Part shown: positions 1 through 64,000 of the stretch, piece by piece
How positions within the stretch are numbered: position 1 is the stretch's first letter
How the letters are laid out: each line of letters begins with the position of its first letter
Source: Hexactinellida sp. DTS-2022
Lineage: Eukaryota; Porifera; Hexactinellida
Reading direction: 5' to 3'
Length of the DNA: 64,000 nucleotides
Assembly: GCA_028753945.1 (NCBI GenBank)
Contig: JAPNXP010000010.1
Coordinates: forward strand, 6,017,042 to 6,081,041
The notes under the pieces: model-generated
What the model saw: the letters and a program-made list of their open reading frames with translations, nothing else
The model's database searches: none
What the model was told of the DNA's origin: nothing
Program-made: the position numbers and the translations under genes

Positions 1-1
1 G

Positions 2-754
2 GCCTTAGGAATACTTGTATTCTACAGTATTTGTGTGGTCAGCATTAACCACACAGCTAGAAAACTATCCAAGTTTTTAATTCCAATTAGTTGGCTTATC
101 TCAATTTCGTGGGCATTAGTATGGCTTATAATCGGTATTTCGAAAGAACATTACATAGATATACAAAATAAACATCCTGAGCCAGAAAAACAATGTAACA
201 ACAACAATAATAACACCAATAACACCCAAATATGGACATGTTTCATCAGCAAAGAGACCTATTTAATTTGGACGTTTATCATCCCAATGTTTATAATTCT
301 ACTAACCAACGCCTTATTACTTGTTATATCTCTCTATAAGATTAGATTAGCACTTAAAAAACGAGATAATTCAGTTGGGGAACTCAAAACATTACGAAAA
401 GTTGCATTTGGAGGTGTCAGTTTGATTCCAGCTCTGAGTTTATATTTCATTTCTTCATTACCCCTGGCATTTTCAAGTTTATATAAACAGGATAAAAACT
501 TGTACACAGTATTTGAACTTGTATTCATTATATCCACTACTCCAATTGGTATATTTCATTTCATATTTATAACCTGCCAATTAACTAATACGGTCATTTC
601 GGAATATTGGCGTCGAAAAGAACCTCAAAGTTCGATAAATTCTATTAACAGTGCTAATCGGTTATATCCTAAAATAGGTAACTCTATCAAAAGAAATACT
701 AATACTACTGATATTGCTTATGTAAATGAAATGGTGGAATTGTCCCTGAAATGA
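2..754 (+). CDS. C-terminal part of a 7TM adhesion-like GPCR (5'-truncated by window edge)
   Basis: The frame is open from base 2, so the N-terminus lies outside the window. The visible ~250 residues hold the end of TM3 (…FYSICVVSINHTARKL), TM4, an Asn-rich second extracellular loop with a Cys, TM5 (…IPMFIILLTNALLLVISLYK), TM6, TM7 and a short Ser/Asn-rich tail. It aligns block by block with the complete receptor at 2983-7763 (shared HTARKL, LLTN, SLYKI/SLFKI, GELK.LR, PIGI.HF, ITCQ), so the two are tandem paralogues. By homology it is a plasma-membrane receptor of the secretin/adhesion superfamily; ligand unknown. The extracellular region cannot be judged here. The stop is the TGA at 752-754. 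Confidence 0.85.
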   Translation, partial: ALGILVFYSICVVSINHTARKLSKFLIPISWLISISWALVWLIIGISKEHYIDIQNKHPEPEKQCNNNNNNTNNTQIWTCFISKETYLIWTFIIPMFIILLTNALLLVISLYKIRLALKKRDNSVGELKTLRKVAFGGVSLIPALSLYFISSLPLAFSSLYKQDKNLYTVFELVFIISTTPIGIFHFIFITCQLTNTVISEYWRRKEPQSSINSINSANRLYPKIGNSIKRNTNTTDIAYVNEMVELSLK

Positions 755-843
755 TTTTGTTACTTCTAAAAACTTTTAATTTAAATTGATGTATTTCCTA
801 TGTTGTTATAATGACTGAAACAATTTGCTTTGTGTATTTCAAT

Positions 844-1321
844 CAGAGTAACCGCGTACGGCGTACTGTACGGTACGGTATGGACTTAGTACGCAGATTA
901 TCCTCCCGTACCGTACTTACGCACTCTGTACGCACTCGGTACGCACTCGGTACGCACTCCGTACGTACTTATTTAATGATAGTATAGAATCCTATCTTTT
1001 AGCACTTGATTCTTTTTTTAAATCGAATAATAAGTTAGGTAAAATTATCAAGATTAACTATCCATTCTTAGTAGAAATTCAACTTGCCTTTGTATTGGTT
1101 TGAACTTTGTGGTATTTTTAATTTTTGTTGGGTTGTGTATTTTCTAACTATAATAGATTAGATCCTTGTATATTAATTATTTTTCGAATTATAGAAATAC
1201 TTGTATACAGTATTGTTAATTGTTCACAACGTATTATTGCGTACCGTACGACGTACCGTACGAAATAATACGGTACGGAGACTCTCCGTACCGTACCGTA
1301 CGAACGTACGCGGTTACTCTG
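844..1321. mobile_element. hAT-type MITE with internal CGTAC subrepeats
   Basis: Terminal inverted repeats are CAGAGTAACCGCGTACG at the left and its exact complement at the right, followed by imperfect pairing. The element is flanked by a perfect 8-bp direct repeat ATTTCAAT (836-843 and 1322-1329). An 8-bp duplication with CAGAG ends is typical of hAT elements. It is 478 bp with no coding capacity. The subterminal parts are packed with GTACGGTACGG/CGCACTCGGTA-like short repeats. Confidence 0.9.
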
Positions 1322-1647
1322 ATTTCAATGTAGGTAATTTCTTTTATGTGTTAGTTATTATGATTGTGTTTTGATTATTAAAGTTTTGTTCGTAGTTAAT
1401 TGAAGGGGATCTATAAATCTATACAGTAAATATAATGGTAGTATGTACCTTACTTTATGGAGTATATTATAAGGCACTTATAGACCGTCTACATATAAGG
1501 AATCTTTGATTGTAACTATATTGTAACTATATTGTAGTTTTCGTGTTATTAATTCCTCTAATAACAATATTCGCCTGTGAATAAGAAAATGCCGTGTAAA
1601 ATGCGACTTGATATATGTATTATTAACAAATTACAACTGAGCATATA

Positions 1648-1795
1648 CAGTAGAATCCGCTTAATCGGGTCAAAATCTCACAGGATTTATAGGACCGAAT
1701 TAGATTTTGTCTTAAAATGTATTCTGTTAATAGATTATTTCTACGCTTAGTCAGAGTCAAAGCAACCTGGTCCCGAGGTGACTCCAATCTAAAGT
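1648..1795. mobile_element. Tigger-like MITE, family J (CAGTAGAATCCGCTTAATC), one end degraded
   Basis: Starts TA-CAGTAGAATCCGCTTAATCG and matches, in opposite orientation, the better preserved copy at 3480-3638 (shared ACCTGGTCCCGAGGTGACTC, CACAGGATTTATAGGAC). The right terminus has decayed. Confidence 0.65.
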
Positions 1796-2474
1796 TTAAA
1801 CGCTAAAGATAAATACGTATCACTGAGTGAAAATCTTATGACAGCGATTCCCAACCTTGTAATCCCTTATAGCAAATAATAGATATTCAGTGGACCCCTC
1901 CCAAGCATATTTTGCAATTTACCTTAAGCATATTTCCACACTTCTATATTGTACTGACCATGACCAACCAGATTGCAGAGTTTTCGCAATATTGATGACT
2001 CAATTTTAATTGGTTTAATTAAATGAGTCAATTGTGTATCAAAGAAAACAACAATTAACTGTCCCCTAAAACAGTAATAATTTCAACCAATAAAATTTCA
2101 GCTTCCATTGTGTTGTCAATAGTCCCATAATATTCCCCGCAGGTCCCAGGTAGTATAAATACAACTGATTTACATTATTCTTAACTTCCGTCATACTACA
2201 CATCCGTCATATTACACATCGTTACATAAGCCCTTATAACTCCTATGCTATATGAGACATCCCAGTACTTTCAATGGCACAGGCGTCGAATCAACAACCA
2301 GGAGGCCAACTATAACAACGAAATATACCTTTAGTTCTTAACTGAAATCAGTTCATCTGCCACTAATAGTTAATATGAAATGAACTGTGATTGATTGTTC
2401 TCGTCATAAATCGCAATATATCATCATTTGGAGGAAATATGGAGGCACACACCTTAAATTCCGTACCCAACTAG
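1796..2474. other. Intergenic DNA without a recognised gene
   Basis: Between the partial receptor and the complete one. I see no ORF of note, only AT-rich sequence. TATA-like motifs such as that near 2155 (TATAAATA) have no gene behind them unless the relic exon at 2475 was once used. Confidence 0.4.
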
Positions 2475-2502
2475 TTTGAGATATTACCACAACAAACAAC
2501 AG
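2475..2502 (+). pseudogene. Possible relic of a receptor first-exon 3' end
   Basis: TTGAGATATTACCACAACAA followed by ACAACAG and GTAA closely resembles the end of the signal-peptide exon at 3018-3046 of the downstream receptor, including the donor. There is no usable ATG or open frame in front of it. It looks like a decayed copy of exon 1 left by tandem duplication. Short match, so tentative. Confidence 0.35.
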
Positions 2503-2760
2503 GTAATAATAATTACTTATAACGGGAGTTTAATAAATTCATCCTTGATATTCTCTAAAACTGAATGCAAATGTCAAAAAATATTTAATTCTTAATACAC
2601 GCTAGGTCGTATCCCGAAATGACATCACACAAAATATTTAACGGCTAAGTTATTGACTGTTTTGTGTTCAAAGTTTACGTAGCATACGCAAACAAATCCA
2701 ATATAATCTTTTTTTAACTTGTAAGATATTGCAATAATAGATGTAAGAAATACAAATATT

Positions 2761-2847
2761 CAAAGAGCTAAATTATTGCTTAAGATCTATTAATCGATTT
2801 ATATTCGTTAAGATGGAAGGATCTTATGCAGTTATTTAGCTCTTTGC
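2761..2847. repeat. Short foldback repeat
   Basis: CAAAGAGCTAAATTATTGCT at the left is the near complement of the right end AGTTATTTAGCTCTTTG, with AAGATCT/GGATCTT continuing the stem. About 87 bp, probably a small MITE. Confidence 0.5.
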
Positions 2848-2934
2848 ATTTATTAAGGTTAATAGGAGATTAAATCTGACAAGCTAACCACCGTATTAAG
2901 CAATCTGTAAGATATTAATGTTGGACACACTTTG

Positions 2935-2940
2935 TATAAA
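2935..2940 (+). promoter_or_regulatory. Possible TATA box of the lectin-GPCR gene
   Basis: TATAAA 43 bases before the ATG at 2983. It would imply a very short leader. Motif only. Confidence 0.3.
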
Positions 2941-2982
2941 TTGCACAATTTGAAGAATTAATTCAAATATTGTTTATTCAAA

Positions 2983-5900
2983 ATGAAAATACTATCAATA
3001 TTCGCTATTATTCTCTATTTGGGGATATTTTCACATCAAACAACAGGTAAACATATGAATTTTTTTTAAATATATTTGCTATGTTAGAGCATAGATACGT
3101 TAAGTATTCATTAAATGATTATTTGTAACATTATAGACAATCTCAAAATATGAAGGGAATCTGAGCTCTATTTCTAAAATATAAATTTATTATACATTTA
3201 GTCCCAATATTTCTAAAAATAATTATTAATATCACTCAAAATACATGATTTCTTGATTTAATCACAAATTTTCATACTATCACAAACTAAATACGACAAT
3301 TTGTTTGTTGATATTTATTTGGATAAATATATATAATTAACAGTGTTCAATAATGTAATGTCACTATTATTGATATAATTTAGGCCAAAATGTGGTGCAA
3401 AATACACTATGTTGTGTAATGTCAGGTTAAATAATTAAATAACTTTTCAAAACTTAGTTTAACTACTGATTAGAATGTACAGTCGACTCCGCTTAATAGA
3501 GTCACCTCGGGACCAGGTTACTTTGACCCGATTAATCGGAGAAATCTATTAACCGAAAATATTTTAAGTCAAACTGTCATTCCGTCCTATAAATCCTGTG
3601 AAATTTTGACTCCATTAAGCGGATAAATCTATTACTGTATATTTCAATGGTATATTTATATGTAAATGTCATGCCATAATAACAAATTTACATCGATATT
3701 CCAAATTATTGTTGGAGGCATTTCTATATAGTGTCTTACACAGTGTATTATACAGCAGACAGTACAACAGACAGTACACAAAAACAGACAGTAGCTATAC
3801 AGCTATGGCAGTAAATACTGTATTATACCCCTAAGGTTAATACCGTCTCATATCATATGTTTACTGCGGTGGTTGAATCCTGGTTAATCACTTTACTATC
3901 AATCTTCTCATTTGTATCTATGCAAGCTGTTAAATACACACGCATGAATATTCCTTCATTTTAGAGCTAGAAATATGTTATAAATTTGAAATGTGATTGG
4001 ATATACGACTTATTAGTTATTTTACGGTAATTTTAGTTAAACTATGGTAATGGAATACGTAGATCAATCAATTAAATAAAAGATATAAAATTATCCGTAT
4101 ATAAATGTCCAATTTTGAATAATAATATCCATTTTTTATCATTGGAATTTGATCATGATTTTTTTTCAATCTTGTTGGCAAGGAATTGTGATGTGTTAAT
4201 AATATAGATTAATTATATTAGTAATAAACAGCTTTTATTAAATGAAACTTATTTAGGTCTTAATTTAGTTGATTATTACTGTCAATACTCAAAATTTTAC
4301 TGCTATACTATCAGTAATGAGAAAGTTAACTGGGATACTGCTAATGCTATTTGTGTACAGCAAGTAGACAGATTAATTGAGAATATACACTATTGGATAA
4401 ATGCATTCATTAAAGCTTATAATGGAGGAGATTATTGGACTGGATTCAGGAGAGTTGTGAATACTTCTGAATTTCAATCGACAGGTGGGTATACTTTTCC
4501 ATCTTCTTATCAGATTTATTGGAAGGAGAATCATCCACTCTATGGTAATGACTGCGTGGGATTTGATGGAGAAAGCTATACGTTTTTATCGTTAGACTGT
4601 AACACTAGTCATACAGTGGTTTGTGAGATTCCGCAGATTCGTAAGTATATTTAATAAATTAACTTTTTTGTCAAAATTAAAATATGTAAATATATGTCTA
4701 GGTAGGTTGCAGGTATCCTTGAGAAGCTACAGGTATAGATTGGCTCGTATAAATAATCGAATATCAAAATAACTATTGCAAATTCAATATTTAGTTTCAA
4801 AGAATAATACCTATAGCCAATTGGTGCCTGTATAATACTCATTAAGATAAACTCAATATCATAATATCACTACATTACATACGAATATATTAAACATATG
4901 GAGATACATACATAATGTTTATAGATTATCAGACGTGTCAAAACAGAGTGCAAGAGTATGCCAGAATACAATATTATAAGGATGTTTGCTCTTCTGTAGT
5001 AAGTTGATATTATCATTCATCTTCCCTGGATTTGTCAAATTGTTTCATTGGTTTATTTGAATTCTACATATCTATTGTTAAAATTAATTGTCACCCATTT
5101 TTCAACTAAATATGGAAGGAAAATATAGATTAGCATTTTTACCCACAAATCGCATAGTTTCCTTGATAATAAGTTATGTAGAGTTATTTTATTATTTTAT
5201 GAATATGTTTTAATTAAGCCTTTTAACAGTCAATTTACTAGAATGAGAGATATATTAACAATTCAAGAAATACGTTCTCTCCCATATTATTAATCTACTC
5301 CGTATATTTAGTTCAGCTCTGGTATCCCAACAGAAAAGTCTTTAAGGAATTTGTCTCTAAACTTTAACTTAACTACAGATGATATTATAGACTTCTATGA
5401 CCCTCCACAAGGTAAGAATTCAATGCAAGTATTTACTCAATATTTAAAAATAACGTATTTATTCTTTCTATTTATAGCTATTGTTATCACTAAACTGAGA
5501 GCTAACACACAAATACAAATACCTATATATGGAAACTTTATACAGATAGAAACTGATACGTTTCAAGGTATTATTAGATAATAATTATAATATTATATTA
5601 TTAAATCATAATGATGTATATATAATTTGTCGTCCAGAATTGATTGAGGAACTGGAAAGAGAGCTACATAATTTAAATTTGGTAGGGAGTGGGGAATTTG
5701 GTAGGGGTTTCATAAAATAACAACATTTTATTCCCATAAGGTGTATAATTCCTATATAATTGTATATACGATGTATATAATAGCAGCCACCAGTACAAAA
5801 CGCCAATTTTTGTCATTCCCTTGAGTGGCCGTTATTTGCAGATTCGACTGCATTCAAATACAACTGGCATTTAATCTGAAATAGAATATGCTTTAAAGGA

Positions 5901-7763
5901 ATAGCGATTATAATGGGAATTTGCACAAATAATTATTTGTTTGTTAACTATTTTTCAAATATGATTACGTAGGCATAGATGTTGTATAGTTATTATTGCA
6001 TGTTTATTATTCCACTGTAATAGAAAATACAAGCCTGGTTATTCATAGAACTTCTGATACAAGCAAATTCGAAAATAGTTCTTTAAAGTAAGTTCTGGAT
6101 TCATATTTAGGGTATTTCACTATCACAAAAGGTGTAATTTGATTTATTTAAGTTCCTTGTTATACATATCAGAGAAACAATTTTGTGGTAAAAGTAACCA
6201 AGGAAACTGAAATAGCACCAAAGTATAAAGTGAAATACTACCTTAATGCATATTCACTCAGAGATACGTACGTATTTACATTTAGTGTTTCAACTTTAGA
6301 TTGGGAAGTGACATAATTACCATTTACACAAGCTACACCTCTACTACAAATTTAAAAATTGTCTTTGAACATTCCTACTATCATTTCAATGTAAGTTTGA
6401 TTATAAATCGAGAGTACGTAATACAAAATTAATGTAATTATTAGTTTAGATTATAATTCAATTTGTTAACTTAAATTCATTCTTTAGGAAGATAATGAGT
6501 GTTTATATCTGAGATCAGACGGGTGAGTAATACTTTTCTTTAAATACTTATAAGTTTGTTATAAGTGAGGATAATTATTAATCTGTTCTTAGAAATTGGT
6601 CAACTGTTGGAGTGCAGACAAGCTTTATTTCAAGTAATACCATACTGTGTACCATTCATCATCAAGGAATAAGTACCATAGCAGTAGGAAGAAATTATAT
6701 CTATACTACCTATACCTATACCAAACCTTTCGACTATAGTATATATTACAATTTAAGTTATCCTATCTTAGTCATATGTATGATCTCTGCATTGCTCTTC
6801 TTAACATCTCTTGTCATATTCATTGTTTCTTGGAAGAAATTCTTTTCTCACGATATCAATGTAGTCCATTTCAACAACACACTTGCTCTATTCCTGGCTT
6901 TGTTAAGCTTCCCATTGGTATATCTAGGATACATTAATGATAAAGGTACCCCTGGATGCTTTGTAATATCATTTGTTCTCCAGTTCCTGTGGACTAACGT
7001 ATTTCTATCCTCTCTCTCAATAGCGATAGTAATCTTCTACACAATATGGGTAGTCAGCATTAGACATACAGCTAGGAAGTTATACAAATACTTGATTCCT
7101 ATTTGTTGGAGTGTCTCTTTCTTGTGGGCTGCAGCGTGGGTATTATATAATGCACTAACTTTCGATTCATGTGACGTAACTTATTATTCTGAGCTATGTT
7201 TTGATTTCAAAAGTACCGCAAAGTTTGAGATTGGTTGGGTATTTCTAGGCCCAATGGTTGCAATCCTCTTAACAAACACTATATTGCTAATCCTATCTCT
7301 CTTTAAGATCTGGTTAGCACTTAGGAAACAGAATAGTCAGGAGGGAGAGTTGAAGAGACTCCGTAGAGTAGTTATTGGCGGCATTCTGTTGATACCAGCG
7401 TTAGGTCTCCCTTTTATTTCATTGCTAGTAATACAATTGTATGATGCCACTAAACACTATGATGCCTCGAATAATGCTTCATATGATGAATCCAGCATCA
7501 ATAAGAATATCCTAGCTTTCCTTGCCGTCATGTTCATCAACTCTCCTATCGGCATAGCACATTTTATACTAATTACGTGTCAGATAAAGGAAACAATCCT
7601 TCACAAATACTGTTGCTGTTGTCGCAGAATAACTCGCGCTCAAATTGCCCATTCCCTCCACCTTAATATCGCTAGAAAAGCCCCTAAACCTAACCGAGAT
7701 ACGCCTAATGACGTCATTCCACTTTCTGTTCCTGCAACAGAATCCACTGGGTCCTCTAACTAA
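2983..7763 (+). CDS. C-type lectin-domain adhesion-like GPCR, nine exons
   Basis: Model: 2983-3046, 4257-4640, 5334-5411, 5478-5567, 6024-6087, 6175-6267, 6300-6390, 6488-6522, 6593-7763; all phases agree and give 689 residues. Exon 1 encodes a signal peptide (MKILSIFAIILYLGIF…). Exon 2 is a C-type lectin-like domain (YCYT, W-T-G-F-R, CVGF, final C-E). Exons 3-8 give a GAIN-like β-rich stretch ending in a GPS-like motif: ECLYLRSDGNW…C-T-I-H-H-Q-G-I-S…AV. The second GPS cysteine and the usual HL-T/S cleavage residues are missing, so self-cleavage is doubtful. Seven TM helices follow, with TM3 Cys (PGCF), TM7 NSPIGIAHF and a CCCC cytoplasmic cluster for possible palmitoylation. Likely a plasma-membrane receptor sensing glycan or protein ligands. 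Paralogue of the partial gene at 2-754. Exon 3 start (after CCCAACAG) is the least certain junction. Confidence 0.82.
3480..3638. mobile_element. Tigger-like MITE, family J, complete copy
   Basis: TA-flanked, begins CAGTCGACTCCGCTTAATAG and ends with the complementary ATTAAGCGGATAAATCTATTACTG. Sits in intron 1 of the lectin-GPCR. The rest of that 1.2 kb intron holds only short AT-rich sequence and an ACAGACAGTA-type microrepeat near 3750-3800. Confidence 0.7.
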
Positions 7764-7951
7764 CTTATTTGTTGTATTGTTGTGTGTGTTTCTTATGATA
7801 CTTTAATTGATTTAATTCCCATTCCCCTTGTTTAGTAACTAGTTATTAGATTTGCCTAATTAGTTGGTAATCTATTTGTGTGCTAGTACTTTGCAGTTAA
7901 TTTGTATTACATATTGTTGTTGTTTTCAATTATTAAAGTGATATTAATATA

Positions 7952-8126
7952 CAGTTCCCAAAATAAAATTAGAATAATGGACTCTAAATTAGCTAATAAG
8001 TACATATTTAACCATTTAACTAATAACAACTTAAATAGGGTTTGCATTAAGTTGAGTTAGCCTTTTATGAAGTCTCTCTATTATGAACACAATTTCTGGT
8101 CACTTCAATGTTCGTAATCTCACAGT
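7952..8126. mobile_element. Tigger-like MITE, family C, degraded
   Basis: Carries the family C core (AACTTAAATAGGGTTTGCAT, TTATGAAGTCTCTCTATTAT, GAACACAATT) between the convergent ends of the GPCR and GCSH genes. Ends have drifted. From 8127 to 8434 nothing else is recognisable. Confidence 0.6.
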
Positions 8127-8434
8127 AATTTTAACCAAGATTTTTGCGCCATTTTTGACTTAAATAATAACAGTTTCCATTCACGCGCCAATACGAAATT
8201 AATTTTATTATCCCGCCTGATAAAACTGCACTTAAATCAGGCGCGTTAAATATAATTCTATAAGATCATAAACCTCAACTATTCAATCAATATTATAACC
8301 CAAATTACTGTACATTATTGGACTAGTATGAATAATGCATGTTGATCGAGTCAATTGAATGCAATACTAGCGAATAGTATCTATAAAGTACATATTATAG
8401 TAAGTAAACAACAACAAATTCACTATATTTAGCA

Positions 8435-8998
8435 TCAACAAAATTCTTCATATGCCTTTTCATCCATAAGATGATCCATCGAAATTTCTCCAGAAATTTT
8501 TAGTTTGATAATCCAACCGTCTAAATATGGTGATTTGTTTATAAGTTCAGGTTTATCTTCCAACTGTTTGTTTACCTCGACAACCTCGCCGTCAAATGGA
8601 ATGTAAACTTCAGAAGCGGCTTTGACACTCTCTAGCATACAAAATGTTTCTCCTTTTTTCAACTTTTGTCCTTTATCCGGAATTTCAACGTACACTAGAT
8701 CTCCTAACTGGATTTGTGCATGGTCGCTTATACCAATCGTTATAGTTTCAGTTTCACTTTCAGTTAGAATCCATTCGTGAGATTCTGTGAATTTAACGTC
8801 TTTGTGTGGTATGCGACCCTCAGGGAGCTCAACACCAATGAACCTCTTTTGGATACAAAATTGGTCCGAAAAAGAAATATTTTTAGGCTGCCATATAGGA
8901 AAATTTGAGATTTTCCTCACATTTTGCTGTGTAATTGTACGTGCGATACGTAGACTTTGATTGTAAAATGGTACACGAAAAATTCTGGTGGAATACAT
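8435..8998 (-). CDS. GCSH: Glycine cleavage system H protein, mitochondrial
   Basis: Single exon. The lipoyl-carrier protein of the mitochondrial glycine decarboxylase complex, shuttling the aminomethyl group between P, T and L proteins. The core …FTESHEW…GISDHAQIQLGDLVYVE…P..G…ESVKAASE…P..G.V…N..L…P.L.N..PY..GW is complete; the Lys of ESVKAASE is the lipoylation site. An Arg/Ser-rich, acid-poor N-terminal stretch of ~60 residues fits a mitochondrial presequence. The frame is open to a more upstream ATG at 9034; I prefer the second Met (MYSTRIFRV…) because it starts directly with a targeting-like sequence. 187 residues from that start. Confidence 0.93.
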   Translation of the reverse strand: MYSTRIFRVPFYNQSLRIARTITQQNVRKISNFPIWQPKNISFSDQFCIQKRFIGVELPEGRIPHKDVKFTESHEWILTESETETITIGISDHAQIQLGDLVYVEIPDKGQKLKKGETFCMLESVKAASEVYIPFDGEVVEVNKQLEDKPELINKSPYLDGWIIKLKISGEISMDHLMDEKAYEEFC

Positions 8999-9167
8999 TG
9001 CAAAAATAGTTGTAGTATAATAACATTGGATCAAATGAAACGAAAATTGATATCGAAAAATATTTAATAGGGATGTTTATGGTAATTTAATAATAGCAAA
9101 CTAAAACTGAGAACAACAATATTTACACAATCAAAACAAATATATATTAGTTGCATGGAACTTTGGA

Positions 9168-10943
9168 TTATTTAAAGAACAATGTGCCTCCTGGCCATTG
9201 TTCAATACGCTGTCTCTCTCTTCTTTTGTAAAAACAAGAAATTATCCAAAATATTAAAACATAAACACTTGTTATACCAAGAAATATTGTGTAGTAAACA
9301 AAATCATTTGAAGTTTCAATAAAACATGCTGGATAATGTACAGCGCATTTGTGACAGGAATTATGACAAGAACTAGCTTGGAAAAGAATGAAATAAATTA
9401 TGTTTGGGATGAACCAACCAAATCCAGTGATTGACTGTAGAATCCCGAAAGTAAATCCTTTCATATTTTGTGGTGATTGTGCGTATACGAATTCCATTGC
9501 CCCAACCCAAGCAAAGCATTCTGATAAACCAATGAAAATCGTTTGTGGCAGAATAATTGGAAGATGCTGAAGTATTTTTCTAGAATTGTCGTCATCTCTT
9601 TCAACTTGACAGTTAAATTTACCCGCAAAAAGTACAATATTTACAATGAAAGCACAAATAATTGCAATCAAACCAAAAATTAATCCAAGTTGAAATTTAT
9701 AAAGAATTTTGCTGAAACTAATTTTATTGAATTTCCACCGAAATAACTCGAAAAGTGGGAGAACAATGGCAATTGTCAAACCATCGCCAAACGAAATAAC
9801 AAGTGAAGCAAAAAACGAATCTTCTGCACATGAAATTTTCCTTCCTTGCAGAGGAAATTCTGTATTTAGCAGGTTGTAAACACCAAAATACCAAGTCATG
9901 CTCATTATCACAAATAAAATCTTAAAAAATGTTTTCACATCAAAAACTTCTTCATAATGGAATTTCCCGCCATTTTCACTCGCTGCATAATCGAATAGGC
10001 TTAAATTGCTATATCTGGATTCACATCTATGTGCCCTCCTATTCTTATAACCTGTACACACGACACCTAATATTTGGCGAAGTGCTGTCCCCTGTGGTTT
10101 ATTAAATTGTAGCAAATTTAGGATCATAGATCCCTTAAGAACTATGATAGCTAAGAAGATTGATAAAGTCGCCAAATACGAACTCCCTAAAAGATCTAGG
10201 CGATCACTTAAAGAGTTCGTGTAAATAAAATATCGACCGAAAGCAAGTAAATAACCAAAATTTCCGATCCAGTAATGCCAATTGAAATACGATTTTAGCT
10301 TTGATTCACCGGCACCTTCCATTTGATCCAAACCGACCGGTAAAAGCAACGCGAAAATACCAGACGAACCAAGGATAAGAAGAATAATCGCGAAAATATG
10401 TACAATATAGTATATTGGATCGGGAACACTAACTATATTAAGTTCAAATATTGTATGGAACATGGATTGCATAGAAGAACCGATAAATGAGAGTAGAAGA
10501 CAAAATGAAATAACTTGAATTCGTGGGAAATATTTATCAGCGATTAAACCAGGTAAAGGTGCCAATATTATCGAAGCGCTGACCATTGCTTGAGAAGTAC
10601 CTGCCGGATATTCATTGACTTGGGTATGCAAACCTCTTATATCCGAAAGATGATTTATAAAATTAAAAATTGAATAGAAATGTAGTCGATGTAGGAATAA
10701 GATGACGAATATTATTTTCACACTTGGGAATTGTGAATAAGAGGGTGGGAATGGAAATCTATAAATACAACGTAAAATACTGGAAAATTTCGATTTCAGT
10801 TTATGACAGGAATTACTTATACCTTCGACATTTGCATGATTAAAGTTAAAAGATCCATAAAACGTATGTGACATTTCAAAAACAGAATTAATGAAAATAT
10901 ATAAATGGATTTGAGAAACTGTATTTAGACATACTGAATTCAA
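9168..10943 (-). CDS. SLC15/POT-family transporter (peptide/histidine transporter-like)
   Basis: Single exon, 591 residues, about twelve TM helices. Family marks are the GLIADKYFPR loop after TM2/3, GSSGIFALLLPVGLDQ (the G-T-G-G-I-K-P…GADQ region), YFNWHYWIGNFG, a long central cytosolic loop (GYKNRRAHRCESRYSN), and ECFAWVGAMEFVYAQSPQNM near TM10, which matches the second POT signature and is most like SLC15A3/A4. These transporters are proton-coupled and import di/tripeptides or histidine. The ExxER proton-coupling motif expected in TM1 reads L-F-L-H-R here, so the acidic residues are absent and coupling may differ. The gene is tandem with GCSH on the same strand. An alternative start is the Met at residue 24. 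Confidence 0.85.
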   Translation of the reverse strand: MNSVCLNTVSQIHLYIFINSVFEMSHTFYGSFNFNHANVEGISNSCHKLKSKFSSILRCIYRFPFPPSYSQFPSVKIIFVILFLHRLHFYSIFNFINHLSDIRGLHTQVNEYPAGTSQAMVSASIILAPLPGLIADKYFPRIQVISFCLLLSFIGSSMQSMFHTIFELNIVSVPDPIYYIVHIFAIILLILGSSGIFALLLPVGLDQMEGAGESKLKSYFNWHYWIGNFGYLLAFGRYFIYTNSLSDRLDLLGSSYLATLSIFLAIIVLKGSMILNLLQFNKPQGTALRQILGVVCTGYKNRRAHRCESRYSNLSLFDYAASENGGKFHYEEVFDVKTFFKILFVIMSMTWYFGVYNLLNTEFPLQGRKISCAEDSFFASLVISFGDGLTIAIVLPLFELFRWKFNKISFSKILYKFQLGLIFGLIAIICAFIVNIVLFAGKFNCQVERDDDNSRKILQHLPIILPQTIFIGLSECFAWVGAMEFVYAQSPQNMKGFTFGILQSITGFGWFIPNIIYFILFQASSCHNSCHKCAVHYPACFIETSNDFVYYTIFLGITSVYVLIFWIISCFYKRRERQRIEQWPGGTLFFK

Positions 10944-11225
10944 TCTTATTCACGAGGGGTGTATTGTATTACAAATCTTAGTTTTTCAGAATAAAATACA
11001 ATTGTATTTGTAATTTGATCCATAGTGAGTAAATAGAAATTATATTATATTTAATTACCAATTAGCACAGAAAACTGGAATCAACGTCACCCAATTATTT
11101 TAAAAGAATGTACTGTCATCAAAGATACAAAGCATAAAACTCTGACAAAGAATTTTTCAAAAAATAATTTTACAAGAACAAAGTCAGTGTCAAGTGCCAA
11201 CAAAATATGATAATCTTTACTAATA
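10944..11225. other. Intergenic, no gene seen
   Basis: AT-rich sequence upstream of the SLC15-like gene; no conserved ORF or clear promoter element. Confidence 0.4.
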
Positions 11226-11419
11226 CAGTCAGGTCTGCTTATTGTGAACAAGATTTCGTCTGCTTAATATGAAGATTTTTTATTATGAACAAACCCTACG
11301 GTCCCAATTTAACAACTTACATAGGGTTTGTATTAAGTTGAGTTCGCTTATTATGAAGTCTCTCTACTGTGAACACAATTTTTAGTCCCTTGAATGTTCA
11401 TAATAAAAGAACCTGACTG
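11226..11419. mobile_element. Tigger-like MITE, family C (reference-quality copy)
   Basis: TA-flanked 194-bp element with ends CAGTCAGGTCTGCTTATTGT and the complement ATAAAAGAACCTGACTG. The core GGTCCCAATTTAACAACTTA is shared with copies at 7952, 21956, 52699, 53013 and 54475. Confidence 0.8.
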
Positions 11420-11467
11420 TAAATCTATTTCATTCATATATCTATTTATCCTTAGTTTAATTTGCAA

Positions 11468-11577
11468 AATAGTTGGCGAAACCTTTCCAATATAAAACCT
11501 GGCTTCGCAAAGCTTGAATTTGATGTTGAAAATGACCTGAGATTATATAGAAAGTTGTTGGCTGATATAAAATTAAT
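11468..11577. mobile_element. MITE family F, diverged copy
   Basis: Contains AATATAAAACCTGGCTTCGC and ends AGTTGTTGGCTGATATA, related to the GGCCAACACCTTTT…AAAAGGTGTTGGCC family best seen at 63510-63612. Confidence 0.55.
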
Positions 11578-11705
11578 TCCTTGTGTAAATTACTGCTTTA
11601 TTTGAACTCTTAATTTGTCACAAATTTCAAATATTTCATATCTAGACGACAAAAATAACATTATATCCTCAATCAAAACAACAACAATATCCATAGTAAG
11701 AACAT

Positions 11706-11828
11706 GGGCCATCAAACGTTACATAACGCTTCCAAGGTAATTATCCAATGTTTTTGTTTACAAACTGGTCAAAAGCGTGACATAGGGGCTGGGGGGAATA
11801 ATTTCCTGTAAAATTGCGTTATTTAACA
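11706..11828. mobile_element. Palindrome-ended MITE, family L
   Basis: GGGCCATCAAACGTTACATA at the left with GTGACATAGGGG internally resembles copies at 49421-49579 and 62640-62810. Between 11829 and the YTHDF start at 12282 I see nothing else. Confidence 0.45.
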
Positions 11829-12281
11829 TTTAATAATGTGATAATTTTCATAAATAATTATATATTTTTCTAAACATTCGTTCTAAAACATGCAAAGTAT
11901 AATCCTAGCCTTATTACCTACGATTTATGATCACATAATTTTTGTCCTTAAAAGTGATCGCGTTATTATCATCATTATTAATAATTACTAACATTAGTAG
12001 AAATAAGTTTCAATATAATTCACTAATTTATAATATCCATCCATGTTCTATTATTGTAAAAGAAACCTCAATTATATACTTATACAATAGGCATAGCATA
12101 AAGCCATTGTATATAATCACAATGAAGATTCCTAATACAATACTATAAGATATCAAATAATATATATAAACTTAGTATATCTCATAAATAAGTGTTTAGG
12201 ATAATGATATTTTTCTCTACTTGCTAAAAATAGGATATTTTAATTAGGCATTTTCTTTGATATTATATTTTTGCGTTTGCA

Positions 12282-15200
12282 ATGAGTAATACTTCAAAAT
12301 CACAACTTGATAGCAAAGCTTCAAGAAAACCTTTGGTGAGTTTTATACTATTTCTTTATGCCTATTCAGCGACTACTACCCAATCAAAACCCTTTCTATT
12401 ACACGGCTGTTTGCTATATGTTTATTAGGCCCCATAGGTTATTGAATGTCACAATAGTTTGACAGATGATATTGTGGTTTATGAGTGATAACTTATTTGC
12501 TTGAAAAATAGTAGGGTTCAATGATGTGATTGGAAATTATATTTCAATTTTCGTTATCCCTCACGAGATCATTTATCTTGCAAAATGCTTTTTGTTAATT
12601 TCAGTCATTTAGTTTCAAATTTTGTAACCGTTACAAAATGGGATGTACAGTATACTCCCGTTATAACGAAGTCGCTTATAACGAAATGGATAATTTCGCC
12701 CAGAGCACTAAATGCATTATTTATTATCCGCTTATAACGAATATCCGGATATAACGAAGGGATTCACAGGTCCCAAGCACTTCGTTATAACGAGAGTTCC
12801 CTGTAACTTCGTTATATATGTGGGTATTCACTTCATTACCTATATAACCTTATATGATATATACAGTGAACTCTCGTTATAACGAAGTGCTTAGGACCTG
12901 TAAATCCCTTCGTTATATCCGGATATTCGTTATAAGCGGATAATAATCAATGCATTTAGTGCTCTGGGGGAAATTATCCATTTCGTTATATCCGACTTCG
13001 TTATAACGGGAGTCTACTGTATTTATTATACGATATGATATATCGTGCTTACCTAGTATATTTTGATGTAATATCGTCATGGATCTATAAAATATTACAT
13101 CACTAATATGCATAGTTCAATTCCATTGTGTGTACACTATACGTACTCTTTGGCATTTTTTTTGTAGTCATTGTCGCTTTTTATGGGTCCGTTATTCAGA
13201 ACGAACAATTCTGAACTGTTAAATTGGAACCATATTTCCGTCTTCATAATAAAAATTATAAATTATTTTAGTTCCAAAAGTAACGTTTTGTGATAGTTCA
13301 GTTCTATAAATACCAAAGTCTTTTAACAAACATATTTATACTAAATGAGTGTTAATTATAGGCAAACCAAATACAGTAGATACAGGGGTCGGCAACCCTA
13401 GGCACGCGTGCCACTTATGGCACGCCAAGTGATTCAGCAAACATTTTCCGTGGTGACCATATTATGTTTTCTCTAAAAATAAATTATGTTTGGCACGCAA
13501 GGTCATAAATATGTTGACATTATAGGTAAACTGGCACACATCATTCAAAAGGTTGCCGGTCCCTGCAGTAGAACACCAGGGGACCGTCAAAATGTGTACG
13601 CCTTATCCGGAATTCGTATTAAATTAACCAATATTATTTGTATTGAAAAGGCTTTGAAGGGACTGAAATAGTGTTCGTATTAACCGTGTTCATACTAACG
13701 AGGTTCTACTGTACTTGGTTTGCCTATAATTAACAAGCGTTTTGTAGAAATATGTTTGTTAAAAGACTTTGGTATTTATATGAACTGAACTATCACAATG
13801 CGTTCCCTTTTGGGACCTAAAATCATTTGTAATATAGCAATTTTGCTATTAGGATAATTGCTCGTCATATTTACAACGTCAATTCGATTTATTGAATTTT
13901 TAGATATTTGCTAATTGTTGAAATCTTTCACGTAATCACATGCATTAAATTAAGCCGTAATACAAAACTTCATCTAATTTCCAGACATATTATAATTGCA
14001 TAACATTATATTTTATGTTAATATCGACGTATAAACAATTATGCTATTGTATAGTGAGCCACGAAGTAATTTTATTTCTTTGTATTTGAAATTATTAAGG
14101 TCATTAAATTGCTGCTTAATCACATGAAACTATTTGACCCTCAAAGCCATTTTATTATATACAATATTATCATGAATCCTAATAAATTAAAAGTTACAGT
14201 AGACTCTCTTTAATATGAATACTGTCGAAATTTGTTCATATTATCCGGAATTCGTAATAAGTAGAGTCACTTACATACATTTGTATAGGCTAGGGGAATT
14301 AATTAAACCTTGTACTCCTTAACCGATATTTCCCTTATCAGTGTTAATATTAACGAGAGTCTACTGTACTTTTAAATATGAAGAATCATGACATATTTAG
14401 ATAAACTTGTATGTTTGCATTTTGAGTGCCAAAGTTGAAGTAATCATTTTGGCGCACAAAATTCATCTTATTTTTTAGTCGCGTTTATTTATCATGGATG
14501 AAACGTTTATTATAGCGAGCAAGATACTATTCACAAATGCTAATTGGAACCATATACATTGTTAGTTCCTAATGAGAAAAAGCAACTTGATAAATATTTG
14601 AATCTCCAAAAATACTATAGCTTTAAACAGAGTTCTACAAATTTATAATTTTTTATCGATTACATAAATTACTTTTAAACAAACAACTTGTCATCTTTCA
14701 AATTTCAGGTTTCATTTTTTAGGCTCACAAATTTGGGTCAAAATTTGACTTTAAATGAATTTGGTTCCATGATAATGATATAAAAGTAGCAATTAATAAA
14801 TTGTTTTGTATACGGAATTAACAAATGAGTTAATTCAAATGGAAAACTTATTTTCCTGAAGCTTTATTCGTCGGAATTTAATCGCTTTAATGTTTTAATG
14901 TACATAAATAGGTTTAAAGCCGAATTTCGTTTGTAACAACACCAGGGGACCATCGAATTTGTTCCCTATATACGTAATTTGTATTATCCGGTATCACAAG
15001 GTTTCAAAAAGTCCTTGAAGGGGATCGAATATTTGTAGGTTTTAACAAGAACTAACCTACTAATGAGTCTTAGATAATAATCCAACGAAACTTAACGAAT
15101 TATGTTTTATTAATGGTAATGTATTAGCAAATGTTTCATCAGTTCCTTTATCTCTGTTGCTTTTGTATTAGAACCCATATTAATGGAACTATAACTATGA

Positions 15201-18200
15201 CCATATTTAATAACCGGTTTTCACTCAATGAATACTTGTTAGTATACTGTTGATATTCGTAGTTACCTTATACAAACAAAAATGCTAAATAAATTCCTTT
15301 AAAATTTGTTAAAACTACTTTCAAAACGTTTAATGGAATTTTTATAACTTCGTTATTTATTTAGATTTTCCATTTTTTACACTCTATAGTGGTGTTCGCT
15401 TAATAGTAAGTCGCATTTTGCACGAAATTTGCTTGCTAATAGGCGAACTTGCTATTAGAGGAACAGAATTAACACTAAATGCTTGCTTGGGGACTGAAAA
15501 TAACTTATTAATTGAGCAATTGCTATTAGGCGGACACCACTGTATATATTTACCATGTATGGGCATATTATATTGCCTTATTCAATCATTTGATCATTAA
15601 TTAATTCCATCAAATCATCATTTTTCTCCCACACTATATATTAGCAATCCCACTTAGCCAATCAATTTATAGCTTTGCTCCAGGTACTGAGTGGTTTAAG
15701 GCGTAGTATAAATATTGAATAATACTCCATACAAACGTATGTGGTTTCAATTTGATTCGTAACTATGTAATTATGTTAGATTTTAGCATTCCTTTATACA
15801 TCCTTGAAAGTTAAATTTAGAAATAATGTAGACCATCGTATTATATTACAACTTAAGGTCAGTCAATTTATAATGGAATATTATGTGGTATTAAAATGCA
15901 CTCTTATAACATAAATTAGAAAACCTTGTTATCATTATACTATTGAAATCGTTGAGAATTTATGTTAGAATATTCATTAGTTTTATTGATTTATCCATTT
16001 TCTCTTGGTGACATTGTAATAAATCGTTGATCATTGATTTGAATAATAGTAAACAGTAAAGGTGAATTTTGGTGTTGAGAAAACTCACCTTTTGAGTTCC
16101 ATAAAAATAAACAATAAAATAATATCTGATACTATTGGAATTTGTGGTCAGTTTCGTTTCAATCCTAGTCAATAATAACTTTTATTTAAGTTCCAATAAT
16201 AACTTTGATTTATATACATACCCTATATTAGGTAGCATAAGTGGAACTATATCAGGGTTTCATCCAGGCGCGAAATTTGAAAGGAAACTTGTCTAGGCGC
16301 GCAAAAATCGATAAGTGCTCCCATAGACGTAATACAAATTGAGTATTTTAGGCGCGTGTGAGCGCGCTCAAACTTAATATCGGCGCACAGAAAAATTTCC
16401 TGGATGAAAGCCTGAACTAAATAGTCTTTGTTCCTTGGTGGCGCCTAAATTTATTAGTTTACGCCTAATTTCTTACTTTTAGAAAAAAGTGTTCGTATAA
16501 TTACCTGAATTCGTATTATACGTGTTCCTACTAACGAGGTTCTACATGGGCGTAGCCATGGGGGGGCCTGGCCCCCCAAAAAAATTATACCTGGGCCCCC
16601 CAAATAAGGATAGATTGAGCTTTCGCTTACTCTATTGTAATTACTCATAAAAATAATGGCTCCCCAAAAATTTTGGTTGGCTCCGCCATGGCTTACTATA
16701 TATACGGCTGTGATGTTCCCGACTTGGCCTTCGAACAAGAAGACCAGTTTTAAATTTCATTCAAAGCTAAACCATGCCTTCTATTGTGGTTTATTGGATT
16801 GTATATGGGGTAACCAACCATTGTGAATCCATTGGAACCACTTTTGAGAATCTCAGATTTGTGGTTAAGCTATTTAGGCGCAATAAATAAAATAAATAAA
16901 AATTAGAATGTCGCCATTTTGTGATTTAGTAGCCTTTGGGGTGTGAAATATATCCCTATTTTAGTATTCCTATTACAAAATTATTAGAAAGTAGGAAGTA
17001 ACTGAAATTTATGATATTTGAATTTTTTTTTCATTTTACCAAAAATTGTTACCGTCATCATTAAATGGCGCCTAAATAGCTTAACCACAAATCTGAGATT
17101 CTCAAAAGTGGTTCCAATGGATTCACAATGGTTGATTACCCCATATACAATCCAATAAACCACAATAGAAGGCATGGTTTAGCTTTGAATGAAATTTAAA
17201 ACTGGCCTTCTTGTTTGAAGGCCAAGTCGGGAACATACACAGCCGTATATATAGTAAGCCATGGCTACGCCCATGAAGTTCTACTGTAGTATTCGTATTA
17301 ACCGTGTTAGTACTTAGTAAGTAAGTTATACTGTAGTACTAACGAACTAAGTACAGGGCCGTAGCCACCAAAATCAAAGTGGTCAGCTTATTCTGACCAA
17401 CCTGACCAGTGGCTACGGCCCTGAAGTATGTTCTACTCTACTGTAGTGTTCATATAACCGTGTTAGTAAGTAGGTTCTACTGTAGATTATGTTCTACAAT
17501 TTACTGTATTGTATAGCCTGTGTCAGGTGAGCCTAGCTCCTCTGCGCAGAACCAATCCAGTCCCTCCCGCTCCTCAACAGAGAGCTCTCCGGACTCCACG
17601 CGTCGCAACGCAGACAACAACCCCTACAGGAAATACAGTGAGTACACCTATAGTATACTAGGCCATACAGGCTATAGGATATATAGTTATAGTTGTACGG
17701 TTATACAATCAGACTTGGTTATACGGTTATACAGTTATAGTAACCTGTTATACGTGTACTGTTAAACAATTGTACTATTAAACGGTTATACTGTTATACA
17801 GTTATAAAATTAAACGGTTATACGTACAGTAGATGTAGGATATAAGCACACCGGTTATAAGAACATTATGTTGGAAAGCGGTTGCCATATACCCTATACA
17901 ATTTATGTCGCTTATAAGAAGATGCCGGTTATAAGCACGTTAAGTGCAGTTCCCGACGATGTGCTTATAAGTTATAACCGGCATCCACTGTATATGGCAA
18001 CCGTTTTCCAATATAATGTTCTTATATCTGATATTACTGTACGGTTAAACAGTTATATAGTTAACCGTGGCTCTATAAAGCGGAATATACTGTAGTTGCA
18101 TTATAATATTATTATAGACCCATATTATAGATTATACCTTTATATACTGACTCTTTCTAAACCAAAGTCAATATTCCTTCATTCTAATAGTTGTACTCTT

Positions 18201-21200
18201 ATAAGAAATACTTTCTTATTTTATACATGATCAGATTACAGTTCTGTTATTTGAAACTAATTGTTTGTCATTCATTTTATTTCAAAATTTCTGTTCAATA
18301 GAAGATAGAACTGAGAAAGAATAACTTTCAATTATTTCAAAGCTAATTCTTGTCTTTACAATTTCTATAACTTGATTGATGCCGTACAAAGGACTATTTA
18401 GTGCATGCTATTCATTCATACACCAGATGATTGTTTTACAAAGTTTCATTCGAATTCTAACTAAAATAGTTAGTTTATAAACATTTTTCATAAAAAATCG
18501 CATTTTTCCCTCCCAAACATTAACTTTTATTTTATAAATTATTCACAAACAAATGCCTACTGATTTACATTACCATTCTGTTTGACAAGCTAGGATTCTA
18601 TTGGTTAGACAGATAGGCCTATAATCTATGAAATTGGTAGGCTACCATACGCAGGATCAGTACTATTACCCGACAGACAGAATGAATAGGTCGCCGTACT
18701 ACTATTCAGGTTCCCATCACAGCTCTATGGAGTCACTCGCTTCACAAGATTCCATTCAACAGGTTAGAATGAATTCCAGATAATTCTAGAGAATTCTAGA
18801 AGTATTTATATATTATTTTGTAATAGGCTCTCAGTCTAATTCTTTGCTTATAGGAAATACTAATTTTATAATGAGAATCCTTATATAGAGCTGAGCTCTA
18901 GTAGAGTTCAGATTTTTTCCCATACTAAAAGCCCAGGCTTACTTTCTAAAGGTCAATTTCAAACTCTGGGAAAAACTGACCTTTTCAGTGCCTGAATACA
19001 CATACTGAAAAACTGAACTCTACTAGAGCTGAGCTCTATATAAGTTATTTGTTTTATAATTTATGAATTCGTATACAGTGAACTCTCGATATAACGAAGT
19101 GCTTGGGACCAGTAAATCCCTTCGTTATATCCGGATATTCGTTATAAGCGGATAATAATTACAAGTTATTGTATTTAGTGCTCTGGGGGAAAATATCCAT
19201 TTCGTTATATCCAACTTCTTTATAACGGGAGTTTATTTGTTACGTTTGTTTATGCATACACACATACCTAAAGTTGAAACTGGTTTTTCTAACTACAGTC
19301 TGTTCTCTCTAATTCTCTCTAATCCCCAGATGATGCCTCCCTACACGCAGCAGTTCCTGGTCCCCAGTCCTCACTACTTCTACTCCCCCCAGCCCTACAC
19401 GGAGGGGATATTCACACTAGAGCCCATCATGCACGGACACCCCTTCTCGGTGCAAACGGACACGCAGATGTATGCAGCCCCGCAAATGACACAAGTTTGT
19501 TGTTGTTGTTGTTGTTTATAGGAGAACCTCGTTAATAGGAACACGGATAAGGGAAATATCGGATAAGGAGTACAAGGTTAAATTATTCCCCTAGCCTATA
19601 CAAATGTATGCTAGTGACTCCGGTTAAGCTAACTCTGGTTAGTTCGAATTCCGGATAATACGAATTTATTAAGACGCCCTTGGTGTTCCTATTAATAGAG
19701 TCTACTTGTAAGAACCTCGTTAGTAGGAACACCAGGGGACCGTCTTAATAAATTCGTATTATCCAGAATTCGTATTAACCAATATCATTTGTATTAAAAA
19801 GGTTTTGAACGGGACTGAAATAGTGTTCGTACTAACGAGGTTCTACTGTAAACAAATCACCTGGTTATAAAGTATACGGTATATCTATGTACAGTCGAAA
19901 CCGGTTTATTCTGACTCGGGTTATTCTAACTTATCGGTTTATTCTAACTATTAGTCATACAATCTTTTGTAAGAAATTCCTATTTTACTAATATTTTTCA
20001 TCGTTTTTTCTAACTATCGGTTTTTTCTTACTATTTTTATCTGAAAAGAAATGGTTAGAAAAAACCGGTTTGAACTGTATCTATTAACTGGTTATACTAT
20101 ACATACTCTCCTAACCCTAGGTGCTAATCCCTGACATGTCCCCCCACTACGAGATGCAGCCCCTTATGGTCCCCGTGCACCCAGCAGACTTCCCAACAGA
20201 CCCCGCGCGTAGCTACCACATAGCGCAGGTACCCGACACAACCATGGATGCCGGATATTCGGATATCCCCCTGAGAGTGGGGTACTATGCACAGACACCC
20301 ACGGGCGAACACCAGGACATGTACAGACACAATATCGGTAGGTGATTCATATAGTCAACTCCCGTTATAACTAAGTGGATATAACGAAGTCGTTAAATGG
20401 TCCGGAAATCCTTCTATAATATTACATTATCAAAACTTCGGTTACAACGAAATTCCGCTTATAACGAAGTCATTTAAACACCATAGTCATATTAGAGTAT
20501 ACAGTAGATACCGGTTATAAGAACACAATATTGGTAAGCGATTTGTATAGTCAACTCCCGTTATAACCAAGTGATTCGTAATCAGAGTCGGCCATGGGCC
20601 AACATTTGTGACCACAACTACTGTACAATACACACTCTGTATAACTATATAACTACTGTATACAATAAACTCTCTAAATCCCTATATCTATATAACTAAT
20701 CCGGAATTCGTATTAACTGATATCATTTGAATCGATACGAACCCTGTAGGTGTTGGTAACCACTGGCCCAGCCCTCCACAGAGTTCCCAAAGAGAGACTC
20801 AGAGATTATCGAATAATAATCTGAGACGCGAGAAGAGACCCGAGTCAGCTGACAGCTCTTATTCTGGCGCGCATAGCGATAGCAACCAGTACTCATCCAG
20901 GTATGTGGGATTAGCAAATGGTTTTTTTAAGGCCGATCTTGGTGTAAATTTTGCACAAAGATTTTTTGGAGTTACACCACGATTATGGGTCGGCCGCGGC
21001 CGCTGCAGTGTTGAATTACATCAAGGCCTCAACCTTAAAAAAAACCCTGGATCATCAACCAATGGTTTAAATGTATTAGTGTGTTTACTTAATACAAGGA
21101 ATTATCCAGGAGCGCGAGACGCTCCTTTTGGAGTATGATTTTTCGGAAAATTTGGAAAATTTTTGATCACTGTATTAGGCGAGCGCCAAGCCAATAGGAT

Positions 21201-22402
21201 TGTTCTATATTTCATAGAAATTTCATAGAAAATCTCGATATTTCATAGAAAATTCACAGAAAATTTCGATATTTCAAACAAAAAATTGAGAAAAAAATCC
21301 CGATTTTGTCGGCAGCAATATTATAAGTGAATCGATAGACCAATAGGATTGTTTGCTAGCAACTTCTATTTATAGCCGGCTATTTATAGGTACACACGGA
21401 GGTCTCGTGATTCTAATTCCAACCAATCAAATGGTTCGGATGTAATATCGCGTTTGAAGCGTCATTTCAATCCCAAAACTTTGGATGGAATTTCTCTCAA
21501 AGACGCAAGATTTTTTGTAATAAAAAGTTATTCCGAACAAGACGTTCGACAGTCGATTCGTCACGAAATATGGACAAGCACTGAGATCGGAAATAAGCGC
21601 TTGGATAATGCATTTAGAGAGCAGAGAGATAATCCTATTTATCTGTATTTCAGTGTGAATGCCAGCGGGCATTTCTGTGGAGTTGCACAAATGACTACAG
21701 AAGTCGATCTATATACACACACTGGAATATTCTCACAGGTAAGTATAGTAAAACCTCCAAAAGTGAACACCTCCAAGAAATTAAGAACTCCAAAATATGA
21801 CACTTTTTCTCGGTCCAAAATTTCCCCATTGCTTTAGACACACGTTATGATAAATAATGTAAAGTGAACACCTCTCAAAAGTTAACGTTTTGGTTGGTCC
21901 CCAGGGTGTTCACTTTCTAAAGGTTTTACTGTGTACCATACATATACTGTATATTGTCAGGACATATGTGACCATTCAAGGGAAAAATTGTGTTCATAAT
22001 AGAGAGACTTCATAATAAGCGAACTCAACTTAATACAAACCGTATGTAAGTTGTTAAATTGGGACCATAGGGCTTGTTCATAATAAAAAGTTTTCATATT
22101 TAATTTCATTTGCCTTAATTTTTATATTTTATATTTAGGAAAAATGGAAGGGGAAGTTTCGTGTGAAATGGTTGTTTATTAAAGACGTTCCAAACCAGCA
22201 TTTACGTCGCGTAAAACTCAGCAACAACGAAGGGAAACCTATTACAAACTCTCGGGATTGTCAGGAAGTTCTATACGAACAGGGTGTCGATAGCATGAGG
22301 CTAATATTGGAATATGCTTCTTCCACTTGTATGTTGGATGAATTGGAATATGCAGACTTGAACGAGGATATGAAGAGAATTGCGAAAAAGGTAGCTTTAT
22401 AA
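12282..22402 (+). CDS. YTHDF: YTHDF-family m6A RNA reader, eight exons
   Basis: Model: 12282-12335, 17532-17640, 18641-18762, 19330-19494, 20121-20337, 20750-20900, 21390-21738, 22139-22402; phases agree, 476 residues. The N-terminal half is low-complexity, rich in Pro/Tyr/Ser/Gln (SPYYYSGSHHSS, PPYTQQFLVPSPHYFYS), as in YTHDF proteins that phase-separate. The last two exons are the YTH domain: ARFFVIKSYSEQDVRQSI…EIWTSTEIGNKRLD…PIYLYFSVNASGHFCGVAQM…GIFSQ-EKWKGKFRVKW, then DVPNQHLRRVKL…ITNSRD. It binds m6A in mRNA in the cytoplasm. The cage Trp of WTST and the Trp of EKWKG are kept, but the Trp expected in GVWSQ is Phe. Exons 2-6 are much GC-richer than their introns. Exon 1 is the least certain part; a splice at AAG near 22390 could give a different short tail. 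Confidence 0.88.
12648..13019. mobile_element. Two Tigger-like MITEs, family B, in inverted orientation
   Basis: 12648-12803 begins CAGTATACTCCCGTTATAAC and 12864-13019 ends with the complement ATAACGGGAGTCTACTG. Each is a near copy of the other on the opposite strand (shared core CAGAGCACTAAATGCATT). Located in YTHDF intron 1; together they could form a long hairpin in the pre-mRNA. Confidence 0.8.
13240..13845. mobile_element. Three-level nested insertion: foldback > family A MITE > hAT MITE
   Basis: The outer arms (about 13240-13373 and 13714-13845) are long inverted repeats (e.g. GGTTTGCCTATAATTAACA; AAAGACTTTGGTATTTATA). Between them lies a family A element starting CAGTAGA at 13374 and ending ACGAGGTTCTACTG at 13712. 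That is interrupted right after CAGTAGA by a 183-bp hAT-like element, 13383-13565, with ends CAGGGGTCGGCAACC and GGTTGCCGGTCCCTG; CAGTAGA is repeated after it, as expected for a target duplication. Confidence 0.75.
14197..14366. mobile_element. Tigger-like MITE, family A
   Basis: TA-flanked. Ends CAGTAGACTCTCTTTAATAT and AATATTAACGAGAGTCTACTG are complementary; internal CACTTACATACATTTGTATA is shared with other long family A copies. Confidence 0.75.
14935..15050. mobile_element. Decayed family A MITE fragment
   Basis: AACACCAGGGGACCATCGAA and TAATTTGTATTATCCGG match the family A interior; ends are lost. Flanking intron sequence to 15386 shows nothing else. Confidence 0.4.
15387..15544. mobile_element. 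Tigger-like MITE, family H
   Basis: TAGTGGTGTTCGCTTAATAG at the left pairs with CTATTAGGCGGACACCACTG at the right, TA at both sides. Both strands are open over ~60 codons only because the element is a palindrome. 15545-16252 has no recognisable feature. Confidence 0.75.
16253..16414. mobile_element. hAT-like MITE, family G
   Basis: Ends CAGGGTTTCATCCAGGCGCG and TTCCTGGATGAAAGCCTG are inverted. Flanking octamers AACTATAT and AACTAAAT differ at one base, consistent with an 8-bp target duplication. GC-rich ends with GGCGCG blocks. Confidence 0.75.
16545..17275. mobile_element. Large foldback element (about 200-bp arms) inside a family A MITE
   Basis: CATGGGCGTAGCCATGG at the left and CCATGGCTACGCCCATG at the right close an element whose arms (16685-16885 and 17055-17250) are inverted copies, e.g. 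CTTAACCACAAATCTGAGAT. Flanks AGGTTCTA and AAGTTCTA resemble an 8-bp target duplication within a family A terminus (GAGGTTCTACTG). The left part carries a further GC-rich insertion (GGGGGGCCTGGCCCCCC). Confidence 0.75.
17354..17423. mobile_element. 70-bp minimal hAT-like MITE
   Basis: CAGGGCCGTAGCCAC at the left and GTGGCTACGGCCCTG at the right are perfect inverted repeats; AAGTA flanks both ends. Only ~40 bp lie between the arms. Confidence 0.7.
17827..18093. mobile_element. Composite of family D MITEs
   Basis: Starts CAGTAGATGTAGGATATAAG and contains the family core CGGTTGCCATATACCCTATA, GCAGTTCCCGACGATGTGCT. The right side continues with GTTATACGGTTATA-type repeats. Lies in YTHDF intron 2. 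No further feature is seen to exon 3 at 18641. Confidence 0.65.
19076..19233. mobile_element. Tigger-like MITE, family B
   Basis: CAGTGAACTCTCGATATAAC at the left, TTATAACGGGAGTTTA at the right, with the CTCTGGGGGAAAATATCCAT core. In YTHDF intron 3. Confidence 0.75.
19520..19849. mobile_element. Two adjacent family A MITEs
   Basis: 19520-19708 (GAGAACCTCGTTAATAGGAA…) is directly followed by 19709-19849, which ends GTACTAACGAGGTTCTACTG. Both carry the family interior (ACACCAGGGGACCGTCTTAA). Confidence 0.75.
19892..20077. mobile_element. Tigger-like MITE, family K
   Basis: TA-flanked with ends CAGTCGAAACCGGTTTATTC and AAAAAACCGGTTTGAACTG. Internal TTATTCTAAC/TTTTTCTAAC repeats. Only copy recognised in the window. 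Confidence 0.7.
20354..20470. mobile_element. Family B MITE, shortened
   Basis: AGTCAACTCCCGTTATAACT to TTCCGCTTATAACGAAG, in YTHDF intron 5. Fragments of families D and B follow at 20500-20575. Confidence 0.55.
21747..21931. mobile_element. Tigger-like MITE, family E, next to a YTHDF splice donor
   Basis: AGTAAAACCTCCAAAAGTGA at the left and TTCACTTTCTAAAGGTTTTACT at the right are inverted (core TTAGACACACGTTATGATAA). The element starts about 8 bases after the exon 7 donor at 21739. Confidence 0.75.
21956..22105. mobile_element. Family C MITE, inverted
   Basis: GTTCATAATAGAGAGACTTC, CAACTTAATACAAACC and GGACCATAGGG match family C. It fills the rest of YTHDF intron 7. Confidence 0.7.
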
Positions 22403-22440
22403 ATACACTTGTATTAAGCTCAGTTATAAAGAGTTTTATA

Positions 22441-22594
22441 GTAGAACCTCGTTAGTAGGAACACGGTTAAAACGAACACTATTCCAGTCCCTTCAAAGCC
22501 TGTTCAATACAAATATATTGGTTAAATACGAATTCCGGATAAGGCGAACACATTTTGACGGTCCCCTGGTGTTCCTACTAACGAGGTTCTACTG
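22441..22594. mobile_element. Tigger-like MITE, family A
   Basis: GTAGAACCTCGTTAGTAGGA to CTACTAACGAGGTTCTACTG, 39 bases after the YTHDF stop. 22595-23170 shows only AT-rich sequence. Confidence 0.75.
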
Positions 22595-23170
22595 TAGTTG
22601 TCTAACGAGAGTCAATTGTAGAACTTTTTGGTATCCATTTTTTAAAATTTTTGAGGAAAACTGACCTTTTTCGGCGCCTAATTTATTATTAGATAAACTG
22701 AACTTTATATCATCATATAATTTCCAATTTATATTATTTTTTAATTTCCAATTTTTTTTCAAAAATTTGTCACTTTTTTCTTCATTTTTAACTATTTTAT
22801 ATATTGTATATTGTTTCCTGTAGGATCGTTATAGTACATGAAAAGTGATTTAGATACCAGAGGGACGGTTAGGGTAATACAAGATGTATTGGAGTCGCAT
22901 GACTTGAAATTACAGCTCCCAATCGATCAGCTATTTTTATACCTGAGCTATGTTAATACATTTTTACATACAATATATTGTCCTATCATTAGTATTCACT
23001 ATTAATCTCTCCTATCACATTATCTATCTAGTTATTGTTGGTAATTGCATGAGATTTGTGTTATGCTAATTATGTTATTACTTAGAGTGAGTGAGTCTTC
23101 TTATTTCACATTTTCTCAAATGGGTTGAGGAAATGCTTTAATGGGTTTTATAAAAGGGATTATTTATATT

Positions 23171-23480
23171 GGCCAACACATTTTCTAATGTATTTTTCAG
23201 GCACTGGCAAAGTCATTTTTAACATAAATTTCACCTTTGCGAAGCCGAGTTTTACAGTAGAACCTCGTTAGTACGAACACCAGGGGTCCGTCAAAATGTG
23301 TTGGCCTTATCCGGAATTTAAATTAATAGGTGTCATTTGTATTGAACTAACAGTGTGTATTAACCGGAATTTCGTATTAACAGTGTTCGTACTAACGAGG
23401 TTCTACTGTAAAAACCCGGCTTCGCAAAGGTGAAATTTATGCTAAAAATGACCTTGCCAGTGCCTGAAATTACATTAGCT
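23171..23480. mobile_element. Family F MITE split by a family A MITE
   Basis: GGCCAACACATTTTC at the left, then CACCTTTGCGAAGCCGAGTT, then a complete TA-flanked family A element at 23255-23408 (CAGTAGAACCTCGTTAGTAC…ACTG), then AACCCGGCTTCGCAAAGGTG, the complementary half of the F palindrome. The A element landed at the centre of symmetry. Confidence 0.75.
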
Positions 23481-23689
23481 ATCTATGATTATAGTGTAAT
23501 GGCGCTTAAAAGTAGGCATTTACATTTAAGCGCCATTTAATCTAGATAATTCTCCCGCCTATTCATAGAAAACTAGCCATTAAAATTGCTGGCTATTCAA
23601 TATGAAACCACCCCAAATTGAATTGAATTGGAACTCAAGTATAATTCACCTAATTGCATGATATTGCATGAACTAAAGTTTATACAAAT

Positions 23690-26600
23690 CTAAAATTTCT
23701 TCCTAGAAAAGCTCGTTTTTTTACTAAATCTATTTGAAATATTTTTCTTCTCAATGTTTCCATTTTCTCTTGTTTTTCCACCAAAATACTTTCCAGCATC
23801 GTTTTTCTGCCGTTTTGCTTGTGGATTAAACCTCGAATCTGTCCTACGTTTTGTCCAAGTGGGGTCTTTCGCTTCCACTAATAACGGAAGTTCATTCAAC
23901 ACTGATATTTCTCCATTTCGCATTTGTGATAAATTAGAAAGTATCTCATCTTTCGCGTGGAGTGGAACATCAAAAACGCAACTTTTATGATCTTCGCACA
24001 TCCGCATGCCCTTGATATTCTCCAAAGCTTCGTTACTTATGTATCTACGGATAATTCCCCAAAAGAAAGCCACTGCTCGAGCCTCGGTTGAAATCTAATT
24101 AAATATAGGCATAAACCATGCGATATCATTGGTGTATTAACTAGTATACGTAGTACTAGAGTGGTTTCGCTTAATAGCAAGTCGCATTTTGCATGATATT
24201 TGCATGCTAATAGGTGACCTTGCTATTAGACCAATATTGCTATTAGAACACCACTATACAGTGGATGCCGGTTATAAGCACATCGTCGGGAACTGCACTT
24301 AATATGCTTATAACCGGCATAAATTATATAGGGTATATGGCAACCGTTTTCCAACATAGTGTTCTTATATCCGGTATGTTCTTATAACCGGTGTGCTTAT
24401 ATCCGACATCTACTGTACTTATATACCTTTAGTTGTATGGCACAAAAGTATTTGTTGTACTAGAGTGGTGTTCGTTTAATAGCAAGTCGCATTTTGCACG
24501 AAATTTGCATGCTATTAGAACACTATTAGAAAAATTTTTGCCTGGATGAAAGCCTGACCGTATATACCTTAAGTTGTATGGCACAAAAGTCTTTTTGTCC
24601 GGACAATAGAGATCTAGTCTCCATCTGTGTGTACCCAGATATAAGAGCTATTGCTCTGGCTACACATTCCTTCGCTCCTAGCCTAGTGATGAGATCTTCT
24701 GCATACGGTTCGAAACTACACATAATGATGTCTGGAATTCTCTGTAGACTAGCCTCTGCTTGCTTCGAGCAACTCCGGATTAAATCTATTGGCTGAGGAG
24801 CGCCTATACGCTTAAACTGAATCCCAGCTGTTGATAAATAGTATAAATACACCGGATTATATGTATACAGTTGATCCTCGTTAGTAGGAACACGGATAAA
24901 GGAAATATCGGATGAGTACAAGCTTTAATTCCCCTAGCCTATACAAATGCAAGTTTTCATCCAAAAAAACACTAGATTTAGTTTAAGCTCACCCACACGC
25001 TTCTAAATGACTGAATTTTTATTACATAAATGGGAGAATATCTCGAAAAGTTTATTCTAAATTTACTCGCCTGGATAAAACCTTGCCTTGCCTAATAATA
25101 CGAACATATTAATACGGTCCCCTGGTGTTCCTACTAACGAGACTCCACTGTACTAACATTAAACTCACCAACGCTTTCTATCCTCTTAAGTTGGAACTCC
25201 TGAGTTGCTTTATAGAATATAATACAAACGCCCTCTCGACCCGCCCTACCCGTTCTACCTGCCCTGTGGATATAAGAACCGATATCCTTTGGGGGCTCAC
25301 ACTGGACAACCAAATCTACCTCAGGAATGTCTAACCCTCTTGCCGCTACGTCTGTGGTTACTAAGCACTGAAACGTTCCTCTACGGAATCCTTCTAGTGT
25401 TATTTCACGTTGTTTCTGTGGTATGTCTCCGTGTAGCAACTGTAGGGGGTAATTGGAATGTTCAGTTAACGCTCCTTTTGGAACATTATTTTTTGGATTT
25501 TTTTGGGGAAAAAATTTTAAGGGAAGTTTTAGGCGTATGAAAATTGGATCAGAACAGGATTAGGAGCGTATTTACAAATGGCTGTATAATACACTGGAGT
25601 CTACTGTATAACTAACCAGTGTATATATAGCCATTTGTAAATACGCTCCTAATCCTGGTCTGATCCAATTTTCAATACGCCTAAATCACAAATTAATGTT
25701 AAGGTATAGGAGAGGTTTCCAAATTTTCGCGCCCCTAAATTCAAATTTTCCGAAAATCATACTCCAAAGGAGCGTCTCGCGCTCCTGGATAATTCCTTAT
25801 AACAAACCTGTGAGGATAGTTTAATGCTAGTATCAAGGGCAAGTTCGTTTGCCTCTACTTTAGTTGGACAGAATACCATGACTCTACTATCCCTACTAGA
25901 ATACATTTGTACTATATCCCCAATTGTAGAATGTCTTTCTGTATAAGGACATCTTATAGCCTTGTGTTCTACTGTAGTTGATGTCTTTACGCGCTCTGAA
26001 CCTATCAAATCCACGCGTATATGATCAGATGACATGTACCTAAAGATATAATAAAAAGTTAATGGTTGATATAGTATATACACAAATATGCAAACAAATT
26101 TTTTATCCCAAATCTTGGATATTCATTAAATTTGAGTTTTTTTCGCAAAAATTTTTTGCTTTTTTTTTTTTGCAAAATTTTTGGTAACTTACTGTTCTGC
26201 CATTCTTTCTACCCAAGAGGGTAGAGTAGCACTAAACAATAGAAACTGAGTTTTATTCTTGTCAGATTTAAGTTTGGTGTGTGACAGTATTTTATCAATA
26301 TCTTCCGTGAATCCCCTTTCCAACAACTGATCTGCCTCATCGAGTATAACGTGCTCAACTCCCGATAGTTCCAAATGAAATGAGTTTATCAGATCCAATA
26401 CTCGACCTGGTGCGCCTATTGAAATACAGAAAAAACCTGTAAACTCATTGGCTGAAATAGGCTAATGTACCACACAAATTGATTGGTTGTGTATAAATAG
26501 GAAATATTAATATTCAGACACTATAAATTGATTGGCCAGTCAAAGGTAATCATAATTTCCAAGTGAAAAATGAATACGTTCTATCCATAGTCCAAAATAA

Positions 26601-27192
26601 AAATTTTTGGTAGGGTCTTAGATTTGAGCGTCATAACTTGTTTGTGATAGAAAATCGGTTTCTATTTTGAATTTTTTTAAAATTAATGCGCCTATTTTGC
26701 TTCATATCCACTTTCTTGTCAACCAATCAATTCCTAGCTTTACTTACCAACCACTACATCGGTTCCCCTTTCAATATCAGTTATTTGTTTTTCATAAGGC
26801 ACCCCTCCATATACAGATATTACGCTCAGTTTATCGGCCAGAATACCAAAGTCCCTTGTTATCTGTTGAACCAACTCTCTAGTTGGTGCCAGCACTAATA
26901 TAATAGGCTTATGGATTATTTTTGTAACTCTGGAAAGTAACTTTTCAACTAAGGGTAGGACAAAAGCTAGCGTTTTCCCCGTTCCAGTCCTTGCTTGAAC
27001 TAAAATATCTTTTCCATTGAAAATAGAATCGTATGTTTTATATTGAACTGGGAAAAGTAGTTTGTAATTGTTGGCTTTCAAAAGTTTTCTTGTCGGTTTT
27101 GATATTTTATAGAATTTGAAACTAGTAATGTCTTGAATGGAACTATCATCAACATGGTTCCCATTTGTAAGAGGTGATTCTGTTTCCATCAA
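23690..27192 (-). CDS. DDX21: Nucleolar DEAD-box RNA helicase DDX21/DDX50-like, six exons
   Basis: Model (minus): 27192-26748, 26415-26193, 26039-25808, 25439-25169, 24827-24568, 24094-23690; phases agree, 611 residues. Helicase motifs in order: ARTGTGKT (I), PTRELVQQ (Ia), GG, APGR (Ib), DEAD (II), SAT (III), [21 protein letters not shown] (V), [10 protein letters not shown] (VI). The last two exons hold the GUCT domain diagnostic of the DDX21/50 group (ARAVAFFWG…[18 protein letters not shown]), then a basic tail ([16 protein letters not shown]). DDX21 unwinds rRNA/snoRNA duplexes in the nucleolus and aids Pol I/II transcription; here function is by homology. The long acidic N-terminal extension of vertebrate DDX21 is absent. 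Introns 3 and 4 are almost entirely transposon sequence. Confidence 0.93.
24155..24540. mobile_element. Cluster of MITEs (families H, D, H) in the last DDX21 intron
   Basis: 24155-24258 is an H element (TAGAGTGGTTTCGCTTAATA…). It abuts a complete D element at 24259-24415 (CAGTGGATGCCGGTTATAAG … GACATCTACTG). A partial H copy follows at 24461-24540. A short family G end (CCTGGATGAAAGCCTG) closes the cluster beside the exon 5 donor. Confidence 0.7.
24869..25151. mobile_element. Family A MITE with a nested family G hAT-like MITE
   Basis: Outer ends CAGTTGATCCTCGTTAGTAG and TACTAACGAGACTCCACTG. Inside, TTTTCATCCAAAAAAACACT (about 24953) to CGCCTGGATAAAACC (about 25082) is a decayed G element. 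Occupies DDX21 intron 4. Confidence 0.65.
25462..25800. mobile_element. Foldback element filling DDX21 intron 3
   Basis: The left arm (GAAAATTGGATCAGAACAGG…GCGTATTTACAAATGGCT) and the right arm are inverted copies around a ~15-bp loop at 25605. Outer parts also pair: CGCTCCTTTTGGA at 25470 and TCCAAAGGAGCG at 25764. The right terminus (CCAAAGGAGCGTCTCGCGCT) also occurs inverted at 21108-21140 in YTHDF intron 6. Confidence 0.7.
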
Positions 27193-27556
27193 ATTGTCCT
27201 TTTTATGCTAATTATTCTAAGATAATAGTTAAAAAAATAAGTTATCACTTATAAGTAACCAATAAAGACACTAAAATCTATTTATACTAATTGAATGCTA
27301 GCTACTAATCCATAGTGGGACAACCCTCCAATTCAATTGGTTAAAAGTTTTGTCACCTTTTGGAATGGAAAATGTGAATATTTTTCTTAGATATTTGAAC
27401 TTGTTCCTCAATCAATTCCGAACAAACAATAGAAACTTACTTTGCCTAACTACATACATATTGCTATGGAATTCGGAAGTGCCCGAATAATAGCTTTATA
27501 CTTCCAATACTACTCAGTCACTATAATATAAATGCAGAAAAAATCCATGTATAAAA

Positions 27557-28252
27557 TCAATCCTGAACCTCTTTGAACATAATGTCAGTTCTGATTATGT
27601 ATTTGTTTCCTTTCACGACTTTCTCACCTTCATGTAAACATTTTAATTCTTCTTGAAAGAATACAGTACACAAACCTGGTTTAGGCACAACTTGATATAC
27701 ATTTCCGTTTGTAAAGAAATTCGTACAACCCCCCTCGAATTCATCTTTGGAATTCAAGTAAACTAGGAGAGTTAAATAACTCTGTTCGCCAGTTTGAGAA
27801 TCAAGATAACCACCATCAGTATGGCGCCCAAAATAATGGTTTTCTCCACCGATATACCGACAAAGTCTAAACCGAGAATTCACACTATTTGGCGCCCAAA
27901 TTTTACCCTTTTTATCAACAGTTAAATGTGATACATGCCCACTAATGCGGTCCCACATTAGTTTACTCAAACCAATGTCATCAACTAATATCCGATCGTT
28001 CCTACGGTCTCGATATAAATAGCAGTAAGAATCAGCGTTTTGAAAACCTATTTTTTCAGCAATTTCAATCATTCTTTTGCATTCGGTTGTAAGCAAAAAT
28101 CCTTCGTAAATCCAACCCAAGTTATCTATAAAAACTTTTGGGTTTAAATTTAATGAATCTTTTGGCGGTGAATTCTCACAAATTTCTTTGAAAAGATCTT
28201 TGCTGGGCGGGCAAATTGAGTCTTGGTTTTCAAACGTTGCGATTTGAGCCAT
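27557..28252 (-). CDS. Prolyl 4-hydroxylase-like 2-oxoglutarate/Fe(II) dioxygenase
   Basis: Single exon, 231 residues, no signal peptide or membrane segment, so probably cytosolic or nuclear. A double-stranded β-helix P4H catalytic domain: the iron-binding HxD is in GRHTDGGY, the distal His in CLHEGEKV, and the 2OG-binding basic residue in KYIIRTDIMF. The N-terminal part (GWIYEGFLLTTECKRMIEIA…) matches the usual start of P4Hc domains. The family hydroxylates prolines or other side chains; the substrate here is unknown. It resembles small stand-alone P4Hs more than the multi-domain collagen enzymes. It ends 365 bases upstream of the DDX21 start on the same strand; that gap shows no gene. Confidence 0.85.
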   Translation of the reverse strand: MAQIATFENQDSICPPSKDLFKEICENSPPKDSLNLNPKVFIDNLGWIYEGFLLTTECKRMIEIAEKIGFQNADSYCYLYRDRRNDRILVDDIGLSKLMWDRISGHVSHLTVDKKGKIWAPNSVNSRFRLCRYIGGENHYFGRHTDGGYLDSQTGEQSYLTLLVYLNSKDEFEGGCTNFFTNGNVYQVVPKPGLCTVFFQEELKCLHEGEKVVKGNKYIIRTDIMFKEVQD

Positions 28253-28453
28253 TTTTATGAAGAGTTTTAGATATCAACTTATAAATAGATTTGAACTGAG
28301 CATACAAGGGTATTTATAGTAAGTAGTTATTGCTAAAATTAGAATGGATTCTAATTACAATAGACTTTAATAGTGGTCACTCCAAATCAGATTTCCACAA
28401 TATTATGTTTCAAACTTTTTGCATTTTTTTCAAACCCCTAGAAAAGATAGGAC

Positions 28454-28684
28454 TTATCGTGTATTGAATGGATTTGTAGTGAATTTTTCAGATAACAACT
28501 TAGATTTATCTAGATCCGTTAAATATGACTGTATAATTTCAAATGTTTTGAGGGTGTTTTTGAGGCTTACATATGTACAATAAAAACCCTCACTATAATT
28601 ATATAAATTACAGGCAAATTCATTCCTTACCTTGATGAAACCATGGGCCATATTCCAACACCCCTTACCATATACAGAAACCAC
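28454..28684 (-). CDS. Small unassigned ORF, possibly spliced
   Basis: 76 codons from ATG to TAA, between the divergent P4H-like and BLOC1S4 genes. No family recognised. It contains a possible 38-bp intron (GTAAGG…AATTATAG, around 28594-28631) and another donor-like GTAAGC, so it could be an exon of a short gene or a chance frame. Confidence 0.2.
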   Translation of the reverse strand: MVSVYGKGCWNMAHGFIKVRNEFACNLYNYSEGFYCTYVSLKNTLKTFEIIQSYLTDLDKSKLLSEKFTTNPFNTR

Positions 28685-28821
28685 ACTATATAGCGTGAAA
28701 TATAAATCTCAAATGAATAGTCCCAACCAAATAGAAACCTAATACACTCAACTAGGGACTCAATGCAATGGCTATAATAAATATGCATAAAAGCTAAAAA
28801 CTAGATAAGAATCATAACTAA

Positions 28822-29769
28822 ATGGAAACAAAGCCAACTTCACTGACAATAGAAACAACTCCAACAGGAGAAAATACCCAAATTCGCCCAGAATTCGATC
28901 TAGGGAGTCCACTAACACCGATTGAAACCCCAAAAGAAGTCAAACCTATTTCTACAGCGGATGTTCAAGCAGCTTTGCCACATATTGCGAGACAATACAC
29001 ACGATATTTGAGAGTAAACACATCAGAGGAAACCAAAGCCTTAGACGGACAACTTGATACTATACTAGGTAGGTAGATTACTTCCTTATTTATAGTAGAT
29101 GACTACCAATCAGAATAGAGCGATAGATGCCTAATTACTTGAATTTTTGACCAATCAAAATACAGCAGTATATGCCTAATGAATGAATTTTTGACCAATC
29201 AAAATATACTTACTTTGTGTTTGGGAACTTTTTTTTCAGTGCCGATTACTAAATAAGCTAGATTGACTATTGAAATGAATGCTTGGTTTTTTTGACTAAA
29301 ATCTAAAATATTCAGGCTAGGTGTCGGTCTAATAATGGGTTACAGATGTGCACCTGGGGCCAAGTGCTATATTTATACATAATTTCATATAGGGCGTCTC
29401 GATGAGGTGAAAAACCAATTTGATATAATCAAAGGAATGAGAGAAACGCATTCTGATAAACTTTCAAAACTGAAAGAGAATACTCACAAATTGGAATCTC
29501 TTTTCACCCAAATCGACCAAATCGAGAAATTTGTCCAAATAGTTCAAGAAAATTTGACTGAAGTAGAATCGAAAGTGACACAAGCTGAAAAAGAACTCGG
29601 AAATAGTTTGATTGTAAAAGCATTAGGTGGAAATCCACTCAATCTCTTACGAGGCAGAAAACAACGCGACGAATTGGAAGACCGACCTAGATGGGATCCA
29701 CCAAGGATTGTACTCACAGAACAATTCTTTGATAAGAATATCGAGGCAATAAATCCACATGTTATATAA
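28822..29769 (+). CDS. BLOC1S4: BLOC-1 subunit 4 (cappuccino)
   Basis: Two exons, 28822-29068 and 29393-29769 (phase 1), 207 residues. A disordered Thr/Pro-rich N-terminus is followed by a helix (ARQYTRYLRVNTSEETKALD) and a long coiled coil. The segment IDQIEKFVQIV…VESKVTQAEKELG aligns with the vertebrate BLOC1S4 region IDRLEAFVRMV…MEEQVTKAEAELG. BLOC-1 is a rod-like eight-subunit complex for endosome-to-lysosome-related-organelle traffic. A polyadenylation signal AATAAA lies at 29806-29811, 37 bases after the stop. Confidence 0.85.
29103..29208 (+). repeat. Tandem duplication in the BLOC1S4 intron
   Basis: Two ~50-bp units containing GCCTAATNANTGAATTTTT and TGACCAATCAAAATA follow each other directly. 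Each holds a CCAAT motif. Confidence 0.6.
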
Positions 29770-30291
29770 TGCCTAGGTTACTAGATGTGTGGTGATTGGA
29801 ATTTGAATAAAAATTGGTGATTTTGTATTACGGATATTGTATCATGGTTAATTACTTCTGAATTAATTATTAGCATATATGAGTAGCACAGGTAAACAAA
29901 ACAAAAATCCTGATTTTTACAAAATGATTTATCTTGTAAACAAACAGTGATTGGAAAAATTTTCATCAATAAATTTTTCAGCATAAATTGAAGTTGATCT
30001 AAAGTTGATCTTGAATAATCTAATAATGTCCTGTATCCAAAATGAAATAGTGTTTATATAAACTAAAATGAGGTAATTTCCTATCTTTCTCTAATTATTG
30101 GAATTGAAAGTATATAAATGCACAAGATCTTGGATATTACACTAACACCTGTGAAAATAATACTATCATTTTCAACATGAATTAAAGATTATTACTTCCA
30201 GAAGAGTTAAAATCTCCTCTCACGAAGTATAGGATTACAATAACATTGTTGAGTGATAAGAGAGATGCTCCCTATAGGCACTTATAGAAAG
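29770..30291. other. Intergenic, BLOC1S4 3' end to zinc-finger promoter
   Basis: AT-rich; contains the BLOC1S4 poly(A) signal at 29806. No transposon or ORF recognised. Confidence 0.45.
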
Positions 30292-30299
30292 TATAAATA
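30292..30299 (+). promoter_or_regulatory. Candidate TATA box of the zinc-finger gene
   Basis: TATAAATA 51 bases before the ATG at 30343. Sequence motif only. Confidence 0.35.
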
Positions 30300-30342
30300 T
30301 GTACTTGTGCATTTGGAGCAGTAATTAATTTAGGAAGTTAGA

Positions 30343-31740
30343 ATGAGTAGTGAGTGGAAAGTTTTGAATGGCAGACACACAAAGCAGGAATGTGAATATT
30401 TTGATAACACGTTTGAGAGTACATATACTAATTTGTATGACACCAAAAGTGAGTTTGAAATTGCAAGCGAATATTTTCCAAAAGATTATAAATCAGGTGC
30501 ATTTTTTGATGATGAAATTGATGCAGTAAACGAAGGTCGTGTTGAACCGATAGAAGATGCTTGGTATTGCCCTTTCACACCAAAAGAAAGTGAAATTCAA
30601 ATCCCAATCGAAAAACCGGAAGAAGAAAAGAGGCGTGGAAATGAAATCGTATACGATTTTTCAAAAGATTTTGAAAGTTCAGATGATGATGATGATGATG
30701 ACTTTGAGGGAATGCTTCAAGATAATGATAAACCAACTTTCTCAATTAGCCATGATTTCGATACTGATGTTATTTACATCGATTTACTGACCGGTTCCAA
30801 TTCTGATTTATCAGCGAAAGAATCTTGTGAATCGAGCGATACAGAATACAAACCAAACTCAAAAAAAGTAAAAACCCCAAAAAGACTACAACCAAATAAA
30901 AGTTCCCATAAAAACATGAAAAAAATTCGGACGCGAAATCAAGTGAATCTCGAAGATGTGTTGATCGAGTTAGGTGACAATGTGAGACCCTATTTGGATT
31001 CGTGCACAAGTAGGAAAGGTGACTTAATTTGCCCCGAATGTCCAAGAAGATTTGGTAGTTATAAATCACTACATACTCACCTGGAAATCCATCTGAAAGG
31101 TGTTTTTTCCCGTTGTCCACTTTGCCAATGTGTTTATCCCAACAAAACACATTTAATCCGACATCTATACCATCACACAAGTGAGCGATCACATATTTGC
31201 GATACTTGTGGGAAATCATTTTTCTATGACCATTGTTTAAAACAACATCAACAAGTCCATTTCACCGAAAAACCTTTCGTTTGTAAATTCTGTTTCGCAA
31301 AATTTGCAAGGCGGGCTAATTTCAGAGATCACATACGAACACACACGGGAGAAAAGCCATACAGCTGTGAATTCTGTAAATTGAAATTTCAGCGAAGCAG
31401 TATGCTCAAAAGCCATCAGAAAGTGCACAAGGGCGAAACTCCGTTTGGATGCGATATTTGTAACGATTTGTTCCCAACTAATGAACTACTGCAACAACAT
31501 TTGTACAGACATACGAACCGAACTGAAGTTAGTTTCAGTTCTAATTTGGATGTTCCAACTAGTGTGCAGAGAAGTGATACTATAAATGGGATACCAAACA
31601 AATCAAGCGATTACCCTTTTGAATGCAAAGTTTGTGGCGCCCGTTTTAAAAAGTCATTTCTTCGAACCAAACACATTAACAAGCACCTCGAATCGAATTC
31701 TATTAGTGTGACTTACAATGAATGTGTGAATGCCAAATAA
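30343..31740 (+). CDS. C2H2 zinc-finger protein, about seven fingers
   Basis: Single exon, 465 residues. The N-terminal half is acidic and disordered, with a run of Asp near residue 113 and a basic Lys-rich patch (KKVKTPKRLQPNK). From residue ~228 come classical fingers: CPECPRRFGSYKSLHTHLEI, CPLCQCVYPNKTHLIRHLYH, CDTCGKSFFYDHCLKQHQQV, CKFCFAKFARRANFRDHIRT, CEFCKLKFQRSSMLKSHQKV, CDICNDLFPTNELLQQHLYR, and after a linker CKVCGARFKKSFLRTKHINK. Only one linker (HTGEKPY) is fully canonical. Probably a nuclear DNA-binding regulator; no one-to-one orthologue recognised. Confidence 0.88.
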   Translation: MSSEWKVLNGRHTKQECEYFDNTFESTYTNLYDTKSEFEIASEYFPKDYKSGAFFDDEIDAVNEGRVEPIEDAWYCPFTPKESEIQIPIEKPEEEKRRGNEIVYDFSKDFESSDDDDDDDFEGMLQDNDKPTFSISHDFDTDVIYIDLLTGSNSDLSAKESCESSDTEYKPNSKKVKTPKRLQPNKSSHKNMKKIRTRNQVNLEDVLIELGDNVRPYLDSCTSRKGDLICPECPRRFGSYKSLHTHLEIHLKGVFSRCPLCQCVYPNKTHLIRHLYHHTSERSHICDTCGKSFFYDHCLKQHQQVHFTEKPFVCKFCFAKFARRANFRDHIRTHTGEKPYSCEFCKLKFQRSSMLKSHQKVHKGETPFGCDICNDLFPTNELLQQHLYRHTNRTEVSFSSNLDVPTSVQRSDTINGIPNKSSDYPFECKVCGARFKKSFLRTKHINKHLESNSISVTYNECVNAK

Positions 31741-31944
31741 TTTGTTTACTTTTTGTTTGTTTATTTAGTTTTTAGAGCATTTTAAGAGCTGGACCTTTTG
31801 ATTTTATAATACTACTACAATTATTAAAGTGTTTATTAAATATTTTTTCCAACAATTTGAATGCTTGCTAATGAGTTTTACAGCTTAATACATTTGAAAT
31901 TTTTGAAAAAATTATGACTTTCTCTATAAATAATTTCCAAAGGC

Positions 31945-34900
31945 CTAATAGCCCAACTCATCATTAAGCTTAGTTGTCCCGTCTCCTGATTGGTTGATTG
32001 GAGGTAACCAATCAACGTAGTCGCCGCCTTCTGGAATTTCGGCTTCATTTGTTGGGTCTTTTGTGTCATTGTTGTTGTTTGTCATTAGTGCAACTAGAAG
32101 ATAAAGGTAAACAAACTTTGTGCAGAGATGTACGTACTGTAATAATTTCTTTTCTTACTTTTTCTTACATCGGTTTTCTTACAATTGTTAACTGATAAGT
32201 AATTGTAAGTAACTACTATAAGCACATGTTAGAAAGTAGATAATTGTAATACCTATGTAATATACGTATTATTTTATGGAATTACTTAGATCTCGGCCAA
32301 TGTAATTTTCAGGCACTGGCAAAGTCATTTTTGTAACATCAAAGTTTTTTGTAAAAAATAAAATAAAAAATATTGTAAAAAAAACATCAAAAAAACGGGT
32401 TTTTATATTGAAAATGTCTTGCCCGATATATATGTCAGCCCTTATTTAAAGTTCCATTAATAACTGAAACTTATACCTTTGAGATATTCAGGCAATTGAA
32501 CAGAATAAACCTTCTTGTCTTCTTTATGTGTTTTGTCAATATTCTCAATTGATGGTATTTCTGAGTTAATATTTATTGATGTTGTTGTTGTTGTTTTCTT
32601 TAAGAACTCTTGTTTACGATTCTCTGGTGCTAGTTTCAATCCATATTCATTCAATTTTGTTGTAATTTCTGTTTCACTTTCAATTTGAATTGGTTTAGTA
32701 TTTATTAATATCTGAGTTGGTTTAGCAATTGATTCTAATTTAGAAATTTGTTTTTCTTCACTTCGTAACTGACTCAGTTTAAACTTCAGTTTTGAAACAG
32801 ATTTATTAGATTTATTTGAGTTTAGTTCTTTCATAAATTCATCTAAATCCTGTGTATCTTCGTTTTCTTGTTTATTTCTACTTTCAGTTGCTTTTATTAG
32901 TAATTCCAAATCTCTTATCTCAGATTGTATAATCAGTAGTTTAGTATGTAGTGTAGAATATGTTTCTAAAGTAAACAAACAATTATTGATTTTCGTAGTA
33001 TCAAAACGGTTTTAGTCGCCTTCAAAGCCTTATTAATTCTGTCAAATGAAAACAGATTTCGACGGTCCCCTGGTGTCCGTCTAATGGAAGTTGATTTTTA
33101 TTAAGCTATTTAAAGCGCCAATTAAAAGGTCAACTAAGACACAAATAATAACATTCAATAATCATTTAGAAAGAATTATCTCTAGGATCTAAAGGAAAGT
33201 GCAAAATTCTTTGGCACTTGATTTTAACGCATAAAATGGTCTATATTGAGTCTATGAGGTATGTTTGCAATTATGTGCATTTAAGCGTTTGTTATTACCC
33301 CTTGCTATTCATTATTATTTCAGCCAATCAATATTCGGTCTAATCTGATTGGCTTACCAACATACCCTAACCTATAAATAGAGCAATTTACAGTATAGGC
33401 ATTGAGCACAAACCTACTTCTCCCGTGGTGCTGTCAGATATTGTTATAGTCTTTTTAATCCTTTTTTCCCGTTTGCACTCAATGTCTCCTGTTCTATCTA
33501 AAAAGCTATCCTCATCGCTGGAATAAAAATCGTTTTCAGCTCGAATCGCTGATTTTCTCTTTCTTGAAGAGACATATGGAGATTCTGTCAGTATTCCGCT
33601 GAGATCTAGTATTCTACACAAATGTAACATCAGTAGTTGGGCTAGTATAGCATTGTACCTCTAATTCTGGGTGCAAGGTCTCACTAAACTTATTACCGGC
33701 CGGCCAAAAATTTCATTTGTTTTCTAATCAGAGTCGATCATGGATCAACATTTGTGACACATTTGATGGTCCACCCATAGTCCACTCTCAGTGTTTCATA
33801 CAAGATTTGCATGCAAGGGGGGCATAAATTAAATTAATTAAACTTCGTTGTGTAAGTGGTTTTTCTCAAGGCATGCATTCTATGGTTGGTATAATTATAC
33901 CATAGTTTTATCAAAGCACATAAAATTGAAAGTAAATTTTTCAAGTGCGCGAAAATCGAGAGATACTCCCATATACTTAATACTAAATGAATAATTTAAG
34001 CACGTGTGACCGAACTCAACTAATCTAGGCGCAAAAAATTATGAGGATAGAAGCCTGATTACAACCTACCTACATGCCTCTAGTGCACAGGCCCAGATTG
34101 CTTCTTTCTTCTTCCCTTCGACCGTACATTCTGCAAATAGAGGATGGCCATTTCCATCCTCTAATGGAAGTTGTATTTTAACTGAGAATCCAATCCTGTT
34201 CTTTCCACCTGATGATGTTTTTAAGTTTTCAAAGGTAAACAAAAGGTAAACAAAGGAAAACAACAAAACACAAACAACATAACTTACAAGCCAATTGGTT
34301 TGAATCAAATTGCATTTCCAATCCTTCTCTCTCGAAAAAGTCTTTGAGGTATCTTTTTGGATCTTTCTTATAAAATTCATCTTTTTCTCCTTCCTGAGTT
34401 GAATTACTGGTCTCATATATGGGATCAATTCCCCAAGATACAAAATCTGAAATTTGTTCCTTTTCATTTTTCTGTTTTGTAAAATCTTCGATTTCTCGTT
34501 CGGCTTCTAACTCTACTTCTGCTTGGTAACCATCTTGCGACTCAAGAATGTATAATCTAGTGCTCTCACCAAACCGTATCAAATGGCCTGTACGTACTTT
34601 AATGTACTTGTGTGGTGGAATTTTATTTTTGTTGATTCTGCAACCATGAGTACTTCCTATAATTCATAAAATAAAATTCCACCACAACAACAACAACAAC
34701 TACATCCAATAATTTAGAGGGGTATTAACAAAGTTTTATCGAAAGTCGAACTCAAAAGGCAAATTTCCAAAATTTGGCACGTCTGAAATTAAACAAATGC
34801 TAAGTTAAGTGCTATTTAATAGAAAAAGATGAATTCACAAATATGATCAGAATTGTCTACAATTTCCAACTATTTGTGGAAATAATTTCTTTGGGAGTAA

Positions 34901-37900
34901 TATCATATTTCAGGCACTGGATTATGCGTTGCCAAACTAATTTAAGTTATAGTTTAGCTTTAATTGTTAAATGTAATTACTATTTTCAGTGGTGATATAC
35001 TCAATAGGAACAGGTTATGATCTCTTTTTGTCGAAAAGAAAATACCTCGTTGGTATAACACGGTTTAGCTCTGGTAAATAAATACATTGTTCTGATCCTT
35101 TTCAAAGCTTTTATACAGTAGATGTCGGATATAAGGACACCGGTTCTAAGAACATATCGGATATAAGAACACTATGTTGGAAAACGGTTGCCATATACCC
35201 TATATAATTTATGAAGGTTATAAGAAGTTAATAACATTCCGGTTATAAGCACATAAAGTGCAGTTCCCGACGATGTGCTTATAACCGGCATCCACTGTAC
35301 TTAGTGACACCTGTTAATTCAATGTCGGATAAAGTGAACAAATTTCGACGGTTGTTCATACTAACGAGATTCTATGATAGTTATAACCGACAATAATACA
35401 GTTAGGACTATGAGTATCCTTTGATTAATATTGCCAATAACTTGGTATTTTGGATGATATTTTATATTTAGAAAATGGCCAACACTATAAATTGAAATTC
35501 TAAGCCATTTCCATGTGTAATAATGGATGGTCTATTGATCTTTAAACTATACACAGTAAACTCCCGGTATAACGAAGTGCTTGGGAGCTGTAAATCCCTT
35601 CGTTATATTCGGATATTCGTTATAAGCAGAGCATATTAAATATTCATTTCGTTATAACGGGAGTTCACTGTATAATACAAATTCAATTAAATAACTGTAG
35701 CGAGATGTCAATGAACGAAGTTATTCCCTACTTCCCTCTCTATAATGTCGCTATTGAATTACAGAAACCAGGAACAGAAAATTATTTCGCTCATTTGAAG
35801 TCAGTATGCGAATGTGATGGTAAAGATAATCCATTTGGATTCCTGAATAAATTAATTGATAAAGTGGAAATTGACCCAGATGAAAAACCACCTAACTATG
35901 AATTCTTAATTGAAAAAGTTAAATTTTCATCTAAACCTAACACGCCACTTTTGTATCAAAACAAAGGAGCAATAATTCTGAATATGTTAGGCTGCGTAAC
36001 AGCAATACCCAAACTAGTGACACAACATGCACCTAATTTTGGTTCCAATTTAAAAGTTGTTAGTTCTGATCCCAACATGGAAAGGGATGGTATGGTAGCA
36101 AAAAAACTCGAATGCTCTGTTTTAATCGTAAAATTCGACATTGACCATCTTTGTGGGATGGCATGGCCAAGTTTTTTATACAAAGATTTTCGAAAAAACA
36201 CAGAAAAAATATGTCTCGAGCCACTACCTGAAATTGATACAAGCAAAATAACAACAATTGAAGAATGCAACGATTTATTAAAGTCAATGCTACTAAGAGC
36301 AAATTGTGACACTATTATCATCGTGATATTGGGATTCTCTGCTAATAATAAAAAAGAATCAATGGAGAGTAACTTCGTATTGCCATCACCAAGTCATAAG
36401 GTTGCAAACTTAGTATACAGTCTCAAGAACTTGTACAGCTTAATTGACACAGACGAAAAGTTATCCAAGAAAAAGAAAATCATTGTTTTACTAACTCTAC
36501 CCTCAAAACAATTGAGGTATGAGAAAAAGGATGAATTATTAGCGGAGGAAGAAGCAATACACCCATATTACCTTCCAGTAAATTCCATTCTTTTGACATC
36601 ATCTGTTGCTCAATTTAATAAATTTAGAACGAAAGTTGTCAATAACCTGGCACCGTTCTATAAGAGATTATTGGGTAACTTAAAGATAGTTAAATCGGAA
36701 GAACACCTTGTAAGGTTTTACGATACATTATTGAAATCCACAGAAATACGTTACTTTAACAACAAACTTGACAAGAAACTTATTTTAACGCCGATGAAAG
36801 AAGAGAAATTTCAAAAAGGTATTTTCTGTCTCATTAGTATCAATAAGTCTTCAGAAAAGCATCAGAAGGATTACGATTTCTTAATTGGTGAAGTACAGGA
36901 ACACATAGTAAAAAATAGGAATTGGGTATTTAACGAAGGTACAACAACTGAGCTAAGCGATAGTGGCAATGATTATTCCGATGAGATTCGAGATTTTGTC
37001 ACCGGTCTCGAAAAATACATAAAAAAAGAACCTAAAAGAGATTGTATCATAGTAATGATAATCTGCTATAACGAATGGAAAAGCAAACAGGAATCTATTG
37101 AGGTATATTCTAATATTTTCAGAGCATTATCCGAACAAATCGAATACGAATATAAAAGTCTACCAACTGTATGTATCATACACGACTCTTTATGGTGCGA
37201 GTTAAAGGTAGGAAATATAACTGTTACTGCATCGGAATTCCATTATAGGAAAGAGGACACAAAACCTTTCGAGAAGATTGTAGCGGAATATCCTAATATG
37301 TACTTTGTGTTACCATATCCAGATTACGGGGTCGATTTATTTAACCAACTACAAGAACCACACTCAAGAAGCCTGAGAGACCTAAACACTGTGAGTCTCA
37401 AAAAGAAACAAGTGAACGCAAATACAAAACTATTTTCGGAGGTAATTTATAAATCAGAAGATTTCATATTTCCAGCTATGAAATCTCCAAGGGTTGATAC
37501 TTAAACTAACTCATAATTGTGTGTATTTACTCCCATAACCAGTTAGTTACATATTTAGACTCCTATTCGGTACTGATAATAGAGATTGAACTCTCCATTA
37601 GTAACTAGATAGCTAGCACTGTATTAATCAATTCGTTGTGTGTGTAATATTGTATATTTCGGGGTTGAATGTAAATGTGTAGGATATATCGGTCAACCTT
37701 TCAATGAAAAATATCGCCTAAAGGTAAATTTTTGATGTTACAAAATATGTCCTACTAGTAGTGCCTGAAAAAAAAAATCAAAATTTCCCAATTTTTAAAA
37801 ATATAGTAGATGCTCTTTAAAAGGGCACCAGGGGACCGTCGAAATCTGTTCGTTTTATCCGAAGTCACTTGCATGCATTTGTATAGGCTAGGGGAATTAA

Positions 37901-40900
37901 ACCTTGTACTCCTTAACCGATATTTCCAGGTATTCATCCAGGCAAAATTTATGTGCGCCTAGATTAAGTTTGAGCTCGCTCACACGCGCCTATAATACTC
38001 AATTTGCATTACGATATTGGAGCATCTCTCGATTTTACGCGCCTAGAAAAGTTTCCTTTCAAAATCACTCGCGCCTAGGTGAGTTGCGCACGCCTGTTTG
38101 AAACCCTGGATATTTCGCCTTATCAGTGTTCCTATTAACGAGTCTACTGTAGTTTGTACATAACTGAGTTAGAGAATTAGAGAATGGCCACAAGGGATGG
38201 TGGGTTTGATTCTGGTGAGATAAAAAGGTTATCTACTCTATCGCAAGAAATAGAACACGTTTTTAATCTCCTCCGGAAAATGTTAGATGAAAAGAAGAAG
38301 GAATTATTAGGCGTAGTTTCAGAAATGAGGAACTTATATCAAAAGCAAAGCGCGTTGAATCAAAATATTAATCAAATGGAGTCCGTGATTAAAAATATGT
38401 ATGTTACACTATCTGAGAAGTTAATTAGTGAAAAAAATGATCAAGGCTTGAAATGGTGGGAAATTAGGATAAGTGAAATGAGGAATGAAATCAATAAACT
38501 AGGATCTGTTTGCGAATTGAAGTTAGTTCATAGTATTGAAACTTTTGTTGATTGTATTGAGAATATTCAGTTAACTACATCGGGAGCAATTAATTCGGTG
38601 ACAGATGGAATTGAGTCAGAAAATTTATGTGGAACTGTTGTATTCGCGAAAATGGACAAGGTTTTGAGGCCTGGAATTATGGTATTGCCTGACCAAAACA
38701 TGCTTTACAAAAAATTTTGGGAAAAAACTGCTAGTTTGTTTATTGAGCCTATTCTTGAAATGGATACCTCAGGTATCGATACAGTAGAAGACTTTAATAG
38801 TAGGATGCTACAAGTTCCTAGAAAAACAAAATCAGAAAATATTTTTATTGTTATTTATGGATTCTCTGCTTGTAACAAAGAGGACATATATTTGGGAAAC
38901 TTTATTTTACCCTCTAAATTTAAAAATGTCGCAAATGAAGTTTATAGTTTGAAAAATCTTTTCGCGTTAGTCGATTCTAACGAATTTGCTCATAAAAAGA
39001 AATTCATCGTTTTATTACCAATCCCATCGAAAGAGGACAAATTTGAAGATGATGGTTTTATTTATAATGAAGAAAAACATAAATACTATTTACCAGAAAA
39101 TACTGTTGTTTTGGAATGTTCAGATGTCGATCATACAGTAGCTAACATGAAAAGCGAAGAGCTAAAATTGTTTTACCAAGCTTTGATGAAAGGAACAACA
39201 TGGGATTGCCAAAAGAGACTTTCCAAAGCCATTTTAATGGATAACCTTAATAAAGCGACTGTGGCCTTTCATGCAAAAATTGGAACAGGTCTTTTCTGTC
39301 TAATAGGTATAGATAAGTTTTCAGAATGGTCAGAGTCAGATTTTTTTCAATATGAAATACAGGATCATATTGTTAAAGCTAGGAATTGGGTATTTGGCGA
39401 AGATACAACACTGCAGTTAGAAAACAGCAGAGATGAATATCCATCATTAATTGAAGACTTTGTGAGAGGTCTGAAAAAATACATTACGAAACATCATATA
39501 GAATCTATCATAGTACTAATAGTCCGTCATGAGAATTGGGAAAGCAAACAGGAATCTATTGAGGTATATTCTAGTATTTTCAGAGCATTATCCGAACAAG
39601 TCAAGTACGAATATAACCTACCAACTGTATGTACCATACATGACTATTTATGGCGGAGGGAAAAAATAGACAATATACTTGTCACATTCGATTTCTATTA
39701 TACAGAAGAGGACACAAAACCTTTTGAGGAGATTGTAGCGAAATATCCTAACATGTACTTTGTGTTACCATATCCAGGCTATGGAATAGATTTAATTAAT
39801 GAACTTAACGAGCCACATTCAAGAAGCCTGAGATCTAAATACGATGAGTCTCAAAAATAAAGAAAGGACGACACAGCAAAGACACTTTTCGAAGGTAATT
39901 TGTAACTCAGAAGAAATGGATTTCATATTTCCAGCTCCGAAAAATTACACCTAAACATCTCATCGTTTGTATTTAGGAATTATCTCCTAAACCTGTGTTA
40001 AATATTTATTCAGTATTTACCTTTGAGTTGAACTCTCCAATGGCTAGATAGCGTGATAAGTTATATAATCACTGTATTGACTTTCTTTTTGAGTGATTAT
40101 TGTGGTGTGTGTATTATTTATTTATTTATTAGTAGCAGGGAATCAAAGGTTCACGAACGAACGTACAACGAACTGAATAATGAAAAATTACAAATATTAA
40201 TCCATAAAATATAAATTTTTGTATAGCATCTTATGGGGTACCGCAAGACGTTCCAAAATTACAATGGGGACCAAATGTCATTTTTCCAAAAAGTTTGGGC
40301 AAACTGTTCAAAAGTATAATTCCTTTCCTTTCACCAACTAAAAGCGAACTGAACAAACACTGGTGGATTTGAAGTTAGGAGGTGAACGTGAACAAACTTA
40401 CAGATGAACTGAATTTGAGTTTATTCAGTTCTTCGTGAACCTTTTACCTTTCTCTGATAGCAGCTAGTTTGTTATATTAAATTATAATGAATGCCGGTTA
40501 TAAGAAGATCGTCGGGAACTGCATATAATGTTCTTAGAACCGGTATAAATTATATAGGGTATATGGCAACCGTTTTCCAGTAGAATGTTCTTATAACCGG
40601 CATCTACTGTATTAGGAACCAAAACTTACATACTTACCTAAACTTCTTTAAACTTACCAAAAGTCCAAAACTTACTTAGCTAAACTTACTTACCAAATTT
40701 ACTTACCAAAACTTACCTAAGTCATATAGATAGAATCCTTCCTCTAATTCCTTATCCTCATGATAAGGTTTGTATTGCAATACTGCATGTTGCCTCGATA
40801 TAGTAACGTGATCCATACGTACATCACAAATGTCTGTTCTACCAAACAATGTCATTGAGCGTCCGTGAAGGTCTATACTAAACGAAAAATAAAGTAACCA

Positions 40901-43900
40901 CCTTCAAAGAATGAATAACTCCAAAATATGAATACTTTTCCTCAATCGCAAAATATCCTCATTACTTTAGACACACGTTATGATAAATCATGAAAGTGAA
41001 CATCTCTAAAAAGTGAACACTTTGGCTGGTCCCCAGGGTGTTCACTTTCTGAAGGTTTTACTGTAATGAATTTCAATCAGTGTATACAATGACTTATGTT
41101 TTTTAACATCAAAAATTCACCTTTGCAAAGCCAAGTTTTGACATTAAAAAGGTGTTGGCCGATATATAAGAAACCCTTTTAAATTATATAAGTCAATCTT
41201 ACTCCTAAATATACTAATGGGTAAGATAAGTTGTTATATCCTAAATGTAATAAAATGATCGAAAAACTGTACTAGCATTGTTCTTGAGTGATTGAAAAAA
41301 AATTGGGTTAAATTTGTAATAATAAATTATTGTCCAAAGTTTTTGTCCTCAAAGCATAGTTCCTATAATAAAGATTCACGTATATTATTTGTCCACATAA
41401 ACAAACATTAATATATAGTGTATAAAAACAATTAAACTGTTTAGAAGGATTATTAATTTAATAGGAAGATCTAGCACCTTGAAAGTTGTAATGTCAGTAA
41501 GAAAATTATTGCAAGAGTAATGATTAAGAATAAATATCGAATTACAAAATAGGCAATGAAATATAGTAGAAAAATAAAACCATAAACTGTATAATCAAAT
41601 AATATATTTTAAAATCGGTACCAAGAAATGAATCGAGTTAAAGATCATTTAGAAAGTTTGGTTAAATGGATGCGAATAGGGGATATTGAAAAATTTAAAT
41701 CAGGACTATCAGATATTTCCTTGGAAGAGTTATCATCACCACTTAGGGATGGAAATGGTGGAAGTATACTGCATTTAGCGGCAGAAATGGGTTGTTTAGA
41801 AGTAATGTTTGTGTTGATACAACATGGTGTTTGTTCATCTGTTGAGGATACACATAAGGCAACGCCTTTGGAGATTGGAATTCGAGGGAAATTCAAGGAA
41901 ATTAAAATCATTTATATCATCATTGGTTAGTTTGGTTTGGAATTATGTACCGTTTTTCCATGAAAAACTCTGGACCAGTATTTAGAAAATTTTAATATCA
42001 AAAAGGATATGGAAATGTGTATTGGAAAAATTTTGTGTGCCAAATAGGGGTAATTTTTCACATATGTTTTCAGTGGAATACTGTTCATAATTTGGGAAAA
42101 CGGTAAACAATAATAGAAAAATCTTGTTTGTTTGTGTTTATACAAACTTTTGTTTAGATTTATGGAAATCAGTTTTGGAACAAGACTTGACTCTTTTAAA
42201 AAGGGTAAGTTAATTGGTCAATATAATATATCTCGTTAGTACGGACACCAGGGGACCGTAAAATGTGTTCGCCTTATCCGAAATTGTATTAACTGGTGTC
42301 ATTGTATTCAAAATGATTTGAAGGGGACTGAAATAGTGTTCGTATTGACTAACCGAAATTCGTATTAACCGTGTTCATACTAACGAGGTTCTACTGTATT
42401 AAAACCGAAAAGTATACCTTAATAGCGAGGTGACCAAAAGCAACTGAATTTAGAATAAAAACAAGGTTGTAAATTTTTGGTTTAAAATAATATCTATTTT
42501 TAGAATTTGGAGATCCTTAACGACACACTTGAGTTGGAGGAATGTAAGAAAAAGAGTGTTGAAATATTCACAAATACTCAATTGGATACACTTTTGTTAG
42601 AATCCTCTAGAGCTGGTCATATAAAGGTAATGGAAATTCTAATTCAGTACAAAATACGGAATTTTGAATTTGTAATCAATTCATTGCCAGTTGAATCGAA
42701 CTTTAGTATTTCATTTATTCGTCTTTGCAAATCAATTTCAGATGGAGAGACCAAACTAACAAGTTTATTTTTAGAAGGAAACCCAGATAAAACTGAATCT
42801 GAAAATGAAAAAATAATTCCTGAAATGAAACTTATACAACCTTTATTACAAGATGAATATTTTAAACTTAGCGTGTTATTTTTGTTAGCAGTTGAAAATA
42901 AGAATATTGTATCTGCATGCGAGATTTTTCTAAAATCAAAGAATTTTCTACTCAATAATGCTAGAAATTTGAATTTTTCTGGTTGTCTTTTGCCCGAAAT
43001 ACAAACTTTTTTTAACCTGCTACCTATCGACATAGATTTGATTGTAGAAGTTAATTTGAATTTCAATCGATTAACAACTCTCGACAGTTCATTATGTGAA
43101 CTTCCAAATTTAACAAAATTGAGTGTTTCACATAACAAGCTCTGGTTAATTTCAAGCGATATTCTACAAATGAAAAATCTTGTTCATCTAGATTTATCCT
43201 ATAATGTTATTTCAGAGTTACCAGCTATTTTTATCAGCAAAAAAATAAAATATTTATACTTACAGGGTAACCAATTCCGACATTTTCCATCTTGCCTTGA
43301 AAATTCATATTTAATCGATTTGAATTTAAGTAAGAACAGATTAGTGGATTTATCATCATCAATTTCAACAGTAAAATACCTCATGAAGTTAGATTTGAGC
43401 AACAATCCTTATTTATTACAACTTCCAACAAGTTTAGGTAAACTCCAAGTTGCATTAAATCTTGAAGGCACACAATCCCTAATGAACGTTCCAAGCTCAA
43501 TAGGAACCGATATTTGGGCTTTCTATAACCAAAGACTTGTTTCGGAAATAACTTATGAATTTTCTCAAATAATTTTGGTCGATGCCTGCAACGAAATTGA
43601 GTTTTTCAATGCAGCAAGAACAAATCTTGAAAACGAATTTGTAAGTTTACCTTTCATTAATTTGACAACTTATGGTGTTCCATTTGGGTTCCAACATGTG
43701 CATGAAATTCTAGCTAAACACTCAAATGTATATCTAATTATTTGGCAAATCGATGAAATTGATTTAAACGTGGTTCAAGAAATTTCAAATTATTTGGAAT
43801 TATTCGATTCCAATTCTCCAATACATATCGGTATTATATTCTCCAAATGTACAGAGGTCGATATTTGTGTGTTAAAGCAAGAACTTAAACTTGCCGAGGA

Positions 43901-46900
43901 TATAAAACTTCATATTCTTAATTACGAAGCAGGAAATAATCCAATATTTCATACGGGACCTATAAGGGATGAATTGATCCTTGATGCCCACTTGGTAAAG
44001 AAGATTTATAAAGTACCAGGTTGTTATATCGAAATTCAAGACACAGTCAAAAATTTGCGGGAGAATTATAAAAAAGAACATGAGCCTACTATTAGCAAAT
44101 CAGACTTTTGGGAAAAGATAAGAAGTTCATTGGATAACAGCGATTTATTCGGTGTACTTGAATTAGGCGCTATTATAGAATTCCTTGAAAACACAGGCTA
44201 CATTTCATATTTCCCTTCGAATAACCATGGATGCGAAGATATGATATTCCTCGATCCTGAATGGATAGTTGGCCTTGTTGAGCATATTATTGGACGTTCA
44301 ACTCATAGTTCCCTGTATTTAAATTCATACACAATCACACAGTTAGGGTTAGAAGAACTTTTCATCCGATATTCAAAATCACATCCACCCGCTGGTTTAT
44401 ACTATTTTCTCGCACAAAACGCAATTGCAATGCCACTCGAAGAAAATTCATGGTTTGTTCCTAGCGTTTTAACATCAGAGTTTTTGCCGGAAATTCCAAA
44501 TGCAAATTACACATTTTTTGCAATGGATTATCAACCTTGGAGTTTATGGGTTAGATTTATAGCTCACATTATCAACAGTTTACCTGCAATTGTGGCCCAT
44601 TATAATTGCCAAAAGGAATCAACACCAGAAGACATTGCTTTAACTCGATACAGAATTACAAAATGGGGAATATTATTACAAAAAAGCCAAAATTTTATTT
44701 TTCGTGTTATCAAGAAAAGAAACAATATTTTGGCTACAAATGGAATCGAATTATCTGTCCCTAAATCAGATAATGGATATCAAGTTATGAGACTAATTTA
44801 CTCCTATTTATACTCCCTCACAAAACATTGGTATCCGAAATTACTACCTGAATCTATTGCATATATTTACTGCCCGATTTGTATTGAAAATAATCTAAAA
44901 TCGGTCCACTGTTATTGTTGGATTTCTGCCATTTGTGAATTATTAGAGGATGTATCCTTAACTTGTCCAAATCACTCAGCGAAAATTCATATTTCAGAGC
45001 TTTTACCGTCGTTTTATCCAGAAGATATTTCGGGGGACATCACCACACAAAGTTCTAACTTTTCCCAAATACGACAATGTTCTAGTTTAGGCCTTGGAGT
45101 AGGGACTTTTAGAGATATGGATGTTTTATTCAAGGAATTTCCAAATATTACAGAGGGTACAATGAACAAAAAGAATTATTGGATTCAATTGCATAGCGCT
45201 TGGGCTGAAATTGAGATTTATTATGAATTGAGAAATTTGGAAACTCCATTTTTACACAAATTAATCGTTTTTTCAACAAAACCACTCATTTGCGCCATGG
45301 AATCTGGTCCAAGTTGTAGTTTAGAAAATCTAATTTTTGTCCGAAAAGTAGAGTTAAACTACAATTTCAAAGTTCGTATTTTAACACAAGTTTGTGAGGG
45401 ATTATATTTCCTTCATAAATCTAAAATAATGCATCGAAATATTTCAACTGAGTCTGTTTTAGTTTGCTCGCTATCTTACGAAACCGAAGTAAACGTTAAA
45501 CTTGGAAATTTCGATAACGCAGCATCAACAATGTTCATCGGATATCTTAAACAGAAAAAAGGCGAATACCCATCACCTGAAATGTTATCAAAAGACGGTA
45601 CAATGGAATACGAAGAAAGAACTGACATATTTTCATTTGCGTTCCTAATTTACGAAGTTTGTACTGGACTAAAAGCATTCGAATTCCAAAGAGAAAATAT
45701 AGAAGAACTTATAAATTACGGTTTTCGTCCAAATTGTCCTAACATGAACCAACTTGCTTTTGGGGTAATAAATTTAATGGAAAACTGTTGGAAAAAAACT
45801 CCATCAAAAAGGCCTTTTGCTGAAGATGCATTAAAACACTTGCAAGTTTCACTCACAGGCATTCTACAGGCACAACAAGAACTAAAAAAAATAGATGTGT
45901 TTTATCTCGCTGATATAACACAGGATTTTGATAGAAATCTAGTTATAGCACACGGTAATCAAGGTATCAAGCTTGATTTATTTAATCCGATGACGTTAAA
46001 TAGAATAACAACAACATTGATTCCATCACAGTTTATTGTCGCACTTGTTTGTGCTAGAAATTTCATATTTCTAAGTACAATCGAAAATAGTATTTTGGTA
46101 CTCTCCTCAAATACACTTGATATTCTTCATACGAAAGAATTGGATTCTGTTGTTATTTGTATTGAGATTGTAGGGGATATATTCCTAGCAGGTGATGAAA
46201 ATGGAAAGGTGACAATATTCGAAATGAATATAAATACCGGAAATATATCCCTGACTTACCAAATTGAAGCGAACTCAAATCCTATAAAAACAATCCTATT
46301 CAGTAAAGGGAAAGTATATTTAACAAGCAAGGAACATATTCATATTTTCTCGATCGATTTGATGGAAATGAAACATTATTTAACAAACAAAAATGTCAGG
46401 ACAAGTTTGAAAGAAATACAAGGTTTAAGAATAACACATTCAAACGATTGTTTACATTTCTACTATCGAAGAGAAATGGTTTTACACACTTGGGATGCAA
46501 TCAAAATGCAACCATTAACTCAAGATAATTTGACACCTCACGTTGTAGGTGATAGACAAAGACAAAAACATTACATAATGTCAATCGAGTCATGTGATCC
46601 ATGGTTATTCCTAGGCTTAAGTACAGGTTATGTTTATATATACTCTACTGTTGAACGAAAAACACAACTTTTAAACGTATTTCATGTACACAGCTCAAGT
46701 TTAAGATCCCTACAAATTCTGAATATTCAATGGCCACCTTCTACTATGCTATTCACACTAGGTGAAGGTTTTACAAATCTCCCAATGGCTAAAAGAACTG
46801 GACGAACACTAACTATTGTCAAAGAATCAATGTATAGATGTGTACTTGATATTTTCCCTGTTTTACCAAGAGATAGTGAAATTGAAGCGAACACATTTCA

Positions 46901-47456
46901 ACGATTATCAGTACAATTTCCGCCTCTAAAAGAATACCAGGATAGTAATGAATCCGATTATTATGAACCAATGAAGCCTAGTCGATCTAAACTACTGAAA
47001 TCTTTCGATTTAATGAATAGCATGAGTATTGATTTGGATCCATCTGATTTTCTTGACACACCAATAACTTATGGACAGTCTTCATCAACCTCTAATAGTA
47101 CACTAAGTTTTGATACGACTGGTAGTAGTAATATATCTGATAACTAATAACTGTATTGTTGTATTGTATATTTATTTATATTGTTGTTGTTGTTGTTTGT
47201 ATACTAACCTGCTTATTTCTTGGCCATCTTTGATAACTGTTAGTTTTAAAAATGATGAAGGTTTTCCCGTCCAATCAGGTTCTGTGTATTTTATACTTGA
47301 GGGTAGAGTAGGTTTTGATTGGTCGATTAATTCTGTTTCTGGCTGTGAAGTATCTTCAGTTAAAGTTGTTGAAATGTTTGTTTGTTTTTCTTCGTTTTCT
47401 TGAGGTTCTGTTGTAGTTGTTGTTGTTTTTGTTGATTTGGGAGTTTTGAATTCCAT
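31945..47456 (-). CDS. SLC4A1AP: Kanadaptin (SLC4A1AP), seven exons, host of three nested genes
   Basis: Model (minus): 47456-47209, 40877-40717, 34656-34288, 34208-34070, 33613-33414, 32965-32477, 32093-31945; phases agree at every junction, 584 residues. Exon 1 has the KYTEPDW motif that precedes the FHA domain. The FHA domain spans exons 1-3: FGRTDICDVRMDHVTISRQH, YLYDLG-STHG, GHLIRFGESTRLYIL. Then FYKKDPKRYLKDFFEREG, the dsRNA-binding-like KKKEAIWACALEACR, DFYSSDEDSFLDRTG, LDEFMKEL with a coiled coil, and the diagnostic C-terminus DWLPPINQSGDGTTKLNDELGY (in part). Kanadaptin is a nuclear FHA protein associated with splicing factors. Introns 1 (6.3 kb) and 2 (6.1 kb) contain three plus-strand genes. 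The exon 5 donor (GAAGTAG|GTTTGT) was chosen by phase and homology over GAA|GTAGGT. Confidence 0.92.
32300..32432. mobile_element. Family F MITE, decayed, in the last kanadaptin intron
   Basis: CTCGGCCAATGTAATTTTCA, GCACTGGCAAAGTCATTTTT and TTTTTATATTGAAAATGTCTTGCCCGAT (in part) match both halves of family F. Confidence 0.5.
33905..34057. mobile_element. Family G hAT-like MITE, decayed
   Basis: TTGAAAGTAAATTTTTCAAG, TCGAGAGATACTCCCATA, GCACGTGTGACCGAACTCAA and GATAGAAGCCTGAT follow the family G order. It ends 13 bases from the kanadaptin exon 4 donor. A small family A fragment (GACGGTCCCCTGGTG) sits at 33060 in the previous intron. Confidence 0.5.
35116..35297. mobile_element. Tigger-like MITE, family D
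   Basis: TA-flanked; ends CAGTAGATGTCGGATATAAG and TTATAACCGGCATCCACTG; the interior repeats TTGCCATATACCCTATATAA. In kanadaptin intron 2. Confidence 0.75.
35554..35670. mobile_element. Family B MITE directly upstream of a nested gene
   Basis: CAGTAAACTCCCGGTATAAC to GTTATAACGGGAGTTCACTG, 117 bp, ending 34 bases before the ATG at 35705, so it must lie in the promoter or leader. Confidence 0.75.
35705..37504 (+). CDS. Unrecognised two-domain protein, possibly DED plus pseudo-caspase-like; nested in kanadaptin
   Basis: Single exon, 599 residues, soluble, Lys/Glu-rich. I do not recognise a named family. The first ~75 residues are helical and have a DED-like pattern (LYNVAIELQK…YFAHLKSVCE…FLNKLIDK…YEFLIEKVKF). 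Residues ~200-275 (TIIIVILGFSA…VANLVYSLKNLYSLID…KKKKIIVLLTLP) and ~375-540 (GIFCLISINKS…CIIVMIICYNEW…ESIEVYSNIFRALSEQ…PTVCIIHDSLW…YPNMYFVLPYP) each resemble a caspase p20-like β-α layout, but the His-Gly and Gln-Ala-Cys catalytic motifs are absent. The catalytically dead protease idea is inference only. Paralogue of 38184-39860; both lie in intron 2 of kanadaptin, antisense to it. Confidence 0.8.
   Translation: MSMNEVIPYFPLYNVAIELQKPGTENYFAHLKSVCECDGKDNPFGFLNKLIDKVEIDPDEKPPNYEFLIEKVKFSSKPNTPLLYQNKGAIILNMLGCVTAIPKLVTQHAPNFGSNLKVVSSDPNMERDGMVAKKLECSVLIVKFDIDHLCGMAWPSFLYKDFRKNTEKICLEPLPEIDTSKITTIEECNDLLKSMLLRANCDTIIIVILGFSANNKKESMESNFVLPSPSHKVANLVYSLKNLYSLIDTDEKLSKKKKIIVLLTLPSKQLRYEKKDELLAEEEAIHPYYLPVNSILLTSSVAQFNKFRTKVVNNLAPFYKRLLGNLKIVKSEEHLVRFYDTLLKSTEIRYFNNKLDKKLILTPMKEEKFQKGIFCLISINKSSEKHQKDYDFLIGEVQEHIVKNRNWVFNEGTTTELSDSGNDYSDEIRDFVTGLEKYIKKEPKRDCIIVMIICYNEWKSKQESIEVYSNIFRALSEQIEYEYKSLPTVCIIHDSLWCELKVGNITVTASEFHYRKEDTKPFEKIVAEYPNMYFVLPYPDYGVDLFNQLQEPHSRSLRDLNTVSLKKKQVNANTKLFSEVIYKSEDFIFPAMKSPRVDT
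37804..38150. mobile_element. Family A MITE interrupted by a hAT-like family G MITE
   Basis: The outer element runs from AGTAGATGCTCTTTAAAAGG to TATTAACGAGTCTACTG. Inside, 37927-38109 starts CAGGTATTCATCCAGGC and ends TTTGAAACCCTG. It is flanked by a perfect 8-bp duplication GATATTTC (37919-37926 and 38110-38117) that interrupts the family A sequence. The composite ends 33 bases before the ATG at 38184. Confidence 0.88.
38184..39860 (+). CDS. Paralogue of the 35705 gene with a coiled-coil N-terminus; C-terminus frameshifted
   Basis: Single exon, 558 residues. The first ~150 residues form a coiled coil (IEHVFNLLRKMLDEKKKELL…NQNINQMESVIKNM) reminiscent of TRIM-type coiled coils and unlike the start of the sister gene. 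From ~residue 220 the two align: NIFIVIYGFSA / TIIIVILGFSA, VANEVYSLKNLFALVD, KKKFIVLL.IPSK, HKYYLPENTV, GLFCLIGIDK, ARNWVF, ESIEVYSSIFRALSEQ, YPNMYFVLPYPGYG, PHSRSLR. After SLR a 2-base difference shifts the frame and stops it at 39860, although DNA similar to the sister's last ~35 codons continues to about 39955. Function unknown; see the sister entry for the tentative caspase-like reading. Confidence 0.8.
   Translation: MATRDGGFDSGEIKRLSTLSQEIEHVFNLLRKMLDEKKKELLGVVSEMRNLYQKQSALNQNINQMESVIKNMYVTLSEKLISEKNDQGLKWWEIRISEMRNEINKLGSVCELKLVHSIETFVDCIENIQLTTSGAINSVTDGIESENLCGTVVFAKMDKVLRPGIMVLPDQNMLYKKFWEKTASLFIEPILEMDTSGIDTVEDFNSRMLQVPRKTKSENIFIVIYGFSACNKEDIYLGNFILPSKFKNVANEVYSLKNLFALVDSNEFAHKKKFIVLLPIPSKEDKFEDDGFIYNEEKHKYYLPENTVVLECSDVDHTVANMKSEELKLFYQALMKGTTWDCQKRLSKAILMDNLNKATVAFHAKIGTGLFCLIGIDKFSEWSESDFFQYEIQDHIVKARNWVFGEDTTLQLENSRDEYPSLIEDFVRGLKKYITKHHIESIIVLIVRHENWESKQESIEVYSSIFRALSEQVKYEYNLPTVCTIHDYLWRREKIDNILVTFDFYYTEEDTKPFEEIVAKYPNMYFVLPYPGYGIDLINELNEPHSRSLRSKYDESQK
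39861..40486. other. Gap after the second nested gene
   Basis: Begins with the out-of-frame remnant of the paralogue's C-terminus (to about 39955). The rest contains no ORF; AACTGAA/GAACTGAAT-like short motifs recur around 40150-40440 without a clear unit. Confidence 0.45.
40487..40609. mobile_element. Family D MITE
   Basis: ATGCCGGTTATAAGAAGATC to TTATAACCGGCATCTACTG, close to the exon 2 donor of kanadaptin. Confidence 0.7.
40619..40716 (-). repeat. Array of splice-donor-like GGTAAGT repeats after kanadaptin exon 2
   Basis: On the minus strand the intron begins GTAAGTTTTGGTAAGTAAAT and goes on with further GTAAGT copies (about eight, some overlapping) over ~100 bp, spaced by TTTTG/TTTAG/AAATTTG. 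The first copy is the donor required by reading phase. Confidence 0.75.
40890..41063. mobile_element. Family E MITE
   Basis: ACCTTCAAAGAATGAATAAC, ACACACGTTATGATAAATCA and CTGAAGGTTTTACTG correspond to the copy at 21747-21931. Lies 13 bases before the acceptor of kanadaptin exon 2. Confidence 0.65.
41095..41173. mobile_element. Half of a family F MITE
   Basis: CATCAAAAATTCACCTTTGC to AAAAGGTGTTGGCCGATATA; the left half is missing. Nothing else recognised before 41628. Confidence 0.55.
41628..47147 (+). CDS. LRRK/Roco-like protein with degenerate GTPase and kinase (nested in kanadaptin intron 1)
   Basis: Exons 41628-41925, 42158-42204, 42504-47147; phases agree, 1662 residues. Order: ankyrin-like repeat (ILHLAAEMGCLEVMFVLIQHG), leucine-rich repeats ~270-455 (NLNFNRLTTLDSSLCELPNL, HLDLSYNVISELP), Roc-like ~465-600, COR ~625-905 (DMIFLDPEWIVGLVEHIIG), kinase-like ~985-1210, WD40-like β-propeller ~1220-1560, Ser-rich tail. 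The Roc P-loop GxxxxGK[ST] is replaced by VDACNEIEFFNA. In the kinase lobe HRD reads HRN (N1094) and DFG reads NFD (1117-1119), while APE survives as SPE. It is thus probably a scaffold that binds but does not hydrolyse or transfer. Architecture matches LRRK proteins, which act on endolysosomal membranes and microtubules; a specific role here is unknown. Confidence 0.87.
42229..42396. mobile_element. Family A MITE in intron 2 of the LRRK-like gene
   Basis: TATCTCGTTAGTACGGACAC to ATACTAACGAGGTTCTACTG, with the CAGGGGACCGTAAAATGTGT interior. Confidence 0.7.
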
Positions 47457-47819
47457 TTGTCTAATTCTAAATTCAAGTTGCTAAATGTAAACAAACGTAT
47501 ATATTTAAAATTTCACAAAACTATAATAAAATAAAGTAAATTTGTGCGCGAATTTTAGGAGGTCCAAAAATGGTTTTATCCAATGGTAGAATAAGCCAAC
47601 TTTGTGCTTTGTATTTTAGAACATATTTTAGTTTGAAAACTTTCTTAATAATTTAATATAAAATGACCCTTATCGATGTATAAATAAAATAAAATAAAAC
47701 ATACACAAATCAATAACGAATAATATAGTAAATATCAATATTTATTTGTAAACAAGATATATATATATAACAATTGCTGACGAGTTATAAAATCAATCAT
47801 TCAAGAAATAATCTAGTTT
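47457..47819. other. Spacer between EHD 3' end and kanadaptin start
   Basis: 363 bases separate the kanadaptin ATG from the EHD stop, both on the minus strand. It must hold the kanadaptin promoter and the EHD 3' UTR. AT-rich; no element recognised. Confidence 0.5.
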
Positions 47820-56393
<8,574 letters not shown>

Positions 56394-56447
56394 ATTACTA
56401 AGCAAACTGTATCTTATATATCCGCTAAGATTTACTAAAGCAAACTA

Positions 56448-56747
56448 CAGTAGAACCTCGATAATACGAACACCACGGGACCGTCTTATTATGTTCGTAT
56501 TAACCGGAATTTCGTATTAATAATTACTAAAGCAAACTGTAAAAGCGCTTACTTATATATAGGCTAATACTTTCCGATGTACAGTAGAACCTCGTTAGTA
56601 CGTACACGGTTAAATGAATTTCTGGATAAGACGAACAAACAGTTCCACAAATCAGGTCCCTATAATGGCTATTCAATGGGTATTACTCCGGTTAATACGA
56701 ACTCATTTTGACGGTCCCCTGGTGTTCGTATGAACGAGGTTCTACTG
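56448..56747. mobile_element. Two family A MITEs between EHD and separase
   Basis: 56448-56523 is truncated (CAGTAGAACCTCGATAATAC…). 56582-56747 is complete with CAGTAGAACCTCGTTAGTAC and ATGAACGAGGTTCTACTG. They lie in the likely EHD promoter region / separase 3' flank. Confidence 0.75.
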
Positions 56748-56897
56748 TAATTCCATAATAATATAAACAAAGGTATAAACCTGAAAATATTCCTTATATA
56801 AAGGTGTAATTTAAGAGAATTTAATTTGGATCTCGAAGATTTGTAGCGAGATTATTAATAAAGAGATTAAATAATAACCATAAACAACAACAACACA

Positions 56898-59800
56898 TTA
56901 ATATAGAGGTAATCCATATATAATAGGGGCGGCACCAGTTATAAATCTAAGTTTACAAGACAAACGTGCTTGTTTGAAGGCCAAATACAAAGTATTTCTC
57001 ATCTCAATTCCTTGAGAAAATAATAAATCATCTTTCTTAACTATTTCTTGAATTAATTTCATTGTAAACAGATTTATTTCAGAATCAGTAACAAACCATA
57101 ATGTACCTATTATAGTAGGAAAACCAGCGAGCAATAACATTAATAACATATTGGGATATTCAAATGGACCTTCAATTGATAATCTACCGGTTGAACAACC
57201 CATTAATAATGTAAATGCTTTGCCTTTTGTGTTCAATAACTTTTCTTTGTTAATATATTCACTACCAGAGCCATGGCCACAGTATACATACAAATCATGT
57301 TTCGAAACAGAATCGATTAAACCCTTAGGAGGTGTTCCGGATACACCATCCCAATTGAGACTATTAAAGTATTTCTGGAAATCATTTTCACACCTTAATA
57401 GGTCACCTTGTGGATTTAAAACGTAGAATCCGTTTGTTATATCGAGATTGCAATTTGTGTTATATTTATGCGTTAGTTTGTATAAGAAATGGAGTGAAGG
57501 TACACGTGATACACTCTGGGTTGATAAAATTGGGAGATTTTCCCAGGGAATTCGATGCAAATTTGGGTCTAAAATAAGAAAAATGTGTCCACGTGAAACT
57601 GAAAGAGGTGTACACTCAAATTTATCTAAAATATCAGCGAATTTTTCATATAATTCTTCTGATTTTAGTGCAAGTTTTTTAATGATTTTTTGTAGTTTAT
57701 TTTGCTCTAAATTTGGTAGAATTTGTATAATAATTTGTTCGATTTGCATTGTTTTTAGCATCGGAACTGATTCTAAAATTAGGCCTAATAACTCCAAGTA
57801 ATATTCACGTTGATTGGACGGGATTTCAACTAAATCTGAGATAAACTCGAAAAGCTCATTGGTTGATTCCTTTAGGATTTCTGGTTTCAGATTATTTCTG
57901 CCTAAAAATAGGCCTTTCCATTCTGAGAACCAATCAGATTCGATTTGGCTTAGAGTCTCGGAAAGTGCAGTGTTTGCTTTCGTTCTAGAATTCCACCATC
58001 TGGATTTGTTTATAATATTTTCAGGTTTATTCGATTCGTGGAGTAAATCGAATATATTTGTTAGAATTTCTTCAAGTGATGTTAATTCAGGTTGTTTTTG
58101 ACGGGTGTTTTTGATGTCAAATTTGGGAGCAATTAATTTTAGAACTGGGATTTTTAAAAGTAGAGGTGTACAAGAGTTACGTAACCTTGATATGTATAAT
58201 CTGTCACCTTTTTGGGGCCATGAAATAGTAAGAATTGTCCAGTCATTTTGCAAATTTGATAGTGAAGATATGAAATTGGTTTCTATCGAATTTTCAGGGT
58301 TGTGAGTCAATGAATCGAAACAGAAAAGGTCAAAAAATTCAGTTTTTGAGTTTGAATTTTTTGTTGATTTATTTAGGAATAAATGACGCAGGCTAATACC
58401 AAACGAAGCATTGAAATAAGCGGTAGATAAAGTAGGATTTGAATCTGAAAATAATTTACCTAGACTCAATAGAGAAAATTTGAGCGCCAAAACAGAACCA
58501 TAAGGAATAGTAGACTCAAGACATTTTGTATAAATTTCTTGTAAATCGGTTTTTATCGCAGAATTCTCAGATTTTGCGTTTGAAAGACAACATTTTGAGT
58601 TTTCACAAGTTTCATTCAAATCTTGACTCAAACATTTTCCCGCTTGTAAATAGAATTCTGAGAGACATTGGCAGAAATGTGGTTGTTTCATAAAAATATT
58701 TCCATTTGACTGCATTCCGTTAATTAGCTTAGTTGCGGTTCTATAAATAGAATTAGCAGTTTTGATATTATCTGAATCTCGAATTTGGTTGGTGAATAGT
58801 TGTATTTGAGAAATTTTGGTATTTATAAAATGGTCGTTTGGTGGGAAAGGTGCTATTTGTAGAAACGGAATTGAATCCTCATTAGTGCCGAGTTTATGGA
58901 AATATTGGTGTAAATTTGTTAAAATTTCTTGAATTTTTTCATGAAAATTCTTGAAATCAGGTTTGGTTAAAAAGTGAGGGTTTTGTTCGATCTTTTCTTG
59001 GGAAGTCAATTTCAGAATTTCGTTAAAATTTTGTAAAATAAGATCATTTGAAATGACAGGATATTTTTTGTTTGTGCAGCAAAAATCTTTGAATTCAGAG
59101 CGATTCACTTTCAACTTTTTCAATTTCAAAAGGTGCGAAAATCCAACAAATACTTCACTTGAAAACACACAATTGTTTTCAATTATAAAATTTCTCGTTG
59201 ATGTTAGAAATCCAAAATATTCATTGATTCTTTCAGATTTCTCACGAATGATATCAAGTTGAATACCAAGGGTCAAAAACTGAATTTTCCATTCGAATAA
59301 ATTTAATTTTCCAGAAATTTGATATCCAAGGTCGATATATGATGTTGCTTCTTGTGTTTTTCCTGACTGAATTAAAATTTGTGAAATTTTGAAAATTCTA
59401 TGAAGAAAAGAAGGAATTATCAAAAACGGAATTCTTTTATCTGAAACATGTTTTCTCTCTGGTTCTGTTTCAGTTAAAATATTTGCCGCAAATCTACGAA
59501 AGGTGTTACAAACTGAAATCAACTGTGAGTGCGTGTAAATAAGAATTTGATTGGTGGAGAACTCGGTCGAACTTTTCAAAGCAAAATATTCAAATTCAGA
59601 TTCAATTAGAGTTTTGAGAGAATTTGATTTTGTAAAGAAATCATTTATGAAACTATTTTTATTACAATCAATAGATCCATTGAGGAACAAAGAAAATATT
59701 TGATTTTTATAATATTTCAAAATATCTTCACTATTCTTTGCATCAAAGACTTTGTGTTTGTCACTAAATAATTCATAAATTCGTTGTAGAGAAGAGAAGG

Positions 59801-62189
59801 TATTTTGATAACCATTTTCAATCAAAAATTCAGAAAATTCGTTCAAAATTTGAGTTGCAAAATCAAAATTATTCTCACAAAATTCTGACAAATAAATTGA
59901 AGAACAAATAAATGTCAAAAATAGGTAGAATTGATTGGAAAATAAGTTGAAAATAAAAAGCAAAGTTTTGAGTACAAATTCCAATTCTTTCACAAATGAA
60001 TTAGAAATTTCCCGCTTAAAATATCTCAAAAGAATATAAATATATTCCATAGCAACGAGAAATCCCTCTGGAATATTTGGAATTTGAACTGAATCAGAAT
60101 CAGCGCCTATTTGTGGATAATTTGGTTCCAATTGTAGCCTATTATAATTCGCAATCTGATAGGTCAATAAAGCAAACCAGAAATTAGAAAGAGTATAAGT
60201 CTGTATAGATTCTAAAGAAATTTTTGTGACAAATATTCGTCGAATATTTTTCAAAATTTCGGTGATAAGTTTCAAAGCCAAATCCCATTCTTCACGATCG
60301 TATAAATAGGAAATCTTTAAAAGTGGACCGACTGGATCTGAAAAAAGTGAATTTTCAAATGTTTCATTTTCATTTGAATATCTATTTAGAACCAAGTCAA
60401 GTAAAATTGGATTTACAGGTGTTGATAATTTGAGTAGGATTTGTATTTCTCTATCAATAATATTATCTTGCTGTTTTATATTTGGATTATAATTGGAAGC
60501 TAAAATCTGAAAAAACGTTACATCAAAGTACTGGTAATGTATAAATAAAATTTTGATCCAATTTCCTAAAAGTCTTGAATTTCTCTCATTTGTTGACAAA
60601 TAAAATTCCATTGAAAAAGAAGCAATTATAACTTTTATCCTTTCACTGAAATTATGTATCATTTCACTAGAAATATTCAATAGAATACTCGTCAAAAGTT
60701 CTAATAGAAACAGAACTTCAGAAGTAGATTCAAATTTGGTTGGTGACATAATCAATGGTGTCATTTCAATTGATTTTATAAGGAATTCCAATGCACCATC
60801 CTGGTCGTCATGTTTATTAGCTAGAATTGCGATATGATGAATCCGAACGAGCGAAGCTGTAACATAAACATCAAAGGGTTGAGTTTTGAATTTCACTTCT
60901 GTCAAATGAACTTTTGTAAGAATTTCATAGAAACTAAAAAATGCCAAATTCCAACCATGGATGTCTTCTTTTGAGCAAAATTCAATCTTTGAGAAATGCT
61001 GTGACGCACTACGCATAATATTCAGTGGAACTAAAATAAAAAACTCAATTTCGTCAGGAAATATCTTACAAATTTCTTCATACTTTCGGATAAATTCTTT
61101 TCCGAAAATGTGAATAATCCGTAAAACACATTTATAACACAAAAATATATCCTTTTTCGTTTGTTTTTCAATAAAACTTCCAATTTCCTTCAATATAATA
61201 GGGACTATCTGTAAAAACATTGGATTATGATCACTCGAATCTTTGCCCGAAACTGAATTCAGTAAAGTGTGAAGTTTTCCTAACATTCCAGCAGGAAATT
61301 CCGATTCTTTTGAAGTATATATTTTTATGAGAGAAAGAGCAATGCCTATAGTTAGAAAAGACGGGAGATTTTCGAAATTAGAGGATAGTTCATGTAAGAA
61401 ATATTTGAGAATAGTTATTCCAGAAATTGGAGCTTCTTTTGATCCAAATGCGATAGTTATAAGAACAATTATAAGTGAGAAAAAATTATTTTCAGATTGA
61501 ATTAGAGATTTTATATTTTCTGAATTGAATTGTGTTATTTTCAACCATCGAAGCGATTGGGTCACCAAAATAGAGCATATCTTGTCCGATTCTTGAACAG
61601 AAATATTTGGTTCTAAATGAGATTTATAAAGAGTGTTCATATGAAGTACAAAATATCTAAAATTAGAACATTTAGGCGGAAAAATGAAAAAATTGAGCGC
61701 GCGAATACGTGCTTCCACTAATTTGATTGGACAAATATCCAATTTCTTTATGTATGCCCATAGAAATGTGAAAATATGCTCACATAGAGTAAATATAGAG
61801 TCAGATATATGAATAACTGATTTGATATGAAATTCTATAAATTTGTGAATTTGTTTGATTGATGCTAAGAATAGTTCGATTGAGGAAGAATCGATTTTGT
61901 GCGAGCGAGAAAGTGAATGTAGGATTGAAACAAAACACTTTTCAATATCTGATGTTGAAAATTTCACGTTTTTTTCTTGAATTTGTGAAATAAATTCAAT
62001 AATATAGTAAAACATTTTCATTATTTGTTTGGTGTCATTATTTGAAGGAATAATTTTGTTGAATTTGGTAAGAAGAATTACACATTCTTTTTCTGTTGCT
62101 AGGTTTTGTAATTTTAGATAAGAATTGTAACAATCTTTGTGAGTTCGTAACAAATACTCTAAATAATCATTTTGTGAATTTAGATTCAT
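56898..62189 (-). CDS. ESPL1: Separase (separin), single exon
   Basis: 1763 residues, no intron. The CD-clan cysteine protease that cleaves the cohesin kleisin at anaphase onset. The C-terminal ~300 residues hold the protease: the catalytic His is H1639 in YVYCGHGSGSEYI and the catalytic Cys is C1665 in LLMGCSTGRLS, followed by LLAGFPTIIGTLWFVTDSEI, the conserved post-catalytic helix. Upstream are the pseudo-protease-like portion (GDRLYISRLRN, WW) and a long, fast-evolving α-helical repeat region as expected for separase. The N-terminus has no similarity I can name. Animal separases range from ~1200 to ~2100 residues, so length is normal. Regulation by securin and Cdk1 is assumed from the family; no securin is seen here. 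Confidence 0.95.
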   Translation of the reverse strand: MNLNSQNDYLEYLLRTHKDCYNSYLKLQNLATEKECVILLTKFNKIIPSNNDTKQIMKMFYYIIEFISQIQEKNVKFSTSDIEKCFVSILHSLSRSHKIDSSSIELFLASIKQIHKFIEFHIKSVIHISDSIFTLCEHIFTFLWAYIKKLDICPIKLVEARIRALNFFIFPPKCSNFRYFVLHMNTLYKSHLEPNISVQESDKICSILVTQSLRWLKITQFNSENIKSLIQSENNFFSLIIVLITIAFGSKEAPISGITILKYFLHELSSNFENLPSFLTIGIALSLIKIYTSKESEFPAGMLGKLHTLLNSVSGKDSSDHNPMFLQIVPIILKEIGSFIEKQTKKDIFLCYKCVLRIIHIFGKEFIRKYEEICKIFPDEIEFFILVPLNIMRSASQHFSKIEFCSKEDIHGWNLAFFSFYEILTKVHLTEVKFKTQPFDVYVTASLVRIHHIAILANKHDDQDGALEFLIKSIEMTPLIMSPTKFESTSEVLFLLELLTSILLNISSEMIHNFSERIKVIIASFSMEFYLSTNERNSRLLGNWIKILFIHYQYFDVTFFQILASNYNPNIKQQDNIIDREIQILLKLSTPVNPILLDLVLNRYSNENETFENSLFSDPVGPLLKISYLYDREEWDLALKLITEILKNIRRIFVTKISLESIQTYTLSNFWFALLTYQIANYNRLQLEPNYPQIGADSDSVQIPNIPEGFLVAMEYIYILLRYFKREISNSFVKELEFVLKTLLFIFNLFSNQFYLFLTFICSSIYLSEFCENNFDFATQILNEFSEFLIENGYQNTFSSLQRIYELFSDKHKVFDAKNSEDILKYYKNQIFSLFLNGSIDCNKNSFINDFFTKSNSLKTLIESEFEYFALKSSTEFSTNQILIYTHSQLISVCNTFRRFAANILTETEPERKHVSDKRIPFLIIPSFLHRIFKISQILIQSGKTQEATSYIDLGYQISGKLNLFEWKIQFLTLGIQLDIIREKSERINEYFGFLTSTRNFIIENNCVFSSEVFVGFSHLLKLKKLKVNRSEFKDFCCTNKKYPVISNDLILQNFNEILKLTSQEKIEQNPHFLTKPDFKNFHEKIQEILTNLHQYFHKLGTNEDSIPFLQIAPFPPNDHFINTKISQIQLFTNQIRDSDNIKTANSIYRTATKLINGMQSNGNIFMKQPHFCQCLSEFYLQAGKCLSQDLNETCENSKCCLSNAKSENSAIKTDLQEIYTKCLESTIPYGSVLALKFSLLSLGKLFSDSNPTLSTAYFNASFGISLRHLFLNKSTKNSNSKTEFFDLFCFDSLTHNPENSIETNFISSLSNLQNDWTILTISWPQKGDRLYISRLRNSCTPLLLKIPVLKLIAPKFDIKNTRQKQPELTSLEEILTNIFDLLHESNKPENIINKSRWWNSRTKANTALSETLSQIESDWFSEWKGLFLGRNNLKPEILKESTNELFEFISDLVEIPSNQREYYLELLGLILESVPMLKTMQIEQIIIQILPNLEQNKLQKIIKKLALKSEELYEKFADILDKFECTPLSVSRGHIFLILDPNLHRIPWENLPILSTQSVSRVPSLHFLYKLTHKYNTNCNLDITNGFYVLNPQGDLLRCENDFQKYFNSLNWDGVSGTPPKGLIDSVSKHDLYVYCGHGSGSEYINKEKLLNTKGKAFTLLMGCSTGRLSIEGPFEYPNMLLMLLLAGFPTIIGTLWFVTDSEINLFTMKLIQEIVKKDDLLFSQGIEMRNTLYLAFKQARLSCKLRFITGAAPIIYGLPLY

Positions 62190-62639
62190 AATAAGAGCTA
62201 AGTGAAGAATTAGTAAATGAAAAATTTCAGGAAATTAGGACATTTAGAAAAGCCTCAAAATTATACCCTCCTCAACTAATTTTTAATTTTTGGAGGTAGA
62301 AAATATTTTTTGAGCACAGATAATCTAAAAATTGAGCCATGGTCCAGTCAAATTGATTTTTGAATAGTCTTTATTTATATGAACTGAAAATTAATATAGG
62401 TAATGAGGGTTGTAGTTTTATATGTACAACATTTTTTTACAATTCTTAGTTCTTGTAAAAATTTAAAATTTACCAGTAACTGAGTATATTCTCGAGAATT
62501 TGGATAAATCTAAAAATAAATCAATGACTAAGTTGCTCCAAATCAAATGAAAATCCAATTTATTGAATACATATTTACACTATGGATAATAATTTTATTG
62601 AATATGCTTTTGTTTTTTGGATGGACTATGAATGGCTGA
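62190..62639. other. Separase upstream region
   Basis: AT-rich spacer between divergent separase and the gene at 62979; no TATA box placed convincingly and no ORF. Confidence 0.4.
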
Positions 62640-62885
62640 TAAATGTAAAGTTTCCCTATTCAAACTTTTCATAACTCTTCCAAAGGAGGGGGGTAAAACT
62701 AATATGTGACAAACCATCCTTTATATATTGCAAAATGGTCAAAAAGCGTGAAATAGGAGGGGGGTTGTCTAATTTTCGGGAATTTTGAATTACGCAAGAT
62801 TTCCTCATTTTCTTTTACAGTGGTTGCCGGTTATAAGAACATCGTCGGGAACTGCATATAATGTTCTTATAACCGACATCTACTG
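62640..62885. mobile_element. Family L MITE followed by a minimal family D MITE
   Basis: 62640-62810 resembles the L copies at 49421 and 11706 (TTCAAACTTTTCATAACTCT, GCAAAATGGTCAAAAAGCGT). 62818-62885 is a 68-bp D element, CAGTGGTTGCCGGTTATAAG … TTATAACCGACATCTACTG, the shortest copy of its family here. Confidence 0.65.
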
Positions 62886-62894
62886 TATTGCCTC

Positions 62895-62900
62895 TATAAA
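62895..62900 (+). promoter_or_regulatory. Possible TATA box of the 62979 gene
   Basis: TATAAA 79 bases before the ATG and about 10 bases after the family D element. Confidence 0.3.
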
Positions 62901-62978
62901 CCAAACAATTGGGAAAAAAGTATATTTTGTATATTTTGTTAGAATATACTCACTATTTCCTAGCTTTATTTATTACGA

Positions 62979-64000
62979 ATGGCTGAAAACCAAAGAAATA
63001 ACGATGCCCCAATTTCGCCTGAAATTATTCATTCAGTCCCAATGGATTTGAAACCAGGAGACACTATTTACTGTTCAATTCCTAAATTGGGTTGGATAAA
63101 GGGTAAAATAGGTACACAACCCAAATCCCAATTATCTAGGGTTAGTAAGAATGGCACAACTTATCAGTTCATTGATTTGAGTGCTGCGCCAATTGTATCA
63201 TTATGGGCGCCAAAATCTATACTTTCTATTGTGCCTTCGCTTTCCCCATCTCTGCTACACCAAAAGAAAATAGAACAAAAGACTAAAATTAAAACTAATG
63301 AAGTAATTGATATTACTATTCAACCCAAGAATTTAGTAAAAGCGCCGGAAAATAAAATCGCAAAGGGAAAAGGGAATCTACCTATCAGGAAATCGGTGAC
63401 ACTTCCAAATAAACTGAAAATAAATAGAATATCGAAAAAGTAAGTTGTGTTTGTTTATAAATTATGCATTTTATAATAGATAGTATTTATAAGGAATTAC
63501 TTATATATTGGCCAACACCTTTTATAATGAAATTTACAGACACTAGGTCATTTTGTGACATCAAAATTTCACTTTTACGAAGCCGAGTTTTTATTTTGAA
63601 AAGGTGTTGGCCCATATAAGTAAGTCTTTTATTATAGAGTATATTTATAAGTATTTTATCCATCTTTGAATAAAATTTATTTTCCACAAAATTTCATTAT
63701 AATGACTTCACGATTTACATACGTACTTATAAAACTGTTTTTTCTATTCCTATTTGTCATAAAATTTTCAGGCACTGATGATTATTTCTCAACATTTATA
63801 AGAATTTTTGTATGGCGATTCAAAATATATTTCACATATAGTTGTACGTAACATGTGATTATAAAATATAATAAAACTTCTCCTTATATACTAATTCTTT
63901 AGGCATAAACACATTTCGCCCAATCAATCTTCAGAGAATTCACCAAAACAAACTACCAGCTGCCACTCAGAAACTCCGGAAGGAAGATTCAAATATGATT
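62979..64000 (+). CDS. Protein of unknown function, possibly Tudor/SH3-like at the N-terminus (3'-truncated by window)
   Basis: Exon 1 is 62979-63439 (ATG…AAA AA|GTAAGT, phase 2). Exon 2 begins 63903 after TTCTTTAG and stays open to the window end, so the gene continues. The first ~155 residues: a short polar start, then LKPGDTIYCSIPKLGWIKGK and TTYQFIDLSAAPIVSLWAPK, a β-rich pattern reminiscent of Tudor, PWWP or other SH3-like chromatin folds, then a basic linker (KAPENKIAKGKGNLPIRKS). Exon 2 is Ser/Gln-rich. I do not recognise the family. Divergent with separase, 790 bases apart. Confidence 0.65.
63500..63622. mobile_element. Family F MITE, complete
   Basis: ACTTATATATTGGCCAACAC at the left and GGTGTTGGCCCATATAAGT at the right are inverted. 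The core has AAATTTACAGACACTAGGTC and TTTTACGAAGCCGAGTTTTT. It sits in intron 1 of the 62979 gene and serves as the reference copy of the family. Confidence 0.75.

Follow-up and report, generated by a model that had tools for sequence, protein, structure and literature searches.

Results

Kanadaptin gene and its FHA domain

The window analyzed here, a stretch of 64,000 nucleotides from contig JAPNXP010000010.1 of Hexactinellida sp. DTS-2022, is AT-rich eukaryotic DNA whose GC content varies between 28 and 40% in 2-kb steps; it contains no Ns and carries several long single-exon open reading frames (ORFs). On its minus strand lies a kanadaptin gene with its ATG at 47456. Exon 1 (47209-47456, 248 nt) ends in AG, followed by gttagt; exon 2 (40717-40877, 161 nt) opens with T after ttttcgtttag and closes with G before gtaagt; and exon 3 (34288-34656, its 3' end taken from the gene model) opens with GA after attatag. 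The exons join in phase (AG/T between exons 1 and 2, G/GA between exons 2 and 3), and the two long introns between them, intron 1 (40878-47208, 6331 bp) and intron 2 (34657-40716, 6060 bp), have GT-AG ends. The remainder of the gene comes from a model of seven exons and about 584-588 amino acids that ends with a stop at 31945, and in which exon 3 is followed by exon 4 (34070-34208), exon 5 (33414-33613), exon 6 (32465-32965) and the last exon (31945-32093), all on the minus strand. Exons 4 to 7 are less certain than exons 1 to 3, because 216 splice-site combinations were open in the searched stretch and the one retained was the best by a simple donor/acceptor score; the donor of exon 6 in particular is ambiguous, the alternative at 32477 looking better by eye than the scored one at 32465. 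The C-terminal regions encoded here presumably resemble those of the human protein.

The identity of the gene rests on its first three exons. Among all solved structures, the best match of their joined product is the FHA domain of human kanadaptin (4h87, E 2.3e-31), the second-best, plant DDL (3vpy, E 3.3e-18), being much weaker, and exon 2 by itself carries a Pfam FHA match (4e-08). The alignment to 4h87 covers query residues 56-175, with the start of the domain in exon 1, and runs without a gap over the two junctions, at residues 83 and 137. Judged by this homology, a kanadaptin-type FHA domain is present, and the location of two introns within one domain, together with their matching phases, makes a pattern beyond chance. 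The original prediction was exact to the base for the first two exons, for the points where exon 3 begins and the gene ends, and for the splice phases, and its claim that the FHA domain reads continuously across both junctions is borne out by the ungapped alignment to the human domain.

Genes within the kanadaptin introns

Intron 1 harbors an LRRK1-like gene and intron 2 two intact paralogues, hereafter p1 and p2, all three on the plus strand. By their coordinates the nested coding sequences, as modelled, lie wholly within the kanadaptin introns, and the host exons around them belong by homology to one protein, given the FHA alignment over both junctions; the 3' UTR of the LRRK-like gene, though, may reach past the intron (see Discussion). 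From ATG to stop, with its own introns, the LRRK-like gene takes up 87% of intron 1, and the coding sequences of p1 and p2 together take up 57% of intron 2. The arrangement, as read from the DNA, is gene nesting, known and ordinary in kind; homology, open frames and phases agree with the antisense nesting and with the identities first assigned to kanadaptin, the LRRK-like gene and the two paralogues. Sense and antisense transcription would cross the same DNA if all of these genes are expressed, and a coupling of the expression of kanadaptin with that of its nested genes is possible. In the open-access literature searched we found no published work on kanadaptin together with nested genes.

The LRRK-like gene (41628-47147, plus strand) is represented by a three-exon model of 1662 amino acids with no stop inside, chosen by the appearance of its acceptors among six open models, four of which were tied on donor score. 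Exon 1 (41628-41925) is ankyrin-like, with Pfam matches below the cut-off, exon 2 (42158-42204) is supplied by the model, and exon 3 (42504-47147) encodes leucine-rich repeats (LRR), the expected Roc region, which is unmatched, COR-A, a pseudokinase and a weak WD40-like match. The main ORF, of 1547 codons, has Pfam matches to LRR (LRR_4, 1.1e-09), to COR-A (1.4e-07, with 32.0 bits falling below the cut-off of 35.3) and to a kinase, and the closest solved relative of the protein is LRRK1 (E 1.2e-41), in an alignment that includes the COR region. As to the Roc GTPase, residues 326-502 have no PDB match at E up to 10, and a motif scan of the 1547-residue ORF finds no P-loop of the form GxxxxGK[ST]. 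The kinase part (45081-45863, plus strand) reads RNISTES and NFD where LRRK1 has CDLKSDN and DYG, which are the catalytic residues (HRD, DFG) of the latter enzyme. The LRR, COR and kinase-fold regions thus stand in an order common to this protein and LRRK1/Roco (PDB 8e04), from which it nevertheless differs by having neither a GTPase match nor a P-loop and by the replacement of the catalytic residues of the kinase. The sequence suggests a shell of a Roco kinase that seems to be devoid of both enzyme activities, albeit probably a functional pseudoenzyme and not a decayed remnant, since the ORF has stayed open for 1547 codons. A search of the open-access literature for the evolution of the Roco/LRRK kinase domain in sponges found none.

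The paralogues p1 (35705-37504, 599 aa) and p2 (38184-39860, 558 aa) are single-exon genes on the plus strand whose products are 43% identical overall. Over 396 aligned codons dN is 0.40 against a dS of 0.99, and identity at codon positions 1, 2 and 3 amounts to 0.63, 0.75 and 0.55; because third positions differ most and second positions least, and dN falls below dS, both genes are, as far as such codon comparisons indicate, under some (moderate) constraint at the protein level. With E up to 0.1 in Pfam, p1 has no family match in either Pfam or NCBIfam, p2 gives two weak and unrelated Pfam matches and otherwise weak models of the coiled-coil type, and neither has a sequence match to Peptidase C14. 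A profile of the two proteins finds three weak matches among solved structures (best E 0.0074), all to the helical N-terminal part, a region that is also helical in the low-confidence model of p2. Relatives were sought in virus and prokaryote collections, a choice that says little on conservation among animals, and none was confirmed either in viral contigs (416 pattern matches) or in genome contigs (212 pattern matches).

AlphaFold models built from the two-sequence alignment have a mean pLDDT of 41.3 (p1) and 48.8 (p2), too low to be trusted, and Foldseek returns mixed folds with low TM-scores for both. Chains of caspase-1, -3 and -4 make up 7 of the best 50 matches of the p1 model (the highest-placed at rank 22, with E no better than 2.2e-3 and TMt in the range 0.28-0.38), and no caspase occurs among the best 50 of the p2 model, both being models with a mean pLDDT under 50. 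The idea that each protein contains two dead caspase domains has too little support to be put forward, the domain-to-domain hhalign probability being 0.6%. At 39814-39945 (plus strand) homology to the C-terminal part of p1 (residues 553-594, 50% identity) runs beyond the stop of p2 in another frame, and the C-terminal end of p2 therefore appears to be shifted or shortened.

The neighboring EHD gene

The gene just upstream of kanadaptin, on the same strand, encodes an EHD protein. Its last intron (48024-53289, minus strand, 5266 bp, GT-AG, phase 0) splits a single EH domain, and the joined C-terminal protein matches EHD2 (E 3e-44) over residues 1-216 of 217. Three of the six pieces of this gene were matched in Pfam (EHD_N, DUF5600 and EH); the remaining three we take to belong to it as well. 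Antisense within the last intron lies an intact PRP4 kinase gene (PRPF4B; 50163-52520, plus strand), a single ORF of 785 codons in which residues 437-785 align with the human PRP4 kinase structure 4ian at E 2.9e-171.

When kanadaptin and EHD, the two genes covered by the count, are taken together, 3 of the 11 introns or ORF gaps (six kanadaptin introns and five EHD gaps) exceed 1 kb, and all three hold plus-strand antisense genes. Lengths of 79-557 bp were obtained for the remaining eight, with the proviso that the four short EHD gaps were taken between stop-to-stop ORF ends and that the true introns are somewhat longer. The arrangement had initially been put forward as something special to kanadaptin, a view that did not survive this comparison: since the layout recurs in EHD right beside it, antisense nesting is at least regional and not a kanadaptin peculiarity. 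Farther along the window, a separase-like gene (56901-62234, minus strand) consists of a single ORF of 1778 codons (Peptidase C50, E 1.1e-74).

Discussion

We consider it likely, with a probability of roughly 80%, that the locus is a case of ordinary gene nesting in a genome that is compact and animal-like. Minus-strand transcription of kanadaptin would then span about 15 kb, from which two introns of roughly 6 kb would be removed by ordinary splicing, and those introns would house plus-strand transcription units of their own, the LRRK-like gene in the first and p1 with p2 in the second. Independent sets of transcripts that share DNA would be the simplest working model, on the supposition that host and nested genes are all expressed. 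The two long kanadaptin introns would owe their length to the genes inside them, and would persist because neither could be lost without its nested genes; expression, if coupled at all, would be so as a side effect and not through a dedicated switch.

Precedents for such an arrangement abound. The glass sponge Aphrocallistes vastus is reported to have 2432 nested genes (12.4%), compared with a typical 5-10% elsewhere and almost none in several genomes, the last partly owing to annotation methods; its single-exon transcripts number 12,409, set beside a total of 19,578 genes (PMC10282587). Our window bears a likeness of style to that genome; the main text of PMC10282587 does not name kanadaptin. 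In humans about 63% of nested genes lie on the opposite strand (PMC3192792, citing Yu et al.), and in Drosophila 2mit is nested in timeless2 (PMC3786989). As in A. vastus and in the 2mit/timeless2 pair, whole genes lie here in host introns, as nested animal genes often do in single-exon form and on the opposite strand; the present locus differs in that three of them occupy two successive introns of one host, beside a second host of the same sort. For sense-antisense pairs in Giardia it has been proposed that the overlap preserves a handful of introns (PMC6545626), and here too introns coinciding with opposite-strand genes may be retained on their account. Those few introns belong to a protist, however, whereas the introns described above are long and contain whole genes. 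As a discovery, the locus adds one more example and no new kind. Two adjacent hosts with four antisense genes in three long introns nonetheless make a clean and compact case, which could be used to ask whether nested genes protect introns from loss.

Other readings must be weighed against ordinary nesting. An error of assembly or annotation, by which exons 1 and 2 would come from another copy of the gene or the plus-strand genes would have been misplaced into kanadaptin, might be entertained on the grounds that everything rests on a single sequence and assembly, but it appears highly improbable: exons 1 to 3 each match once in the window by tblastn, the sequence is free of Ns, the GT-AG ends and phases agree at two separate junctions within one FHA domain, and the layout is repeated in the neighboring EHD gene. 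We are doubtful, though less firmly so, of a regulated nest, in which antisense transcription of the LRRK-like gene and of p1/p2 would repress or time kanadaptin, either by collision of polymerases or through a 3' UTR of the LRRK-like gene lying over exon 1. All three nested genes are indeed antisense, and interference has been described in some human host/nested pairs (PMC3192792). A scan confined to AATAAA and ATTAAA motifs moreover finds neither in the interval from the stop of the LRRK-like gene (47147) to the boundary of intron 1 (47208), the next one on the same strand being at 47525, past exon 1. Because this is the first such signal after the stop, the 3' UTR may run antisense over kanadaptin exon 1, in which case the LRRK-like gene would not be cleanly intronic. 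As for the other nested genes, p1 is followed by ATTAAA at 37896, and an AATAAA at 39856 overlaps the stop of p2.

It is also conceivable, if on balance unlikely, that exon 1 is not the first exon of kanadaptin. The acceptor-like sequence ttgtttacatttag at 47481-47494 (minus strand), 24 bases before the ATG, could mark an intron in the 5' UTR or a site for trans-splicing of a spliced leader, possibly with co-transcription from EHD, which ends some 360 bp upstream with its stop codon; spliced leaders were present in about 4% of long reads in a glass sponge (PMC10282587). Against this, the motif is short and sits in AT-rich DNA, and EHD comes with its own AATAAA, at 47746.

The kanadaptin strand shows no shortage of AATAAA: intron 1 has 11 where 10.0 would be expected, and intron 2 has 12 where 6.8 would be expected. 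There is therefore no sign of introns tuned for sense read-through. At the mouth of intron 2, in turn, stands a cluster of eight donor-like GTAAGT motifs (40624-40716, minus strand), the first of which is the donor of exon 2. These eight lie within 93 bases and account for 8 of the 23 on that strand in the whole 64 kb, and among 200 random sequences generated from the strand by a first-order model no cluster was larger than 3, a figure to be read in the knowledge that the real cluster was noticed post hoc. The cluster sits in a tandem repeat, which is itself a simple explanation. Of the seven donors farther downstream, six would, if used, cut the protein off at 140 residues and the remaining one at 150.

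U1 is known to mask early polyadenylation, a process termed telescripting (PMC5499120), and the cluster could help to load U1 and to mask early polyadenylation, or it could be a neutral repeat. A wider conjecture, to which we assign little credence, is that the interleaving is maintained, nested genes locking introns into an otherwise short-intron genome while the host compensates by devices at the RNA level. The kanadaptin device would be the eight-donor cluster at the mouth of a 6-kb intron, loading U1 against early polyadenylation at the 12 AATAAA motifs. If this were true, its price would be truncated kanadaptin isoforms whenever a downstream donor was used. The locus also lends itself to asking whether strong donor clusters aid the splicing of long, antisense-filled introns. 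The two long kanadaptin introns also contain short repeats, at 35580-35700, 40400-40600 and 42230-42410, with ends like CAGTAGA..GTTATAA and in some cases inverted, which resemble the terminal repeats of small DNA transposons, perhaps those of pogo-like elements.
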